A DNA stretch of 64,000 bases from an uncultured Cohaesibacter sp. (GTDB taxonomy: Bacteria; Pseudomonadota; Alphaproteobacteria; Rhizobiales; Cohaesibacteraceae): assembly GCF_963678225.1 (NCBI RefSeq), contig NZ_OY782764.1, positions 340,001 to 404,000 on the forward strand, in the 5' to 3' direction. Numbering within the stretch: position 1 is the first letter of the stretch; every line of letters starts with the position of its first letter. Made by a program: the position numbers and the translations under genes. Shown piece after piece: positions 1-64,000 of the stretch. The notes under the pieces are model-generated. The model was not told where the DNA came from. It worked only from the letters and a program-made list of their open reading frames with translations, and did not search any database.

Positions 1-574
1 TAGAGAATTTAATCAAACTCAAATCACGTTCATTGACAAGAGCTGATCAATGATCATCCGACCACCAATCAAGCTTCTTAAAACGTGACGAGCTCTTTGT
101 CTCATTTGGTCCTTAAAGGACCTCAAGACCAAGCCGTCCACGTTTCTCTTTAGTCATTCCATATTGTCAAAGATCAAAAAGCCTAAAGGCCTTTTCTCAG
201 AACTCAAAGCCAATCACAAAAACCAGCCAAGCCCCAAATTTTGGGGCGAACCGCCCCGCCGCCAGCAGCGCCGCCGCTGTCGATGGATCGGTTTATAGAC
301 CCACCCCAAAAAAGAGTCAAACATTAAAATACATTTTTATGACACATATCCCCATACATCGGGATAAATCAAAATACCCAAACAAATTCAACACTCTAAT
401 AGAAAAGAGAATTCGGGACAGTCATTTTTGGAAAGAAAATCAGCCTTTGAAACAAGATTTAAAAAGGCCACCTGTTTTTGCCTGCAGAAAGGCGCTCATT
501 ACGTTCTCAATATAGCAACAAGGCGCCGCGATTTTTATCTCGTAACGCCTTGTTTGTAAAAACCACAGAGAGGA
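1..574. other. Non-coding stretch downstream of the chemotaxis receptor
   Basis: No convincing gene is visible here. The only notable structure is an inverted repeat, AACAAGGCG at 517-525 and CGCCTTGTT at 546-554, with a roughly 20-base loop. It lies just past the stop of the leftward receptor gene and could end its transcript, but there is no T-run after it. The rest is AT-rich with a short GC-rich patch near 240-285. Confidence 0.5.
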
Positions 575-2902
575 TCAAGCTGTTTTCAACCAATCAGCCA
601 GAGCATATCCGCGAATAAATTGTAGAGAGACGACCTTTTCTTCCCGACCACCAATGCGAGCCTCAACGCGCTCGCCATCAGCGAACTCTAGGTCCACAGC
701 CTGTCCATCAGCCCAGACTGCCATTGACTCAATACGGCAGCCATCTTCATTCAACGTCATGATCTTTCCAGTCGCCCTATGCCCATCGGCATCGACCAAG
801 GTGACCTGCATCATCTTGGCCTTCAAATCCGCACGTCTTTCTTCAACGTCTCGCGCCACTCTTTCAAGGAAGCTCTCAACTTCCTGCCCCAATTGCGCCG
901 CGGCATTGGTCAACAGATCTGCGGCTTGCTCAACCGTCCCCGCCTCGCCTGCAGTTTCCCCGATCACATCAGAGGCCCCTTGCGCATTCTTCTTGGCTGC
1001 GTCCACCTCGGATGAAGCCTTCTGAATAGAGCCGGCTATTTTCTGCGTCGATTGCTCTTGCTCTTCCACAGCGGAAGTGATGGATTCCGTAATCGTGCTG
1101 ATCTCACCGACGGTTTCAGAGATCCGCGCAATTGATTGAACTGCATTCTCGGTCAACTGCTGCACACCACTGATCTGGCTTCCGATCTCTTCGGTTGCCT
1201 TGGAGGTCTGACTGGCCAATTCCTTGACTTCGGCGGCAACCACGGCAAAGCCCTTGCCCATCTCACCAGCTCGCGCAGCCTCAATGGTCGCATTCAAAGC
1301 CAAGAGGTTGGTCTGATCGGCAATATCGCGAATAAGACCGACGACAGTGCCAATGCGCTCGGCCGCTTCGGCCAAAGACGCCACCTCCTGATTGGTAGTC
1401 GTTGCAATTTCCGTTGCCTTGCTGACCATCTGGTTGGCATTCGACGCGCGGCCAGCCACATCACGCACGCTGGACACCATATGATCGGTAGCCCCGGCGA
1501 TGGATTGCACATTGCAAGAGGCTTCTTCAGACGCACGCTCGGCCATATTGGCTTCGTTGGACGCTTGATTGGCCACGCTGGATAGTTTCCGAGCAGAGCC
1601 CTTCATCGAGTCAGCCTGTCCATCGACTGCCTTGAGGGTTTGATCGATTACATTCTTGAAGTTGCCCACCAGCGTTTCCAACTCTCGCTGCCGACTACGC
1701 TCTCTCGCCCGCTCGTTTTGTTGTGCCCGCTCCAGACGCAAGCGCTCGACAGCATTATCCCGGAAAATCGCAACCGCCCGCGCCATACTGCCAATCTCGT
1801 CTTTTCTCTCCTGCCCATTGATACGCACATCCGTGTCATTTTGCGCCAAATAGGTCATATTCTCGGCCAGACAATAAAGGGGCTTCGTGATCGACCGGCC
1901 GATAATGACGGACAATCCGATCACAACAGAGGTCAAGAAAGCAAGAAGAGCAAAGATGATCCAGAAGTCTCGTTTGGCAGCGCTGGCCAGATCTGTCGTT
2001 GTCGAAACAATGCCTTCAGCGATACGATCTTCGATGATCTTCATCTGATCGATACGGCGCGTGCTGGCCTCGAACCACTGCGGCCCGCTAATCTCGGCAA
2101 TATCCCCGCCAAAGGGCGCCATATTGGCAACCGCCCGCATCTGGTCAACAGTCGCCTGTTCTTCTCCCTTTAACACGGAGCGCCAAGCCTCTTTGGCTTG
2201 CTCATGCCCGAAGCGATCAAATATGGACATGAAGGAGCGCTGCATAGCTTCCAGCCCGACGAATTTGCGATAGACCGGCTCGGCAAATCGTCCCGCACCA
2301 AAGCCGTTTGCGCCCATGGCTCTTTCAATCCCGGCGCGCTCCTTTGCTTGCAGAAAGGCAATATAGGAAACCATAAGCCGAACCACGCGCCCGTCATCAC
2401 TGGTCAACGCGACACTTTCCACCATATTCAGCAATTCTGCGATCAGAGGCGTATAGTAGCCCGCCATTTTGGGAACATTGATCGAAAAGCTGTCCACATT
2501 GGCCCGAACGCTCTCCAGATTGTTCAGCTCAGACATAGCCTTTTCAAACGGCACCTTGAAGCCAGAAAAATCAAGCCGCCCCGTCGCCTCGGGGACACTG
2601 GCCCGAAAAGCCTTGAGGGCCCGATCCGTATCAGCGCGTCTTTGTCCAATAGAATCTGCGAACTTCGCGCCTTTCGAGCCGATAAAGCCAGCAGAGGTGC
2701 CCCGCTCTTTCTGGAGTTCATGAACCAGCCCGGAAACAACGGGCGCCAAGGCCACCACATCAGCAACCGACTGGGCCACCCTCGCCTGTTCCCGTTCCTT
2801 GAACAAGTCGGAAATACCCACTCCGACAACAGCACAAAGCGGAATCAAGGCAAGAACGGCAATACGTGCAGAAAGCGAAAGATTATTGAACAACGATAGC
2901 AT
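575..2902 (-). CDS. Methyl-accepting chemotaxis protein with NIT-type sensor and PilZ-like tail
   Basis: A 775-residue transmembrane chemoreceptor that should signal to CheA/CheW. Residues about 12-28 and 312-335 are membrane segments. The periplasmic part between them resembles the nitrate/nitrite-sensing NIT domain, including the stretch [13 protein letters not shown] at 63-75. A HAMP domain follows (about 336-390). The coiled-coil signalling hairpin has the standard tip near 526-556 ([18 protein letters not shown]). The last 80 residues look like a degenerate PilZ domain ([14 protein letters not shown]), but the Arg motif needed for c-di-GMP binding is not clear. The start has a GGGG stretch just upstream. 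The ligand is inferred from the domain only. Confidence 0.88.
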
Positions 2903-3086
2903 AATATATCCCCGATCTATTCTCGAAGAAATATTACGCCATGCATAAGTTAATAATTATAATAAACAAAACGATCCAAAAATATGCAATTTTTCTTGTC
3001 GCACAAAGACTACACAACAAACAAACAGAAGAAATACTTGTTAAATAGAAAGAAGAAACCTAACACAGGTTCAAGCGGCGACTATC

Positions 3087-4601
3087 TCAAAGATCCTCAC
3101 CGCTCCGGGCAAATTTGCCAAGGATGTAGCCATTCAGCCCCATAATAAGCCCCAGAGACAAAGGAGAGAACAGAGCCTCTTCCTGAAAGATGCCATTGAC
3201 CACAACCGTCACAGTTATGAAACAAGCCAACGAATGCAGATTGACCCGACTGATAAAGGAGACTTTATAGACTTGCAGGGCAATCCAGAAATAAACCGCC
3301 AGCAGCCCGAATGTAGCAAAGCCCATTTGATGCAACAGAACCCCGACGGCGCTTTCCATGGCCACAGGCGTCCGCCCTGCATGCTGAAAAGCAGACCAAT
3401 CGAGCTTATCGAAGTTGGTCAAAAGGTTACCCGCGTCTCCGATGCCATTGCCAAAGGGATAATCAATGAAATTGTAAACGCCCCCCATGAAGCCAAGTAC
3501 ATGGAAATCGCCTATCTTCAAGCCCGTTACAATGCCCAGAAGAATATAAGCTACCAGCACGACGGCCAGCGACCCGATCGCGAACATGGCGCCAAAAAGC
3601 TTTCTGGCAACCAGCGCACAGAAAGCCAACAGCCCCATAATAATGGCTCCCTTGGCGCTGGCCATCAGAACAAGGGGCGCCATTAGCAACGCAAGATACC
3701 AACGTTTGTTGGTCAGCATGAGGATGCACAGAAACATCAGTGCATAGGAATAGCTGATTGCATGCCCGTTGGGCCCATTCATCCGCAAGATGATCAGGCG
3801 AAAATCACCCAGAAGCGGAGTGTTGAACAGCTGCACCTTCATCAGGTCCAGAATGCCGGTAATATATTGGCCCGTGGTGCGCGCCGATTTGTCAGCAACC
3901 AGATTGAGCATGGCTTCCCGGTTGGAAAATTCCCAAAGCGTCCAGCCGTTGGTCAGGTCCAGCCATAGTCTGCGATCGATCATCTCGATATAGCCCATGA
4001 CAATCACGATCACCGTCAGGATGGTGAAAAAGGGCACCATGGGAATCTGGCGCTTTAACGTGGCTAAAAAGAAGATCTGCAAAACAAGCAAGGGCGTGAT
4101 GATGTTGCGCAAATAGACAACCGCGCCTGCCGGACTCTTGGTCAGCCCGAGCAGGAAATAGACTCCGATCAGAGCAAAGCCAATCAGACAAACCACCATG
4201 AGCTTGTTGGTCATCCGGCTGAAGGAACGCCAGTTCAGAGCATAATGACCAAACAGCCATAACCAAAAGACCACGGTGGTGAAGAAATTATACCCGCGCA
4301 CGAAATTGTAATCGTCTTTGGTAACCAGAAAGCCAGACATCATCGAGATGAACAAATTCTGGAACAGCAAGGCAAAGACAACGACAAGCGGCGCATAAGG
4401 GGTAAAAAAAAGTACCACGCATGACGCAAGAGCAAGCTGAGTGGCAATCGCCAAAAGCGGATTGACGAAATGCAGCACCAACGGCACCACGGTCAGCGTC
4501 AGACACAGTAGAAAAACCAGCAGATGCTCAAACGCTCCCAGAGCAGTTTCTTCCCGGGAAGTTTGGCTATCAGATCCAAGAAAATCAGGAGAAGCCGGCA
4601 T
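3087..4601 (-). CDS. O-antigen polymerase/ligase-like polytopic membrane protein
   Basis: A 504-residue inner-membrane protein with about ten or more hydrophobic segments and a longer loop between about residues 215 and 270. This layout fits the Wzy/WaaL O-antigen polymerase and ligase families, which join sugar repeat units. Sequence in that family is poorly conserved, and I see no diagnostic motif beyond topology. No glycosyltransferase genes lie next to it, so the polysaccharide cannot be named. The start is the first ATG. No Shine-Dalgarno is visible and the ATG sits inside an 8-bp hairpin (4595-4613). Confidence 0.55.
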   Translation of the reverse strand: MPASPDFLGSDSQTSREETALGAFEHLLVFLLCLTLTVVPLVLHFVNPLLAIATQLALASCVVLFFTPYAPLVVVFALLFQNLFISMMSGFLVTKDDYNFVRGYNFFTTVVFWLWLFGHYALNWRSFSRMTNKLMVVCLIGFALIGVYFLLGLTKSPAGAVVYLRNIITPLLVLQIFFLATLKRQIPMVPFFTILTVIVIVMGYIEMIDRRLWLDLTNGWTLWEFSNREAMLNLVADKSARTTGQYITGILDLMKVQLFNTPLLGDFRLIILRMNGPNGHAISYSYALMFLCILMLTNKRWYLALLMAPLVLMASAKGAIIMGLLAFCALVARKLFGAMFAIGSLAVVLVAYILLGIVTGLKIGDFHVLGFMGGVYNFIDYPFGNGIGDAGNLLTNFDKLDWSAFQHAGRTPVAMESAVGVLLHQMGFATFGLLAVYFWIALQVYKVSFISRVNLHSLACFITVTVVVNGIFQEEALFSPLSLGLIMGLNGYILGKFARSGEDL

Positions 4602-4613
4602 CAAGGATGCCGG
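4595..4613 (-). promoter_or_regulatory. Hairpin enclosing the start codon of the polymerase-like gene
   Basis: CCGGCATC at 4595-4602 and GATGCCGG at 4606-4613 form a perfect 8-bp stem with a 3-base loop. In the leftward transcript the start ATG falls within the stem. This could limit translation, or it may be chance. Confidence 0.35.
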
Positions 4614-5004
4614 AGCGACAAATAACCGAATGTCCGCCTCCCCTTATTCAAGACCTATTGCGCCTATTCTCACGCATCTGCTCTGCACCCACCATCAGAT
4701 ACTGCCATGAAGAATACAAAGCTTCTCTTAGGAAAGATTTAAGCCTGACGGTGCGAGTGACGACCAGAAAGCGCCTTCAACCGCAGTTCGTGAGACCTTC
4801 TTCACACCCTCAAAAACAATCCTGGATCAGCATTGAGAATATGTGCAATCGTCTTTATAAGCGGAATACTACCTAGTCCCTTAGAAAGATATCCTTTTGC
4901 TGGTTCCTGATCTAGATCTAGGCCCGCAGAAGAAAAACTTGCTAAGCAAGATGTAAAAGATCCACAAACACAAAGACCGGAAGGTAATTGGGCCTCGTTT
5001 TAGC
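4614..5004. other. Divergent intergenic region
   Basis: About 390 bases between the leftward polymerase-like gene and the rightward response-regulator gene. It must hold both promoters. I see no clear -35/-10 pair and no open frame with coding character. A small palindrome, CTAGATCTAG, lies near 4911-4920. Confidence 0.4.
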
Positions 5005-5802
5005 ATGCAGATCAGATGTTTAATCGTTGATGATGAGAAGCCTGCAAGAGATGAGTTGAGTTATTTACTCTCCCGTCAGAGTGATATCGAGATTCTTGCA
5101 CAAGCCCCCTCGGCAGAAGAAGCAATTGACCTCAGTCTTAATCTACAGCCTGATCTGATCTTCCTCGATATTCAGATGGCAGGCAAAAATGGCTTTGATG
5201 TTATTCGCAATCTGGTGGACCGCACCGATACCCCACCGATTTTCGTCTTTGTAACAGCCTACGATTCCTATGCCGTCGAGGCCTTCGAGGCCAGCGCCAT
5301 GGACTATATCCTTAAACCGGTTTCCGAGCAGCGCCTTGCCACAACGCTGGATCGCGTGCGCAAGATGCAGGGCGAAACGCAAGATCCGCTAAAGCAGAAG
5401 CTGGAAACCCTGCTCTCTGAAGTCACAAGGCAGAATGAAGCCTCCAACAAACCAGCACAGACCCACACAAAGATATCCGTCCTGATCAATGGCCGCATTC
5501 GCCTGATGGACCCAGATGATATCATCTATTGCGAGTGTGATGATAACAGGGTTTTCGCTCACACCTTCGATGGCACCCTGCCCGTTTATGGCATCGCCAG
5601 CATGGATCGGATGGAAGAGCATCTGGCCAATACCGGCTTTTTCCGAGCCCACCGCTCCACATTGGTCAATCTGGATGCAATTTCGGAATTCAGCCCGTGG
5701 TTCAATGGCAAATACAGCCTGACCATGAATGACCAGAAGAAAAGCGAGCTAACGGTCAGCCGGTCTCGTGTCAAGGATTTCAAGCTGCGCCTCGGTCTGT
5801 AG
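5005..5802 (+). CDS. LytTR-family response regulator
   Basis: A 265-residue two-component regulator. The N-terminal receiver domain has the acidic pair at D9-D10 and the probable phospho-acceptor D55 (FLDIQ). A LytTR DNA-binding domain occupies about residues 155-260 (ISVLINGRIRLMDPDDI). This is the architecture of BtsR, YpdB and LytR. The cognate LytS-like kinase is the next gene, 59 bp downstream, and a CstA-family transporter follows. In E. coli, BtsSR controls the CstA-family pyruvate transporter BtsT, so control of the downstream transporter is the likely role here. Start is the first ATG of the frame; its ribosome site is weak. Confidence 0.92.
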   Translation: MQIRCLIVDDEKPARDELSYLLSRQSDIEILAQAPSAEEAIDLSLNLQPDLIFLDIQMAGKNGFDVIRNLVDRTDTPPIFVFVTAYDSYAVEAFEASAMDYILKPVSEQRLATTLDRVRKMQGETQDPLKQKLETLLSEVTRQNEASNKPAQTHTKISVLINGRIRLMDPDDIIYCECDDNRVFAHTFDGTLPVYGIASMDRMEEHLANTGFFRAHRSTLVNLDAISEFSPWFNGKYSLTMNDQKKSELTVSRSRVKDFKLRLGL

Positions 5803-5861
5803 CTGGCCAAGGCAAACCGCGTTTGGATACATGACTTTACTTTGAGGGGAGTTGAAGTCTC

Positions 5862-7580
5862 ATGTCGATTGTCGCTCTTATGGCCTTCCTGCTCAAGCAG
5901 GTCGCCCTGCTCGTGGCCGGAGCTTTTGTCTTGCTCACGGTATCACCGGTACAGGAAATCAACTTTCGGCAGGATTCGATTTTCAATCGTCTGTTTCTGA
6001 TCCTCTTCTTCGGCTTTCTGGGCATTCTGGGCACCTATGGCGGCAACGAGATTTTCAACTCATTTGCCAATCTGCGCGCCATGGCCGTCATAACGGCTGG
6101 CCTGTTTGGCGGCCCAGTTGTTGGTCTGGGTGCGGGCCTCGTGGCCGGTGGGCATCGCTTTTTGATCGACCCTTGGGGCTTTTCCGCTTTGGGCTGTGCA
6201 TTGGCCACGATAACGGAAGGCTTTCTGGCCGGCTGGCTACAACGTCATCTCAAAGACAGGGCGATGGATTGGAGCGTGGCCTTTTTCCTGACCATCATCG
6301 GAGAAACCATGCATATGGGCATGGTGCTATTGCTTTCCCGCCCCTTTGATGATGCACTGGCGCTTGTGCGTGTCATCATGCTGCCAATGCTAATCGGCAA
6401 CTCTCTGGGCACCGTGCTATTTGTTCACATCCTCAATTCGATCAAAGGACTGCGCGAACGCAAGGCATCCGACCACACGCAAAAGATTTTTGAAATAGCC
6501 AACAGCACGGTATCGCACTTGCGCTCCGGCCTTAATGGCGACAGTGCGCAGGCGCTGGCACGCATCATTCTGGAGAAACTTCCGGTGGCAGCCGTGTCCG
6601 TCACCAATGCCAACACCGTCATCGGTCATGCGGGCGAAGGAGCAGACCACCACCTGCCCGGCGAGCCGTTTGTCACCAAGGCGACCTTCCGCGTCATCAA
6701 GACCGGCGAACCCATTTTCCTCAAGGATCCGCACCTGATCGGCTGCAGCGATCCCCATTGCCCCTTCACATCGGCGATCATCGTGCCGCTCAAGAAGAAT
6801 GACACGATTGTCGGTACACTCAAATTCTACGGCTCGGCTCATCTCGAACTCAATTCGGTGCTGTTCGAACTTGCCAAGGGGCTGACGGACCTCTTCTCCA
6901 TTCAGCTTGAACTGCAGGATATTCAGGTCAAGGACCGCCTGCTTGCCCACGCCGAAATCCGCCATCTTCAGGCACAGATCAACCCGCACTTCCTGTTCAA
7001 CTCGCTCAACACCATCGCGTCTTTCTGCCGCACGGCCCCAGACAGGGCCCGCGACCTAATTCTAGATCTCTCGCTCTATATGCGCAAAAATCTGGATTCC
7101 AGCCGCGGCTTCATTCGCCTGTCGGACGAACTGGACCAGATCAACTCCTATCTGGCCATCGAAAAGGCACGCTTCGGCGAACGCATTCAGGTCAAGCTTG
7201 ACATAGAAGAAGGCTGCGAAGAATGGCCCATCCCATCTTTGATCATCCAGCCGCTGGTGGAAAATGCCGTCAAGCATGGCCTCAAGGAACGAGCGGGTGC
7301 TGGCATTGTCGGCCTCAAGATTTTCCAGCGCCACAACCAGCTTCATATCACGGTCTATGATGATGGCGTCGGCATTCCGGACAATATTCTCGTCTCGCTT
7401 CTGGAAAAGCGCCAGATTGAATCGCACCATGAAGGGATTGGCCTGCGCAACTCCAATCTCCGCCTTGAGCATATCTATGGGCCAGAGCATGGCATGCAGA
7501 TTTCAACCACCCCGAACAAGGGCACCCATATCAGCTTCTCGATTCCCAGCCGGCAAGAGCTGCTCCCCAAGGCATCCTGA
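5862..7580 (+). CDS. LytS/BtsS-type sensor histidine kinase
   Basis: A 572-residue membrane kinase, close in length to E. coli BtsS (YehU). Residues 1-195 contain the 5TMR-LYT-type membrane sensor. A GAF-like region follows (about 210-350), with Cys and His residues near 295-300 (GCSDPHC) that could bind a ligand or metal. The His_kinase domain carries the phospho-acceptor in INPHFLFNSLNT, with H376. The ATPase domain shows the N-box (PLVENAVKHG) and a G-box (DDGVGIP). The start has GAGGGGAG about 11 bases upstream. It is co-directional with the LytTR regulator and probably co-transcribed. By analogy it may sense pyruvate or a related carbon signal; that is inference. Confidence 0.92.
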   Translation: MSIVALMAFLLKQVALLVAGAFVLLTVSPVQEINFRQDSIFNRLFLILFFGFLGILGTYGGNEIFNSFANLRAMAVITAGLFGGPVVGLGAGLVAGGHRFLIDPWGFSALGCALATITEGFLAGWLQRHLKDRAMDWSVAFFLTIIGETMHMGMVLLLSRPFDDALALVRVIMLPMLIGNSLGTVLFVHILNSIKGLRERKASDHTQKIFEIANSTVSHLRSGLNGDSAQALARIILEKLPVAAVSVTNANTVIGHAGEGADHHLPGEPFVTKATFRVIKTGEPIFLKDPHLIGCSDPHCPFTSAIIVPLKKNDTIVGTLKFYGSAHLELNSVLFELAKGLTDLFSIQLELQDIQVKDRLLAHAEIRHLQAQINPHFLFNSLNTIASFCRTAPDRARDLILDLSLYMRKNLDSSRGFIRLSDELDQINSYLAIEKARFGERIQVKLDIEEGCEEWPIPSLIIQPLVENAVKHGLKERAGAGIVGLKIFQRHNQLHITVYDDGVGIPDNILVSLLEKRQIESHHEGIGLRNSNLRLEHIYGPEHGMQISTTPNKGTHISFSIPSRQELLPKAS

Positions 7581-7718
7581 CCCTTCTCATCTCAGACATG
7601 CATTCTGGCTCTAAAAAGCGCCCTGTCCGCCCCCCCTCAAAGCCAGAGCAGCGGGCAGAAGAGCTGCGAAATTCACCCTGCCATTCAACCTTGCGATTCG
7701 CACGTTCGCCACGCGCAG

Positions 7719-7781
7719 AGATGCATTCCAGCCCGGCATAGATGCATTTCACGCCAGCAAAGATGTCTTCCACGCGCTTTC
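7719..7781 (+). promoter_or_regulatory. Three 21-bp direct repeats, candidate LytTR operator
   Basis: AGATGCATT, AGATGCATT and AGATGTCTT start at 7719, 7740 and 7761, exactly 21 bp apart. The first two units agree at 16 of 21 positions. A 21-bp spacing is two helical turns, which is how LytTR dimers bind direct repeats. The core TGCATTTCAC resembles, from memory, the E. coli YpdB site GGCATTTCAT, which also repeats every 21 bp. The array ends 92 bp before the transporter start codon. Confidence 0.65.
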
Positions 7782-7832
7782 CTTTGGCTCTTCAGACTTT
7801 ATTAACTAGCCTCACAGGCTGGGGAAGCATTT

Positions 7833-7853
7833 GTAGTTCCGCGTTGGAACTAC
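7833..7853 (+). promoter_or_regulatory. Hairpin in the transporter leader
   Basis: GTAGTTCC at 7833-7840 and GGAACTAC at 7846-7853 make a perfect 8-bp stem with loop GCGTT. It ends 7 bp before the AAGGAGG ribosome site at 7861. It may be an mRNA structure affecting translation, or a DNA operator. Confidence 0.4.
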
Positions 7854-7873
7854 CCCGGTTAAGGAGGAACGGT

Positions 7874-9304
7874 ATGCTTTATTTCTTGTTATGCGTCGGG
7901 ATTCTAGTCCTGGGCTATTTTACCTACGGCGTCTTTGTTGAGAAGATTTTCGGCATCCAGCCAGATAGAAAAACACCCTGCTGGACCAAGGAAGACGGTG
8001 TTGACTATATCAACATGCCAACCTGGAAGGTCTTCTTCATCCAGCTGCTCGATATTGCAGGTCTGGGCCCGATCTTTGGCCCCATTCTGGGCGCTCTTTA
8101 TGGCCCGCAGGCCTTGCTCTGGATCGTGATCGGCTCCATTTTTGCCGGTGGCGTCCATGACTATTTCTCGGGCATGCTTTCGGTTCGCAGTGGCGGCAAG
8201 TCCATTCCGGAAGTGGTAGGCGACGAGATGGGCCAGTTTGCCCGTCAAACCCTGCGCGTCTTCTCGGTCATATTGCTTCTGCTGGTTGGTGTGGTCTTCA
8301 TTCTTGGCCCGGCAAAACTGCTCAGCAGCATGACCGGCTTCAATGTCCAGCTTCTGGTCGCATTGATCTTTGTCTATTATTTCGTCGCCACGATCCTGCC
8401 GATCGACAAGATCATCGGTCGCCTTTATCCGATCTTCGGCGCGCTGTTGCTCTTCATGACCATCGGCATCACCTTCGGCCTGATCTATCATGGCTATGAA
8501 TTCCTGCCGAACATGGACATCTCGACCAATGTGCATCCGGGCGATCTGCCACTCTTCCCGCTGCTCTTCATCACCTTGAGCTGTGGCGCTCTGAGTGGTT
8601 TCCATTCAACCCAGTCGCCTTTGATGGCCCGCTGCATGCGCAACGAGAAAAACGGCCGTGTCGTTTTCTATGGTGCCATGATCGCAGAAGGCATCATCGG
8701 TCTGGTATGGGCCACCGCAGGCATGTCCTTCTATGACAGCCCCGAAGCCCTGAATGCTGTGATTGCCGCCCAGTCTCCGGCCGGTGTCGTCAATCAGGTA
8801 TCCACCGAGCTTCTCGGCGTCTTCGGCGGGTTCCTTGCTGTTCTCGGCGTGGTCATTCTGCCAATCACCAGCGGCGACACGGCCTTCCGTTCGACCCGCC
8901 TCATTCTGGCTGAAACCCTGAGACTGGACCAGACCAAGATCAACAAACGCCTTGTAATCGCCATTCCGCTCTTCGTCGTGGCTTTTGCAATCAGCCTTGT
9001 CGATTTCAATATCATCTGGCGCTATTTCGGCTGGTCTAACCAGACACTCTCCATGCTCGTGCTTTGGAGCGCAGCCATCTGGCTTGGCCGCAAAGGGAAA
9101 CTGCATTGGATCGCCACGGTGCCTGCCGTGTTCATGACGGCCGTGGATACAGCTTTCATCTTGCAAGCCAAAATCGGCTTCAACCTGCCAGCTGATATTT
9201 CCAATATCGTGGCCGTCATTGTCGCAGCGATCTCGCTGATCGCCTTCCTCATTCTGGTACGCCCGACAGGGGACGTCAGTGAAGAGGCAGAACCGGCTGA
9301 ATGA
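7874..9304 (+). CDS. cstA: CstA-family carbon starvation/peptide or pyruvate transporter (short form)
   Basis: A 476-residue polytopic membrane protein with more than ten hydrophobic segments. It matches the CstA family, including DIAGLGPIFGPILGALYGPQ near the N-terminus, GGVHDYFSGMLSVRSGGKS and SGFHSTQSPLMARC. E. coli CstA and BtsT are about 700 residues, so this is the short type found in many bacteria. The ATG at 7874 is chosen because AAGGAGG lies 7 bases upstream; in-frame codons further upstream overlap the repeat array. It follows the LytS/LytTR pair, which probably activates it. Substrate (pyruvate, peptides or amino acids) cannot be decided from sequence. Confidence 0.92.
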   Translation: MLYFLLCVGILVLGYFTYGVFVEKIFGIQPDRKTPCWTKEDGVDYINMPTWKVFFIQLLDIAGLGPIFGPILGALYGPQALLWIVIGSIFAGGVHDYFSGMLSVRSGGKSIPEVVGDEMGQFARQTLRVFSVILLLLVGVVFILGPAKLLSSMTGFNVQLLVALIFVYYFVATILPIDKIIGRLYPIFGALLLFMTIGITFGLIYHGYEFLPNMDISTNVHPGDLPLFPLLFITLSCGALSGFHSTQSPLMARCMRNEKNGRVVFYGAMIAEGIIGLVWATAGMSFYDSPEALNAVIAAQSPAGVVNQVSTELLGVFGGFLAVLGVVILPITSGDTAFRSTRLILAETLRLDQTKINKRLVIAIPLFVVAFAISLVDFNIIWRYFGWSNQTLSMLVLWSAAIWLGRKGKLHWIATVPAVFMTAVDTAFILQAKIGFNLPADISNIVAVIVAAISLIAFLILVRPTGDVSEEAEPAE

Positions 9305-9322
9305 TCAGGTTTGACAACAGGT

Positions 9323-9388
9323 CTTGTGGCTGCCCGTACAGCCACAAGGCAATTGGCCGCGTTGATCTCTGATCAACGTGGCTTTTTT
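9323..9388 (+). terminator. Tandem hairpins ending the cstA transcript
   Basis: The first stem is CTTGTGGCTG (9323-9332) with CAGCCACAAG (9339-9348). The second is GCCGCGTTGATC (9356-9367) with GATCAACGTGGC (9371-9382), followed by TTTTTT. The second is a good intrinsic terminator. Confidence 0.85.
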
Positions 9389-9434
9389 GTTTGTGCCAGA
9401 TCGCAAGAAGGCCTACGCAGCCCGGGTCAGATGC

Positions 9435-10832
9435 CTACACGATAAGATAGGCATAGATGAGGATCCACACCGCCAATAAGCTAACAGCAACGAGGAAATA
9501 GGAGCGGTTCCACACCCGCCCGACATCAACAGTCGGAATGCCGCCAAAACGACCAATCATCATGTTGGTTGCAGTGAAGGGAGAAGTCAGACCCGTAAGC
9601 GCCCAACCGGCCAACATGGCAACGGCAAAAGTTGTCGGGTCCAGATCGAACAGTGCCGCATCCGGCAAAAGGGGGGCAACCAGAGACAGGGTCAAAATCG
9701 GGTTACCGCCCAACTGCCCCAGCACAGGCATGATCCACAAAAGCGCAATCAGCAGTAGCCAGGGTGGCAAGACCGTTAGATCAATCCCCGCGCGCGCCAT
9801 CAGCGGCACCAGCACGGACGATCCAACCACACCGATATAACCAGCGCTCATCAGCAACAGCAGATCGCCGCGGAAAGCTGGCAGTTCCTTATGTACATAA
9901 TTGACCATCCGCGCACGCACGACTGCTGCATCGCGAAACTGGATATAGAGCCAGCCCACAGACAGCAAGGGCACCACCACCAGCACAATCCCCACAACCC
10001 GAATGCCTAGAAGCATTTCTAGCGCCAGAACCGGCAGCAGGATAATGACCAACAAAGCTGCCAGCGGCAAGAGAACCGTCCAGTGTAGATCGCTCTGCAC
10101 ACGTTTAGGGGTGGCTGCATTGGGTGAGAGCTTCGGTTTGAACAGTGTATCCAGCGCCCAACCGGTACCCAGCAGGATCGCAGCCGTCCCAAGTCCCGGT
10201 AGCGCAATACCTAGCCATGTGATGCCCGGAATGGTGGCCACAGCCATGGCTGTCGAAAAGGCCATCGGCGACCATGGCAAAGCCGAAATGAAACCGCGTT
10301 GAATGGCTAGTAACATCCTTCTCGTGCGGATTTGCCGAATTTCCTCGTCAGGCTCGTCCTTGCTACTGGCCAGAGCCAGCGTTCCCAGCAGCTGGATCGA
10401 GCCAAAATTGAGCAAAAGTGCATAAATCTGCGTCCCGAAAGACAGAGAAATATAGCGTCGACCGGGAGGCTGAGCGGCAAGAAAGCCCCCAGCCCGTCCC
10501 ATGGCAGGAGAAGCCGACGCCGCCTCGCGCAACACCGCAAGGGCACTGAAGAAAGACGCCAGAAAGCCGGTTTTGACAATTGCCGCCTGGAGCGCAGGCT
10601 GCCAATCGTCATTCACAATCACCATAGCCAGCGTAAGACCGGCACAAACCAACAAAAAGATCCGCCCGCCGCGCTTCGCGCTGATGGCCATCATCCCAAC
10701 CATGAAAATGAGCGCGACCATCAAAGGCCACCGCACCCACTCCACTCCAGTCCACTCCAACAGAGCCTGCATCACGATGACAGAGACAACAACCCAGCCG
10801 AAGAAGGGATCAACCAAACGCGAAAAATTCAT
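9435..10832 (-). CDS. Polytopic membrane protein, transporter-like, unassigned
   Basis: A 465-residue inner-membrane protein with about ten to twelve hydrophobic segments. It has two similar Gly/Pro-rich turns, one near residues 185-205 (SALPWSPMAFSTA) and one near 405-425 (LTGLTSPFTATNMMIG). This pseudo-repeat is what one expects of the two inverted halves of an ion-transporter (IT) superfamily carrier, where such hairpins form the substrate site. I do not recognise the specific family. It is convergent with cstA and shares the terminator region. Substrate unknown. Confidence 0.6.
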   Translation of the reverse strand: MNFSRLVDPFFGWVVVSVIVMQALLEWTGVEWVRWPLMVALIFMVGMMAISAKRGGRIFLLVCAGLTLAMVIVNDDWQPALQAAIVKTGFLASFFSALAVLREAASASPAMGRAGGFLAAQPPGRRYISLSFGTQIYALLLNFGSIQLLGTLALASSKDEPDEEIRQIRTRRMLLAIQRGFISALPWSPMAFSTAMAVATIPGITWLGIALPGLGTAAILLGTGWALDTLFKPKLSPNAATPKRVQSDLHWTVLLPLAALLVIILLPVLALEMLLGIRVVGIVLVVVPLLSVGWLYIQFRDAAVVRARMVNYVHKELPAFRGDLLLLMSAGYIGVVGSSVLVPLMARAGIDLTVLPPWLLLIALLWIMPVLGQLGGNPILTLSLVAPLLPDAALFDLDPTTFAVAMLAGWALTGLTSPFTATNMMIGRFGGIPTVDVGRVWNRSYFLVAVSLLAVWILIYAYLIV

Positions 10833-11053
10833 ATAGGCCTGCTTTCATAGGGAAGAGAAACAAGGAGACGAACGGTAGAACACCACAGAGCTACCGAACG
10901 ATATAACTGATAAAAAGGATAGAACCCCAAGCCAATAACCGATTTTCAGCAATCACCTCAGGTGCAAACATGGATCATTCTGCCTAAAACGCATAAACCG
11001 AAACCTTAAAATGGATCAAGTCGGACTTTGCAGAAATATGACCATCAGGAGGA
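10833..11053. other. Chromosomal flank left of the integrated element
   Basis: About 220 bases of AT-rich sequence without a gene. Before integration this should have been the sequence directly downstream of tRNA-Arg. Confidence 0.5.
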
Positions 11054-11074
11054 AAATGGTGACCCCGGCGCGAT
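11054..11074. repeat. attL-type repeat, displaced tRNA-Arg 3' end
   Basis: This 21-bp stretch is identical to 23667-23687. It covers the encoded CCA end, the acceptor 3' strand and part of the T arm of tRNA-Arg read on the minus strand. Nothing else of the tRNA is present here, so it marks the far junction. Confidence 0.9.
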
Positions 11075-11144
11075 GGATACCCCACCCCAAGATACCATCG
11101 TAAATAATTGAAATATATATTATATTATATAAGTCGTAACAATT

Positions 11145-11170
11145 GCTTCGTACCACGTTTTCGTACCACG
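11145..11170. repeat. Left integrase arm-type repeat pair
   Basis: Two copies of TCGTACCACG start at 11148 and 11161, 13 bp apart. A block matching at 24 of 26 positions lies at 23594-23619 near the other end. Paired short repeats flanking the core are typical arm sites of tyrosine integrases. Confidence 0.65.
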
Positions 11171-11335
11171 CATTGGGTCTTTACAGCTCACTTAAACAGA
11201 CATTAAAAACGCATTTTGTAAAGGCCCATCAATACTCCCCCCCTAATTTCACGTGAATTGTCGCGAAAATCTTCCAGTGAACGGAGTTGCTAGTGTATGC
11301 TCTTATAGATTCAATTTAAAAGAGCATGGAACGAT

Positions 11336-12379
11336 ATGGAAATTTTGGAACTTGAGGATCCGGAGAAAGTCGCACGACTGCTTGAGCGTCACATTCAGTC
11401 CGCTCATCTCAATTTTCTGTTCGGCTCTGGCGCATCGATACCTGCGATCCAACTTGCTGGGGATGTAGAACAGGAAATCGATCAGCACCTGACAGCCTCA
11501 GAGCTTGATGAGGCAAACAAAAAAGCCCTGACGTTTATCGAAGAACTGGAATACCAACATGGGTTCCTGCCCGCAGGATATACAGAAGGCGACGATACTG
11601 ATATTACGCTCCGGAACTACATGCGTTTCTTAAGTTCTGCCGACCGTATTCTCTTTGAACGCAAAAACATCCTTTTGCCCCGCCAAGCCAACGTTTTCAC
11701 AACGAACTACGATGAGTTTTTCGAGGTTGCGGCATCACTCCTTCCTTCATTGGTTCTAAATGACGGCTTCAATCGACGAGTAGGCAACTCAGGTTTTGAG
11801 TACTCACCGGAGCTGTTTTTCGACAGAGTGTACAGGTCGGGCGCGGTGTACAAGCATCAATCTGAAATACCTTCAATGAATCTAATTAAAGTGCATGGAT
11901 CGATCTCTTGGAAACGTCAGAGCGACGACAGGATCACGCTAGGTGAGCCGGAAAAAGATCAACTCACAACACTCCAAAAAGATAGCCGCTTCGAGGTCAA
12001 CAATGCACTTGCAAAGCGAGCTGTGATCTTGCCCAACATGCGGAAATTCGAGTCCACACTATTAGATCGAGTATATTTTGATCTTTTGCGTTTGTACACG
12101 AATGCAATGGAGATGGAAAACGCGTTACTCTTCGTTTTCGGCTTCTCATTTGCTGACAAGCATATTCTCGACATTACCCGACGAGCACTGCGCAACCCCA
12201 CCGCAAAGATTGTGATATTTGCATTTAGTCAGAACGACGTCGGCAACTTTGAAGAAAAATTCTCAGCCCACCGGAATGCTCTGATAATCAAACCAAAAGA
12301 GGGCCAGCACATAGGATTTCCAGAACTCAATTCGCTTTTCGAAATGATCGCTATTACCTCAGAGAAAATCCATGACTGA
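11336..12379 (+). CDS. SIR2-like NADase of a SIR2-HerA defence pair
   Basis: A 347-residue protein with the SIR2 Rossmann-like fold. Visible motifs are the nucleotide-binding GSGAS at 30-34, TTNYDEF at 122-128, the His of KVHGS at H187 and GFSFADKHI near 265-273. Such SIR2 proteins in defence systems degrade NAD+ rather than deacetylate. The stop overlaps the start of the HerA gene by 8 bp, so the two are translationally coupled. The pair matches the known SIR2-HerA (Nezha) anti-phage system, in which SIR2 and HerA form a large complex. Composition is AT-richer than the chromosomal flanks. A weak AACG precedes the ATG. Confidence 0.88.
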   Translation: MEILELEDPEKVARLLERHIQSAHLNFLFGSGASIPAIQLAGDVEQEIDQHLTASELDEANKKALTFIEELEYQHGFLPAGYTEGDDTDITLRNYMRFLSSADRILFERKNILLPRQANVFTTNYDEFFEVAASLLPSLVLNDGFNRRVGNSGFEYSPELFFDRVYRSGAVYKHQSEIPSMNLIKVHGSISWKRQSDDRITLGEPEKDQLTTLQKDSRFEVNNALAKRAVILPNMRKFESTLLDRVYFDLLRLYTNAMEMENALLFVFGFSFADKHILDITRRALRNPTAKIVIFAFSQNDVGNFEEKFSAHRNALIIKPKEGQHIGFPELNSLFEMIAITSEKIHD

Positions 12380-14231
12380 TGCCCGCCTTCAGCAGGAAGC
12401 TGTACTCAGAGTTGGTGAAGTGGCAGAGGTAACAGGTCGCAAAATTTCAGTAACAGTGGACAAGGAAAAGAACCTGTCTGAACTCTTCTTTGAAGGAGAC
12501 CTAATCCGCAATGTCGCTGTGGGCAGCTATATTGATATTCGTAAAGGTTTTGTCAGTCTCATCGGAAAGGTCGATGGTGAATACGCTCGCCCCGACACGA
12601 TCTACGTCTCAGAAGCCGGCATGGTGCCTAATTCAAAGCGATCACTTTCAATTACTCTAGTAGGCTACATAGACCGTTCCGGGACATTCTATGGGGGCAC
12701 CAAAGAGCTACCATTGATCGGCAACGAAGCCTATTTGCTCACCAGTGAGAAAGTTCATCAAATCCATAACCTTGTCTCGAAAGATGCGATACCTATGAAT
12801 GTCGCGGTTTCGGACTACGAGGGATTTGAGATCAGTCTTCCTGTCGACGGCTTGATGAACAGTCATATTGCTATTTTCGGTAACACAGGCAGCGGGAAAT
12901 CGAACACAGTTGCATTGTTATACCAAAGCTACATCGAAGCGATGCGGCAAAGAAATCAAGCATTGTTCGATCAACGCGTTAGAATCCTATTCTTCGATTT
13001 CAACGGGGAGTATTCTAGAGAGAACTGTCTTACCGCAAATAAAACCGTTTACAATCTAACCACTAGGCATGACCAAGGTGACAAGGTACCGTTGTCGGAA
13101 GCAGGCTTTCTAGACTTTGAAACTCTCGCAATACTTTCGGATGCGACCGAGAAAACCCAACGACCTTTTATTCGACGAGCCTTAGGCTTAGCAAATAGAA
13201 TTGGACAAGGTGAAGATAGCCGCAACCATCTACAAAATATGCTGCGTATGCAAATTACTCAAATATTGCAGATGGCGGATAAGGAACGCGCCTTTCTACT
13301 AATTGATTACATGCGACAGATACTGCCTGAACGTATGGAAGAAGGCGCGGATGTACCTCTTGAAACTGATCTAGAATGGCATAACAACACAGCTCAATTT
13401 ATGTTCAATGGGACGTATTTGCCGTCAAATCCAAATGCGATACCAGAGACAGAAATCTATCAGCGCGTTGATGGGTACAGTTTTGCGCATGATATAATTG
13501 TTGATTTTATATCTATTTGCTACGTGCAACTGATTTGGGACGTACTCAACAACCGCGCTCAAAACGAACACATTGCTCCAGCGATCAACAAGTTGAAGAG
13601 CAAACAGAATGACATCCGAAAGGTTTTTGACCCTCAAAACACAGGAGATATTTTCACCAGCAATGTTGTTGTCTTGAACTTGCATGACGTAAGCATAGAA
13701 ATGAAGAAAACGCTTCCGCTTTTGATTTCAAAGCGCGTCTATCAGGAACAAAAAGATCGCGCGGACACGGACACGGCATTGAGCATCGTTATTGATGAGG
13801 CTCACAATATTCTTTCATACGAGTCGTCCCGAGAAGCAGAAAGCTGGAAGGACTATAGGTTAGAAACTTTCGAAGAGATCATCAAAGAAGGCAGAAAGTT
13901 TGGGGTATTTGTAACTGTCTCGAGTCAACGACCAAGCGACATATCCCAAACGATCACTTCCCAAGCCCACAACTACTTTATTCACCGGCTAATAAATCAC
14001 CGTGATCTACAATCAATAGCTACTGCCGTATCCTACATCGACAAGATCACGGAGGAGTCGATCCCAACTCTGCCAACCGGAACTTGCATATTTAGCGGGA
14101 TGGCGGGCCAGATGCCCATGAAGCTGGCTATGAGACCTTTACCCGATATGCAACAGCCTAAGAGCACGACACGGAAGTTGTCTAGCATTGTGCCCTCGGC
14201 AGAGGCTGATGGAGTAGAGCAAGAGATTTAA
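12372..14231 (+). CDS. herA: HerA-like ATPase/helicase of a SIR2-HerA defence pair
   Basis: A 619-residue FtsK/HerA-type ATPase. An N-terminal beta-rich HAS-barrel region (about 10-100) precedes the ATPase core. Walker A is GNTGSGKS at 170-177 and is followed by FFDFNGEYS. Walker B is IVIDEAH near 475-478. An SSQRPSD stretch and a C-terminal LPTGTCIFSG match HerA proteins. It forms hexamers in known systems and works with the SIR2 partner encoded immediately upstream; the start lies inside the SIR2 gene. No other HerA partner such as NurA is present. Role in sensing or processing phage DNA is from family knowledge. Confidence 0.9.
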   Translation: MTDARLQQEAVLRVGEVAEVTGRKISVTVDKEKNLSELFFEGDLIRNVAVGSYIDIRKGFVSLIGKVDGEYARPDTIYVSEAGMVPNSKRSLSITLVGYIDRSGTFYGGTKELPLIGNEAYLLTSEKVHQIHNLVSKDAIPMNVAVSDYEGFEISLPVDGLMNSHIAIFGNTGSGKSNTVALLYQSYIEAMRQRNQALFDQRVRILFFDFNGEYSRENCLTANKTVYNLTTRHDQGDKVPLSEAGFLDFETLAILSDATEKTQRPFIRRALGLANRIGQGEDSRNHLQNMLRMQITQILQMADKERAFLLIDYMRQILPERMEEGADVPLETDLEWHNNTAQFMFNGTYLPSNPNAIPETEIYQRVDGYSFAHDIIVDFISICYVQLIWDVLNNRAQNEHIAPAINKLKSKQNDIRKVFDPQNTGDIFTSNVVVLNLHDVSIEMKKTLPLLISKRVYQEQKDRADTDTALSIVIDEAHNILSYESSREAESWKDYRLETFEEIIKEGRKFGVFVTVSSQRPSDISQTITSQAHNYFIHRLINHRDLQSIATAVSYIDKITEESIPTLPTGTCIFSGMAGQMPMKLAMRPLPDMQQPKSTTRKLSSIVPSAEADGVEQEI

Positions 14232-14480
14232 GACCTTCTCCCACCGATATTTACTGGCTTTACTTGGACCTATTTCAAGTGTTTTCTTTTGGGGAATCTT
14301 CGGCACTGCATTTGCCCTAACTCAAATTGCAACTTTAGGCTCATGAAGCTATAAAGTGGACCTCTGTTACACCGAGAAGTGCTTAAACAAACAAACCAAA
14401 GCAAACACTCGCATAGGTTGACACATCTATAATCTTTCTGCTCAAATAGATTTCATAAATATTGAGCTAGGAGTTTTAAG

Positions 14481-15842
14481 ATGGGAAACGATCAACTACC
14501 TGAATACTTGAAGCAAGGCGAAGCAGCACGACTCTTTCCCGTCCTCTCCACCACTTCGAAAGAAGGTAGAACAACGTCAATCGTCTTGGCTTGCTTATGC
14601 AAAATTGATGAATTTGGTGCTCTGCTATTGTCATCAATTGGACCAAGGATTGGCGTCCGAGCCACTATAGAGGCCTTCACAGAAGTAGTTTTTAGGAATC
14701 AAAACACTGCTATCAAAGACCGTCCCGATGGCCTTATTGTTGTCCGAGTTGGTAAGCGTCAATGGCGGGCCTTGGTAGAAGCTAAAGTTGGAAATAATGA
14801 TCTCGAAGCAGATCAGATTGAGCGGTATAGATCTTTAGCAAAAGAGAACGATATTGATTGTGTGATCACTATCTCCAATCAATTTGCAACCTCACCAGAT
14901 AGCCATCCGATTGAACAGGTTCGAAAAAGCAGATCTCGAATTCCGGTTTTCCATTGGTCATGGATGCACATCTTAACAACCGCAGATCTGCTAATTTCTG
15001 GAGAACAGGTTTCTGATGTTGATCAGCTTATCCTGCTAAATGAGTTGCGCCGATTTCTCACTCACGAAAGTGCTGGTGTGAAGGGCTTCGATCGGATGCC
15101 AAAAGAATGGTCTGAACTCAACAAGCTAGTCTCTAGTGGAGGGTCCATTGGTTCCAAGTCACAAGCCGCAGGGATCGTCCTCGAGGCCTGGCACCAAGAG
15201 ACCCGCGATCTGTCTATGATCCTTAGCCGAATGACGGGCAATTTGGTGACGGAAAGCCTGCCGCGCAAACATGTGGGAGACCCAACACAAAGGCAGAAGG
15301 ACGACTTAGCACATTTGCGAGAAAGCCTGTGTCTTTGCTGCAAACTTGTAGTACCCGACGCCGCTGCTCCTATTGAAATTCGAGCCGACATAGCGAGGCG
15401 TACTTTAGATATTGGCATGACGCTAAAAGCGCCTGATGAAAAAAAATCGATTAAAGCAAGGCTAAGCTGGCTCTTGAGACAATTAAAGCCAGATAATGAC
15501 GATGGTCTATTCATTCGGCTGCTTTGGCCCGGGACGAGCGAACCCACACAGCATCCCGTTTCCGAGTTGAGAAAAGATCCCAATCTGGCGGCTGAGGGCA
15601 AAGAGCACCTAAGGCCACACAGCTTTCATATATTCTTGTCGGAAAGGCTCGGCGCAAAATTCACCCAGCAAACTAACTTTGTGTCGGAACTTGAGCGGCT
15701 TGTCCCAAAATTCTATGGTGAAACCGGTGCCCACTTGTCTGTCTGGGTCAAGAGAGCGCCTCAAATAAAGCCAGATAGAACGAGCGGGCAAGACGTGACA
15801 CCGACCGCATTGTCCGAAGACGCTGAAGATTTTGATGCCTAG
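14481..15842 (+). CDS. PD-(D/E)XK nuclease-like protein, unassigned
   Basis: A 453-residue protein. The N-terminal part carries a PD-(D/E)XK nuclease signature: D83 in RPDGLIVV, then E100 and K102 in ALVEAKV, then Q112 and Y116 in DQIERY. This is the pattern of Mrr- and RecB-like nucleases. The C-terminal 250 residues resemble nothing I can name. It has its own AGGAG ribosome site 9 bases upstream and is separated from herA by 249 bp, so it may be transcribed alone. Its place beside SIR2-HerA suggests a defence role, but that is guilt by association. It could instead be a stress-related protein. Confidence 0.6.
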   Translation: MGNDQLPEYLKQGEAARLFPVLSTTSKEGRTTSIVLACLCKIDEFGALLLSSIGPRIGVRATIEAFTEVVFRNQNTAIKDRPDGLIVVRVGKRQWRALVEAKVGNNDLEADQIERYRSLAKENDIDCVITISNQFATSPDSHPIEQVRKSRSRIPVFHWSWMHILTTADLLISGEQVSDVDQLILLNELRRFLTHESAGVKGFDRMPKEWSELNKLVSSGGSIGSKSQAAGIVLEAWHQETRDLSMILSRMTGNLVTESLPRKHVGDPTQRQKDDLAHLRESLCLCCKLVVPDAAAPIEIRADIARRTLDIGMTLKAPDEKKSIKARLSWLLRQLKPDNDDGLFIRLLWPGTSEPTQHPVSELRKDPNLAAEGKEHLRPHSFHIFLSERLGAKFTQQTNFVSELERLVPKFYGETGAHLSVWVKRAPQIKPDRTSGQDVTPTALSEDAEDFDA

Positions 15843-16302
15843 CTAGTACGCTCAGTGCTGATCTCTTTTGGGCATGACGTAATTATCTACGACCCATTTC
15901 GCTTCTAATTTGCTTTCAGGGTCTGTTGCTGCTTTGCAATTAGAAGCTTGTAACAAGTACTCCCGAGCGGGTACCTGCTTGGGACCGTTTTCAGCCTGTT
16001 ATGGCCTATTTTCCCGAAAAATTTGTGAGCCAGTATACGTATACAAATGAGTACAGAGTTCCCCCATACCCTACCCTTAGCGCTGAAATACCATCGGCTG
16101 CAGCGTGGTTGTTAATTGCAATGGTCCTGAGCTTACCCTCGATAAACGTGTCCCCTCCACATCAGCACGACCTTCGTCCTCTAGCCCTTACCTCTGCGGT
16201 CATCCACAAGTACGCCCTAAACCATGTCCTCTAGGGTTGTTTTCTGGATTCGGACATTATTCTATACGGTCATCATCCTTGTTGACACCTTGAGGCACCA
16301 TC
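15843..16302. other. Gap upstream of the resolvase with a 12-bp palindrome
   Basis: No gene with coding character is seen. The perfect palindrome GTATACGTATAC lies at 16033-16044, about 260 bp before the resolvase start. Serine resolvases often bind sites next to their own gene, so this may be a recombination or operator site. Confidence 0.4.
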
Positions 16303-16935
16303 ATGACCACTGTCTTCTACGCTCGCGTCTCCACCGCTGACCAGAACCTTGACCATCAGATCACCCAAGCAAAGCAGGCTGGCTTCGAGTTTGATGAGGT
16401 GGTCTCTGATCATGGGGTCTCAGGAGTCTCCACAAGACTCTCAGAGCGCCCTGAAGGAAAGCGACTGTTCGACATGCTCCGACATGGAGACACGCTTGTG
16501 GTACGCTGGGTGGACCGTCTGGGGCGCAACTATGATGATGTGACCGATACCATGCGCCTGTTGCTGAGGAAGGGTGTGATCATCAAGACAGTGATCAACG
16601 GCATGACCTTTGATGGCTCAACCAATGATCCGATGCAAGGGGCTGTTCGAGATGCCCTGATCGCGTTCATGGCAGCAATGGCTCAGGCAGAGACAGAGAC
16701 AAGGAAGGCAGCGCAGAAGGCAGGGATCGAAGCGGCGAAGCAGAAGGCGGACAAGTACCGAGGCAGGAAGCCCACCTACAGCAGAGAGCAGTTCAAGCTG
16801 GTTCAGGACATGCTGTCAGGGTCCTCGACCATCTCCGAGATCTCAAAGAGCACCGGCCTATCACGTCAGACCATTTACCGGATCAAGGACAAGCCCGAAG
16901 CATCCGAGAAGGCACTGACCATGTGGGGGATGTAA
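16303..16935 (+). CDS. Serine recombinase (resolvase/invertase family)
   Basis: A 210-residue small serine recombinase, the usual length for Tn3-type resolvases and DNA invertases. The catalytic region begins FYARVSTADQ with R8 and the nucleophile S10, and WVDRLGRN follows near residue 70. The long E helix lies near 120-145. A C-terminal helix-turn-helix (about 165-200, STISEISKSTGLSRQTIYRI) binds DNA. No transposase is nearby, so its role may be dimer resolution, inversion or regulation inside the element. Candidate targets are the palindrome at 16033 and the 47-bp repeats around the helicase gene. Confidence 0.9.
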   Translation: MTTVFYARVSTADQNLDHQITQAKQAGFEFDEVVSDHGVSGVSTRLSERPEGKRLFDMLRHGDTLVVRWVDRLGRNYDDVTDTMRLLLRKGVIIKTVINGMTFDGSTNDPMQGAVRDALIAFMAAMAQAETETRKAAQKAGIEAAKQKADKYRGRKPTYSREQFKLVQDMLSGSSTISEISKSTGLSRQTIYRIKDKPEASEKALTMWGM

Positions 16936-17174
16936 CCGGCCACCGATGGACCAAAGCAAGATTCCACAGGAAATATGGGGGTCTTAAACCAGCGCTTCGG
17001 CTGACCTCCATTCCGGTCTGAATGAGTCGTTCCTGCGGCTTCCACGGGTCAAAATTAGTGCCGACAGCAGCAATATATCGTTTATCGTCAATAACTTAAG
17101 GAATTTTTCTCTTGCAATAAGGACACCAAGGACTCAGCCTTGCAGCGTAATGCAACCAAACAAGGGAAAGCCTT

Positions 17175-17372
17175 ATGAACACCATCGAACAGACAGCCAT
17201 CTCCTACACCATCAAACTTGTAGACGACCAGTTTCGCCCTACCGGACACTTCGAATGCAAGAATGCCCTGAGCTGGTACGATGCGGAGGAAGAAGGGATC
17301 GCATATCTCAAAGATCACCCATCCACCTTCGACTTCATGATCATTGAGACCCCTAAGGAGATGCTGCAGTAA
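17175..17372 (+). CDS. Small acidic hypothetical protein
   Basis: A 65-residue protein with AGGGAAAG about 6 bases before its ATG. It is acidic, has no membrane segment, and contains a YDAEEEGIAYLKDHPSTFDFMI stretch that would form a helix and strand. I recognise no family. It stands alone between the resolvase and the helicase. Small soluble proteins like this are common in phage-derived islands. Confidence 0.5.
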   Translation: MNTIEQTAISYTIKLVDDQFRPTGHFECKNALSWYDAEEEGIAYLKDHPSTFDFMIIETPKEMLQ

Positions 17373-17958
17373 ACAGACGATTAGGACAGGATGGATAGCG
17401 GCTATCTGGTCGCTTCCTCCTGCTTTTTGGTCCGGTTCAATTCTATCCCACTATAGAACATCCTAAGCACTTTTTAGACTCATTTTAGTTTCTTAAAGTG
17501 CGCCACAAGACCCCACTTCAGCAGACATCCTCGGCCACCGGCCCTTAAAGTGAACCGCAAGTCAGCTTCGGCTCGCCTTCGGCTGAAGACACAATCCCAC
17601 CTATCACCACCACCTTGAAGAACCCTTCTTCCTGTCTGGTTGGGAGGGGTGGGTGTCGTTATCTCAATGTGCTCTTCAGGTTCACTCCAAGACCAGCGCT
17701 CGAAGAGCGATGGCTCCAAGTTGGGGTTCTGCTGAAGTGGCCTTGAGCCATCAACTCAAAGAATGCGTATGATAAGCTTATGTCTCTCTTATAGGGCGAT
17801 AATACGCATAACTCGACCTCCAGCCACTAACGGCCAACTGGTCCCTCCCCGACATCTCAAGATCTGAGCCAACTGGCTCTCTCAAGTTCCCCTCATAGGG
17901 AATCTTGCAGCGATTTGCTGCACTCACCTCCAGCTTTGACTGGGGGATCTCACCGGAC
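17373..17958. other. Repeat-rich gap upstream of the helicase gene
   Basis: Nearly 600 bases without a convincing gene but dense in repeats. CTTAAAGTGNNCCNCAAG occurs twice in direct orientation at 17492-17509 and 17544-17561. CCACTTCAGCAGA at 17513-17525 recurs inverted at 17728-17740. The first copy of the 47-bp palindrome lies at 17763-17809. A variant of its core (CTCATAGGGAAT) lies near 17891-17902. The layout would suit a replication origin, a recombination site or an operator region. Confidence 0.5.
17763..17809. repeat. 47-bp interrupted palindrome, copy 1 (upstream of helicase)
   Basis: ATGCGTAT at 17763-17770 and ATACGCAT at 17802-17809 flank a 31-bp spacer holding CTTATAGGGC. A second copy of exactly the same length lies downstream of the helicase gene at 19977-20023. 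The two agree at 33 of 47 positions, mainly in both ends and the right half. Confidence 0.75.
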
Positions 17959-19905
17959 ATGGAAAGGCCCATGATGGTCACCCCAATCCAAACTTCAACC
18001 TCCAACGTCATCGTTGATCCTGACTTCTTCATCTCCAAGATGGAGGACCATTGGGTCAACAAGCTCAACAACACCTCAAGCCAGCCCCTCAAGGATCTCT
18101 GGCGACAGATGTGTCTCACCTTCAACGAACAGATCAGCAGCTTTGGCAAGCCGGAAGGCCAGAGGATCAAGGTCCTCCCACCCCAAACCGGAACAGGCAA
18201 AAGCCAAGGGCTCGCTGTCTACTGTAGCTGTCTCTCAGAAGAAGATCATCTCGGCGTCTTAATCGTCGTTCGCCTCAAGGAACAAGCCAACGACACAGCC
18301 GACACGATCAACAAACTGGCAGGAAAGACAATCGCCTTAGCGCGTCACACAGACACCTCTGTTACCCAAGAGGAGCTTGAGCAGTCCCCTGTCGTCATTA
18401 TCACCCACAAGGCATATGAGAATGGTCTCGATGCCGTTGCAAGAGGAGAACCAGAGCAATCAGCATGGTCCCAGTATCACACATTCAGAGACGGTCAGCG
18501 TCAGCTTGTCGTCATCGACGAGGCCCTCGACCTCCTTCAGGAATCCAAGGTTAGCCTTGATCAGGTCAGATACCTTCACGCCTCCCTGTCCAACAAGAAC
18601 AGCCCTGAAGAGGCTTCCGCCTTGGAGACCCTCGGTCACTTTATGACCATCTATGAAGCTCTGACAGAAGCCCATCCAGAAGGACGGGAGATGGTTGTTA
18701 GTCAGAACGACCTGAAGACCCTTGATCCGGCCAGCCTGACCATTCTCCGACAATCCCTTAAGTCGAAGCGTCTCGACAAGGCTATGCTGGGCCGAGATGA
18801 CAAGAAGCAGAACCGACAGCTCATCCAGCTCTATTCCGAGGTCCTCAAGTCCGTTCAGGCACTCATGGCGTCTTGGCGGATCTACGGCACCAAAGGAGAC
18901 CAGTACTGGCTATCAACAGCCAAGCTGATCCTGCCAGACGAAGGCTGTGGGGCTGTCATCCTTGATGCAACAGCCAACGAGAATGTCCTCTACAGTCTGC
19001 TCCCTAACAGAGTCGATCCACCCGTCAAGCTGCCTTCCAATGCCCGCTCCTACGCCAATGTGACCTTGCACGTCTCGACAGGCCACCGACTGGGCAAGAA
19101 CTATCTGGAAGACAATGCCAAGAAGGAAGTGGCCTCCCTCATGGGCGACCTCAAGGAAAGCGGATTGATGAACAGGAAGGTTCTGATCTGTTGTCACAAG
19201 TCGGTCGAGCCGGTCATCAAACTCTATGAGCACCACTTCAAGGCGCTTGGCGTCGCCCATTGGGGCGCTATTGATGGTCGCAATGACTGGTCTGACTATG
19301 ACTGTGTCGTGATCTTCGGCCTGCCATATCGGGATGACTTCTACTCGGCCAACCTCTTCTTTGCTGCCCAAGGCCCTCAGTCAACTGACTGGCTGAGACA
19401 GCAGGATCAGAGGAAGTGGCAGGACTTCAAGGATGTTCGGCATTCGATCAAGGTCAGCAACCTGTCGACCTCGGTCATTCAGGGGATCAACCGTGTCCGT
19501 TGTCGTCGTGTCGTCGATAGTCTTGGCAACTGTGCGTCCACCGATGTCTACCTTCTGCTTCCCTCGGACCAGACAGGACGAATGCTGCTCAAGGACATCA
19601 AGGACCATATGCCAGGCATCGTCTCCACTTCATGGAAGCTGAAAGCGGCTCGTCGTGCACCCAAGACCTCGAACCATCTTGAAGCTTTCCTGACCTGTCT
19701 GGCCAACATGCCTGCTGGCAGGAAGTCCTTCAGTGACATCAAGCAGCAGCTTGGACTTGATCGCTCAAAGTCTGACTTCATCCGAAGGAAACTGTCAAAT
19801 CCTCCTGAAGGCTTCATGGATCGCCTCAAGATCCATCAGGTGTCCTACGAGGCGACAGGGGTCAAACGGGGGTCTCAGATCTGGTTCGAGAAGGTCCCTG
19901 CCTGA
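17959..19905 (+). CDS. SF2 helicase-like protein of the mobile element
   Basis: A protein of about 648 residues with superfamily 2 helicase motifs: P-loop QTGTGKS, Walker B VIDEAL, motif III-like ILDATAN and motif VI-like QGINRVRCRR. The last 80 residues look like a winged helix (DIKQQLGLDRSKSDFIRRKL). This suggests DNA unwinding in element replication or control, as in phage and satellite helicases. The start is uncertain: ATG codons at 17959, 17971 and 17974 are in frame, and GGAAAGG gives 17974 the best-spaced ribosome site. A TTG at 17905 is also possible. It is bracketed by the two 47-bp palindromes. Confidence 0.75.
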   Translation: MERPMMVTPIQTSTSNVIVDPDFFISKMEDHWVNKLNNTSSQPLKDLWRQMCLTFNEQISSFGKPEGQRIKVLPPQTGTGKSQGLAVYCSCLSEEDHLGVLIVVRLKEQANDTADTINKLAGKTIALARHTDTSVTQEELEQSPVVIITHKAYENGLDAVARGEPEQSAWSQYHTFRDGQRQLVVIDEALDLLQESKVSLDQVRYLHASLSNKNSPEEASALETLGHFMTIYEALTEAHPEGREMVVSQNDLKTLDPASLTILRQSLKSKRLDKAMLGRDDKKQNRQLIQLYSEVLKSVQALMASWRIYGTKGDQYWLSTAKLILPDEGCGAVILDATANENVLYSLLPNRVDPPVKLPSNARSYANVTLHVSTGHRLGKNYLEDNAKKEVASLMGDLKESGLMNRKVLICCHKSVEPVIKLYEHHFKALGVAHWGAIDGRNDWSDYDCVVIFGLPYRDDFYSANLFFAAQGPQSTDWLRQQDQRKWQDFKDVRHSIKVSNLSTSVIQGINRVRCRRVVDSLGNCASTDVYLLLPSDQTGRMLLKDIKDHMPGIVSTSWKLKAARRAPKTSNHLEAFLTCLANMPAGRKSFSDIKQQLGLDRSKSDFIRRKLSNPPEGFMDRLKIHQVSYEATGVKRGSQIWFEKVPA

Positions 19906-19976
19906 CGACCTATCATCACAGCAACAACTCAAGGCATCGCGGGTTATCCTCGCGGTGTCCTTCAAAATCTTCCAGT

Positions 19977-20023
19977 ATGCGTATTGTCAAACTCAAGGTC
20001 CCTTATAGGGCAATCATACGCAT
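19977..20023. repeat. 47-bp interrupted palindrome, copy 2 (downstream of helicase)
   Basis: ATGCGTAT at 19977-19984 and ATACGCAT at 20016-20023, with CCCTTATAGGGC inside. It has the same length and orientation as copy 1, so the two sites bracket the helicase gene as direct repeats about 2.2 kb apart. Confidence 0.75.
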
Positions 20024-20255
20024 ATCTCGAACAACAGTTCCCAACCCACCCAGACAATAACAACAACAAGAAGAACTCACGAGACAACCGGCTTTCCCTT
20101 TCAGCCGGTCTCAACGTGAGCATGTGAGGCGCTTTGGGTGAAGCAGCAGCCTTGCATAGAGGGAATGGGAGGAGGTCGAGCGCTGAAGGGACTTCAAGAG
20201 AGCTTGAAGGTCTTGTTCGTCTTCGTGTGCTCCCTTCTCTCATTCCCAACTGTCC

Positions 20256-20310
20256 ATGTGGTGGCCGGTAGGCGTCGTTTTGTCTTCGTCTGCTCCACCA
20301 CATTTTTTTT
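20256..20310 (+). terminator. Possible terminator after the helicase gene
   Basis: ATGTGGTGG (20256-20264) pairs with CCACCACAT (20295-20303), followed by eight T at 20303-20310. The 30-base loop is long, so this is only a candidate. The rest of the 428-base gap 19906-20333 holds palindrome copy 2 and a short hairpin near 20193-20212. Confidence 0.45.
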
Positions 20311-20333
20311 GTAAAGGACTGTGAAGGGCTTCT

Positions 20334-20987
20334 TCAAGGGGTGCTCTTGGGAACAAAGATCTTTTCGTTGTGATAAGCTATGCTCTTCGATGAAATCGTA
20401 TGTCCCGCTGCGCCAGTTAGTTCTTCCACGTTGATTTCTACGCAACCGAAATCCAGCTGCGCATGATGGTTGGGGCATACAATAACAATATTTTCAGAGA
20501 CATCGGGCCCATAGTGGGGAGACCCAATCGGAATTATATGGTGCGCTTCAGCGTATGACGTTCCGTCTGGCAGCAGAATTGAAGAGTCACAAATCTGGCA
20601 CTTACTGCGATGAAGTGCCTTCACTTTTCTTGTCATAGCGGTATCACGGATAATTCTAGATGTCGTGAGACCGGATATTCTTGTTGCGTCACTCTGATCG
20701 GGGTTTGACAAATCGGACGCAAACGCTGATCTTGGAATATGTGCCCTCAGCCCCCACACTCCATTGCCAATTCCTTCAACGCTGAAGAAAAGATTACGAT
20801 TGCCGCGCCAATTGCTTGAGTCTTGGGAGTTGTACTCTAGTTCCTTCCGAACGATTGCCTCGAGAGAACTGGGAACAGACAACCTTTGCTGCATACGAAT
20901 TTTGCGCACCTCTCCGTAAACATCTTTCAGAGAAGCTGTGCCTCCAAGGTTCTGCAAGGCCATCTCTACTGTTTCATACCACGTCAT
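20334..20987 (-). CDS. HNH endonuclease with N-terminal winged helix
   Basis: A 217-residue protein. The N-terminal part (about 1-70) resembles the winged helix-turn-helix found at the front of restriction-type proteins (TWYETVEMALQNLGG). The C-terminal half is an HNH nuclease with zinc-binding CQIC, the core AEAHHIIP and the final VCPNHHAQLD. The start is placed at 20987 because GGGGAGC lies 6-7 bases upstream; the longer frame to 21026 lacks such a site. It is the only leftward gene in this part of the element apart from the integrase. Restriction of foreign DNA is likely, but homing or phage packaging roles are possible. Confidence 0.78.
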   Translation of the reverse strand: MTWYETVEMALQNLGGTASLKDVYGEVRKIRMQQRLSVPSSLEAIVRKELEYNSQDSSNWRGNRNLFFSVEGIGNGVWGLRAHIPRSAFASDLSNPDQSDATRISGLTTSRIIRDTAMTRKVKALHRSKCQICDSSILLPDGTSYAEAHHIIPIGSPHYGPDVSENIVIVCPNHHAQLDFGCVEINVEELTGAAGHTISSKSIAYHNEKIFVPKSTP

Positions 20988-21115
20988 ATCCTGCTCCCCA
21001 CCTATTTGCTGCTGCAGTTTTAACATGACAACCCTGCGTTTGCATTAGTAGACGTCCACTCTATTGCCGCACTTAAGCTGGCACACCACAGCTCCCTCCG
21101 ATCCCTTCAGGTGAC

Positions 21116-21391
21116 ATGGCGATCCCTAAGAGCAATCGATACCGCTGCCGCTGCTGCCAGTGTGGGAAGACAATTCCCTTGGATATCCCTCAGGGCGTCA
21201 TTAAGCGCACAACCTACTCCTTCAAGGGCATCAAGATGGACACACCACACGACGCTCTGGCGCTCAAGCGGGTCTACGAGGAACTCAAAGAGCACCCAAA
21301 GGCCCGTGCGCGTATGCCGAGCCTCCTACATGTCCTCGCCCAAGAGGCCCAAGTCGAAGCCGTGAAGAAGAAGAAGGAAGGGGTGTGCTGA
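21116..21391 (+). CDS. Small zinc-ribbon-like protein
   Basis: A 91-residue basic protein. Its N-terminus holds three clustered cysteines (CRCCQCGK) that could bind zinc with other residues, although no second CxxC pair is seen apart from the final Cys. The C-terminus is Lys-rich. The stop TGA overlaps the ATG of the next gene, so the two are translationally coupled. Family unknown; such proteins are common in phage and island early regions. Confidence 0.55.
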   Translation: MAIPKSNRYRCRCCQCGKTIPLDIPQGVIKRTTYSFKGIKMDTPHDALALKRVYEELKEHPKARARMPSLLHVLAQEAQVEAVKKKKEGVC

Positions 21392-21666
21392 TGGAAAGTT
21401 CAGCCACACCTCGCGACATCCTCGGCAGGGCAATCAGTCTTGATGACAAGGTCGCTGTCGCAATCCTCGGCTGGCAGTCAGGGCTCCACATCGGGACCGT
21501 CACCGGTATCAGTAAGTTCATCACGGTACTCCATGAGGACGGAACCTACAGCCAGCACTACCCCAAACAGGTCTGCGTCGTCACTGAGTGTGTCGAGCTG
21601 ATCGCAACAACAACCACACCCCCAGTCGATCCGACTAACCCAAAAGGAAACTTCATCCATGCTTAA
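21391..21666 (+). CDS. Small hypothetical protein, coupled to its neighbours
   Basis: A 91-residue protein starting at the ATG that overlaps the previous stop, with GGAAGGGG about 8 bases upstream. The middle (DKVAVAILGWQSGLHIGTVT) reads like a small beta-barrel of the kind seen in KOW or SH3 folds. I recognise no family. Its end overlaps the antirepressor start by 8 bp, making a three-gene coupled set. Confidence 0.55.
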   Translation: MESSATPRDILGRAISLDDKVAVAILGWQSGLHIGTVTGISKFITVLHEDGTYSQHYPKQVCVVTECVELIATTTTPPVDPTNPKGNFIHA

Positions 21667-22333
21667 GAAAATCGCCAACACCGCCGCCGCTGTCTCAACG
21701 TTCACCTTCGAGACAGACCCCTTGGATGTCAGTGTAGATACCGCTCATGAAATCCGTGTTGTGGAACGCGATGGTGAACCTTGGTTCGTCGCTGCGGATG
21801 TCTGCAAGGCGCTTGGGCTGATCAACGTCACTCTGGCAACACAAAATCTTTCCGACGACGAAATTCTCAAACTTAATCGGATTAAACTTGGAGCAAAACG
21901 TGGAGGAAAGCCTATGCCTTGCGTCTCCGAGTCTGGTCTCTACAAACTGGTGATGCGCTCGGACAAACCGCAGGCTAAGCCGTTCCAAGACTGGGTGACC
22001 CGTGATGTTCTCCCTGCCATCCGCAAGACCGGTGCCTACGTCAAAGGTGAAGAGGCACTGAAGCAGGGCAAGCCGCTCCCTGAAGACACCATGAAGGCCA
22101 TGGAAGATCGGCTGAACGCCAAGTTCGAGCAGCTCTTCACGATGAACCAGCAGCTCATTCAGGCCAACCATGGGCTTAAAGAGGATGTCACCCGCAAAGA
22201 GTACGTGATCGAAGAGATGCACGACAAGATGAACACCCTGTCTGAAGACAAGGCTGCTCTCGAGAGCGTCAAGGCTGAGATGGAGCCCTATTTTGGTAGA
22301 ATGACATGCTTGATGGCGTCGATGAGCTGCTGA
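21659..22333 (+). CDS. BRO-family phage antirepressor, probably truncated
   Basis: A 224-residue protein. Residues about 30-130 are a Bro-N domain (GEPWFVAADVCKALGL, then SESGLYKLVMRSDKPQAKPFQDWV and VLPAIRKTGAY), a DNA-binding domain of phage antirepressors. A coiled-coil follows (140-210). Many such proteins end in a KilAC-type domain after this coil, but here the frame ends MEPYFGRMTCLMASMSC after running 46 bp into the convergent integrase gene. That suggests the 3' end was lost in a past recombination. It may still regulate the element's lysogeny-like switch. Confidence 0.8.
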   Translation: MLKKIANTAAAVSTFTFETDPLDVSVDTAHEIRVVERDGEPWFVAADVCKALGLINVTLATQNLSDDEILKLNRIKLGAKRGGKPMPCVSESGLYKLVMRSDKPQAKPFQDWVTRDVLPAIRKTGAYVKGEEALKQGKPLPEDTMKAMEDRLNAKFEQLFTMNQQLIQANHGLKEDVTRKEYVIEEMHDKMNTLSEDKAALESVKAEMEPYFGRMTCLMASMSC

Positions 22334-23589
22334 TCTGAAGGGCCTTTGGAATATCGGTTCAGCCCTTCACCCGGCCTTGAATGCCCCATGAGCCAATCTG
22401 AGATCCATGGATTAACATCACCCTGCTCCAACAGTGTCCTAGCCCTGTGCCGCCAACTGTGGCTTGCCACAACGCTCTTGTCTTTTACGACCAATCTCAA
22501 GGTTCTCCCAAGGCGTTGAGAGAGCGTATGAGAGCGTTTGTTGTATGATCGAGCCTTAAGGGCAGGAAATAGCCAGTCCTCTCCATTCCGATCTTCAAGC
22601 CGATCCTTTAGAACTTGAACAACAGCAGGATCAACAACTGGCACCCGACGCTTACCTGCTTCCGTCTTGGCTTCCTTGATATTCACCCATACAACCTTCC
22701 CTTGATCAGTACAGTCCTCAACCTTCAGCTTTGCGGCCTCTTCCAGCCTTAAGCCGCTCACAGCAAGAAGAAGCGAAACATCGAAGTCATCAGGGAATTT
22801 CCCATGCCGTTCCTTTGTCTTCTCCAAGACGGCCTTAGCTTCCTCTTCGGTAAATGCTCGCCGCTTCTGACTGATATCCTCCGATTTCTTGGGCTTCAAA
22901 CCTTCCCATGGACTTCGTTTGTCATCCGGCAGGTAACCATTCAGCATCAGCCAGCGCCAATAACCACTGTAAGCCGCGAGCTTCTTCTGAACAGTGTCAG
23001 GCGCTCTTCCCGGAGACAGCGTGTTCCTTATGAACTCCGACGCTTTCCGCCTATCTATCTCTTCAATAATCTCAAATTCTGCAGACAGTTCCTTGAAGGC
23101 ATTCTGATACTCGCTCTTGGTTTTATCGCGTATAGACGAATCCCCTAGCCAGATCTCCACATACTGTGAAATTGGCGTTTCCACTCCCTTAGCAATGTTG
23201 TGGAACTTCAGGGCATCATCAGATGTCGCTCCCTGCTCGCGAGCCATATCAAGATCAGCAACACCTTTGAGAAAGCCTCGCTCTTCAATGTCGTAGGCTC
23301 GTTCTGCGATTCGGTCTTCAATGAAGTTCTTCTCTTGTGCTGACTTTGCATCTTTCAACATCGAACGCCAAATCGATGCCTCTGCCACGATCTCGTCAGA
23401 ACCACGAGCATTCTCAATTTGCTGCTTCCAAGTCGCGATAATCGGCCCGCACAAGGCAAGCGCCCTGCGCCTATCACTCGTTTTCAGTGACTTCATGAAC
23501 TTGGTCTTGCCGACAGTTTCTTGCAGATCCTTGGGAACATCCAAGACCGCATACCACCGCTGTCGCTTCTTCAAAAGGTAGTTTGCCAT
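22288..23589 (-). CDS. int: Tyrosine-type site-specific integrase
   Basis: A 433-residue phage-type integrase. The N-terminal part (about 1-100) resembles the arm-binding domain seen in many alphaproteobacterial integrases. A SAM-like core-binding domain follows (about 130-230). The catalytic domain shows the first Arg in SGLRLEEAAKL, SHSWRHRARTLL with the His and second Arg, GHSRPGEG and the probable nucleophile Tyr in LNRYSKG. The gene starts 78 bp from the attR core and points away from it. It should catalyse integration at, and excision from, the tRNA-Arg 3' end. Confidence 0.93.
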   Translation of the reverse strand: MANYLLKKRQRWYAVLDVPKDLQETVGKTKFMKSLKTSDRRRALALCGPIIATWKQQIENARGSDEIVAEASIWRSMLKDAKSAQEKNFIEDRIAERAYDIEERGFLKGVADLDMAREQGATSDDALKFHNIAKGVETPISQYVEIWLGDSSIRDKTKSEYQNAFKELSAEFEIIEEIDRRKASEFIRNTLSPGRAPDTVQKKLAAYSGYWRWLMLNGYLPDDKRSPWEGLKPKKSEDISQKRRAFTEEEAKAVLEKTKERHGKFPDDFDVSLLLAVSGLRLEEAAKLKVEDCTDQGKVVWVNIKEAKTEAGKRRVPVVDPAVVQVLKDRLEDRNGEDWLFPALKARSYNKRSHTLSQRLGRTLRLVVKDKSVVASHSWRHRARTLLEQGDVNPWISDWLMGHSRPGEGLNRYSKGPSDQQLIDAIKHVILPK

Positions 23590-23593
23590 GGGT

Positions 23594-23619
23594 GCTTCGT
23601 ACCACGTTTCCGTACCACA
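23594..23619. repeat. Right integrase arm-type repeat pair
   Basis: CGTACCAC occurs twice in this 26-bp block. It matches the block at 11145-11170 at 24 of 26 positions and in the same orientation. It lies between the integrase start and the core repeat. In the excised circle the two blocks would flank the core at about 47 and 70 bp. Confidence 0.65.
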
Positions 23620-23666
23620 TTGAAGCCATAACCCATTGAAATATTGATTTTATTGAAGAAATCAGG

Positions 23667-23687
23667 AAATGGTGACCCCGGCGCGAT
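23667..23687. repeat. attR-type repeat inside tRNA-Arg
   Basis: Identical over 21 bp to 11054-11074. It overlaps the 3' end of the tRNA, so the element restores a functional tRNA on integration. Confidence 0.9.
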
Positions 23688-23746
23688 TCGAACGCACGAC
23701 CTACCGCTTAGGAGGCGGTTGCTCTATCCAGCTGAGCTACGGGGCC
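23670..23746 (-). tRNA. tRNA-Arg(CCT)
   Basis: Read on the minus strand, 77 bases fold as a tRNA. The acceptor GGCCCCG pairs with CGGGGTC (one G-U pair). The anticodon loop is CTCCTAA with anticodon CCT. The T arm is GTGCG-TTCGAAT-CGCGC, and the CCA end is encoded. This decodes the Arg codon AGG. Its 3' part is the attachment site of the element. Confidence 0.95.
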
Positions 23747-23995
23747 TAGTTTTATTACCCGATCAACCAAAAGATGCAGCATCAACAAACCCACAGCAAA
23801 AGTTTACTCCAGGTTCGTCAAGGCTTATCCAAACTTGAAGACTTTGCTAAACTTCAGCTCAGCAACACCAAGCGCGGATCGGCATTTCAAAAACGCTGAC
23901 GCTCTGTATCATTTCAACAATCCCAGATCAACCAACCACACTCGCAATTCAGCATAACCCTTTCGATTTATTCAATTTCATGGTGCAACAGCTTC

Positions 23996-24829
23996 GTGCA
24001 TAAATTCTCGTCCGCCCTAGCCATAAGCCTTTTTCTGCTGACTGGTCATGCCTTTGCAGAAGAAAAACGTGCAGCAGCTTCCCCTTGCACTGAATCAGCA
24101 AGGCCCGTCACGTTGGACAGTCCTTCGTCCTATAGCCCTCCTTTGGCTATCAGACCGCGTGAGCAAGACGGCTTTACCCTCAAGGGTCTTGTGCCGGACA
24201 TCTTTGCCAACACCGAGCTTGAAAAACAAAAGCAAAAGGAAATCAGCCGTTTTTTACGGAATGCGCCAATAAAGGCCTATGTCACGGGCCATAGAAAGCC
24301 AGACCGCTACAGACGGCATGAAGCTTTTCTGGCCTCTTTCAAAGATAATAAAGAACTCCTGCTTCAGGACAGTCTCGTCGCCAAAGGTCTGGCGCGGGTC
24401 TTGACCGATGGCCTTGAGGATGACTGCGCAGATCATCTTCTTTCTATCGAAGAAACCGCCCACAAAGCTCAGGCTGGCTTGTGGAAAGAGGCAGCCTACC
24501 GCGTAAAAAAAGCAGATGATCTCCACCTTTCTGCCATTGTGTCCACCTACCAGATTATTTCCGGCATCGCGTCATCCGTTCATCGCAAAATAGATGGAAC
24601 AAGCTATGTGAATTTTGGCGACAATTGGTATGAAGATTTCACAATTTCGCTGAACAAAAAGAGCCTTCAAAGCTGGGAGGCCCGAAATAAATTTTTGGAT
24701 GATTTACAAAACAAGCCCATATATGTTCGAGGCTGGGTAGAAGATCGTGGGGGGCCATTGATAGAGCTTCAGGATGCCAGTCAATTGACTGTGGCAGGCA
24801 AAAACGAAAGTCTCAACGGCGCACGATAG
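23996..24829 (+). CDS. Secreted thermonuclease-like (TNase family) protein
   Basis: A 277-residue protein with a signal peptide (ALAISLFLLTGHAFA, cut near residue 21). The central part follows the staphylococcal nuclease fold pattern: LQDSLVAKGLARVL, then a Cys-containing loop, then LLSIEETAHKAQAGLW, the usual end of TNase-like domains. The acidic and Arg catalytic residues of true thermonuclease are not clear, so activity is doubtful. The start is GTG; the ATG 16 bases upstream is out of frame and soon stops. A C-terminal part (about 180-277) resembles an OB-type fold. Confidence 0.65.
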   Translation: MHKFSSALAISLFLLTGHAFAEEKRAAASPCTESARPVTLDSPSSYSPPLAIRPREQDGFTLKGLVPDIFANTELEKQKQKEISRFLRNAPIKAYVTGHRKPDRYRRHEAFLASFKDNKELLLQDSLVAKGLARVLTDGLEDDCADHLLSIEETAHKAQAGLWKEAAYRVKKADDLHLSAIVSTYQIISGIASSVHRKIDGTSYVNFGDNWYEDFTISLNKKSLQSWEARNKFLDDLQNKPIYVRGWVEDRGGPLIELQDASQLTVAGKNESLNGAR

Positions 24830-24922
24830 CCAATCGGCGTTCATCCCGACGAAAAATGACAGCATTATCCGCTTTGCAAAAAAAGAGCCTACGGGCAGGC
24901 AAGTGAGCATGGGAACAAAGAA

Positions 24923-26398
24923 GTGAGCAAGAAACGCATCGACACGCTGAAGATGGCAGGAGCCCTTTGCCTTTCGCTCATGCTTCTTGCTGGCTGCAAA
25001 AGCCTGATGACCGGATCGGAAGAACCGACCATTTCCGGTGTTGCGCCTGCGGGCCTTTCTCCCAATGATAGCGTTGAACGGGCTATCGGCGCCAAAGAAC
25101 ATCCCAAAATCGTCAAGGCCTATGGCGGCGCTTACGAGAATCGCAAGCTGGAGCAGATGGTCTCCAAACTGGTTGGTCGCCTTGTGGGCTCATCCAGCGA
25201 GCCAAGCCGACCTTACCGTGTTACCATCCTCAACTCGCCGACAGTCAACGCCTTCGCTTTACCGGGCGGCTATCTCTATGTGACGCGCGGGCTCATCGCG
25301 CTGGCCAACGACAAAGCAGAGCTTGCCGCTGTGCTGGCTCACGAGATGGCGCATGTCACCTCTCGCCATGCCATCGCAAGAGCGGTAGCCCGACAGAATT
25401 CAGAACTGGTGTCCAAGGTCATGGACAAGATGGTCAGCGAACGAACGAAAGGTGCAACCATCAAGGCACGCCATCTAGTCACGCTCGCCAGTTTCAGCCA
25501 GGTACAGGAACTCGAAGCCGACAAGATCGGAATAGAAACCGCCTATCTTTCAGGCCTGGATCCATTCGCCGCGAGCCGCTTTCTTGAAACCATGGGCGAT
25601 TATGCCGCCTATTTGACAGGTCGCTCCGAACAGGGCAACAAGGCCAACTTCCTGTCCAGCCACCCAGCGACACCGGAGCGCATTAAAGCGGCGGTATTCG
25701 CAGCCCGTCGTTATGGCGGGCCAGAAATAGGCACCCGGGAAAGAGAGGCCTATCTGGACGCGATCGACGGTATACTATTTGGCGACGCGCCAGATGAGGG
25801 CTTTGTGCGCGGCCATTCCTATATTCATCCGGCCTTGCGCATTCGTTTCAGCCCGCCCGAAGGCTATAGGCTGGAGAATACCTCCAAAGCTGTGCTGGCA
25901 GTGGCGCCAGATGGCTCGGCCATGCGGTTTGACGGGGTCAATGTAAGCCCGGATGTTCCTCTGACCAACTATCTCACATCCGGCTGGGTAAGCGGCCTGA
26001 TAACGGGTTCTATTCGCGAGCAGGTGATCAATGGCCATCCGGCGGTTCTCGCGGCGGCAGAAGCCAAAGGCTGGACATTCCGCATTGCTCTTATTCGGGT
26101 AAAGTCAGCCACCTATCGTTTTGTCTTTGCGACCACCAAACCCAACTCAACTTTCGAAAGCGCGATTGCAGAAACCGTCAACAGTTTCCAGACCCTCACG
26201 CATGATCAGGCGGCCGCTTTCAAACCGTTGCAGATCTCGATCGTGACAGCCGGTTACGGCGATACGATCCAGAAAATGGCGGCCCGCATGGCAGGCGCAA
26301 ATGATGGCGAAACTCTCTTTCGAATTCTCAATGACATCAAGACAGGTGAGCATCTCAAACGAGGCCAGAAGCTGAAGCTCGTCACCCCCATGCGATAG
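24923..26398 (+). CDS. M48-family lipoprotein metalloprotease
   Basis: A 491-residue protein with a lipoprotein signal (LLAGC, Cys 25), so it is likely anchored in the outer membrane facing the periplasm. The Zn site is HEMAH with the third ligand in ELEADKIG. This is the BepA/YfgC-like pattern of the M48 family, which clears misassembled outer-membrane proteins. The C-terminal 50 residues (GDTIQKMAARM to LKRGQKLKLV) look like a LysM-type or related peptidoglycan-binding repeat. The start is GTG. A strong bidirectional terminator follows. Confidence 0.88.
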   Translation: MSKKRIDTLKMAGALCLSLMLLAGCKSLMTGSEEPTISGVAPAGLSPNDSVERAIGAKEHPKIVKAYGGAYENRKLEQMVSKLVGRLVGSSSEPSRPYRVTILNSPTVNAFALPGGYLYVTRGLIALANDKAELAAVLAHEMAHVTSRHAIARAVARQNSELVSKVMDKMVSERTKGATIKARHLVTLASFSQVQELEADKIGIETAYLSGLDPFAASRFLETMGDYAAYLTGRSEQGNKANFLSSHPATPERIKAAVFAARRYGGPEIGTREREAYLDAIDGILFGDAPDEGFVRGHSYIHPALRIRFSPPEGYRLENTSKAVLAVAPDGSAMRFDGVNVSPDVPLTNYLTSGWVSGLITGSIREQVINGHPAVLAAAEAKGWTFRIALIRVKSATYRFVFATTKPNSTFESAIAETVNSFQTLTHDQAAAFKPLQISIVTAGYGDTIQKMAARMAGANDGETLFRILNDIKTGEHLKRGQKLKLVTPMR

Positions 26399-26433
26399 CG
26401 AGCGTTCTACTTGAGTCAATGGCGGACAAAAGA

Positions 26434-26463
26434 AAATCCCGGAAGCAAGCTTCCGGGATTTTT
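26434..26463. terminator. Bidirectional terminator between M48 protease and carD
   Basis: AAATCCCGGAAG (26434-26445) pairs with CTTCCGGGATTT (26450-26461), with T-runs on both strands. Confidence 0.85.
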
Positions 26464-26509
26464 CAAACAATAACTGCGATTGCAGCAACCAATGCCAGAA
26501 ACGGCATCA

Positions 26510-27064
26510 TTAGGCTGCAACTTCCTCTTCACTCTTGCCAGCACCACGACGGGGGCTTTTGGAGAGGTTTTTTTCAATCAGATGCACAGCTTCCGTAGTG
26601 GACAGCTTGCGAATAGCAGCCACTTCACGTGCCATCCGATCAATAGCAGCTTCATAAAGCTGACGTTCAGAATATGACTGCTCAGGCTGGGTGTCGGAGC
26701 GATAAAGATCGCGAACGACTTCTGCAATCGAGTGCAGATCGCCAGAGTTGATCTTTGCTTCATATTCCTGCGCGCGGCGACTCCACATGGTGCGCTTGAT
26801 ACGAGCGCGCCCTGTAACCGTCGTCAATGCTTTCTCAACAGACTCTTCATCCGAGAGTTTACGCATACCAACCGAAGCAATTTTGCCAGTTGGAACACGC
26901 AAGGTCATTTTGTCCTGCTCAAAATTGATAACGAACAATTCAAGAGCGAGGCCAGCAACTTCCTGTTCCTCGATGTTGACAATTTGACCCACACCATGAG
27001 CCGGATAGACAATAAATTCGTTGATTTTAAAGCCCTGACGTTGGGTGGCTTTTTTGATTGCCAT
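26510..27064 (-). CDS. carD: CarD/CdnL-family transcription regulator
   Basis: A 184-residue protein that binds the RNA polymerase beta subunit and stabilises open promoter complexes, notably at rRNA promoters. The N-terminal RNAP-interacting Tudor-like domain begins at about residue 14 (FIVYPAHGVGQIVNIEEQEV). The C-terminal helical domain holds MWSRRAQEYEAKINSGD and the conserved Trp that contacts the promoter upstream edge. Length and order are typical for alphaproteobacteria. It lies upstream of a ferredoxin gene in the same orientation, as in related genomes. Confidence 0.93.
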   Translation of the reverse strand: MAIKKATQRQGFKINEFIVYPAHGVGQIVNIEEQEVAGLALELFVINFEQDKMTLRVPTGKIASVGMRKLSDEESVEKALTTVTGRARIKRTMWSRRAQEYEAKINSGDLHSIAEVVRDLYRSDTQPEQSYSERQLYEAAIDRMAREVAAIRKLSTTEAVHLIEKNLSKSPRRGAGKSEEEVAA

Positions 27065-27124
27065 ACGCTTGAAACTCCCGCGTCACATAATTTCCAAGCG
27101 GACACATTGCCCGCCTGATCTTCC

Positions 27125-27151
27125 AAAAACAAAAGAGGGAACTCCCTCTTT
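27125..27151 (-). terminator. Leftward hairpin with T-rich tail before carD
   Basis: AAAGAGGGA (27132-27140) pairs with TCCCTCTTT (27143-27151). On the minus strand TTTTGTTTTT follows. It may end an upstream transcript or act as an attenuator for carD. Confidence 0.6.
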
Positions 27152-27296
27152 GTCGGCATCTTTAAAAGGTAAAACCGGTCTTAGGCCTGCCTACAAACGC
27201 AGGCCCATTCCGGTTTCACATTTTCGCATCAAAATCAGATAGGCACACGCATGTGGATTGCGTACTTTCACATTGCATCTTGCTCGAAATACGCAT

Positions 27297-27318
27297 AAAA
27301 AAACTCCTGAAGTAGGAG
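27297..27318 (-). terminator. Leftward hairpin with T7 run
   Basis: CTCCT (27304-27308) pairs with AGGAG (27314-27318). On the minus strand seven T follow at 27303-27297. No gene lies immediately upstream, which hints at a short untranslated RNA. Confidence 0.5.
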
Positions 27319-27500
27319 CTGTGTGAACCTTCCTTTATCAGCTGATTGAGGGAGAATATCACATTTTTGCACATTTTCCAAACTTTGATTGTGATCAAAT
27401 GTGCTCCCTGCTCCCCCCACAGCCTGCCAAACCAGTTGTATCATGCAATAGAACGCAGATTTCTGCCGATTTCGACAGATTGAATCGTGTCTTTTTATGC

Positions 27501-27539
27501 AAATAAAAAGCCGGTCGCTCAACAAATAGCGCCCGGCTT
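27501..27539 (-). terminator. Terminator of fdxA
   Basis: AAGCCGGTCGCT (27508-27519) pairs with AGCGCCCGGCTT (27528-27539) with one mismatch. On the minus strand TTTTTATTT follows. Confidence 0.8.
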
Positions 27540-27569
27540 CGTTATACTAAAATTGCATAACTCCCATTC

Positions 27570-27905
27570 TTAATCCCCTTCTCCGGGGTTAGCTGAGAGA
27601 TATTGCAGTTTGTTTTCAACACCGTCCCACTTCTTGGCCTCGGCCATCGGCTCTTTCTGAACCGTGATATTGGGCCAGACCTCACAATATTTCGCGTTGA
27701 TCTCAAGCCATTCTTCAAGCCCGGGCTCAGTATCCGGCTTGATCGCTTCTGCCGGACATTCCGGCTCACACACACCACAGTCGATGCACTCATCCGGATT
27801 GATTACCAGAAAGTTTTCGCCCTCGTAGAAACAGTCAACCGGGCAAACTTCCACACAATCGGTGTATTTGCATTTGACGCAATTATCGGTCACGACGTAA
27901 GTCAT
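27570..27905 (-). CDS. fdxA: Ferredoxin FdxA (7Fe-8S type)
   Basis: A 111-residue electron carrier. The N-terminal cysteines ([17 protein letters not shown]) and [12 protein letters not shown] bind a 3Fe-4S and a 4Fe-4S cluster, as in Azotobacter-type FdxA. The long C-terminal tail is typical of the alpha- and gammaproteobacterial form. ATG at 27905 is chosen over the preceding GTG because CGGAG lies 6 bases upstream of it. Confidence 0.95.
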
Positions 27906-28332
27906 CACAAACTCCGCATACGATGCAGCTTGGTCTCTGCAATCGCAAAATTGGTCTATTACGGGAGGACCTCACGGTCACAACCCGCTCCTTGCCGATC
28001 AAACATGTCATTGATCAAAAAGCCGGAGCGGCAAACTCAACGTGACTGTATAAAGACCACTCCCATTCGAGTTATCTTCTAGCTATCGCTTTTGCGCCCG
28101 GCGTTCAAGCAATATCAAATCTCTTTGGCTCCAGCACTGAACTCTCTCAGGCCCGATACCTGAAGCCTCAGGGCAATCCGCTTCAAAACGCTCAGTGAAC
28201 CTGTAGCCTTGAACCGCGCCCCACTTTTGCAAATGAAAGATGCATTCACAAGTCCACATTTAGGGCAAATGTGCAATTCCAACTGCAATTAAGAAACAGA
28301 ATTGGCCACCGGACCACCTGTTCCCTTTTGCC
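27906..28332. other. Gap between fdxA and the S4-domain gene
   Basis: About 430 bases with no gene I can support. It should hold the fdxA promoter on the minus strand. No clear terminator is seen after the S4 gene. Confidence 0.4.
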
Positions 28333-28722
28333 TTATTCAAAAGGCCCCTGCTTCAGCCGCATCAGCTGGCGACGATCCTTTTTTGTGGGCCGTCCAGTGT
28401 GCGCCTCATGGGCGATCCCGGCCTCAGCGTCATCCTGCTTTTTCTCGGGAGCTGGCGAATGATCATTGAAAAGAAGCTGAGCCTCCGGCGCAGGCCCCCT
28501 GCGAGTACCAAGTGCCACAACTTCAAGGATGCGGATATGGCCCGCCTTGGCAATTGTCAGCACATCACCGGGCTTGATCTGCCGACTGGCAGCAGAGACC
28601 TTTTCCTTGTTCACGCGCACATTGCCCGCAGTTACAAGCTTGGCAGCCAGGCTTCTGGTCTTAGCGACCCGGGCAAACCAGAGCCACTTATCTATGCGCA
28701 GTTTGGCACTTTCTTCGCTCAT
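28333..28722 (-). CDS. S4-domain RNA-binding protein (Hsp15-like)
   Basis: A 129-residue basic protein. The S4 domain fills residues about 8-70 (LRIDKWLWFARVAKTRSLAAKLV, then VRVNKEKVSAASRQIKPGDVL). Hsp15 of E. coli binds stalled 50S subunits that carry nascent peptide, and this is the nearest relative I know. The C-terminal tail is charged and low in complexity. ATG at 28722 is preferred to the GTG just before it. It is 96 bp downstream of the helicase gene and probably in its operon. Confidence 0.88.
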   Translation of the reverse strand: MSEESAKLRIDKWLWFARVAKTRSLAAKLVTAGNVRVNKEKVSAASRQIKPGDVLTIAKAGHIRILEVVALGTRRGPAPEAQLLFNDHSPAPEKKQDDAEAGIAHEAHTGRPTKKDRRQLMRLKQGPFE

Positions 28723-28821
28723 CACTCACCCAATAAAAAGGCACGCCGGAAAGCCGCCCTGTAATGCGACCTTGCGGCATGCCGATTGATTGATTCCGAA
28801 CCGGTTCCCGTGGGAACAGGC

Positions 28822-31800
28822 TTATTTCTTGTTGTCCAGATTGGCCTTCAAGGCAGCCAATGCTGCAAATGGGGAATCAGGATCCGCAACCTTCTCTGGC
28901 TTGCGAGAGGACTGATCACGCGGTTTACCGCGGCCCTTTTCGCCGCCACCAGAGCGATTGCCACCCTTGAAGCCGCCTTCAGAACGAGGACCATTGCGTT
29001 TTCCACCCTTGCGGAAATCCTTCTGGCCATCTTTCTGCCCGTCACTACGCCCACCAGCGCGAGCACCGGACTTCTGACGCTGACCGGACCGGTTCGGACG
29101 ACGATCACCACGACCACCCGGACGCCAGATTTCGAGCCACTGCTCTTCTTCCTCTGCGGTCTCAGTCACAGCATCTGAAGGGGCAGTTTCCGCTTCCGCA
29201 GAGCCCTCAGCTACAGGTGTACTATCCTGTGGAGAACTTGCCTCTGCAGCCGCTTCAACCGGAGTTTCTTCCACAGAAGGAGCAGATTCGGCAGTCTTTT
29301 CAGCGGCCGCATCTCCATTGGAATCATCTTTGGCAGCATCCACTTCGGCCGAAGTCGGCTCGATCTTGCGGCGCTCAACACGATATCCCAACGACTTCAG
29401 GATGGTGGAAAAGTCTTCTCCCGCACAGCCCAGAAGAGACGTCATGGCAACCGTAACGGTGAAGCCACGATCCATTACCCCTTCAGGGGGTTCAGGTGAC
29501 TCCTCGGTTGGACGCCAGCTCAGGAGCGGACGAATAAGGTCTGCCAGACGCTCAAGAATGTCGATGCGAACAGCGCGTTTGCCATAGACACCAAAGCCCA
29601 CGGTCTTGTAGAGCGCCGGAGAAACAGCCTCGTTGACCGGTATCGACGTACGACCCGAAGCGGACAAGGATGGCACCTCAACGACGCCTTCCTGATCGAT
29701 CCCACCATTATGCAGAGCCCACATCATCACCAGCAAAGTGCTGGGGGCAGGCTTCAGCAGCGCTGGAATATAGATATGGTAGGCACCAAATCGAACTCCG
29801 AACTTACGCAGGGAAGCGCGGGCATCCTGATCCAGAGAACGCACGTCCTCCGCGACCGTCCTACGGTCCAGAATCCCAAGATTTTCAACCAGTTGGAAAG
29901 CCAAACCTTTGGCAATTCCATCCAATTCTTCCGTGCTGGACAGCTCAACCAGAGGCTGCAGCAGGAGATTGACATGGTTATTCAGCCAGAGGTTGATACG
30001 CGATTGGACATTTTCGAGTGCCGCACCGCTTAAACCTTCATCTGCCAGGATGGTCAGACGCGGTTTCAAAACCGTATCGCCAGCCACCATTTTGGCAATC
30101 GGGGCTCCCTGCCAACGCAGCATGCCGTCACCAGACAGCAAGAACTGATCATTGGCCGCTCCGGCTATTTTTTCCGATCTGTTTTCGAATTCGACAGACA
30201 GGACCTTCTGCGCAGCGGCATGAATGGCTTTGGCATCGTTGCCTTCGGCACTCACATCGGGCGCAAAGCGAAATCCATGCAATTGACCAACATGCTGGCC
30301 TTCTACCAGCACGTCACCGGCAGGAGTAATTTCCGCTTCGAGCATTGCTTTTTCTCTCAGACGTTTCATCAATACACTAGTGCGCCTATCCAGGAAGCGC
30401 TTGGTAAGTCGCTCGTGCAGGGCGTCGGACAGACGATCCTCCACGGCTCTGGTTTTCTCTTGCCACAAAACAGGATCATCTAGCCACCCCTTTTTGTTAG
30501 CAACAAAGGTCCAAGTGCGGATATGTGCAATTCTATTGGCGAGTGTGTCAATATCGCCATCAATTCTATCCGCATATGAAATTTGTGCAGCGAGCCATTC
30601 CTGAGACAAAGTGCCCCGGTCTTCAAGCTGCTGGAACAGCATACCAATCAATTCGGCATGATTGGTAGGCGCAATCTTGCGATAATCGGGAACTTGACAC
30701 ACATCCCACAGCAATTTGAGCTGTTCGGGCTCATGAACCCGCTGTCGGATGTCCCTGTTCTTGTATAACAGCTCCAGAGCCTGCACATCGCTGGCAGGCA
30801 GCGAACGGGTGAGGCCCGGACGCCCTGGCGCCACTTCAAGCGACGCAATCAGATCGGTATAGCTGGAAAAGTCCAGCAGCCGGTTACGCCATTGCAGCAT
30901 CTTGATGGGTTGGAAGACATGCATTTCCAGCTGCTCGACCAAATCATCCTCAAATGGCGCCACCCGGCCCGTCACACCAAAGGTGCCGTCACGAGTGTGC
31001 CGCCCGGCACGGCCCGCGATCTGGGCCAGCTCCGGCGCGGTCAGACGTCGATGTTGGAAACCGTCAAACTTCTTCTCTGCCGCAAAGGCAATGTGATCAA
31101 GATCGAGATTGAGCCCCATACCAATCGCATCGGTTGCAATCAGATGCTCAACGTCTCCGTTCTGAAAGAGTTCCACCTGCGCGTTCCGCGTGCGCGGACT
31201 AAGACTGCCCATAACAACCGCCGCCCCACCCCGCTGACGCCGGACAAGCTCTGCGATGGCATAGACATCATTGACTGAGAAGGTGACAACCGCAGAGCGT
31301 CTCGGCAGGCGAGACAGCTTTTTCTGCCCGATATAGGAAAGCTGTGAGAGCCTGGGACGGGAAATAATGGTCGCGTGAGGTAGAAGCATCTCGATCATCG
31401 GCTTCATGGTCTCTGCGCCAAGCAGAAGCGTTTCTTCCCGTCCACGCAAATGCAGCAGCCGATCGGTAAAGACATGCCCGCGTTCGAAGTCAGACGCCAA
31501 TTGCACCTCGTCAATCGCCACAAAGGCGACATCGGCCTCGGCGGGCATCGCTTCGACCGTGCAGACATGATAGCGCGCCCCATCGGGAACGATTCGCTCT
31601 TCACCGGTGTGCAAGGCAACGAGTTCCTTCCCCACCTTGGCAACCAGCTTGCCATAGACTTCGCGGGCCAGAAGACGCAAGGGCAGCCCGATAATTCCCG
31701 AGGAATGCGCCACCATGCGCTCGATGGCCATATAGGTCTTGCCGGTGTTGGTTGGCCCCAAAACAGCCGTTACGCGCCCCTGCGCCCCTAGATTGGAAGC

Positions 31801-32319
31801 CTTGCCCCCGAATTCATCGGCCCAGCCAGGCGCCCTGATGCCGAGCATCTCAGCCTGATTGGTCTTGTTCCGTGCAGAAGGGGCTGGCGCAGGCCGCACC
31901 ACAGGCCTTGTAGGCTTGGCTGGTCGCTCACCCTCAAGATCTTTCGCAAATGCATCGGCAAAGGAAGACGACCCCGCAGCATCAGACGTCGATGCCTTGG
32001 CCGTGTTTGCCTTCTTGGCGGCACTGGTCTTGGCACGAACATTGGCCTTTGCCTTCTCTTCCATCTTGCGAAAGTCAACAGCATCGGGATCTTCGCTCTG
32101 CCCCTTGGCCACTTGAGCGCCCTGCGAACGGGCATGGCGCATAAGCTCCGCTTCGATGCCGGAAAATCCACCAGCCGGATCGGCTTTCAATGCACGCTTC
32201 TTTTCCGCTGCCCGGCGGGCCTTGTCGGCCTCGGCCTTCCTGTCGAGTTCGGTTTTCAGGGATTGTCCGAATTCAGCCAGCGAAGCAAAGGGAGAATCGC
32301 TATCGTGTTTTTTGCTCAT
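28822..32319 (-). CDS. SUV3-like SF2 helicase, large alphaproteobacterial form
   Basis: A 1165-residue RNA/DNA helicase. An Ala/Lys-rich N-terminal tail (1-175) precedes the helicase core. The P-loop is GPTNTGKT at 188-195, the Walker B is DEVQ near 270, and motif VI is QIAGRAGRH near 433. This matches mitochondrial SUV3, an RNA degradation helicase. A long C-terminal tail is first acidic (about 1010-1085), then Gly/Arg/Lys-rich, as in RNA-binding tails. A short motif occurs at both ends: DSPFASLAEF at 8-17 and DSPFAALAAL near the C-terminus. Partner proteins are unknown. Confidence 0.88.
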   Translation of the reverse strand: MSKKHDSDSPFASLAEFGQSLKTELDRKAEADKARRAAEKKRALKADPAGGFSGIEAELMRHARSQGAQVAKGQSEDPDAVDFRKMEEKAKANVRAKTSAAKKANTAKASTSDAAGSSSFADAFAKDLEGERPAKPTRPVVRPAPAPSARNKTNQAEMLGIRAPGWADEFGGKASNLGAQGRVTAVLGPTNTGKTYMAIERMVAHSSGIIGLPLRLLAREVYGKLVAKVGKELVALHTGEERIVPDGARYHVCTVEAMPAEADVAFVAIDEVQLASDFERGHVFTDRLLHLRGREETLLLGAETMKPMIEMLLPHATIISRPRLSQLSYIGQKKLSRLPRRSAVVTFSVNDVYAIAELVRRQRGGAAVVMGSLSPRTRNAQVELFQNGDVEHLIATDAIGMGLNLDLDHIAFAAEKKFDGFQHRRLTAPELAQIAGRAGRHTRDGTFGVTGRVAPFEDDLVEQLEMHVFQPIKMLQWRNRLLDFSSYTDLIASLEVAPGRPGLTRSLPASDVQALELLYKNRDIRQRVHEPEQLKLLWDVCQVPDYRKIAPTNHAELIGMLFQQLEDRGTLSQEWLAAQISYADRIDGDIDTLANRIAHIRTWTFVANKKGWLDDPVLWQEKTRAVEDRLSDALHERLTKRFLDRRTSVLMKRLREKAMLEAEITPAGDVLVEGQHVGQLHGFRFAPDVSAEGNDAKAIHAAAQKVLSVEFENRSEKIAGAANDQFLLSGDGMLRWQGAPIAKMVAGDTVLKPRLTILADEGLSGAALENVQSRINLWLNNHVNLLLQPLVELSSTEELDGIAKGLAFQLVENLGILDRRTVAEDVRSLDQDARASLRKFGVRFGAYHIYIPALLKPAPSTLLVMMWALHNGGIDQEGVVEVPSLSASGRTSIPVNEAVSPALYKTVGFGVYGKRAVRIDILERLADLIRPLLSWRPTEESPEPPEGVMDRGFTVTVAMTSLLGCAGEDFSTILKSLGYRVERRKIEPTSAEVDAAKDDSNGDAAAEKTAESAPSVEETPVEAAAEASSPQDSTPVAEGSAEAETAPSDAVTETAEEEEQWLEIWRPGGRGDRRPNRSGQRQKSGARAGGRSDGQKDGQKDFRKGGKRNGPRSEGGFKGGNRSGGGEKGRGKPRDQSSRKPEKVADPDSPFAALAALKANLDNKK

Positions 32320-33142
32320 GGGCCTGGCAATAGCCTATCTCTGAGCCAATCATCGGCAAATGTCGGCTCAGTCATTGTCTTAATCCAAGCGAGGTGGCAA
32401 CCGCTTAAAGCATCGCCAACCCATTTCACGTCAGATAGTGGCCCAAACGCCTAAACGCAACAACAAAGCGCCAAGTCACATCTGTTTGACCAACATCATG
32501 ACAACAATTCACCCCATCCGCAACGGTCACGCGCATCAGCAGGCTTGACGAAGCCCTATTGGTAAAAACAATTACCCGCCGAGGCAAATTAATAATTAGA
32601 ACGAGTCTGGAACGAATCATGGCCGAATCGGCGACTCCCGCAGATTCCTATTTTGTTCTCAATAGATCTGGATGACATTTTTACTTCAGACACTAAATCT
32701 GGTGCCGCCCAAATTTCAGATGTGAACAGGGCTTGAAATTCCTTAACCCGAGCCTTCTGAATTTTTAATCAAGACGCTCCAATATGAAACAAGCCCGCTT
32801 TTTCAATCCATTAAACAGACAGGCCCGCCTCCATGCCTGCCGTTAACCATTTGAACGCAGCCTGAACAAAATCAGCACGAATCGGCTATCAACGCATGTT
32901 TTTGATTTGTTCTCACCAAATATACACAGAAACAGAGATTGGTTACCATATCTAGTGATGCCTCCACAGCATCAAGACCACGAGATATGGGCCTGCCGCA
33001 GCTTCGTTAAGACATTTTCCCGGAATGAGACACTTATGCAGGATTCCGCCCAAAGTCCGTTCGCAAATTGCAAACAGCCGGCTCCAGCCTTGTTGGCCAC
33101 CATCTGCTTTAGCATTGATCTTAGGCTTTGAATTCAGGCAAT
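32320..33142. other. Long gap without a recognised gene
   Basis: About 820 bases between two leftward genes. It must contain the helicase promoter. Short open frames are present, but none has a ribosome site and a protein-like composition. An unannotated regulatory RNA cannot be excluded. Confidence 0.4.
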
Positions 33143-33166
33143 AAAAAAGGGGCCCCAAGGCCCCTT
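33143..33166 (-). terminator. Terminator of the DUF3108 gene
   Basis: AAGGGGCC (33147-33154) pairs with GGCCCCTT (33159-33166). On the minus strand a T-run follows. Confidence 0.8.
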
Positions 33167-33191
33167 GCTCTCAATTCATATTGAAGACCAT

Positions 33192-34058
33192 TTATTTGAT
33201 GGTCAACTCCCGCGCTGACAACACCATGCGTCCAACCATCGTGCCGATTTGCAGCCTGTAGACGGCCACCACGGGTTCATCACCAACAGGAACGAACCAG
33301 GCTTCCAGATCCTTGTTCTCTTCCATATATTTGGTGCTCTTCTTGTTCGGGCGATGCCCAGCCACAAAACGGATACGGGCACCACAGACCGTTGCCGGGC
33401 CAGAATAGGCATTCTTTCTCGACGAGCGGATCTCTTTGGTTTCCTTGTAGAACAGCTCAATATTATAGCGCCAGCGGCCATCGAACATGCGTACGGTGCG
33501 ATTGCAGACAGACTTGCCGACCCTGTGTTTGTTGGAGCGCACAGACATCAACAAACCGCTCAGCGGATCAACAATACCGCGCGTATGCACACGCCGCAGA
33601 GGAATACGATCCGAATGTTTGGAGAGCGGAGGGGACGCAGAGAAATCACTTACATTGCCCGACCGCATCGCGATCTGAACAATATTGTGGATCTTGTCTT
33701 CCTTGGAATTGAGGGCATACATGGAGGGCAACATGCGATCGCCGCGGAAAGAGCCCTCACTGACAGCCCGCCCCTTGCTATCGATAAACAGGCGCGAGAT
33801 ACCAGACGTCTTGGCAAAAGCATCGATGGAATAGCGGTGCCCTTTAACCGAGGCCTCCACTGAGCCGCTTCCCACAGGGATGCCCGCAATGGAAATGGCG
33901 AATTTCGCATCGATGTCCGTGGCTTGGGCCTGAGGCGCAAAGGCAGCAAAGCCCAGCGCAGCACCGGCAATAGCCACGGCGCGCAAGGGCACCGTCCATT
34001 TTGCGGCCCCAGCTGGATAATTTTTGCCAAGTGAGGTCATGCGTTTTCGTTCAAGCAT
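33192..34058 (-). CDS. DUF3108 periplasmic protein
   Basis: A 288-residue protein with an N-terminal signal peptide (AVAIAGAALGFAAFAPQAQA). The mature part begins with DIDAKFAISIAGIPVGSGSVEASVKG and matches the DUF3108 family of predicted beta-rich periplasmic proteins. No enzymatic residues are known for the family, and function is unknown. The ATG at 34058 is preferred over the TTG at 34070 because GGGGA lies just upstream. Confidence 0.8.
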   Translation of the reverse strand: MLERKRMTSLGKNYPAGAAKWTVPLRAVAIAGAALGFAAFAPQAQATDIDAKFAISIAGIPVGSGSVEASVKGHRYSIDAFAKTSGISRLFIDSKGRAVSEGSFRGDRMLPSMYALNSKEDKIHNIVQIAMRSGNVSDFSASPPLSKHSDRIPLRRVHTRGIVDPLSGLLMSVRSNKHRVGKSVCNRTVRMFDGRWRYNIELFYKETKEIRSSRKNAYSGPATVCGARIRFVAGHRPNKKSTKYMEENKDLEAWFVPVGDEPVVAVYRLQIGTMVGRMVLSARELTIK

Positions 34059-34070
34059 GGTTTTCCCCAA

Positions 34071-34577
34071 ACACCCTAAAATCTACAGCCCGGTTGTCTT
34101 ATTGAACAATTCGGCTTTGTTGACCAATTGGATTTGATGACAATCTGTCCCCAGCCCTGAGAAACAAAGCGGTGCCAATAGACCAATCACCAGATATCAC
34201 TGTCCCACTCTCACTGAATATGGTTAACAAATTACAATCACGCGTCCTACGCAAAGTTAGGTATAAGAAAAGTGACCGGGAACTGCGCCAATTATGCAAC
34301 GCCACATACAAGACTGCAGCGCATATGCTCAACAAGAGCGTGCATAATGAAGCGCAATCGCCTATTGAAAACCATCAATGGCGCAGGGGTTATTCGCAAA
34401 ATAAGTCAGAATCTTGAAAAGAACACGCGAAACCACCCAGAAATGCTTGACGAGCGGCGCAAGGATCACTATACCGAGGCAACTTTCCGCCGTCGAGCAT
34501 CCTAGCAAAACGGCAGAACACAGAACAGAAAATGAGCGGGCGCCATTGGCGTCCTACTAATTTGTGAGGGATTTTCC
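34071..34577. other. Divergent region between DUF3108 gene and rpmB
   Basis: About 500 bases holding promoters for both genes. I see no structured RNA element or gene that I can support. Confidence 0.4.
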
Positions 34578-34868
34578 ATGGCACGTCGCTGTGAACTGAC
34601 CGGCAAAGGCGTTCAGTCCGGTAACAATGTCAGCCACGCAAAAAACAGAACCCGCCGTCGCTTTCTGCCAAATCTGGTGAATGTGACTCTGCTGAGCGAT
34701 ACACTCGGCACAGGTTTTAAGATGCGCGTCAGCGCTCACGCTTTGCGTTCTGTTGAACATCGTGGCGGCCTTGACGCTTTCCTGGCCAAAGCCAAAGAAG
34801 CAGATCTGTCAGCCAATGCGCAGCTGATCAAAAAGAAAATTGAAAAAGCACAGGTTGCTGCATCTTAA
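34578..34868 (+). CDS. rpmB: 50S ribosomal protein L28
   Basis: A 96-residue basic protein beginning [21 protein letters not shown] and containing [12 protein letters not shown], which are L28 signatures. It binds 23S rRNA in the large subunit. The length is that of the alphaproteobacterial form. GAGGGA lies 8 bases upstream. A terminator follows at 34913-34936. Confidence 0.97.
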
Positions 34869-34912
34869 TGCGGTTTCGGATTAGTCCGAAAATCTGGCTT
34901 ATCGTTAAGAAG

Positions 34913-34936
34913 CAGCGCCTCTTTTGGCGCTGTTTT
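34913..34936 (+). terminator. Terminator of rpmB
   Basis: CAGCGCC (34913-34919) pairs with GGCGCTG (34926-34932), followed by TTTT. Confidence 0.75.
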
Positions 34937-34997
34937 CATATCCAACGCTGCTTTGGGCTATTCTCCCATTCGCGGCCAACATCAAGGAGGGTGACAT

Positions 34998-35633
34998 ATG
35001 GTTGCTACTCGTAAAACCCTTGGCCTTTCCGTTCTGGCCATGGTGAGCGTCGTTGCTGCGTCCAACTATCTCGTTCAATTCCCGTTCAAACCGTTTGGCC
35101 TGCAGGATCTGTTGACCTGGGGCGCCTTCACCTATCCGATGGCGTTTCTGGTAACCGACCTGACCAACCGCAAATGCGGCTCCAGGAATGCCCGCATCGT
35201 GGTCGCCGCCGGTTTTGCCATCGCGGTTCTGATTTCCATCTGGCTCGCCACCCCGCGCATTGCCATCGCATCCGGCTCAGCCTTTCTGGTCGCCCAGTTG
35301 CTTGATATCACCGTATTCAACCGCCTGCGCCGCAACAGCTGGTGGAAAGCCCCGCTGGCTTCTTCCTTCTTCGGTTCGGTTCTCGACACGGTAATCTTCT
35401 TCGGCTTCAGCTTTGCTGCGTCCTTTGCCTTTCTTGATACAAGCTTTGGCATGACACCGGATGTCTTCCCGACAGAGGCCTCTTCTCTGCTGAGCCTTGG
35501 CCTGATTGATGCGCCGCGCTGGGTCAGCTGGGCCATCGTCGATTATTCCTGCAAGATGTTTGTCGCGCTCCTGATGCTGGCGCCTTACAGATTGCTGCTC
35601 AGCCGACAGGATGCTCTGCCAGCAACCGCTTGA
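34998..35633 (+). CDS. yhhQ: Queuosine precursor transporter (YhhQ/VUT family)
   Basis: A 211-residue membrane protein with about six hydrophobic segments. It shows family features such as TYPMAFLVTDLTNRKCG and the SFFGSVLDTVIFF stretch. YhhQ imports preQ0 or preQ1 for queuosine tRNA modification. AAGGAGG lies 8 bases before the ATG. A strong bidirectional terminator follows. Confidence 0.88.
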   Translation: MVATRKTLGLSVLAMVSVVAASNYLVQFPFKPFGLQDLLTWGAFTYPMAFLVTDLTNRKCGSRNARIVVAAGFAIAVLISIWLATPRIAIASGSAFLVAQLLDITVFNRLRRNSWWKAPLASSFFGSVLDTVIFFGFSFAASFAFLDTSFGMTPDVFPTEASSLLSLGLIDAPRWVSWAIVDYSCKMFVALLMLAPYRLLLSRQDALPATA

Positions 35634-35668
35634 AAGAAGCGGGAGCAAGAATAGAGCCCCATTCATGC

Positions 35669-35699
35669 AAAAAGCCGGTCAATTCCAGACCGGCTTTTT
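35669..35699. terminator. Bidirectional terminator
   Basis: AAAAAGCCGGTC (35669-35680) pairs with GACCGGCTTTTT (35688-35699). It serves the convergent yhhQ and phytase-like genes. Confidence 0.88.
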
Positions 35700-35755
35700 C
35701 TATATCCGTTACCGTCATTGTCACCCGTTGTCAGCCATGTTTGCTTTCATTCGGG

Positions 35756-36820
35756 TTAGCGATTCGCAGGCAGACGAAACTGCAGCAACAGCGTGCTCTG
35801 TAGAAAATTGAAATTATCATCGGACATGAGCGTAATCAGATTGTCTCCCGCCCCGCCCATGGGCTGAATATCCAACGCTTCCATATTATCCATACCATCG
35901 CCCAGACTGGCGCGAAACAGCAAGTCGGTGTGCACGATCGGTCCGGCCCGGAAGTCCTCTGCCCGCACCCGCCGCATTTGCACGACGAGCCCACCCAGAA
36001 TGGAAAAATTCCGCTCAAGAATGACGAGGTCGCCCTCTTGGGTGAAATCCGCATCCGCAGCCAGCAGTTCCCCGGACTGAGGCAATGAGAAAGCCAGTGG
36101 AGCCCCTGCACCAACAATCCAGCCCAAGATGCGTCCATTCTTCGGCTTCTCGGAAAGAACCACAAAACCTCCGGCAAAAGGGTGTCCGTCGGGAATGGTC
36201 GCGATGGACTCCAGCCCCCTGTTGGCCTGATTGGCTTCGTCAATCTCGCGCGACAAGGGAAGACGTCCCTCAAGCCGCAGCAATTCGTTACCCTTGAGGC
36301 TATAGCGTGTCACCCGCGTCTCGCCCTCAAAGCTCACGAAAGCCTCATCGCCCTTGATCGCAAGTCCCTCGGAATCCCTGCGCCATCTTGGTAGCTCCAC
36401 GCCGATACCGGGCAAGGGACGCATGAACGTATCCGCAAGCGCAGTGGGGCGCCCCTCTTCTCGTACAAGACGGGCTGATAGAACGCTGCCCCTATCACTG
36501 ATCGCCAGAAAATGCTCCGGATCCACAAAGGCAAGACCGGAAAAACCACCAAAGGTCGGCTCATCGCTGGAAAGCGTAAGGCCACCAAGCCATTCCAACT
36601 GGCCATAGGTTGTCCGCCCTGAAGAAAACCGCCCGAGACGGTCGATAATCTGGGCAGAAACATCAATGGCAATGCTGCTCGGCGCAGCCTTGGGCAACGC
36701 CTCCATAGGGGCCGTGTGCCCTCGCACAGAAAGGCCGGTCGAAATGGTCACCAAAACAGAAAAGCAGACTGACAATCGCAGTCTGCTTTTCCTAAATAAG
36801 CCGGTCTTGCTGGACTGCAT
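35756..36820 (-). CDS. Esterase-like/phytase-like secreted protein
   Basis: A 354-residue protein with an N-terminal hydrophobic signal (about residues 15-32). The rest matches the 'esterase-like activity of phytase' family, a beta-propeller-type fold (GGFSGLAFVDPEHFLAISDRG, then RDSEGLAI and NRGLESIATIPDG). Substrate unknown. ATG at 36820 is chosen because GGAGG sits about 10 bases upstream, inside the end of cobT, and cobT stops 4 bp before it; a longer frame to 36874 would overlap cobT. It is likely translated with cobT. Confidence 0.82.
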   Translation of the reverse strand: MQSSKTGLFRKSRLRLSVCFSVLVTISTGLSVRGHTAPMEALPKAAPSSIAIDVSAQIIDRLGRFSSGRTTYGQLEWLGGLTLSSDEPTFGGFSGLAFVDPEHFLAISDRGSVLSARLVREEGRPTALADTFMRPLPGIGVELPRWRRDSEGLAIKGDEAFVSFEGETRVTRYSLKGNELLRLEGRLPLSREIDEANQANRGLESIATIPDGHPFAGGFVVLSEKPKNGRILGWIVGAGAPLAFSLPQSGELLAADADFTQEGDLVILERNFSILGGLVVQMRRVRAEDFRAGPIVHTDLLFRASLGDGMDNMEALDIQPMGGAGDNLITLMSDDNFNFLQSTLLLQFRLPANR

Positions 36821-36824
36821 GCCC

Positions 36825-38720
36825 TTAACGCCTCCTGAGGCGACGCGACGGTGCATGGGGTTCCTGAGACACATTCTCGTCGAACAATTCTGCCAGCTTC
36901 TCGGTCATGGCGCCGCCAAGCTCTTCAGCATCGATGATCGTCAACGCACGCTTGTAATAGCGTGTCACATCATGGCCGATACCAATCGCCAACAAATTGA
37001 CCGGAGAACGTGTTTCAATCTCTTCGATCACTTCTCGCAGATGTTTTTCAAGATAGGTACCCGCATTGACGGACAACGTGGAATCATCGACCGGCGCCCC
37101 GTCCGAGATCATCATCAGGATCTTGCGCTGTTCAGGCCGCATCAGCAAACGCTTGTGCGCCCAATCCAGAGCCTCTCCGTCAATATTCTCCTTAAGCAGA
37201 CCTTCACGCATCATCAGGCCCAGATTGCGCCGCGACCGGCGCCATGGACTATCGGCAGACTTATAGATGATGTGACGCAAATCATTCAGACGCCCCGGAT
37301 TGGCAGGCTTGTCAGCCTTCAGCCACGCCTCGCGGGATTGACCGCCCTTCCAGGCCTTGGTCGTAAAGCCAAGGATCTCGACCTTCACATTGCACCGTTC
37401 CAGCGTGCGCGCCAGAATATCGGCACAGACAGCCGCAATGGAAATCGGGCGCCCGCGCATAGAGCCGGAATTATCCAGCAGCAAGGTCACAACCGTGTCG
37501 CGGAATTCGGTCTCCTGCTCCCATTTGAAAGAGAGCGGCCGCATGGGATCGGTGACGACGCGGGTCAGTCTTGCGGTATCCAGCAGGCCTTCTTCCAGAT
37601 CGAAATCCCAGCCGCGATTCTGCTGAGCCAAAAGCCGGCGCTGCAAACGGTTAGCCAAACGGGCAACAACCTGATGCATATTCTGCAATTGCTTGTCCAG
37701 ATGTCCGCGCAAGCGATCCAGCTCGGCCTGCTCGCACAATTCCTCGGCATGAATGACCTCATCAAAGGCACGGGTGAACACCTTGTAGCCCTTGTCCGGT
37801 TCATTCTTGCCATAGTCCGGCGGCATGACGGATTCGCCGGTATCATCGCCATCCAGCTCATCAAAGTCATCCATGTCCTGACTGAGCTGCTCGTCAGCCT
37901 CGGACTGGCCACCTTCAAGATCGTCGGCACCGGCTTCTGCCTGTTGCTGTTCTTCCTGCTCACCGCCTTCGGCATCTTCGGAATTGTTGCTGCTATCGGC
38001 GTTTTCTTCCGCGCCATTGTCGGTGTCGTCAGCATTCTCTTCGCTGTCTTCAGCCTCACCGCCAAGATCATCAGCCACATCGAGATCCGCCAGAACCCGC
38101 CGCAGATGCCGCGCAAATTTGGTCTGGTCGAGCATATCCTCGCCGATAGTGTCCAGACTGTCGCCAGCGGTCTCTTCCACCCAGCCGCGCCATTGCTCCA
38201 CCAGATGATGGGCAGAATCAGGAATTGGCGCGCCGGTCAACTTCTCACGCACCAAGAGGGACAACACATGATCAAGCGGCGCTTCTTCCACACGGGTGGA
38301 ATCGCCACTGACAAAGCGGGAGTAGCGGTCTTCGAGCATGGCAGAAACATTCTGCGCCAGCCCGGCCATCTGCTGGGAGCCGATGGCTTCCACGCGCGCT
38401 TGCTCAACGGCGTCGAAGACACCGCGTGCCCTTGCCCCGTCCGGAGCGAGCTTGGCATGCACCCGCGGATCATGGCAGGCCACACGCATGGCCAGACTAT
38501 CCGCCTGTCCACGCAGAATTGCCGCCTTTTCCTTGGTCAGCGCGCGCGGCGGTTCAGGCAGGCGCGCCTGCCCGTTGATCAGCATCGGGCGGTCCGCCGA
38601 AAAATGCACATCCAACTCGACGGGCCCGGCAATCGCCTTGAGCGTACCGCTCACCGATTGCTTGAACCGTTCATTTGGATCAACAGATCCGCCCAGTTTG
38701 GATGAAGACTTGCTCGACAT
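36825..38720 (-). CDS. cobT: Cobaltochelatase subunit CobT
   Basis: A 631-residue subunit of the aerobic CobNST cobaltochelatase, which inserts Co2+ into hydrogenobyrinate diamide for vitamin B12. The middle (about 200-290) is a very acidic Glu/Asp/Gln linker. The C-terminal von Willebrand A domain has the MIDAS motif DNSGSM near residue 420. CobT partners the AAA+ protein CobS, encoded 51 bp upstream in the same operon. Length is typical for the family. Confidence 0.95.
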
Positions 38721-38771
38721 GCCTTGTTATTCCTGCCTGTTCCCTCTTGATCGATGCAGTGACGACAAGCC

Positions 38772-39758
38772 TTAGCTTACGGCCACATTCAGGGATGATT
38801 CTGGCAATTCCTCACCGAAACACCGCTGATAGAATTCAGCCACCAGAGGCTGCTCAAGCTCATCGCACTTATTCAGGAACGTAACCCGGAAGGCAAAGCC
38901 GAGATCGCCGAAGATATCGGCATTTTCAGCCCATGTGATCACTGAACGCGGGCTCATGACCGTCGACAGATCGCCATTCATGAAGGCATTACGGGTCAAA
39001 TCGGCAACACGCACCATTTTGTTGGCGGTATCTTTGCCATCGTCACCGATAAGGGATTTGACCTTGGCCAGCACGATATTCACTTCATTGTCATGCGGCA
39101 GATAGTTAAGCGTGGTCACGATAGACCAACGGTCCATCTGGCCCTGGTTGATCTGCTGCGTACCATGATACAGTCCCGACGTATCCCCAAGGCCAACCGT
39201 GTTGGCCGTTGCGAACAGGCGGAAGGCCGGATGCGGGCGAATGACGCGGTTCTGGTCGAGCAGGGTCAGGCGACCGGCCACTTCCAGCACGCGCTGAATC
39301 ACGAACATCACGTCCGGACGACCGGCATCATATTCGTCGAACACCAGCGCCACATTATTCTGCAATGCCCATGGCAGAATACCATCGCGGAATTCGGTGA
39401 TCTGCTTGCCATCCTTCAGGACAATCGCATCCTTGCCGATCAGATCGATTCGGGAAATGTGGCTGTCGAGGTTGACGCGCACGCAAGGCCAGTTGAGGCG
39501 CGCTGCGACCTGTTCGATATGAGAGGACTTACCCGTGCCGTGATAACCGGAAATCATCACGCGGCGGTTGTGGGCAAAACCCGCAAGGATCGCCAGCGTG
39601 GTCTCCCTGTCAAACAGATAATCAGGATCAAAATCAGGCACATGATCGCTTTTCTCACTGAAGGCAGGAACCATCAGATCGATATCAAGGCCAAATAGGT
39701 CGCGCACAGACACCTCGGTATCCGGCAAATTGGAAATCTCGTTGCTCATATCATTCAT
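38772..39758 (-). CDS. cobS: Cobaltochelatase subunit CobS
   Basis: A 328-residue AAA+ (MoxR-like) ATPase that works with CobT and CobN in cobalt insertion. Walker A is [10 protein letters not shown] and Walker B is [19 protein letters not shown] follows as sensor 1. The start at 39758 fits known CobS N-termini (a short leader before [15 protein letters not shown]). The longer frame to 39803 adds residues without family support, and 39749 is also possible. Confidence 0.93.
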
Positions 39759-40025
39759 AACACTGCTCTGGATGAGGCCGCTCTCGACTCGCATATACGT
39801 CACTGGAAAGGGTTGTGATCAACACCTGAAGATGGCCTTCTGGAAAAGCCTAGCTGTTCAGTTGGGCAACTTAAAGCAAACGCGACCGAAAAGAAAAGGA
39901 AAGATTATGTCTTTCTGCCTACAACGCGAAAAAAGGATATGAAGCGCGCTGCAGACTAGTAGCGAAAAAAGGCACCGACCGGGCCACGGTCGGTCTGGCC
40001 AATAAAGGCCAGATGCCGGGCACGA

Positions 40026-40658
40026 CTATCCAACATAGCCGCCTGCACGCAGGGTATTATAGGCTGCAATCACATCCTGAAGACGCTCTTCGCAAGCCCG
40101 ATCCCCTTTGTTGAGGTCCGGATGGTTCTCCTTAAGTAGGCGCTTATAGGCGCGCTTCACGTCATCGGCAGTCGCAGGCAGCGTCAAGCCGAGCGTTTCA
40201 AAAGCCTTGGCCTCCAATGGACGCAATTTGCGGGTTTGGTCCTTGTGACGGGAGCGACGCTTCATACGCTCCGCGGCTCTTTGAGCCCGACCATTGGAAA
40301 AGCCGGTTGTCTCCCAGCTCTTGCCCATGGTTTCTCCAGCCTGGTCTGTCGCATTGCCCCATGCATTCACGCCCATTTTCCAGGTCGGACGTTCGCCGGT
40401 TACCGTACTCGCCTTGGCGGTATCTGCGGTGTCGTCATCCATGCCGGTAAAATAGTTGTAGTTCTTGTTGAACTCACGGGCATGCGCTTCACAGAAATTG
40501 TGAAACTCGCGACCGCCCGAGCCACGTTTTGGAGCCTTGCAGCCGCCCTTCTTTTCACACCCAGGCCACTCGCACGTTTCTTCTTGCTGTTTCTTTTTAC
40601 GACGATCCGTATCAGGTTTGATGCGGATAGAGTCGAACAGTTTCGAGTCGAGGTTCAT
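40026..40658 (-). CDS. J-domain (DnaJ-like) protein
   Basis: A 210-residue protein. The J domain is at the C-terminus (about 150-205) with the HPD tripeptide in KENHPDLN, so it can stimulate an Hsp70 such as DnaK. The N-terminal part has Cys/His-rich stretches (CEWPGCEKKGGC, then FCEAH) that could bind zinc. This type is usual next to cobS and bolA in Hyphomicrobiales. It is divergent from bolA. Client protein unknown. Confidence 0.9.
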   Translation of the reverse strand: MNLDSKLFDSIRIKPDTDRRKKKQQEETCEWPGCEKKGGCKAPKRGSGGREFHNFCEAHAREFNKNYNYFTGMDDDTADTAKASTVTGERPTWKMGVNAWGNATDQAGETMGKSWETTGFSNGRAQRAAERMKRRSRHKDQTRKLRPLEAKAFETLGLTLPATADDVKRAYKRLLKENHPDLNKGDRACEERLQDVIAAYNTLRAGGYVG

Positions 40659-40973
40659 GAATCTAATCTTGTCTCCGGACGCCGGTTATCTCTCGTGTCG
40701 GTTTCTCTAGTGTATGATCATGGAGGCAAACTGCGCCGGACACCCAGCGCTGAAACACTCCAAGTTGCTCTTTTGGCAGCCATCTGTGCAAGAAAAGCCA
40801 TACAAGGCTCTTCCAAGATGCCGCCAAGGATGACAGGATCGCAAATTGCAAATGAGCAATTCGAACTTCAACTCTATTGCAAAACGGGAAAATCGTTCCC
40901 ATTTGCGTAAAGATAACAAAGAGACCCAAATCACCCCAAAATCAGGAAGTGCGACAGTTCACCATTCCCAGCC

Positions 40974-41234
40974 ATGACCGTCAAGCAGAACATCGAGAAA
41001 AAATTGAACAATCAACTTCAGCCCACAATGTTAGAGGTGATTGATGAATCAGACCTTCACATAGGTCACGAGCACGCGCGCCCCGAAGGGGAATCCCACT
41101 TCAGAGTCCGCATAGCAAGCCCTCTCTTTGCAAACCTCTCTCGGGTCCAGGCCCACAGAATGGTTCATGATATTATCAAAGAAGAGCTGAAAGGTCCAAT
41201 CCATGCGCTCGCGCTGGAAACCATAAAGCCCTAA
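40974..41234 (+). CDS. bolA: BolA-family protein
   Basis: An 86-residue protein with the BolA fold, including the HxGHEHA-like stretch (LHIGHEHARPEGESHF) and FANLSRVQAHRMVH. BolA proteins partner monothiol glutaredoxins in iron-sulfur handling and can act as regulators. The gene is divergent from the J-domain gene and convergent with the CorC-type gene. Confidence 0.93.
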   Translation: MTVKQNIEKKLNNQLQPTMLEVIDESDLHIGHEHARPEGESHFRVRIASPLFANLSRVQAHRMVHDIIKEELKGPIHALALETIKP

Positions 41235-41262
41235 TGGATAAGCGGCGATCAAAGCCGCCTCT

Positions 41263-42534
41263 CTATTGCACCGGCTGCACCGGCGTGATCCGCAAAGAGG
41301 TAATCCTGTTTCTTTCCTTGCGCAACACACGGAAGCGGAAATTATAGAAGGTGAAGCCCTGCCCCGGCTCGGGGATCTGGCGGGCTTCATGAATGACAAG
41401 CCCGGCAATCGTCGTGGCTTCTTCATCGGGCAATTCCCAATCAAGCGCCCTGTTGAGGTCGCGAATGGGCACCGATCCATCCACCAGCACAGAGCCGTCC
41501 GGTTCCTTGCGCACACCCTTGACGTCGATATCATGTTCGTCAGCAATGTCGCCAACAATTTCCTCAATGATATCCTCAAGAGTGACCAGCCCCATCACCT
41601 CACCATATTCATCAACGACCAGAGCAAAGTGGCTCTTGCGCTTCAGAAAGGCATTGAGCTGCGCCTTGAGGCTCGTCGTATCCGGCACATACCATGGCTC
41701 GGACGCGACGGCGACAATATCCAGATCCTTGGCCTCGCCCTTCACTTCGGAAAGCGCCCGCAGCACGTCCTTGGCGTGTAGAATGCCGATGAAATTGTCT
41801 TGTTCACCCTGCCAGAGGGGAATGCGGGTATATTGGCTCTTGAGCACCTGCTCGACGATGGCTTCCGGACCATCATCCAGATTGATGGATTTGACACCCG
41901 TGCGGTGAACCATCACGTCGGACACATCCAGTTCAGCCAGATCCAGCAAACCGCCAAAGCGGTCCTTGTCAGCCTTGACCACACTGCCTTCCATATGCAG
42001 CAAATCAACAGCACCGCGCAGTTCATCCTGCCCAGACTGGGCATGATTGTCTTTGGCCTCGATGCCTAGCAAGGCAATAATGCGCGTCACGATCCATTCA
42101 ACAGCCGCCATGGCCGGGCCAAAAACCTTGGTAATCACATTAACATAGGGTCCAACCCGCAAGGCAAAGCTATCCGGGTCCGAGATCGCCCATGTTTTCG
42201 GCAGCACCTCAGCAAACACCAGCACAACAAGGGTCATAACCAGCGTTGCATACACAACGCCGGTTTGTCCGAACAGATTGATAAACAGGCTGGTGGCCAG
42301 CGCAGATGCGAGAATATTGACCAGATTGTTGCCCAGCAGCAGAGACCCGATCATCCGCTCCTTGATCTGGAGCAGTTGGTTGACGGCCTGCGCCCCCGGT
42401 TCGCCGTTCTTCTCCTTCTGGTGCATGCGTGCACGAGAAGCAGCGGTCAGCGCCGTTTCAGAGCCGGAAAAGAAGCCCGACATCACAATCAAGATCAGTA
42501 TAGCCAGAGCAATCAGCCAAAGCCCGGTAGCCAT
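41263..42534 (-). CDS. CorC/HlyC-type CNNM membrane protein with CBS domains
   Basis: A 423-residue protein. An N-terminal DUF21 (CNNM) membrane domain of about four segments (1-170) is followed by two CBS domains (about 200-330) and a CorC_HlyC domain (about 345-423). The family is linked to Mg2+ or Co2+ efflux. The start overlaps the aroB stop by one base, so the two are coupled; the pairing with aroB is common in Hyphomicrobiales. Confidence 0.92.
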   Translation of the reverse strand: MATGLWLIALAILILIVMSGFFSGSETALTAASRARMHQKEKNGEPGAQAVNQLLQIKERMIGSLLLGNNLVNILASALATSLFINLFGQTGVVYATLVMTLVVLVFAEVLPKTWAISDPDSFALRVGPYVNVITKVFGPAMAAVEWIVTRIIALLGIEAKDNHAQSGQDELRGAVDLLHMEGSVVKADKDRFGGLLDLAELDVSDVMVHRTGVKSINLDDGPEAIVEQVLKSQYTRIPLWQGEQDNFIGILHAKDVLRALSEVKGEAKDLDIVAVASEPWYVPDTTSLKAQLNAFLKRKSHFALVVDEYGEVMGLVTLEDIIEEIVGDIADEHDIDVKGVRKEPDGSVLVDGSVPIRDLNRALDWELPDEEATTIAGLVIHEARQIPEPGQGFTFYNFRFRVLRKERNRITSLRITPVQPVQ

Positions 42535-43652
42535 CAGCCCAGTTTCTCCTCAAGGAAAGCACGCACCGCAGCCGGCTCCACCCCCTTCTCCACGAAGGAT
42601 TGGCCAAGGCCACGCGTCAGAATGAAGTTCAGGTTTCCCCGGGACACTTTTTTGTCCTGAGCAATATAGTCCATCAAAAGGTCCACTTTCGGCAATTGTC
42701 CCGGAATGTCCCTTATATGGGTAGGCAACCCCACTGCTTGCAAGTGGGCAACCACACGATCTGTGACCGCCGCATCGCAAAGCCCCAGTCGAGCCGAGAA
42801 TTCATGGGCCAAAACCATGCCGATGGCCACGCCTTCTCCATGCACAATGCGCTCGGCATCATATTCGGCCATGCCTTCCAGCGCGTGCCCGAATGTGTGC
42901 CCCAGATTCAAGAGCGCACGCTGATTGGCCTCTTTTTCGTCGGCAGCCACCACATCGGCCTTGGCCTGACAGGAACGCGCAATCGCTTCTTCCCGCTCCG
43001 GTCCCCCATCAAAAATGCCCTGCCAGTTCGCTTCCAGCCATTCAAAGAAATCCGGATCATTGATGAGACCATATTTGGCCACTTCAGCATAGCCGGCCTT
43101 GAAATCGCGCGGTGTCAGGGTATCCAGAACGGCGGTATCAGCCAGCACCAGATGCGGCTGATTGAACAGTCCAACCAGATTCTTGCCATGACTGGTATTG
43201 ATGCCGGTCTTGCCACCGACCGAAGAATCCACTTGTGACAACAGCGTTGTGGGCACTTGAATGAAGCGCATGCCGCGCCGGATGATTCCGGCAACAAAGC
43301 CAGCCAGATCACCGATGACGCCACCACCGAGCGCAATAACGATATCGCCACGCTCCAGCTTGCTGTCCAGCACCGCATCAGCGGCCTTCATCAGACCCTT
43401 GTAGCTTTTGCTCTTCTCCCCCGGCTCCATGACTATCACATAGGGCTCGACACCGGCTTCCCGCAAAGAGGCCTCGGCGCTATCCAGATGCAATCCGGCT
43501 ACGTTGGAATCAGTAATGATGACGGCTTTGGATGAGGGGAACAGCGCCGTGAAAGCCTTCCCCAAGCCAGAAAGGATCGACCGCCCGATCAGGATGTCAT
43601 AGCTGCGATCACCAAGATCAACGCGCACCGTCTGCTTCACACCATCTATCAT
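42534..43652 (-). CDS. aroB: 3-dehydroquinate synthase
   Basis: A 372-residue enzyme that converts DAHP to 3-dehydroquinate in the shikimate pathway, using NAD+ and a divalent metal. Typical stretches are EPGEKSKSY, ALGGGVIGDLAGF and the metal-site region NLGHTFGHALE. Length is typical. GAGGGA lies about 6 bases before the ATG. It is downstream of aroK and coupled to the CorC-type gene. Confidence 0.96.
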   Translation of the reverse strand: MIDGVKQTVRVDLGDRSYDILIGRSILSGLGKAFTALFPSSKAVIITDSNVAGLHLDSAEASLREAGVEPYVIVMEPGEKSKSYKGLMKAADAVLDSKLERGDIVIALGGGVIGDLAGFVAGIIRRGMRFIQVPTTLLSQVDSSVGGKTGINTSHGKNLVGLFNQPHLVLADTAVLDTLTPRDFKAGYAEVAKYGLINDPDFFEWLEANWQGIFDGGPEREEAIARSCQAKADVVAADEKEANQRALLNLGHTFGHALEGMAEYDAERIVHGEGVAIGMVLAHEFSARLGLCDAAVTDRVVAHLQAVGLPTHIRDIPGQLPKVDLLMDYIAQDKKVSRGNLNFILTRGLGQSFVEKGVEPAAVRAFLEEKLG

Positions 43653-43822
43653 TTTATTCCCTCAATCCTAAAAACAGCCCCTTAAAAGCGACCTCGCCGA
43701 CCAATCGATGGCCCGATAAGACCGTCGCGACAGGGCTACTCCTGATAGGCGCTTGCGCAGCGATCTTTAAAGATCTTTCATCCAGCACTATCATTTGGCG
43801 CGGGACCAAACGGGCGCTCCGG

Positions 43823-44413
43823 TCAAGCCTTGTTGGCGATGCCGGTGTGCCTCTCCAGCGCCTCGATAACGGATGTCACAATACGGTCATGGGGGGCTTC
43901 TTTCGAAATCACCATAACATCTGCCGTTGCATAGACAGGATAGCGCTCATCCATCAGACGACGCATGACCCCTTCGGGATCGGGATCCTTGAGTAATGGA
44001 CGATGGGATCTGCGCCGCACACGCTCCATAAGCACATTGAACTCAGCCTTCAGCCAGACGGAAACACCACGCTCGGCAACCAGTTCCCGCGTTTCATCAT
44101 TCATCCAAGCGCCGCCCCCGGTGGCAATCACCTGATCGCCCTCATCAAGCAGGCGCGCAATCACGCGTTTCTCACCATCGCGAAAATGGGCTTCCCCATG
44201 CTGCGCAAAGATTTCGGCAATGGTCATATTGGCAGCGGCTTCGATCTCATGGTCGGCATCGCGGAAAGGGATAGACAACCGTTTGGCAAGGCGCCGTCCA
44301 ATCGTTGTCTTGCCAGCGCCCATAAGCCCGACAAGCACAATCGGGCGCCCGCCAAGGGCTGCCACAACGCGTGCTTCCCGTTCTTTGTTACCAGCTGTCT
44401 TCGTATCCGCCAT
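43823..44413 (-). CDS. aroK: Shikimate kinase
   Basis: A 196-residue ATP-dependent kinase of the shikimate pathway. The Walker A is GLMGAGKTT; shikimate-binding residues fall in FRDADHEIE, and GGGAWM follows. A lid region has RRRSHRPLL. AGGGAC precedes the ATG. It is 170 bp upstream of aroB and divergent from the small membrane protein and xerD. Confidence 0.95.
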   Translation of the reverse strand: MADTKTAGNKEREARVVAALGGRPIVLVGLMGAGKTTIGRRLAKRLSIPFRDADHEIEAAANMTIAEIFAQHGEAHFRDGEKRVIARLLDEGDQVIATGGGAWMNDETRELVAERGVSVWLKAEFNVLMERVRRRSHRPLLKDPDPEGVMRRLMDERYPVYATADVMVISKEAPHDRIVTSVIEALERHTGIANKA

Positions 44414-44641
44414 ATGCGTCCCTGCGCCCGTACACCCTGTCCCGTTAACGATCGGCCCAGATTTGCGCCGGAAAGGTCAAATCTGTCAAGCAACCATTTC
44501 AAATTCAACGCTTTCAAAGCGCTACCGTCCCCAATTCAACCAAAAGGGATTGGAAAGACACGCCAAATAAATGACATTAACAAACTATTGATGCTAGGTT
44601 GGCACCATAAATTTGCTAAAACCAAAATCAAGGATTGTTCA

Positions 44642-44782
44642 ATGCCTAGTCTGATCAAAGCGCTTGTGTTTCTCCTCGTTCTGGGTGGACTGGTCGCAGG
44701 AGGCATTTTTGCACTGGCCAATTTCGTTGAGCCGACACAGCGCGAAATGGTCGTCCGCATTCCATCCCGAACGATCAACTAG
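44642..44782 (+). CDS. 46-residue single-pass membrane protein
   Basis: A short protein with one membrane segment (about 5-27, ALVFLLVLGGLVAGGIFALA) and a conserved tail, FVEPTQREMVVRIPS. I know similar small proteins between aroK and xerD in other Hyphomicrobiales, with a PREM-V-VP tail. It starts 62 bp before xerD and may be co-transcribed with it. Function unknown. It is easily missed because of its size. Confidence 0.72.
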   Translation: MPSLIKALVFLLVLGGLVAGGIFALANFVEPTQREMVVRIPSRTIN

Positions 44783-44844
44783 TCCCAGACAATTCTTCAC
44801 TTGGCAATTCTTGCATCTGACGCCCCTTTAGCCGAGATATCGTC

Positions 44845-45807
44845 GTGACCCTGGCAAACCATCAGGCCATTCATCTCTTTCTGGATTCCATGAGCGCGGA
44901 AAAAGGCGCCTCGGGCAACACGCTCGACGCCTACCAACGCGATCTGGATGATCTGGACAGCACACTTTCAGCCAAGGGCATTAAATTTGAAAGCTGCGGT
45001 AGTGAGCATCTGCGTGACTATCTGGCGGATTTGGCCGATCGTGATCTGGCCGCCTCCAGCGTGGCGCGCAAGATCTCGTCCATTCGGCAGCTCTTCCGCT
45101 TTCTTTATCGCGACGGTTTCCGCTCTGATGATCCCTCCACTATGCTCAAGGCCCCCAAACGGTCGCGGCCATTGCCGAAAATCCTGACCGTGCAGGAAGT
45201 GGACCGCCTGATTGAAGCAGCCCGTTTCAATGCGTCGCTGGAAGGCCCTACCCCGAAACGGCAAATTCGTGCCATGCGGCTTTATGTGCTGCTGGAGCTG
45301 CTCTATGCCACGGGCTTGCGCGTCTCCGAGCTGGTAACACTTCCCAGCTCTGCCGCCCATATGGACGGGCAGTTTCTCTCTATTGTCGGCAAGGGCAACA
45401 AGGAACGTCTGGTGCCGTTGTCAGAGCGGGCAAAAGAAGCCATGCGCGATTACCGATCCATGCTCAAGGAAACTGGTGCCCCCAAAAGCGCCAGCGCCCA
45501 GCCATGGCTTTTTCCCTCATCCGGCAAGGAAGGGCACTATACCCGGCAGGCCTTCGCCCGCGAGCTAAAGGCGTTGGCAGGGGATGTCGGTCTGGATGCG
45601 GGCTCCGTTTCTCCCCATGTTCTGCGCCATGCCTTTGCCAGCCATCTGCTGCAAAATGGAGCCAACCTGCGCGCTGTGCAAAAATTATTGGGCCACAGTG
45701 ATATTTCAACAACCCAGATCTATACCCATATTCTGGATGAGAGACTGATCGAACTGGTGGAGCATCACCACCCGCTGTCTGATCACTTCGAACCGAAAGC
45801 AGAATAA
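44845..45807 (+). CDS. xerD: Tyrosine recombinase XerD
   Basis: A 320-residue recombinase that with XerC resolves chromosome dimers at dif. The N-terminal SAM-like domain (about 5-95) precedes the catalytic domain with TGLRVSEL, the HxLR motif in SPHVLRHAFASHLL, GHSDISTTQIYTH and its Tyr. The start is GTG. Its position next to aroK and accA and its length separate it from the phage-type integrase in the element. Confidence 0.95.
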   Translation: MTLANHQAIHLFLDSMSAEKGASGNTLDAYQRDLDDLDSTLSAKGIKFESCGSEHLRDYLADLADRDLAASSVARKISSIRQLFRFLYRDGFRSDDPSTMLKAPKRSRPLPKILTVQEVDRLIEAARFNASLEGPTPKRQIRAMRLYVLLELLYATGLRVSELVTLPSSAAHMDGQFLSIVGKGNKERLVPLSERAKEAMRDYRSMLKETGAPKSASAQPWLFPSSGKEGHYTRQAFARELKALAGDVGLDAGSVSPHVLRHAFASHLLQNGANLRAVQKLLGHSDISTTQIYTHILDERLIELVEHHHPLSDHFEPKAE

Positions 45808-46084
45808 ATCCGGCGCGACCTATTTCCGCCATTGTCTTAATCATAGTTGTTGTTAATGGCTCAAAGCTGAGACCGAACCATGTCTGTTGCTTGACAGCCG
45901 GACCGAAAAAAGGCCAACGTGGCCGCGACATTTTATTCATGCCTCCTGATGGATCAGGACGGGCAAGAAGATGGCCCCGCTCTGCCGTTCAGAGTCTCGT
46001 CCAATGCGCATCTGCGCTGGGCAAGACAGCTAGAGCGCAAGGTGCCTTGGATACCAATAGGAAAGAAGTTGGATCAAACCCGCT

Positions 46085-47038
46085 ATGCATAGTTATCTGG
46101 AATTCGAGAAACCCGTCGCTGATCTTGAAGGCAAAGTACAAGAGCTGCTTGTCTTGCAGGAAACCGGGGAAGCCGTAGATGTGGGCGACGAGATCAAACG
46201 TTTGCAAACCAAAGCGGACAATGCCCTCAAGGATCTCTATGCCAATCTGACCCCCTGGCACAAAACCCAGATCGCCCGTCACCCGGACCGTCCGCATTTC
46301 AATGACTATGTGTCCGGCCTGATTGACGAGTTTACCCCATTGGCCGGTGACCGTAAATTTGCCGAAGACGAGGCCATTCAGGCCGGTTTTGGCCGCTTTC
46401 GCGGACGTCCTGTTGCCGTGATCGGGCAGGAAAAGGGCAGCGACACCGAAAGCCGCCTGCGCCATAATTTCGGCATGGCCCGCCCTGAAGGCTATCGCAA
46501 GGCGGTGCGCATCATGGAACTGGCGAACCGTTTCAACATGCCCCTCATCACCTTTGTGGATACTGCTGGCGCTTATCCCGGCATTGGCGCAGAAGAACGC
46601 GGCCAGTCCGAAGCCATCGCCCGCTCCACCGATGCCTGTCTTGCCCTTGGCACGCCAAGCGTTGCCACCATCATCGGGGAAGGCGGCTCCGGCGGCGCCA
46701 TCGCCATCGCCACGGCCAACCGTGTTTTGATGCTGGAGCATTCCATCTACAGCGTCATTTCACCAGAAGGGGCGGCGTCCATTCTATGGCGTGATTCCAC
46801 CCGCGCCGAAGATGCAGCCACCAATATGAAGATCACCGCGCAGGACCTGATGGACTTCAAGATCATCGACCGGATCATTTCCGAGCCCGTTGGCGGTGCC
46901 CATCGCGACAAGGAAAGGGTCATCAAGCGCGCAGGCAACATGATCGCTGATTGCCTTGCCGAATTTGACGGCTTGAGCTCAGACGACATCCGCAAACAGC
47001 GCCGCGAGAAGTTTCTGACCATCGGCACAAAGCTGTAA
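46085..47038 (+). CDS. accA: Acetyl-CoA carboxylase carboxyltransferase subunit alpha
   Basis: A 317-residue subunit that with AccD transfers carboxyl from biotin to acetyl-CoA, giving malonyl-CoA for fatty acid synthesis. The N-terminal LEFEKPVADLEGKV and the GEGGSGGAIAIA oxyanion region are diagnostic. Length is typical. A strong terminator follows. Confidence 0.97.
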   Translation: MHSYLEFEKPVADLEGKVQELLVLQETGEAVDVGDEIKRLQTKADNALKDLYANLTPWHKTQIARHPDRPHFNDYVSGLIDEFTPLAGDRKFAEDEAIQAGFGRFRGRPVAVIGQEKGSDTESRLRHNFGMARPEGYRKAVRIMELANRFNMPLITFVDTAGAYPGIGAEERGQSEAIARSTDACLALGTPSVATIIGEGGSGGAIAIATANRVLMLEHSIYSVISPEGAASILWRDSTRAEDAATNMKITAQDLMDFKIIDRIISEPVGGAHRDKERVIKRAGNMIADCLAEFDGLSSDDIRKQRREKFLTIGTKL

Positions 47039-47067
47039 GCGAGCCGAACCAATAGCAGGCATTCACT

Positions 47068-47096
47068 AGGCGGCAGATCCCATCTGCCGCCTTTTT
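47068..47096 (+). terminator. Terminator of accA
   Basis: AGGCGGCAGAT (47068-47078) pairs with ATCTGCCGCCT (47082-47092), followed by TTTTT. Confidence 0.9.
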
Positions 47097-47417
47097 GCGC
47101 CCTGTGCCAGATTTTACCGGATCTGAGCCAGACCAGCCCTGTCCTGCGTCCGATCTGCGCCAAACCTGCGCCTGACCTCCGCATCTTCGGTTTCACGAAC
47201 TTGCGATCAAACCCGCCACACTCTGGCCCGATTGCCCTTGCAAAAATCGGTAACCATCTATCAATCTGTTTTGGTTAACGTTTGGTCAAAGACTATTGCC
47301 CGACGAATGGCTTTTGCCAGTCTTGAGCCATCGGAACTGCTCCCGATTATGTGACCGGCTTCTCCTTGAATGAAACCGGACAGCATGGCAGAAGGGAAAT
47401 AGTTGGAGCAAACAAAC
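47097..47417. other. Gap between accA and the L,D-transpeptidase gene
   Basis: About 320 bases with no gene I can support. It should hold the promoter of the next gene. Confidence 0.4.
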
Positions 47418-48677
47418 GTGAGTCAGGATTACTGCGTGAAAAAGCACCACCGGCATTGGGTCCGCAATATCGCTCTAGTGACAACGCTGATGGGCAGCCT
47501 TGCCTTGAGCGCTTGCAACCCTGAACTGATCGAAGATGGCAAGGCTTCGCAGCCACTGCCGATCAAGCTCAAACACGAAATCCAGAAAATCGGGTCCACC
47601 GAGGGCGCGCCGCTCTATATCCGCATCTTCAAGGAAGAAGAGGTGTTAGAGGCTTGGAAGCAGACCAAGGACGGCACCTATGCGCTGCTGAAAAGCTATC
47701 CGATCTGCGCCTATTCCGGTAAAATCGGCCCTAAGAAGAAAGAGGGAGACCGGCAGGCTCCCGAGGGCTTCTACACCATCACACCGGGCCAGATGAACCC
47801 TAATTCCAGCTATTATCTGTCTTTTAATATCGGCTATCCAAACAAGTTCGACCGTTCCTACGGGCGCACCGGCAAGCATCTCATGGTGCATGGGTCCTGC
47901 TCATCACGCGGCTGCTACGCCATGGAAGACGACCAGATTGCGGAAATCTATGCTCTGGGGCGCGAATCCTTCGAGGGCGGACAACGCTCCTTTGCCGTGC
48001 ATGCCTTTCCGTTCCGCATGACGCCGGAAAATATGGCGCGCGTGCGCAACAGCGATAACTTTGCCTTCTGGCAGAATCTGAAAAATGGCTATGACCATTT
48101 CCAGATCACCCATGTGCCGCCCAAGGTGGAAGTCTGCAATCGCACCTATGTCTTCGACCCGCAAGGAGCAAAGCATTTCAACGCCTCCGCGCCTTGCCCT
48201 GATTACACTCTGGAGCCAACCCTTCTTGCCTCTTTACAAAAACTGCGCTCGCAAGAAAATGTCCGCTTCAGTCAGGCTGTGCAGAAACTGGAAGCTGCAG
48301 ACCAGAAGGCCGAAGCCAAAGCCAACGACCAAATGCTTGAAGCACAGTTGGAGGTTTTGCAGCGTAAGGAACGCATTGCCGAAGGAAAAAATCCTGATGG
48401 CTTTCTGGCAGGCCTGCTAAAAGGCAATCCGGCTCCGGCCACTGCGCCCGCTCAGCCGGTTGCAACGCAATCAGCTCAAACAGCAACACCTCAGGCAGAG
48501 ACACCTCAGACGGCTACCGCTCAAGCGCAGCCCAATGCCGGTGCTCCCGCCTCCAACAGCTTTTTTTCAAAACTGGGCTCGGCCATAAGCAAGCCCTTCA
48601 AACCCTTGACGGGAGACAGCAGCCAAAGCACAAGCGAGGAAACCGCGACCCTGACAACGCTGCCACAAGCCCGCTAG
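47418..48677 (+). CDS. L,D-transpeptidase family lipoprotein (YafK-like)
   Basis: A 419-residue protein with a lipoprotein-like signal ending SLALSAC. The catalytic YkuD-type motif is HGSCSSRGCYAM, with the second Cys as nucleophile. YafK/DpaA relatives cut or form links between peptidoglycan and lipoproteins. The C-terminal 130 residues are Ala/Gln/Pro-rich and of low complexity. GTG at 47418 is preferred because TGGAGC is 8 bases upstream; a TTG at 47403 and a GTG at 47436 are alternatives. A weak G/C hairpin follows near 48706. Confidence 0.86.
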   Translation: MSQDYCVKKHHRHWVRNIALVTTLMGSLALSACNPELIEDGKASQPLPIKLKHEIQKIGSTEGAPLYIRIFKEEEVLEAWKQTKDGTYALLKSYPICAYSGKIGPKKKEGDRQAPEGFYTITPGQMNPNSSYYLSFNIGYPNKFDRSYGRTGKHLMVHGSCSSRGCYAMEDDQIAEIYALGRESFEGGQRSFAVHAFPFRMTPENMARVRNSDNFAFWQNLKNGYDHFQITHVPPKVEVCNRTYVFDPQGAKHFNASAPCPDYTLEPTLLASLQKLRSQENVRFSQAVQKLEAADQKAEAKANDQMLEAQLEVLQRKERIAEGKNPDGFLAGLLKGNPAPATAPAQPVATQSAQTATPQAETPQTATAQAQPNAGAPASNSFFSKLGSAISKPFKPLTGDSSQSTSEETATLTTLPQAR

Positions 48678-48754
48678 CAAGAGCGCTAAAGAGAAATCAA
48701 AAAATAGGGGGGCTTTCGCCCCTTTATTTATATCCTCTGACAATATATCGCGCG

Positions 48755-50260
48755 CTAGGTCACCCTGTATCCCATACGCAACCCGCCCCAATGACGCCCC
48801 TGCACATAGATCGGAGCGGAAACATCCTTCATCAGAACATAGTTGCCGCCGCCCATATCCCGGCGATAGGTTTGCAGCAGGAAGGGCTCGGTATTCTGCC
48901 CGGCGGCCAGACCGACCCGGTCATCAAAGATGCGACGGTTGCGGCAATTGGCGGCATTCCAGACAGGATCATCGCCCTGAGGTCTGGAAAAGGCCTTGTT
49001 GTGGGTCGGCAGATAACCGTTTTTATCAACGGCCGCCACAAAGACCACATTGTCATTCTCAGCAACAATCGGCTCTTGAAACTGCGGCATGACGCGATCG
49101 GTCATTTCGGTGAAAGGCGTCATCACCTGCTCGGGATTGGTTCCCGGAATTGGCGTGTAAGAGGAGTCAAACAGATCAGCAAGGGAAATGCGCCCTGCCT
49201 TGACCTCTTCTTCAAAGGCCTGCCCGATCTCTCCGGCCAAACGCTGAATAGATTGGATACAGAAGGTATTTTCCGTCTCCACGCCCTCAAGAGAGGTTTC
49301 CGCGATCATCTTGTCGGACTTGGCCACAGACTGCAAAAGCCGCTTGCTGGCCTTGTTGAGACCGGAATGGGTAAGATCAAAGGCCTTGTGCACCGCATCC
49401 ACATCCCCCACAAGGCTCCCCAGAGAGCTGTTATTCTCGGAGACCTGCGTTTCAATGGAAGCCGACGCCTCACGGATTGTCGAGAAGGCCTGATCCAGAT
49501 CCTGAATGACGTCTTGCATCGAGGCCGTGCTGCTTTCCACCTCTCCCATGAAGCTGGTCGCTTCATCGCTGAGAGATATGAGCGCCTGTGCCTCGCTATC
49601 GAGATCGCTCAGGGTCGCCCCAATCGTCTCGGTCGCCTTGCTGGTCTGGCTGGCCAGCGCTTTCACTTCGGTTGCCACCACCGCAAACCCCTTGCCCGCC
49701 TCGCCTGCTCGGGCAGCCTCGATGGTGGCATTAAGCGCCAGAAGGTTGGTCTGTCGCGCGATGGCATCGATCACACCGGCCACATCTCGCACGGAAGAAA
49801 AGGCCGCCTGCAACCCCTGCAACTGCTCGCTAATGCCGGTGATCGCCTGCATCAGTTCTCCCACCTTTTCAAGCGTCGTCTCAGACATCTGGCGACTGCG
49901 CCCGACATCACTGGAAGTCTGTTCGGCAATGGCAAAAGACCGGCTTGCGGAATCCAGAATCTGATCGTTGGTCTTCTGCACTTCGCTCGAAGCTGAGACC
50001 AGTTGCGACAGGGATTGGAAACAGGCTTCTGTTTCCATATTGATCATTTCGACTTCCCCGGCCACATCGGCCATATCCTGCCCCAAACCATTGAGGTCTC
50101 CCAACAGCCTGACAAGTCCGGCATTGTCTTTTGAAGATGTGTCCAAGGCCTTTTCCAAGGCGTCAGCATCACTATATTGGTCTACAGAAGCATTATTCGC
50201 GCGCGTCACCATATTTTGGTTGTCTTTTGTGACCATGTTGTTTTTAGCGAAATTGAACAA
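48755..50260 (-). CDS. Soluble methyl-accepting chemotaxis protein with C-terminal sensor
   Basis: A 501-residue receptor without membrane segments, so it is cytoplasmic. The signalling hairpin lies in the N-terminal two-thirds, with its tip near 165-197 ([20 protein letters not shown]). A C-terminal sensor of about 120 residues follows ([18 protein letters not shown] to [26 protein letters not shown]), similar to the cytosolic sensor of other alphaproteobacterial receptors. The ligand is unknown. It shares no operon with other chemotaxis genes here. Confidence 0.9.
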
Positions 50261-50503
50261 TTCCCGCTCCTCCCGGTGCGCTCTTGACGTTTCACATTTT
50301 ATTCAAATTGCGAAACCTCAACCCGAGGTAAACAATGCTGGTTAATAAAAATATTTATTGCAGGAATATTGCTTATCTTAACATAAGAAAAAACGAATCT
50401 ATATTGTCTTAGAGCGTTTAAAACAAATCGGAAACCAAAAGATTGCTTGGTATCTTGAAAAAAAATCTTCTGGAGACGTGTCTCGGAGTAAATAAACTGA
50501 CGC

Positions 50504-50531
50504 TTGACAGGATTGAAGTGAGCCTATAAAT
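50504..50531 (+). promoter_or_regulatory. Probable sigma-70 promoter of znuA
   Basis: TTGACA at 50504-50509 and TATAAAT at 50525-50531, about 16 bp apart. The -10 touches the Zur-type box that follows. Confidence 0.65.
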
Positions 50532-50550
50532 GAAACGTTATAACATATCA
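50531..50550 (+). promoter_or_regulatory. Zur-type operator of znuA
   Basis: TGAAACGTTATAACATATCA is a near-perfect match to the Zur box core GTTATAAC (50537-50544) with AT-rich arms. It covers the transcription start region, so zinc-loaded Zur would block znuA. Confidence 0.75.
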
Positions 50551-50601
50551 ATTCACTAGATATATACCGCATAAGACACCTGAAGGGCATCGAACCAGAC
50601 C

Positions 50602-51573
50602 ATGAAAAACAGAACCAGACAAACCATGCTCGCTGCCATATCGGCCTTGTTTCTCTCGACAGCCGCCAACCACGCAGCACAAGCAGCCCCAAAGGTCGCC
50701 ACATCCATCGCGCCGGTCTATTCAATCACAGCAGCGATCATGAAAGATGTTGGCACCCCGAGCCTGCTCGTTGATCAGGCCACCTCTCCGCATTCTGCGA
50801 AACTCCGTCCTTCGGACGCAAAAGCGCTGCAAGAGGCAGACCTTGTCGTCTGGATTGGCGAGCATCTGTCCCCTAGTCTTGAAAAGCCCATCGAAACCCT
50901 GCCCGAAAAAGCCCAAATCCTGACATTGAGTGCGTTGGACGGGCTAACCGAGCTAGAGGTTAGAACCGGAGGCAACTGGGAAAAGCATGTTCACGATCAT
51001 GATGAAGACCATGATGAGCACGAGCATGAAGATCACGACCATGACGCTCACGATCATGGAGATCATGACCCGCATGTCTGGCTGGACCCGCAGAATGGCT
51101 TGACCATGGCCCGGGCTATCACTGCAGCGCTAAGCAAACTGGATGCTAAAAACGCGGACAAATACGCAGCAAACGAAAAGGCTTTCGAGGAAAAACTGAT
51201 CAGCATGACGCAAAGCATCAAGGCCGAGCTGGCCGCGATCAAGGACAAGCCCTATATCGTGTTCCATGATGCCTATCACTATTATGAAAATCGCTTCGGC
51301 ATTTCGGCCGTTGGGTCGGTGATGCTGCAGCCCGGGGTCGCCCCTGGCGTTGCGCGTGTCCGCGAAATTCGCTCAAAGCTCAAGGAACTCAATGTGGTTT
51401 GCATCATGACCGAGCCACAATTCTCCGACAAAATCCTCTCCACCCTGATTGAAGGAACGGATACCAAAATCGGCCAACTTGACCCGCTTGGCACCAATCT
51501 CGATCTTGGCCCGGACCTGTATGTCGAGCTGATGCGCTATAACGCAGACAAGCTTACCGAATGCCTTCAGTAA
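50602..51573 (+). CDS. znuA: Zinc ABC transporter substrate-binding protein ZnuA
   Basis: A 323-residue periplasmic cluster A-I metal-binding protein. A signal peptide ends near AAQA. A His/Asp-rich loop (about 132-154) is followed by DPHVWLDPQNG, and the other Zn ligands are conserved His residues. It hands Zn2+ to a ZnuBC importer, but no znuB or znuC lies beside it in this window. Its own promoter carries a Zur box. The His-rich loop is typical of zinc rather than manganese binding proteins. Confidence 0.94.
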   Translation: MKNRTRQTMLAAISALFLSTAANHAAQAAPKVATSIAPVYSITAAIMKDVGTPSLLVDQATSPHSAKLRPSDAKALQEADLVVWIGEHLSPSLEKPIETLPEKAQILTLSALDGLTELEVRTGGNWEKHVHDHDEDHDEHEHEDHDHDAHDHGDHDPHVWLDPQNGLTMARAITAALSKLDAKNADKYAANEKAFEEKLISMTQSIKAELAAIKDKPYIVFHDAYHYYENRFGISAVGSVMLQPGVAPGVARVREIRSKLKELNVVCIMTEPQFSDKILSTLIEGTDTKIGQLDPLGTNLDLGPDLYVELMRYNADKLTECLQ

Positions 51574-51659
51574 GATATCCGACAGCGATCCCGATCAGAT
51601 TGTTGGATAATGCCGCTGTTTCCCGATCAAGTCACAAGCGGTAGAGACATTCGGAACGA

Positions 51660-51687
51660 GAAAAGCGGGTAGCAATACCCGCTTTTC
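51660..51687. terminator. Bidirectional terminator between znuA and ppk2
   Basis: GAAAAGCGGGT (51660-51670) pairs with ACCCGCTTTTC (51677-51687) with T-rich flanks on both strands. Confidence 0.85.
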
Positions 51688-51714
51688 TTATATCTGGCGT
51701 ATGTCCTCTCGCCC

Positions 51715-52557
51715 TCAATCCCCATCTTTGAGGAAGTCATAGCCAAACCCGAGAATCTTGGGATCAATCGGCTCAAGCAAGGATTGGTCTTTTTTCGGAT
51801 AAGGCAGCTCGTTGAGCAAATAGCGCAACATATTAAGCCGGGCGCGTCGCTTGTCATTGGCGCGAATGACGATCCATGGTGAATGATCCTTGTGCGTCTC
51901 CTTGAGCATCCGGTTGCGTGCGGCGGTATAATCGTCCCATTTTTCCAGCGCCTCCAGATCAATCGGCGACAGCTTCCAGTGTTTCAGCGGGCTATGGCGG
52001 CGATCATGGAACCGTTTCCACTGCATTTCCCGGCCAATATTGAGCCAAAATTTGAACAGCCGCGTCCCACTGTCGCGCACCATCTTCTCAAAGCGCGGCG
52101 CATCCACAAGAAATTTCTCCGTCTGCTCGGGGGTACTGAATCCCATCACCGGCTCAACACCTGCACGGTTATACCAGGATCGGTCGAACAAAACGATTTC
52201 ACCACGTGTGGGCAGCTGTGCTGCATAGCGCTGGAAATACCATTGCCCGCGCTCGACATCGCTGGGCTTGGAAAGCGCAACCGAACGCACATTTCTTGGG
52301 TTGGTATATTGGGTCAGCACCTTGATGCAGCCCCCCTTGCCAGCCGCATCACGACCCTCGAATACGCAGACGACCCGTTCCCCGGTTTCCTTTACCCACT
52401 CCTGAGCCTTGACCAGCTCGATTTGCAGAGCCTCCAGTTCTTTTTCATATTTCTTGCGCTTGAGTTTGCTCTTATAGGGGTACCCCCCACTCTGCATGAT
52501 TTCTTTTTCAATTTTTTCGGGAAATACCGGATCGTCCAGATCAAATGATAGCGTCAT
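51715..52557 (-). CDS. ppk2: Polyphosphate kinase 2
   Basis: A 280-residue class I PPK2 enzyme that uses polyphosphate to phosphorylate nucleoside diphosphates. Walker A is [10 protein letters not shown], and Walker B is [14 protein letters not shown] lid motif includes [15 protein letters not shown]. Length is typical of the one-domain form. It is divergent from the MscS-type gene. Confidence 0.95.
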
Positions 52558-52782
52558 CTTTTTGTCTCAACCTCTTTAATCAAGCATCTTGAAGGGAAGC
52601 CTACTGCTGGAACAACCATGACACCAGTAGAGAAGTTCCAAAAAGACATATTTCCTTCATATTTGGCGTATGATTTGATTGACCCATCGAAGCAATTGAG
52701 TTCGCCTTCGATTTCCATTAGACAAAAAATACACTTTGCTCAGCGGGCTCGGCCTGTTTCGTTTTTGCATGAGGATCACTGC

Positions 52783-55458
52783 GTGGCATATTTCAAACCT
52801 GTTCATCGCTTCCTGATCATTGCCAATCTGGCGATCTGTCTGTTTCTCGCGGCTTTCTCTGTCGCCGGAGCACAGACGACTTCAGCAACTGGCTCCGCAA
52901 GCACCGAGTCTCTCATTGCCCGGCTTGATCAGGTGGAAGCCACTCTGTCGCGTGCATCTTTATCCGATCAGACCTATGCCGAACTGAGAACAGAGCTCAA
53001 CGCCATCAAGACCGAGGCAACCGCCCAGAAAGAACGTCTGGAGCCCCAACTGCAGGAAGCTCAGGCCCGGTTCGATGCCCTCAAACCGGCAGCGGCAGCG
53101 GCAGCGCAAGACGGAGAAGCCAAGAGCGACACGCAAGTCCCCTCTCTCACCGATCCCCTGCAATTGCAGCAGCCCTCAGGCGATGAGCAGGACAATGCAG
53201 AGCCAACCGCGGCAGCCGCACCGCCAGCCATTGCCGGTCCGAACAGCGAAACCGAAGAACTCGCCAAACGGCGCAATGAGCTTGAAGCCCATATCTCGGA
53301 GCTGGATGCCCAGTTGAAGCTAGTCACCTCCACGCTTGTGCGTGCCGAACAGCTGAGCAATCGCATTACGGTGGCCCGTCAGCAGCGTTTCACCAGTCAG
53401 TTGCTTGAGCGCAGCAACTCGATCCTCGACCCGACCCTCTGGGTGAAGGGGCTGGCAGGGCTCGCCACGACATGGCGCGTTACCGTGACCCTGATGACAG
53501 ATTGGGGCAGCTATCTTTCCACCAAGGGCTCAGAGCAGATCTGGCAGATACTCGCCACGCTTACCTTCGTCTTCCTGCTCATCTTCGGCCCCTTGCGCAT
53601 CCTGCTCTTTACCGGCCTGTCACGGCTTGCAAGCCTTGAATCGCCAACAGCCCTGCAACGCAGCTATTTTGCCAGCTGGGCTGTACTGGTCTATACGATT
53701 TTCCCCATTTCCGTCTTCTGGGCGATCACGCTCATCCTGAGCAACGCAAACCTGCTGCCCGGCCGCATCGAGCTATTGTTCCAGCATTTGTCCTTCGTGG
53801 TTTTTGCTGGCTCGCTATCCTATGGCCTCGCGCGGGTGTTGCTGGCACCTGGTCGACCAAGTTACCGCCCTCTCAATCTGGAAACAGGAGATGCGACCCG
53901 ACTCTTCAGCATTGCGTTGGCCCTGACCATCACCTTCATGGTGGAAACCCTGTTTGATGAAGTAGACGAGTTGCTCTTCGCGCCGCTGGAAACCACAATC
54001 TTCATCAATGGCACAGCCTCTTTCCTCGTTGCCCTGTTTGTCTCCCTTGGTTTGCGCATGCTGATTGCGGCACAGCCAGAGAATGATGGTACAACGGTAT
54101 TGGAAGAAGAAAAGCAGGGCGGCTTTTCCCTGCCTCGCTTCATCCGTTTTCTTCAGCCTCTGATCTGGCTTATCTGCCTGATCACTGCCGCGGCTCCGAT
54201 TCTAGGCTATGTTTCGCTGGGAGCCTTCGTGGCCGAACAGCTGGGGCGCCTGTTCGTCATTCTGGGCCTGTTGGGCATTTTCTCGGCCCTCATAGACAAT
54301 TTCCTGCTCGAACATCTCAGTTCAGCGGAAGGCCCCAAGAAACGCATTTCAAAGGCCATCGGCGTTTCTACCAGTGCAGTCAATCAATTGGGCGTACTGC
54401 TGAATGGTATCGTCCGGATCTTCCTTTATATCACAGCGGCCCTGTTGATCTTCACCCCGTGGGGCGTTGAATCAACCGATTTCATAACCTCGCTGCAAAA
54501 CGCCATTTTCAGCGTCAAACTGGGCGATTTGACCATTTCGCCGATCAATATCGTTGGTGCTCTGGTAGTCTTCATCATCGCCATTGTTCTGCTCAAGAGC
54601 GTTGAACGCTGGATAGAACAGCGCTGGTTGCCTGCCACCAATCTAGATTCCGGGCTCAAAAGCTCCATCCAGACCAGCCTTGGTTATCTGGGGGTGGTCA
54701 TCGCGGCCATGGTTTCCTTCTCCTATATGGGTCTGGATCTTTCTAACATTGCCTTGGTAGCCGGTGCCCTTTCGGTTGGTATCGGTTTTGGCTTGCAGAG
54801 CATCGTCAACAATTTCGTCTCCGGCCTCATCCTGTTGGTAGAGCGCCCCATCAAGACCGGCGACTGGGTCGTCGTTGGCGCCGATCAGGGCTATATCAAA
54901 AAAATCTCGGTGCGCGCCACCAAGATCGAAACCTTCGATCGGGCGACGGTTGTGGTGCCAAACTCGGAGCTGATCTCCAACCGGGTCATGAACTGGATGC
55001 ATAATGGCTCCATGGGCCGCATCATCGTGCCTGTTGGCGTATCCTATGATGCGGATCCAGACCGCGTACGCGAAATTCTGCTCGCGGTGGCCGATGCCAA
55101 TGACTATGTCACCAGCTATCCGGCTCCTGTCGTCTATTTCATGGATTTCGGTGCATCCTCACTCGATTTCGATTTGCGCTGCTATGTGCAGGACGTCAAC
55201 AATTCGCTGACCGCAAAGAGCGATTTGCGCTTTGAGATTTTCCGCGCCCTGAAAGAGGCCAATATCGAAATTCCATTCCCGCAGCGCGACGTTCATGTGC
55301 GCTCGGTTACCCTGCCTGAAGAATTGAAGGCAGCAGCATCACAACCGTCAAAAAAACCGCGCAAAAGACGCGCCCGCCCTAAAGCCGACGAAATTGATAT
55401 CGATGATGCCCAGACCATAGACACAGCGGAAGGTGACGCCGATGCGGCCGATGACTAA
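52783..55458 (+). CDS. Large MscS-family mechanosensitive channel (DUF3772)
   Basis: An 891-residue inner-membrane channel. A signal peptide (LIIANLAICLFLAAFSVAGAQ) precedes a periplasmic coiled-coil/DUF3772 part (to about residue 220). About ten membrane segments follow, then the MscS pore (GALSVGIGFGLQSIVNNFVSG) and a cytoplasmic cap. The C-terminus is Lys/Arg-rich then acidic. GTG at 52783 is chosen because GAGGA lies 7 bases upstream and puts the signal peptide at the N-terminus; the longer frame to 52618 has no such support. Its end overlaps the next start. Confidence 0.92.
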   Translation: MAYFKPVHRFLIIANLAICLFLAAFSVAGAQTTSATGSASTESLIARLDQVEATLSRASLSDQTYAELRTELNAIKTEATAQKERLEPQLQEAQARFDALKPAAAAAAQDGEAKSDTQVPSLTDPLQLQQPSGDEQDNAEPTAAAAPPAIAGPNSETEELAKRRNELEAHISELDAQLKLVTSTLVRAEQLSNRITVARQQRFTSQLLERSNSILDPTLWVKGLAGLATTWRVTVTLMTDWGSYLSTKGSEQIWQILATLTFVFLLIFGPLRILLFTGLSRLASLESPTALQRSYFASWAVLVYTIFPISVFWAITLILSNANLLPGRIELLFQHLSFVVFAGSLSYGLARVLLAPGRPSYRPLNLETGDATRLFSIALALTITFMVETLFDEVDELLFAPLETTIFINGTASFLVALFVSLGLRMLIAAQPENDGTTVLEEEKQGGFSLPRFIRFLQPLIWLICLITAAAPILGYVSLGAFVAEQLGRLFVILGLLGIFSALIDNFLLEHLSSAEGPKKRISKAIGVSTSAVNQLGVLLNGIVRIFLYITAALLIFTPWGVESTDFITSLQNAIFSVKLGDLTISPINIVGALVVFIIAIVLLKSVERWIEQRWLPATNLDSGLKSSIQTSLGYLGVVIAAMVSFSYMGLDLSNIALVAGALSVGIGFGLQSIVNNFVSGLILLVERPIKTGDWVVVGADQGYIKKISVRATKIETFDRATVVVPNSELISNRVMNWMHNGSMGRIIVPVGVSYDADPDRVREILLAVADANDYVTSYPAPVVYFMDFGASSLDFDLRCYVQDVNNSLTAKSDLRFEIFRALKEANIEIPFPQRDVHVRSVTLPEELKAAASQPSKKPRKRRARPKADEIDIDDAQTIDTAEGDADAADD

Positions 55459-56017
55459 GACCAGAATGATGGCCGCAGCAGTGGCGACATTGCTTATTGC
55501 AAGCTGCTCAGGCGGACCGGGGCCAAGTTCTCCGGCCATGTATGACAATCTTGGCCGAGGCGATGTCAGCGTCAATCCACAAGAGGCGCTGAATATGCTC
55601 AACGCCTACCGCAAACGCCATGGGCTCTCCACTCTCACGCTGAGTGAAAAGCTTAACGCAGCCGCTCAGGAAGAGGCAGACGCCATGGCCAAGGCCGTCA
55701 AGGTCAGCCACGCTCTCACGCCGGATCTCACCCTCATCAAACGCCTCAAGCGCGCGAACTATGATCCGGTTCTGGCCACAGAGAATATCGGCGCGGGATA
55801 CTGGACCCTTGCGGAGGCCTTTTCTGGCTGGCGGGATTCCCGACGCCACAACAAGAATATGCTCAAGGAAGGGGTGACCGAAATGGGCATCGCCACCCAG
55901 TTCAGGGGTGACGCAAAATACAAGGTTTTCTGGTCGCTCATTCTGGCCAAGCCGGATGAAGGCATCAACCGACGGCCACTCAGTCAAACGCGCCCGAGCA
56001 CTCTCTTTGCCCAATAG
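55442..56017 (+). CDS. CAP-domain lipoprotein
   Basis: A 191-residue lipoprotein (LLIASC) with a CAP/SCP-PR1 domain. The family pattern is seen in ALNMLNAYRKRHGLSTL, AMAKAVKVSHAL, and the TENIGAGYWTLAEAFSGW segment. Bacterial members are secreted and mostly of unknown role. ATG at 55442 is favoured by GGAAGG 8 bases upstream, and it lies inside the end of the channel gene, so the two are coupled. It overlaps the convergent acetyltransferase gene by 34 bp. Confidence 0.87.
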   Translation: MRPMTKTRMMAAAVATLLIASCSGGPGPSSPAMYDNLGRGDVSVNPQEALNMLNAYRKRHGLSTLTLSEKLNAAAQEEADAMAKAVKVSHALTPDLTLIKRLKRANYDPVLATENIGAGYWTLAEAFSGWRDSRRHNKNMLKEGVTEMGIATQFRGDAKYKVFWSLILAKPDEGINRRPLSQTRPSTLFAQ

Positions 56018-57153
56018 CGGGCGATGTCTCTGGCGACATAAGCCGTGCGCAGACCGCGCGCGGCAACCATTCCACGCCGGTTGAGCGGAATAAACAACAA
56101 GGCCATGGACCGCCGTCCCGCCCAAATATGCTCGGCAATCGGGTGGCCACTATCTGCCAGACTGTCGATATAATCGATCCCCGGATCGGCAATGGCCTGC
56201 CGGCTTGCCTCCAGCAGAATCTGAGTACCGGGGGAGTAGCGCTTATAGACGTCGTCCATGCCGGTCTTCCAGGTGAAGAGTCCGCGCCCCACCCTGAAAC
56301 TCACCAAGCCACCGATACATCGCCCATCAAGCGATAGCAGATCAATCCGCGAACGATCCTTAGCCATCATCGCGGGGAAGACGGTATGCACAAAGACATT
56401 TAACCGCTCATCGACAGCCAAAGCCGTGCCCTTGGACGCCTTCCAGCCTGACGCTTCAACATGCAGAAAGCTCTCAATGGCCTCACCGTGGTCCAGCCCA
56501 TCTTGCGTCGACAGAACCTCAAGCTTGCCAAGATCGGAAAGCCTACGCCATTGACGCCCGGTGGTCTTGCGCTTGTTTCGACTTAAACTCAGCCCGCCAT
56601 CTTCTGCGGTAACATTATCGGATGCGCAATTGAGGTAGGCGCGCTTGTGGCGCCGAGCCATGGGAATGATATCAGACGCATCCGAAAGCCCCAGACGGGT
56701 TGCCAGCCATTTTTCCAGCCAGACATATTCCCGCGCTTCCAGTGGAAAAAAGGGCCAAAGCAAAACATCTGCCCGCGCTTCGGCCGCAAGTTGATCAAGG
56801 GCAGCGTGAAATGCCACCTCCTCACGCACATGCGCTCCGTCAGGATTGAAAAAGGCCCCGCCGATTGGACTACTGCCATGAGCAAGAAACTGCACGATGG
56901 GCACCCCAAGCGAACTGGCATTACGCACATGCTCAAACGGCAGACGGTATCCGCCTGACTGCACACAATCGAGTGCACTCGCCGTGAAGAAACCCTCACT
57001 GGCGCGCATAAACGTGTCATCGACAAACGGATTATCAAACTGATCGGTCAAACTGGCAATTTTCTGAATGAACCTCGTTTGCTGGAGCATCTGTTCAACT
57101 TCCCCAAAAACGGCGGTCATACGGTTGGACAATGGCTTTGCGTAAATCGTCAT
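55984..57153 (-). CDS. GNAT-fold acetyltransferase (BioF2/CelD-like)
   Basis: A 389-residue protein. The C-terminal half matches the FemAB/BioF2-like GNAT domain (RNKRKTTGRQWRRLSDLG, then VEASGWKASKGTAL). Relatives act in polysaccharide or cell-envelope acylation. Substrate unknown. The start at 57153 is a choice; a longer frame to 57252 and an ATG at 57186 exist without a clear ribosome site. Confidence 0.72.
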   Translation of the reverse strand: MTIYAKPLSNRMTAVFGEVEQMLQQTRFIQKIASLTDQFDNPFVDDTFMRASEGFFTASALDCVQSGGYRLPFEHVRNASSLGVPIVQFLAHGSSPIGGAFFNPDGAHVREEVAFHAALDQLAAEARADVLLWPFFPLEAREYVWLEKWLATRLGLSDASDIIPMARRHKRAYLNCASDNVTAEDGGLSLSRNKRKTTGRQWRRLSDLGKLEVLSTQDGLDHGEAIESFLHVEASGWKASKGTALAVDERLNVFVHTVFPAMMAKDRSRIDLLSLDGRCIGGLVSFRVGRGLFTWKTGMDDVYKRYSPGTQILLEASRQAIADPGIDYIDSLADSGHPIAEHIWAGRRSMALLFIPLNRRGMVAARGLRTAYVARDIARYWAKRVLGRV

Positions 57154-57330
57154 GCTTTCACAATTCCGTTTCCAAATGGCAAACATTAGAAAGCTTCTGA
57201 CGAAATACGGCTGCGACCGCCTAAATCGCACCTTCCCCAATTTCGCGCCCAATCTATACGCAAAAACCCAGAGGCGAAAGAAAATCCTTAAATTTTAGTT
57301 AATTGCAAACCAAACACTTTGCTCGCCATG

Positions 57331-57870
57331 CTAGCCAGAAAAGCCGCCACTGGTGAGGAAAGCACGCTCAGTCTCTGTCGTTTCCCGCCCCAATACGGCA
57401 TTGCGGTGCGGAAAGCGTCCAAACCGCTCGATGATGTCATAATGCTCCTGCGCAGCATTAACCGCCGCTTCGATGCCAATCTGCTTCATCCATGCCAGAC
57501 AATTTTTCTGATCCTCCAGCGCCTCCGAATGCATCATCGGCATAACCGCAAACTGCTGCTCGGCGGCCTCGAGATCATCCCACTTGGGCATATCAACCAT
57601 CTCATAGGCGAGCCTCAGGGCGACATCATCATGAGAGAATGCCTCGGGAAGCCCACGGAAAAGGTTCCGTGAAAATTGATCAAGCAGAATGATCAGCGCC
57701 TGCTTGCCCCGAAGATCCTCTTCCCAATGCTGAAGACGCCCCGCGCGGGCATCGTCCAAAGCCAACCCGAACGCCACGCGGATGCGCATGTCAAAGGCCG
57801 CATTCTTGCTGAACCAGAGCTTCGGATCAGCAGAAAACCAGAAATTCAATACATCATGTGGTTCGGTCAT
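57331..57870 (-). CDS. DUF924 family protein
   Basis: A 179-residue, mainly helical protein. It contains the family pattern VLNFWF, LIILLDQFSRNLFRG and MMHSEALEDQ, ending with RFGRFPHRNAVLGR. DUF924 proteins are predicted TPR-like folds of unknown function. It is transcribed leftward, downstream of no clear partner. Confidence 0.9.
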   Translation of the reverse strand: MTEPHDVLNFWFSADPKLWFSKNAAFDMRIRVAFGLALDDARAGRLQHWEEDLRGKQALIILLDQFSRNLFRGLPEAFSHDDVALRLAYEMVDMPKWDDLEAAEQQFAVMPMMHSEALEDQKNCLAWMKQIGIEAAVNAAQEHYDIIERFGRFPHRNAVLGRETTETERAFLTSGGFSG

Positions 57871-58025
57871 ATCTTGTCTCGCAAATTTATGTAAAAACGC
57901 ATATAGATCTCTTGCAGAGTTGAATGAAACAGAGAAGACAAAGCAAGAGCTTTCAAAGGCCGTGCCCGAGTGTGTCTTCGTGCCCTATCTCGGGCAGCCC
58001 CGCGCAAGAGGAACAGGAGCCGCAG

Positions 58026-58262
58026 ATGAAAGATCTGGATCTTACAGGCCTCAAATGCCCCTTGCCTGTTCTGCATACTCAGAAAGCCCTCGGACAAATG
58101 CCTGCAGGCGCTCGGCTGCGCGTTGTCGCAACCGACCCCATGGCAGTGATCGATCTGCCCCATTTCTGCAATCAGAAAGGCCACAAACTGCTGGAAAGCA
58201 GCAAGGAGAGCAACGCCCTGACCTTTCTCATTGAAAAGGGATCACAGGCGACAGAAAGCTGA
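58026..58262 (+). CDS. TusA-like sulfurtransferase
   Basis: A 78-residue protein with the family motif LDLTGLKCPLPVL, where the Cys carries persulfide sulfur. It belongs to the TusA/YedF group used in tRNA thiolation or sulfur relay. GGAGCC lies 5 bases before the ATG. It ends 13 bp before the convergent carboxypeptidase gene. Confidence 0.9.
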   Translation: MKDLDLTGLKCPLPVLHTQKALGQMPAGARLRVVATDPMAVIDLPHFCNQKGHKLLESSKESNALTFLIEKGSQATES

Positions 58263-58275
58263 GCTCAAGAAAAAA

Positions 58276-59499
58276 TCATGGCTTGGCGCGCGGCAGCTGA
58301 GCCAGCTTGATCTGCGAGCCCTTCTGCTGCTTGAGCGGCAGCACAGACTTGTCCCTCGGAGCATACAAAGGCAACTGAGCGAGATTTTGCGGCAGGATCA
58401 CCGGCCGTTCCACCGACCGCGCCCCCGCATAGACCCGCACCGGCTCCATGAGCTTGAAGCGCGGCGACAGATAGCTGGAGCTATATTTCACGGTCGGATT
58501 CCATTTCACCTGCCCATTGGGACAGACCTCAGAACGCATATTGCCAGCCGAGGCGATAGGGCCGAAGGCGGCCTCCTGCGTAATAGGAACACCAGCGCCA
58601 CTGCGCATATCCTGTCGCCGGAAGCCTTCGCTTAGCAGAAAAGCGGCTGTTTCCGCGCGGATTTGCGCGTTGGGAGCCCCCATGACCACCGCCAGCAACT
58701 GCCGCCCGCCACGGGTGGCCGAGGCAACGATATTATACCCCGACGCACAGACAAAGCCTGTCTTCATGCCGTTGGCACCACGGAAATGTTCCAGCAAGGT
58801 ATTATAGGAGCGCAGCACCTTCTTGCCATGCCGGATGGCCGGTATCTGGAACAGGGTGCGATATTGTGGAAACTCGACGAGAATCTGCCGCGCCACCAAC
58901 GCCATATCCCGCGCCGAAGACACATGCCCCGAAGCATAAAGCCCGTTGGCATTGACGAAATGGGATGCATGCATGCCAAGCCGCTGAGCCTCGGCATTCA
59001 TACGCTTGGCAAAGGCAGGCTCGCTGCCAGCGACCCGCTCGGCGAGAGCGGCAGCAATATCATTGGCCGACTTGACGATCATCATGCGCAGCGCATTGCC
59101 GACAGTGAGCTTTGTGCCCACCGGGAACCCCATTTTGGAAGGCGGATAGGAGAGCGCATGCTTTGAAACGGTCAACACACTGTCTTCGGAAATCTCACCC
59201 GCCTCGATGGCTTTGAAAATGACATAGGCCGACATCAACTTGGTCAGAGAGGCAGGATACCATTTCTTGTTGGCATCACGCTGATAAAGCACATTGCCTG
59301 TCGCCACATCCATCAGCAGCAGCGGATTGGGAGAGATCTCCAGATCCGGCAAAGTTTCCTGTCCATTGGCGGCAGCATTGGCCAGCGCGAGATGGGCATG
59401 AAAGATGCCAGCCAGCATGAGAAAGGCCAGAACAACGGGACGGCAGACCGCCCGTTTGATGGACAGACGCGGGCATCTGATGACAGAAAGGTCGATCAT
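58276..59499 (-). CDS. D-alanyl-D-alanine carboxypeptidase (S11, PBP5/6-like)
   Basis: A 407-residue penicillin-binding protein. The S11 motifs are SLTK (catalytic Ser), SAN and KTG. It removes the terminal D-Ala of peptidoglycan stem peptides. A signal/anchor lies at residues 20-42. The C-terminal tail (about 300-407) does not look like the usual amphipathic anchor. The region between it and the amidohydrolase holds both promoters. Confidence 0.92.
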   Translation of the reverse strand: MIDLSVIRCPRLSIKRAVCRPVVLAFLMLAGIFHAHLALANAAANGQETLPDLEISPNPLLLMDVATGNVLYQRDANKKWYPASLTKLMSAYVIFKAIEAGEISEDSVLTVSKHALSYPPSKMGFPVGTKLTVGNALRMMIVKSANDIAAALAERVAGSEPAFAKRMNAEAQRLGMHASHFVNANGLYASGHVSSARDMALVARQILVEFPQYRTLFQIPAIRHGKKVLRSYNTLLEHFRGANGMKTGFVCASGYNIVASATRGGRQLLAVVMGAPNAQIRAETAAFLLSEGFRRQDMRSGAGVPITQEAAFGPIASAGNMRSEVCPNGQVKWNPTVKYSSSYLSPRFKLMEPVRVYAGARSVERPVILPQNLAQLPLYAPRDKSVLPLKQQKGSQIKLAQLPRAKP

Positions 59500-59815
59500 G
59501 AAGAAAGAGAACTCCCAAAAGCAGCGGGCAATGGCTTGGCAAATTATCCTGTCCCTTCTCTAACCCAAGATCATGGCACGAACAAGAGAGCAGCGCGCCA
59601 AAGATCCATTCTTTGGCCTCATATGATGGAGGCAAGAAAGGGTGCGAAGAAGGTTCGATTTTACAACAAAAGCGCTTGCCCCCTCCTAGCCATATGACTA
59701 ATCTGCTCTCAAACGCATGGCAAACCTCATCACCATGCAGTCTTATCCAGACATAAAAATCGCCGTAAATTGACGACGCGCGAGAAGCCTCCCGGAAAAG
59801 CAAAAGGTCACTTCA
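59500..59815. other. Divergent intergenic region
   Basis: About 316 bases between the leftward carboxypeptidase and the rightward amidohydrolase genes. I see no gene and no clear promoter motif. Confidence 0.4.
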
Positions 59816-60982
59816 ATGCCTATCATCAACCGAATTGCCGAGTTTCAAAATCAAATCAAGAAAGTACGTCAGGACCTTCACGAATATCCGGAACTGCAAT
59901 ATGACGTCCACAAGACAACAACCCGCGTCATCGCCGAGTTGAAATCCTATGGCATTACCAACATCACCTCCGGCGTTGGCCAGTCCGGTGTTGTTGCCGT
60001 CATTCAGGGCAAGAGCAACAAGTCCGGCCGCACCATCGGCCTGCGCGCTGATATGGACGCCCTGCCGCTGCATGAGGCGACCGGCAAACCTTACGCCTCC
60101 AAGGTTGAAGGCAAAATGCATGCCTGTGGCCATGATGGACACACATCCATGCTGCTGGCGGCTGCCAAATATCTGCAGGAAACCCGCAACTTTGATGGCG
60201 AAGTGGTGCTCATCTTCCAGCCTGCTGAAGAAGGGGGCGGCGGTGCCCGTGCCATGGTGGAAGACGGTTTGATGGACCGCTGGAACATCGAACAGGTATA
60301 TGGCATGCACAACTGGCCCGGCGTGCCTGCCGGTACGTTCCAAATTCGCCCCGGCTCACTGATGGCATCGGCCGACCGCATTTATATCAATGTTGAAGGC
60401 AGTGGCGGGCATGCAGCCAAGCCGCATGAATGCATCGATACGGTGGTGGTCATTTCCGCCATCATTCAAGCCATTCAGACCATCGCAAGCCGCAATGTCG
60501 ACCCGCAAGATTCCATCGTCATTTCCCTTTGCCATGTCGAAGCAGGTTTTACCGACAACGTCATCCCGCAAATAGGCCTCATTGAGGGGACCGTCCGCAC
60601 GCTAAATCCTGAAACTCGTGCCTTGGCTGAAAAGCGCCTGAAGGAAATAGTCGAAGGCACCGCAGCTATTTATGGCGCCAAGGCGAGCCTCAATTACAAG
60701 CGCGATTATCCAGTGACCGTAAACCATGCGGCCCAGACGGAAACTGCCGTCAAGGTGGCAAAATCCATCGCGGGAGCGGATAAGGTGGTTGATGACGTGG
60801 TTGCCACCATGGGCGCCGAAGATTTTTCCTTCATGCTGCAAGAACGCCCCGGAGCCTTCATCTTTATCGGCAACGGCGACTCTGCTCCGCTTCATCACCC
60901 CAACTATGATTTCAATGATGAAGTCATTCCGGTTGGCGCTTCCTACTGGGCCAAACTGGTCGAAGAGCTGCTGCCAGCTTAA
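59816..60982 (+). CDS. M20-family amidohydrolase (hippurate hydrolase/N-acyl-amino acid type)
   Basis: A 388-residue metal-dependent hydrolase. The metal and catalytic motifs are ADMDALPL, HACGHDGH and PAEEGGGG, with the C-terminal GAEDFSFML. Relatives hydrolyse hippurate, N-acetyl amino acids or IAA conjugates, and sequence alone does not give the substrate. A strong terminator follows at 60996. Confidence 0.92.
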   Translation: MPIINRIAEFQNQIKKVRQDLHEYPELQYDVHKTTTRVIAELKSYGITNITSGVGQSGVVAVIQGKSNKSGRTIGLRADMDALPLHEATGKPYASKVEGKMHACGHDGHTSMLLAAAKYLQETRNFDGEVVLIFQPAEEGGGGARAMVEDGLMDRWNIEQVYGMHNWPGVPAGTFQIRPGSLMASADRIYINVEGSGGHAAKPHECIDTVVVISAIIQAIQTIASRNVDPQDSIVISLCHVEAGFTDNVIPQIGLIEGTVRTLNPETRALAEKRLKEIVEGTAAIYGAKASLNYKRDYPVTVNHAAQTETAVKVAKSIAGADKVVDDVVATMGAEDFSFMLQERPGAFIFIGNGDSAPLHHPNYDFNDEVIPVGASYWAKLVEELLPA

Positions 60983-60995
60983 AGCAAGTCATTTG

Positions 60996-61029
60996 AAAGA
61001 GCCGGTGCCTTACGCCCGGCTCTTTTTTT
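60996..61029 (+). terminator. Terminator of the amidohydrolase gene
   Basis: AAAGAGCCGG (60996-61005) pairs with CCGGCTCTTT (61016-61025), and a T-run continues to 61029. Confidence 0.88.
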
Positions 61030-61076
61030 CAACGCAGTACACCCCAAAATACCCAACGCAAAAGAGACAATCGCCT

Positions 61077-61844
61077 TTGCTGGAAACCTTGCCCCTCTTT
61101 GCCCATACCCAGCTTACAGAGGTGACGCTCTGGGGGCTCATCATTGCGAGCTTCTTCACATCTGCCTTCACGGCCGCCTTTGGCATTGGCGGCGGCGTGA
61201 CCCTTCTTGCGATTTTAGGCATGGTCATTCCTGTAACCACGCTCATTCCCGTGCATGGCACCGTGCAGATGGGGTCCAACGCCGGGCGTGCATGGCATCT
61301 GCGAAACCATATCCATTGGCGTCTGATTGGGCTTATCGCGCTGGGCGCTATTGTCGGCACCCTTCTTGGGTCTCAGATCGTCATCGCGCTACCCGATGCC
61401 CTTCTCAAGATCATTCTTGCCCTGTTCGTTCTGGCAATCACCTGGCTGCCCACCCCAAGGCGAGTAAAAAGCGGAGATCGCACTGTTGGAGTTGGTGCTT
61501 TTATCGCTTCTCTGGCAGGCATGTTTGTAGGCGCCACCGGGCCACTGCTTGCTGCCCTCATTTCCGGCAGGATCGCCAACCGGCAAGGGGTCGTTGCCAC
61601 TCATGCCGCAGCCATGACACTCTCCCACGCCTTGAAGATCATCGCCTTCGGTTTTATCGGCTTTGCCTATACCAATTGGTTGGGCCTTATCGGCGCCATG
61701 ATCCTGTCTGGATATCTGGGTACCCGAACCGGCAGCAAACTTCTCCATGTCATGGATGAGGCGCTGTTTCGCAGGATTTTCAGAGTGATCATCACGGCGC
61801 TGGCGCTACTCATGCTTTTGGGCGCAGCCCGAAGCGTGCTGTGA
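61077..61844 (+). CDS. TauE/SafE-family permease
   Basis: A 255-residue membrane protein with about eight hydrophobic segments in two similar halves (FGIGGGVTLLAILGM and MFVGATGPLLAALI). The family exports sulfite, sulfoacetate or related anions. The start is probably TTG at 61077; no ATG is available upstream after the terminator, and a GTG at 61122 is possible. The gene overlaps the convergent ABC ATPase by 35 bp. Neighbouring genes resemble a sulfonate-type transporter, which fits a sulfur role. Confidence 0.82.
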   Translation: MLETLPLFAHTQLTEVTLWGLIIASFFTSAFTAAFGIGGGVTLLAILGMVIPVTTLIPVHGTVQMGSNAGRAWHLRNHIHWRLIGLIALGAIVGTLLGSQIVIALPDALLKIILALFVLAITWLPTPRRVKSGDRTVGVGAFIASLAGMFVGATGPLLAALISGRIANRQGVVATHAAAMTLSHALKIIAFGFIGFAYTNWLGLIGAMILSGYLGTRTGSKLLHVMDEALFRRIFRVIITALALLMLLGAARSVL

Positions 61845-62553
61845 CATCCCCCATCAGAGCGTGTTCAATCTCATCGGCCAGCGCCAATTCCTGTTGCCGA
61901 TTGCCCCGACCATAATTCTCAAAACGGGTCACGACTCGAGCCGGAGCGGATGTCAGCAACAAGATTTCATCGGCCAGCGCCACAGCATGGCGGGCATCAT
62001 GGGTCACCATCAACAGGCCCATTCCGTGGGCATCAACATGATGACACAACAGCGCCTGCATCTGTTGGACCAAACTGAAATCAAGCCCGTGGAATGGCTC
62101 GTCCAACAGCAGCATATCCGGTTCGAAAACGAGCGCCCGCGCCAGCGAAACCCGTTGACGCATACCGCCCGAAAGCTGATGGGGAAATTGCCGATAATGC
62201 TCCTCAGGCAACTCCACGGCCTTCAGCATAGCCGCCGCCTTTTCCTCCCGCTCACGACGAGCAGCAACCTGCCCTTTCAAGGCAAAAGCCACATTGTCGA
62301 TGGCCGTCCGCCATGGCAACAACAAGGGCTCTTGAAACATCACTGATAAGCGCTGCGCTGCACAGACAATCCGGCCAGCATCGGGCTTCAAAAGTCCAAG
62401 CATCAGAGACAACAAAGTTGTCTTGCCGCATCCCGAAGGTCCCATAAGCGCCACCACTCCCTGTGCCGAGCAGGTCAGCGATATATCCGCCAGCACCGGT
62501 TGGGAGCCATAGGCAAAGTGGGCATTCTCGATAGAGAGCAGATTATCCCCCAT
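61810..62553 (-). CDS. ABC transporter ATP-binding protein (SsuB/TauB-like)
   Basis: A 247-residue ATPase. Walker A is GPSGCGKTT, the signature is LSGGMRQRVSLARAL, and Walker B is MLLLDEPFHGLD. ATG at 62553 is chosen because AAGGGGG lies 5-6 bases upstream; it overlaps the end of the permease gene by 11 bp. It energises the permease encoded just before it. Confidence 0.9.
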   Translation of the reverse strand: MGDNLLSIENAHFAYGSQPVLADISLTCSAQGVVALMGPSGCGKTTLLSLMLGLLKPDAGRIVCAAQRLSVMFQEPLLLPWRTAIDNVAFALKGQVAARREREEKAAAMLKAVELPEEHYRQFPHQLSGGMRQRVSLARALVFEPDMLLLDEPFHGLDFSLVQQMQALLCHHVDAHGMGLLMVTHDARHAVALADEILLLTSAPARVVTRFENYGRGNRQQELALADEIEHALMGDVTARFGLRPKA

Positions 62554-63340
62554 GCATGCCCCCTTCTTCCTGCCTGCGCCAGACATGCATGCGCTCGCGC
62601 ACAAGGCGCAGCAGCAGATGGTCAAGCACAATCAAAATAAAGACAACGACAATCACCCACGCCAGCAATTGGGCCGTATCCACCCGCGCCCGCGCCGCCG
62701 CGATGCCATCGCCAATGCCACCCGAGCCAGAGAGCAGCTCAGCCATAATGGAAACTTTCCATGACATAGCCAGCGTTGTGGCCAGTGCCGGATAGAGATA
62801 GGCCAGCATATGAGGCCCATAGACATCGCTTACCATCGCCCGTGGTGGCGTATGGAAGGCGCGAGCCATCCGCGCCAGATCCCCATCAAGGCTGCGCACA
62901 GCTTGCAAGGCGGCAGCAAAGATCATCGGCGCGGTCGCCACGGCAACCGTAAAGACCACCGCCCACCGGCCACCAAACCACAGGAGCGCCAACACGATCC
63001 ACGCGATCGCCGGAATGCCAAGAAGGATGATGGACACCGGCTGCAACACAAAACGCACATCTTTGAAGCATCCGGCAAAGCCTCCTGCCATCACACCCAT
63101 CACGACACTGATGCACCAGCCTGCAAGCGCATTGAAGGCAGTGGCCTGAACCGCAGTCACCACCTCCCCTGCCCCGATCATCCGGCCAAGCACAACAAAG
63201 GTTTCGCCGACGCCGGGCAGCACAAGCGAGCCATAGGCAACATGGCCTGCCTGCCACAGCGCGAGCATTCCCCCGACACCGACAGCAAACAGCAGGCCCC
63301 GCTTCAGATATCCGGATCTGTGTCGATCACGCTTGGCCAC
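62543..63340 (-). CDS. ABC transporter permease (SsuC/TauC-like)
   Basis: A 265-residue membrane protein with about six membrane segments. The EAA-type loop reads ARMARAFHTPPRAMVSDVYGPHM, as in BPD_transp_1 permeases. It starts 4 bp after the binding-protein stop, in the same operon. Nitrate-, sulfonate- or taurine-type uptake is likely, but sequence does not settle the substrate. Confidence 0.88.
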   Translation of the reverse strand: MAKRDRHRSGYLKRGLLFAVGVGGMLALWQAGHVAYGSLVLPGVGETFVVLGRMIGAGEVVTAVQATAFNALAGWCISVVMGVMAGGFAGCFKDVRFVLQPVSIILLGIPAIAWIVLALLWFGGRWAVVFTVAVATAPMIFAAALQAVRSLDGDLARMARAFHTPPRAMVSDVYGPHMLAYLYPALATTLAMSWKVSIMAELLSGSGGIGDGIAAARARVDTAQLLAWVIVVVFILIVLDHLLLRLVRERMHVWRRQEEGGMHGG

Positions 63341-63343
63341 CCG

Positions 63344-64000
63344 TTACCCCCAGTAAAAATCCGGAGTCGGCTTCCTGCCACCAACAATGCCCGGATCAAG
63401 GCTCATCAGATGCTCGAAATAAAGCTCGATATCCGCGCGCGCCTCTTTGGCCGACTGCACATCCAGATGCACATAGGGCAGAGACTGAGCGATCACCGGC
63501 GCAGGCAGGGGCAGCGATTGAGATGCCAGCTTGCCCGCCTCATCCCAGTTGGCCTTTGTCCACTCGCCCGCCTCGACGCAGGCCTGATGCACGGCGGCAA
63601 CGACCTCCGGCTTCTCTTCAAGAAAGGCAGGGTTGACCGCCAACCCCACCTGCGGAATGCGCGGCCCTCGCCCCGTGTGAGCGCCGTAAACCTTAGTGAT
63701 ATCAATGGCGCGATAGAGAGGCCCTCCGGCTTTTTTGGCCCGAAACAGCGCCGCAGTCGATGCAGGTTCATGCAACACGGCCACATCGCCGCGCCCTGAG
63801 AGATAAAGCGGCACCGCTTCCCCCGGCGAGCCGACATAATCCAGCGTCACATCCTTGTCCGGGTCCAGTCCGGCCCACATAAGCACAAGACGAAACAACA
63901 AATCGGGCGCTTCATTCTTGTTGGACAGCAAAACCCGCTTGCCCGCCAGATCCTCAATTCTGGTTATGCCCTCCTCACGCGCCATCACATAGAGCACACC
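63344..64000 (-). CDS. ABC transporter substrate-binding protein, partial
   Basis: The C-terminal 218 residues of a periplasmic binding protein of the NMT1/SsuA type. The start lies beyond the window edge. The visible part shows EDLAGKRVLLSNKNEAPDLL, VGSPGEAVPLYLSGRGDVAVLHEPA and ends DFYWG. It is the first gene of a three-gene uptake operon. Confidence 0.82.
   Translation of the reverse strand, partial: GVLYVMAREEGITRIEDLAGKRVLLSNKNEAPDLLFRLVLMWAGLDPDKDVTLDYVGSPGEAVPLYLSGRGDVAVLHEPASTAALFRAKKAGGPLYRAIDITKVYGAHTGRGPRIPQVGLAVNPAFLEEKPEVVAAVHQACVEAGEWTKANWDEAGKLASQSLPLPAPVIAQSLPYVHLDVQSAKEARADIELYFEHLMSLDPGIVGGRKPTPDFYWG

Follow-up and report, generated by a model that had tools for sequence, protein, structure and literature searches.

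A tRNA-Arg(CCT)-integrated element with predicted anti-phage cargo in Cohaesibacter, and a related family marked by a DinG-like helicase

Mobile islands that carry an integrase and diverse defence systems, and no other known mobility genes, have been described in E. coli (PMC10121019); the authors propose that these integrase-only islands may be as yet uncharacterised satellite-type elements whose mobilisation is unclear, and how they move is presented there as an open question. P4-like satellites, which integrate in tRNA genes (PMC10121019), contain a hotspot of interchangeable anti-phage systems (PMC9122126), while GInts, defined by a ginABCD operon with three integrases, are islands that insert site-specifically and have direct repeats and variable cargo (PMC5385486). 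The locus described here lies in a 64-kb stretch of DNA from an uncultured Cohaesibacter sp. (the window), and likewise combines an integrase with defence genes in the absence of other known mobility genes, a serine recombinase being additional. Its features are as follows.

11054-11074, +: attL, a 21-bp copy of the tRNA-Arg(CCT) 3' end, exact repeat of 23667-23687; single copy at the empty site of congeners
11054-11176, no strand: left end of the element, conserved in siblings at 91-92% identity; DNA matches with G012, G007-C12 and G007-C3 stop at 11170-11176
11144-11170, +: TTCGTACCACG in two tandem copies, probable arm-type sites of the integrase (binding predicted); a similar tandem motif occurs near the right end and in the siblings inspected
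11336-12379, +: SIR2-family NADase-like gene, 347 aa (PADLOC SIR2 1.3e-110; Pfam SIR2_2)
12372-14231, +: HerA-family ATPase, 619 aa, overlapping the SIR2 gene by 8 bp (PADLOC HerA 1.6e-194; DUF87; Walker motifs)
14481-15842, +: predicted PD-(D/E)XK nuclease, 453 aa (weak PDDEXK_4 match, E 0.06; D83 and E100xK102 invariant in 9 aligned sequences)
16009-16302, +: conserved region upstream of the serine recombinase, candidate res site (putative function) and right border of the cargo slot; GAGCCAGTATACGTATA at 16027-16043, TGTCC...GGACAT at 16225-16257
16303-16935, +: serine recombinase of the resolvase/invertase family, 210 aa (Pfam Resolvase 4.3e-28, HTH_7; PHROG DNA invertase; 95.7% amino acid identity with the G012 copy)
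17175-17372, +: 65-aa ORF, 49% identical to a G012 ORF; no family in Pfam, PADLOC, PHROGs or NCBIfam
17953-19905, +: DinG/XPD-fold SF2 helicase, 650 aa, with an extra C-terminal region; signature gene of the family
20334-21026, -: HNH endonuclease gene in a second variable slot, 230 aa (Pfam HNH_2 1.7e-5; PADLOC mREase_IV 1.3e-7)
21116-21391, +: 91-aa ORF, no confident family in Pfam, PADLOC, PHROGs or NCBIfam
21385-21666, +: 93-aa ORF, no Pfam match
21659-22333, +: BRO-N/Ant antirepressor-type regulator, 224 aa (Bro-N 1.2e-23; PHROG anti-repressor 7.4e-45; 50% identity in G012)
22288-23589, -: tyrosine integrase with a DUF6538 N-terminal domain, 433 aa (Pfam, PHROGs; 71% identity beside the same tRNA in G007 and G012)
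23593-23619, +: CGTACCAC twice in tandem, the second pair of arm-type motifs
23667-23687, +: attR, inside the tRNA 3' end, exact repeat of 11054-11074
23670-23746, -: tRNA-Arg(CCT), intact (Rfam tRNA match 23673-23746)

The first-pass annotation had interpreted 11054-23687 as an element integrated in tRNA-Arg(CCT), bounded by an intact tRNA gene at its right end and a copy of the tRNA 3' end to its left, and this interpretation is supported by the sequence. The repeat, AAATGGTGACCCCGGCGCGAT, is a maximal exact match of 21 bp whose two copies are spaced 12,613 bp apart and which covers the final 18 tRNA bases plus 3 bp. It is the sole exact repeated 21-mer in the whole window, against a chance expectation of about 0.0005 (by arithmetic). 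The integrase, also said to adjoin the tRNA, begins 80 bp away from the 3' end of the tRNA. When a 101-bp tRNA query was run against the element's own genome, it returned itself and the 21-bp left copy, both at 100%, and six other listed matches, the longest at 80% over 81 bp and one at 96% over 28 bp; the tRNA is 100% identical over 80 bp to the copy in G013. Promoter and terminator scans gave results near chance level.

Comparison with relatives lacking the insertion had been proposed as a check, with the presence of the same 12.6 kb everywhere as the outcome that would speak against the interpretation. Joined at the repeat, the window flanks align as one block to G009 (89.6%, 2007 columns), G002 (85.5%, 1999 columns) and G013 (79.7%, 2006 columns), and the bases across the junction were inspected for all three, showing an uninterrupted single-copy site. 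In G001, G003, G006 and G011 the tRNA lies beside the same left gene and the flanks match in pieces, and in G014 the tRNA is absent from the stretch compared. Thus, in a comparison that covers other species with one genome each, three of the eight congeneric loci are unbroken and seven are compatible with an empty site. The uninterrupted alignments to three congeners establish the empty site as real, and they show that the insertion occurred within the genus. A close integrase relative (71%) is found in just 2 of the 149 other genomes searched, which means that some relatives lack the 12.6 kb.

The scanned ORFs of the element include no second tyrosine integrase, and the recombinase motif set of the integrase is complete, comprising R281, H377, R380, H403 and Y413 (full-length numbering), which we take to have their usual roles in that set. 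Both the catalytic and the HTH domain of the serine recombinase were found by Pfam. Upstream of it, GAGCCAGTATACGTATA occurs once in the window, allowing up to 3 mismatches, and a shorter exact form has just 4 occurrences across 18 congeneric genomes, each in a different element. With a single site in the window, the idea that the recombinase inverts or excises cargo between two sites of one element is not supported; since each element has a single copy of the motif, exchange of cargo would require that two elements share a cell. We also rejected a recently swapped recombinase cassette, a reading suggested by the 95.7% protein identity to the G012 copy vs 71-76% for integrase and helicase: at the DNA level identity is 82% for the recombinase block and 75% for the helicase block, so strong protein constraint explains most of the difference.

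The helicase shares its fold and helicase motifs with DinG/XPD helicases, including CasDinG of type IV CRISPR, but is only 10-14% identical to its structural matches, carries an extra C-terminal region and retains one invariant cysteine. DinG/XPD helicases need a four-cysteine FeS cluster, and some DinG-type relatives are without it. The four cysteines of such a cluster were not found here: because C527 alone is invariant in 20 aligned members, we call the protein DinG-like by fold only. A search of PDB sequences with its profile gave nothing useful.

The predicted defence cargo is led by adjacent SIR2 and HerA genes with intact motifs (GSGAS, TTNYD and HGS in the 347-aa SIR2 protein). Overlapping genes with catalytic and Walker motifs are also seen in known SIR2-HerA anti-phage systems, as captured by PADLOC models, but the pair in the window differs in riding as cargo on an island. 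The 453-aa nuclease gave nothing useful against PDB sequences, and its role as a third SIR2-HerA component was not supported, as no SIR2 or HerA gene was found near its homologues in 9 other loci (inspected with flanks of no more than about 1.5 kb), and other window genes were equally unmatched there. The HNH protein scores 1.9e-6, below cut-off, against the NCBIfam PT-DNA restriction model, and its gene had no match in the loci of 9 relatives searched. In G012 and G007-C3, the siblings showing both borders, the cargo between about 11177 and 16008 is replaced, and the right border of this slot adjoins the conserved region upstream of the recombinase. Sibling G007-C12 has a different serine recombinase (34%), so this right border is not common to all siblings. 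The previously unlabelled 12.6-kb element is confirmed and now extended, in that its cargo includes a predicted anti-phage SIR2-HerA pair and its core places it in a helicase-marked family.

A single-protein search of genome contigs found nothing, and a profile search gave 21 loci, which led us to reject the view of the element as a local curiosity without relatives. Exact tRNA-derived repeats, 17-84 bp long and 6.7-21.1 kb apart, bound 16 helicase loci (13 plus 3 held-out, the latter being all 3 of the informative held-out loci). As the family was gathered by helicase search, the helicase is present in every member by construction. Among the 13 delimited elements, the integrase adjoins the tRNA in 12 and a serine recombinase is labelled in 11; the integrase lies at the end far from the tRNA in L103 and in held-out G200 and G335, and the serine recombinase is not detected in L112 and G335, while L109 has no more than a weak one. 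The BRO/Ant regulator is also present in G012, G007 and held-out G422. Integrase type was rejected as a family marker, with matches in 44 of 150 genomes, mostly at 22-37% identity; four additional integrase matches, but one helicase, are present in the genome of the window. The siblings in G007 and G012 sit at the same tRNA as the window element, and within one well-supported helicase clade the tRNA target varies (Glu, His). GC content exceeds that of the flanks in the G012 element but in none of the other 12 delimited elements. Elements were delimited in Hyphomicrobiales, in Lutimaribacter (Roseobacteraceae) and in G422 (same phylum), and the helicase alone was found also in Herminiimonas and Polynucleobacter.

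Ten of the 14 elements scanned have a PADLOC defence match, and the systems across the family comprise SIR2-HerA (window), type I restriction, OLD/Gabija-like, methylase + Vsr, ApeA-like and Septu-like genes; among the proteins scanned, the cargo of L100, L107, L109 and L110 had no PADLOC match. Defence matches were obtained for 15 of 30 cargo proteins vs about 3-10 of 77 flanking ORFs (one of which is a strong HerA match), a comparison that is not blind because the cargo proteins were chosen by us and are mostly the larger ORFs. Taken together, the same core with differing defence genes, found at tRNA genes in other bacteria, points to a shared vehicle that moves phage defences from one bacterium to another.

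The earlier statement that the element has no capsid or conjugation genes also held: neither Pfam (16 element ORFs) nor PHROGs and NCBIfam (10 ORFs) detected a convincing head, portal, tail or relaxase gene. Capsid- or transfer-named matches on HerA (terminase large subunit at 1.9e-14, head morphogenesis, TrwB, FtsK, VirB4) belong to a protein that scores far better as HerA, and a terminase small subunit match (1.4e-4) lies on the helix-turn-helix of the serine recombinase, a protein with a far better score as resolvase/invertase. No type IV secretion genes were found among the 16 ORFs by Pfam, the weak TrwB and VirB4 names being confined to HerA, and satellite core or capsid-interference genes had no match in PHROGs or Pfam (scanned ORFs, general models only).

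With two att sites, an empty site in relatives and an intact integrase gene, together with a conserved core of integrase, BRO regulator, DinG-like helicase and serine recombinase and a cargo slot that differs between siblings, we are largely confident that the locus is a non-conjugative, capsid-less integrative element, site-specific for the tRNA-Arg(CCT) 3' end, with anti-phage cargo and a partly inferred mechanism. The integrase would recombine the 21-bp core via paired TTCGTACCACG arm sites, making and resolving a circle, and the helicase may assist replication or transfer of that circle. The serine recombinase, acting at its upstream region, would resolve multimers or tandem copies, and recombination there could exchange the cargo of co-resident elements. 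SIR2-HerA, for which NAD+ depletion is the expected mode, the PD-(D/E)XK nuclease and the HNH nuclease would shield the host from phages. Because no transfer genes were found, movement between cells would probably depend on a helper, through phage packaging or a conjugative plasmid.

On the first of these routes, the element would be a phage satellite that relies on a helper phage to package its circle, the BRO/Ant regulator and helicase serving induction and replication. This is possible, if doubtful: the regulator is typical of temperate phages, the size (6.7-21.1 kb) and tRNA target fit, two members have a tail-fibre/collar-like ORF and the helicase occurs on two IMG/VR contigs, but no convincing packaging, capsid-remodelling or primase gene was found among the ORFs scanned in the window element and a search of 50,697 phage records at E 1e-3 did not recover the helicase. 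Rather unlikely, in our estimate, is an integrative mobilizable element whose circle a conjugative plasmid or ICE moves in trans via an oriT. In its favour, the element is a stand-alone integrase island that lacks transfer genes, and a DinG-fold helicase could, judging from its fold, act in DNA processing; against it, there is no relaxase in 16 ORFs, coupling-protein and VirB4 names are weak matches on HerA only, and among 72,556 plasmid records the helicase finds a single weak match, at 25% identity. The helicase might itself be a defence gene, similar to Hna and outside the mobility core, as Foldseek places Hna (9yhn) at rank 21; that DinG and XPD folds outrank Hna, that PADLOC gives no match at E 0.1 and that the helicase occurs with many different cargos make this improbable. 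A decayed prophage or stranded island that is no longer mobile would suit the low GC of the cargo region relative to the flanks and the decayed relatives (G335 with its helicase in pieces, G007-C8 without an integrase match), but is quite improbable given the intact integrase, helicase and recombinase frames and att and arm sites of the window, their conservation in siblings, and empty sites that show insertion within the genus.

Returning to the integrative element, it is tempting to speculate, tentatively and against our own leaning, that the family is a distinct mobile element class of Hyphomicrobiales and other Pseudomonadota, with a core of tyrosine integrase, DinG-like helicase and serine recombinase and its own helicase-dependent replication or transfer, in which pairs of elements that come together at a shared attachment site would trade defence cassettes by recombination at the att and recombinase sites. 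If so, this class would be a dedicated shuttle for anti-phage genes. With its exactly placed ends, its empty site, its signature helicase and its cargo slot, the locus defines one integrase-only lineage and makes specific predictions on excision, replication and cassette exchange testable. The helicase serves as a marker for finding further such islands and the defence genes within them, and the PADLOC-unmatched cargo of the four loci named above provides candidates for undescribed defence systems.

No helicase-marked family of this kind is described in the open-licence literature, among the matches listed and by their titles and abstract starts. The element resembles GInts in site-specificity, direct repeats and variable cargo, but has one tyrosine integrase where GInts, as summarised in PMC5385486, have three. 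Its family's cargo slot recalls the interchangeable anti-phage hotspot of P4-like satellites (PMC9122126), although no P4 core gene match was found in the window ORFs scanned. With the integrase-only islands outlined in PMC10121019 it shares an integrase and defence cargo, but in contrast to those E. coli islands we see here one lineage, distinguished by a DinG-like helicase and, as a rule, a serine recombinase; we read the family, from its sequences, as a coherent lineage within this known, unexplained class of integrase-only defence islands.

The first-pass annotation had placed an intact tRNA gene at the right end of the 12.6-kb insert at 11054-23687 and a 21-bp copy of its 3′ end 12,613 bp to the left, with the integrase gene abutting the tRNA and neither capsid nor conjugation genes inside. 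An exact-repeat scan of the 64 kb and a tRNA call bore out this architecture: the att repeat is the sole 21-mer to recur in the window, it comprises the final 18 bases of the tRNA and the 3 bp past them, and 80 bp separate the tRNA from the start of the integrase gene. The ORFs scanned likewise contained no convincing structural phage gene and no relaxase, matches named terminase, TrwB or VirB4 being confined to HerA or to the helix-turn-helix of the recombinase. The GC content of the element is 0.495, compared with 0.535 in the flanks used, and reaches its minimum (0.43-0.45) at the cargo end.

Features of the window element, from left to right
11054-11074, attL, left copy of the exact 21-bp repeat
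SIR2 and HerA genes, overlapping by 8 bp
14481-15842, 453-aa PD-(D/E)XK-like protein (weak Pfam match; motif residues invariant in 9 aligned sequences)
serine recombinase
65-aa ORF
650-aa helicase (DinG/XPD-fold SF2)
20334-21026, minus (opposite) strand, HNH nuclease
two small ORFs
BRO/Ant regulator
integrase
23667-23687, attR, right copy of the repeat
23670-23746, minus strand, tRNA-Arg(CCT)

An uninterrupted site had been expected in genomes lacking the insert, and such sites exist in other species. Using the left flanking gene, we inspected eight loci, from 8 of the 13 congeners matching that gene (the window's genome excluded). In three of these, each a single genome of a different species, the joined flanks of the window align unbroken over ~2,000 columns (89.6% identity in G009, 85.5% in G002 and 79.7% in G013) and the core is seen, base by base, in single copy. 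The tRNA adjoins the same left gene in four others (G001, G003, G006 and G011), where the flanks align piecewise, and the tRNA is absent from the stretch of G014 inspected. Among the other 149 genomes, an integrase ~71% identical was found in G007 and G012 only.

These two congeners carry siblings of the element. G012 has a 9,657-bp element in the same tRNA, with identities to the window of 71% for the integrase, 50% for BRO, 76% for the helicase and 96% for the serine recombinase. In G007, the tRNA, integrase and BRO are on contig C1. Contig C12 has attL, type I restriction genes, the helicase and a serine recombinase at 34% identity. The two contigs probably represent one element divided by assembly; contig C3 has a further left end. 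DNA similarity to the left end of the window element stops at 11176 in G012 and at 11170 in both C12 and C3, and restarts at 16017 in G012, 16009 in C3 and 16016 in contig C8 of G007, whose left end is not seen. Both borders of a cargo slot are therefore visible in G012 and C3; in C12 the match restarts no earlier than 17626, because the recombinase differs there. The slot holds SIR2-HerA and the nuclease in the window, an OLD/Gabija-like ATPase in G012 and another, different OLD-like ATPase in C3, while two ORFs beyond the recombinase in C8 gave no match to the PADLOC defence models. Its right border coincides with a conserved stretch upstream of the serine recombinase that contains both GAGCCAGTATACGTATA and TGTCC...GGACAT; across 18 congeneric genomes, a short form of this upstream motif turns up at four sites, each in a separate element. 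Paired motifs containing CGTACCAC occur just within each end, in the window element as in the siblings examined; they look like integrase arm sites.

Three related stretches are also of note. On C3 (L088, 3569-6260), the OLD-like ATPase and the conserved upstream region are followed by the first 30 codons only of the recombinase and then by other DNA. Outside the attL end of the G012 element (L085), a 171-bp segment that terminates with the attL core, 78% identical to the integrase start and attR region of the window, is a relic of another insertion in the same tRNA. At L030 (G016, contig C14, 2784-2848), a 65-bp match to the left end of the element (83% identity) stands beside a different integrase (27% identical), perhaps another element type sharing the attachment sequence.

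The signature gene of the wider family is the helicase, for which a profile search returned 21 loci in genome contigs and 2 in IMG/VR. Single-sequence searches found nothing in 50,697 phage records; in 72,556 plasmid records they found one weak match. Among the named hosts are Mesorhizobium, Bradyrhizobium, Hyphomicrobium, Aestuariivirga, Aquamicrobium and Tardiphaga, as well as Lutimaribacter, Herminiimonas and Polynucleobacter. Judged by eye, 13 of the 21 genome loci have a possible target tRNA, a count that includes a doubtful tRNA-Pro 2.6 kb from the integrase (L108) and leaves out L111, with two tRNAs and no integrase match nearby; several of the eight loci without a candidate end at contig ends or hold a partial helicase. 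Exact tRNA-derived repeats of 17-84 bp delimit 13 elements, window and G012 included; L108, L117 and L119, each with a contig end or an incomplete helicase match, yielded no repeat. The tRNA adjoins the integrase in 12 of the 13 (in L103 the integrase is at the far end), and a serine recombinase is labelled in 11, with a further, weak one in L109 and none found in L112. GC content is below that of the flanks in all but G012 (12/13; 0.500 vs 0.442 in the exception). The two IMG/VR contigs with the helicase, L118 and L119, are classed as viral, and the integrase of L119 lies beside tRNA-Gln; they may represent islands wrongly classed as viral or picked up along with prophages.

Delimited elements: repeat spacing and PADLOC match of the cargo scanned
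Window, 12,613 bp, SIR2-HerA
L085 (G012), 9,657 bp, OLD/Gabija-like
L098, 16,651 bp, type I restriction
L106, 16,004 bp, SIR2-HerA and PDC-M57
L107, 17,876 bp, no match (one protein only)
L110, 16,686 bp, no match
L112, 21,104 bp, type I restriction and Septu-like
L103, 16,851 bp, ApeA/PDC-S58-like
L101, 12,342 bp, methylase and Vsr
L105, 6,658 bp, partial type I restriction enzyme
L109, 11,881 bp, no match
L100, 13,684 bp, no match
L114, 7,929 bp, NsnB/AriA-like ATPase

In a 24-row helicase tree, the window, G012 and C8 of G007 group together (support 100/100), and C8 adjoins tRNA-Phe, with neither integrase nor repeat established there. A fully supported four-row Bradyrhizobium clade includes delimited elements in tRNA-Glu (L106, L107) and tRNA-His (L109). 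Since targets differ within one helicase clade, target specificity seems to evolve more quickly than the helicase; this would be expected if integrases were swapped around a core that stays constant. The row for Vampirovibrio may, at a guess, stem from faulty binning of a metagenome assembly.

Partly overlapping held-out searches (E 1e-30) gave 11 matches in 397 genomes of the order and 3 in 398 of the phylum, with four loci outside the earlier set. Of these, G223 is confined to a contig of 6.1 kb, and each of the remaining three lies beside a tRNA and has a repeat: G200 (tRNA-Gln, 17-bp repeat, 18,357 bp), G422 (tRNA-Gly, 24 bp, 9,882 bp) and G335 (tRNA-Phe, 51 bp, 17,243 bp). The helicase is present there by construction, while tRNA, repeats, integrase and recombinase are independent of the selection. 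In G422, recombinase, helicase, integrase and tRNA are ordered as in the window, with BRO between recombinase and helicase. G200 carries a SIR2-HerA pair and has its integrase at the far end. G335 is damaged, with helicase and integrase fragmented, the integrase pieces at the far end and no serine recombinase found.

With PADLOC (E ≤1e-8; 0.1 for the window), 10 of the 14 elements with cargo scanned gave a defence match, G200 (SIR2-HerA) being covered and G335 and G422 left out. Fifteen of 30 cargo proteins matched, compared with at least 3 of 77 flanking ORFs of ≥300 aa (~10 if the HerA models all hit one protein; upper bound 23, the table giving members per family with proteins unnamed), a contrast that is indicative only, because the cargo proteins were picked by the analyst and are mostly larger ORFs. 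Flanking matches were mostly to mads-type models, with one strong HerA (1.8e-96) and one AriA. Cargo ORFs of delimited elements at L109:3394-7477, L110:653-3187, L132:15135-17378 and L100:14086-18619, which lack a PADLOC match and, where scanned with Pfam, mostly a match there too, are candidates for undescribed defence systems. In the window, the gene at 14481-15842 finds a counterpart in 26 of 397 genomes from the order, its own included, and no SIR2-HerA match lay beside its homologues in nine other loci inspected; the predicted PD-(D/E)XK nuclease is possibly a stand-alone defence nuclease. The HNH protein, in a second variable slot, is weakly similar to phosphorothioate-dependent and methyl-directed restriction enzymes. 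Another observation, from a PHROGs scan of ten ORFs in four members, was a tail-fibre/tail-collar-like ORF in L107 (7888-8880, Bradyrhizobium) and L110 (7019-7897, Tardiphaga), a possible link to a helper phage.

Taken together, the window element is best read, from its sequence, as an integrative island with site-specific insertion and putatively anti-phage cargo, SIR2-HerA by annotation. Its own integrase would probably excise it, the helicase would help maintain or move the circle, and the serine recombinase would resolve multimers and may permit cargo exchange; the likeliest route from cell to cell would be a helper phage or plasmid. On the features tested, the element falls outside the definitions of both ICE/IME and GInt; it could be a satellite. 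According to two papers, integrase-only defence islands are a known class, still unexplained (PMC10121019), and P4-like satellites bear defence hotspots (PMC9122126). Within the literature searched, what appears to be new is a lineage that one helicase marks, that has a recurring cargo slot and that found confirmation in held-out loci.
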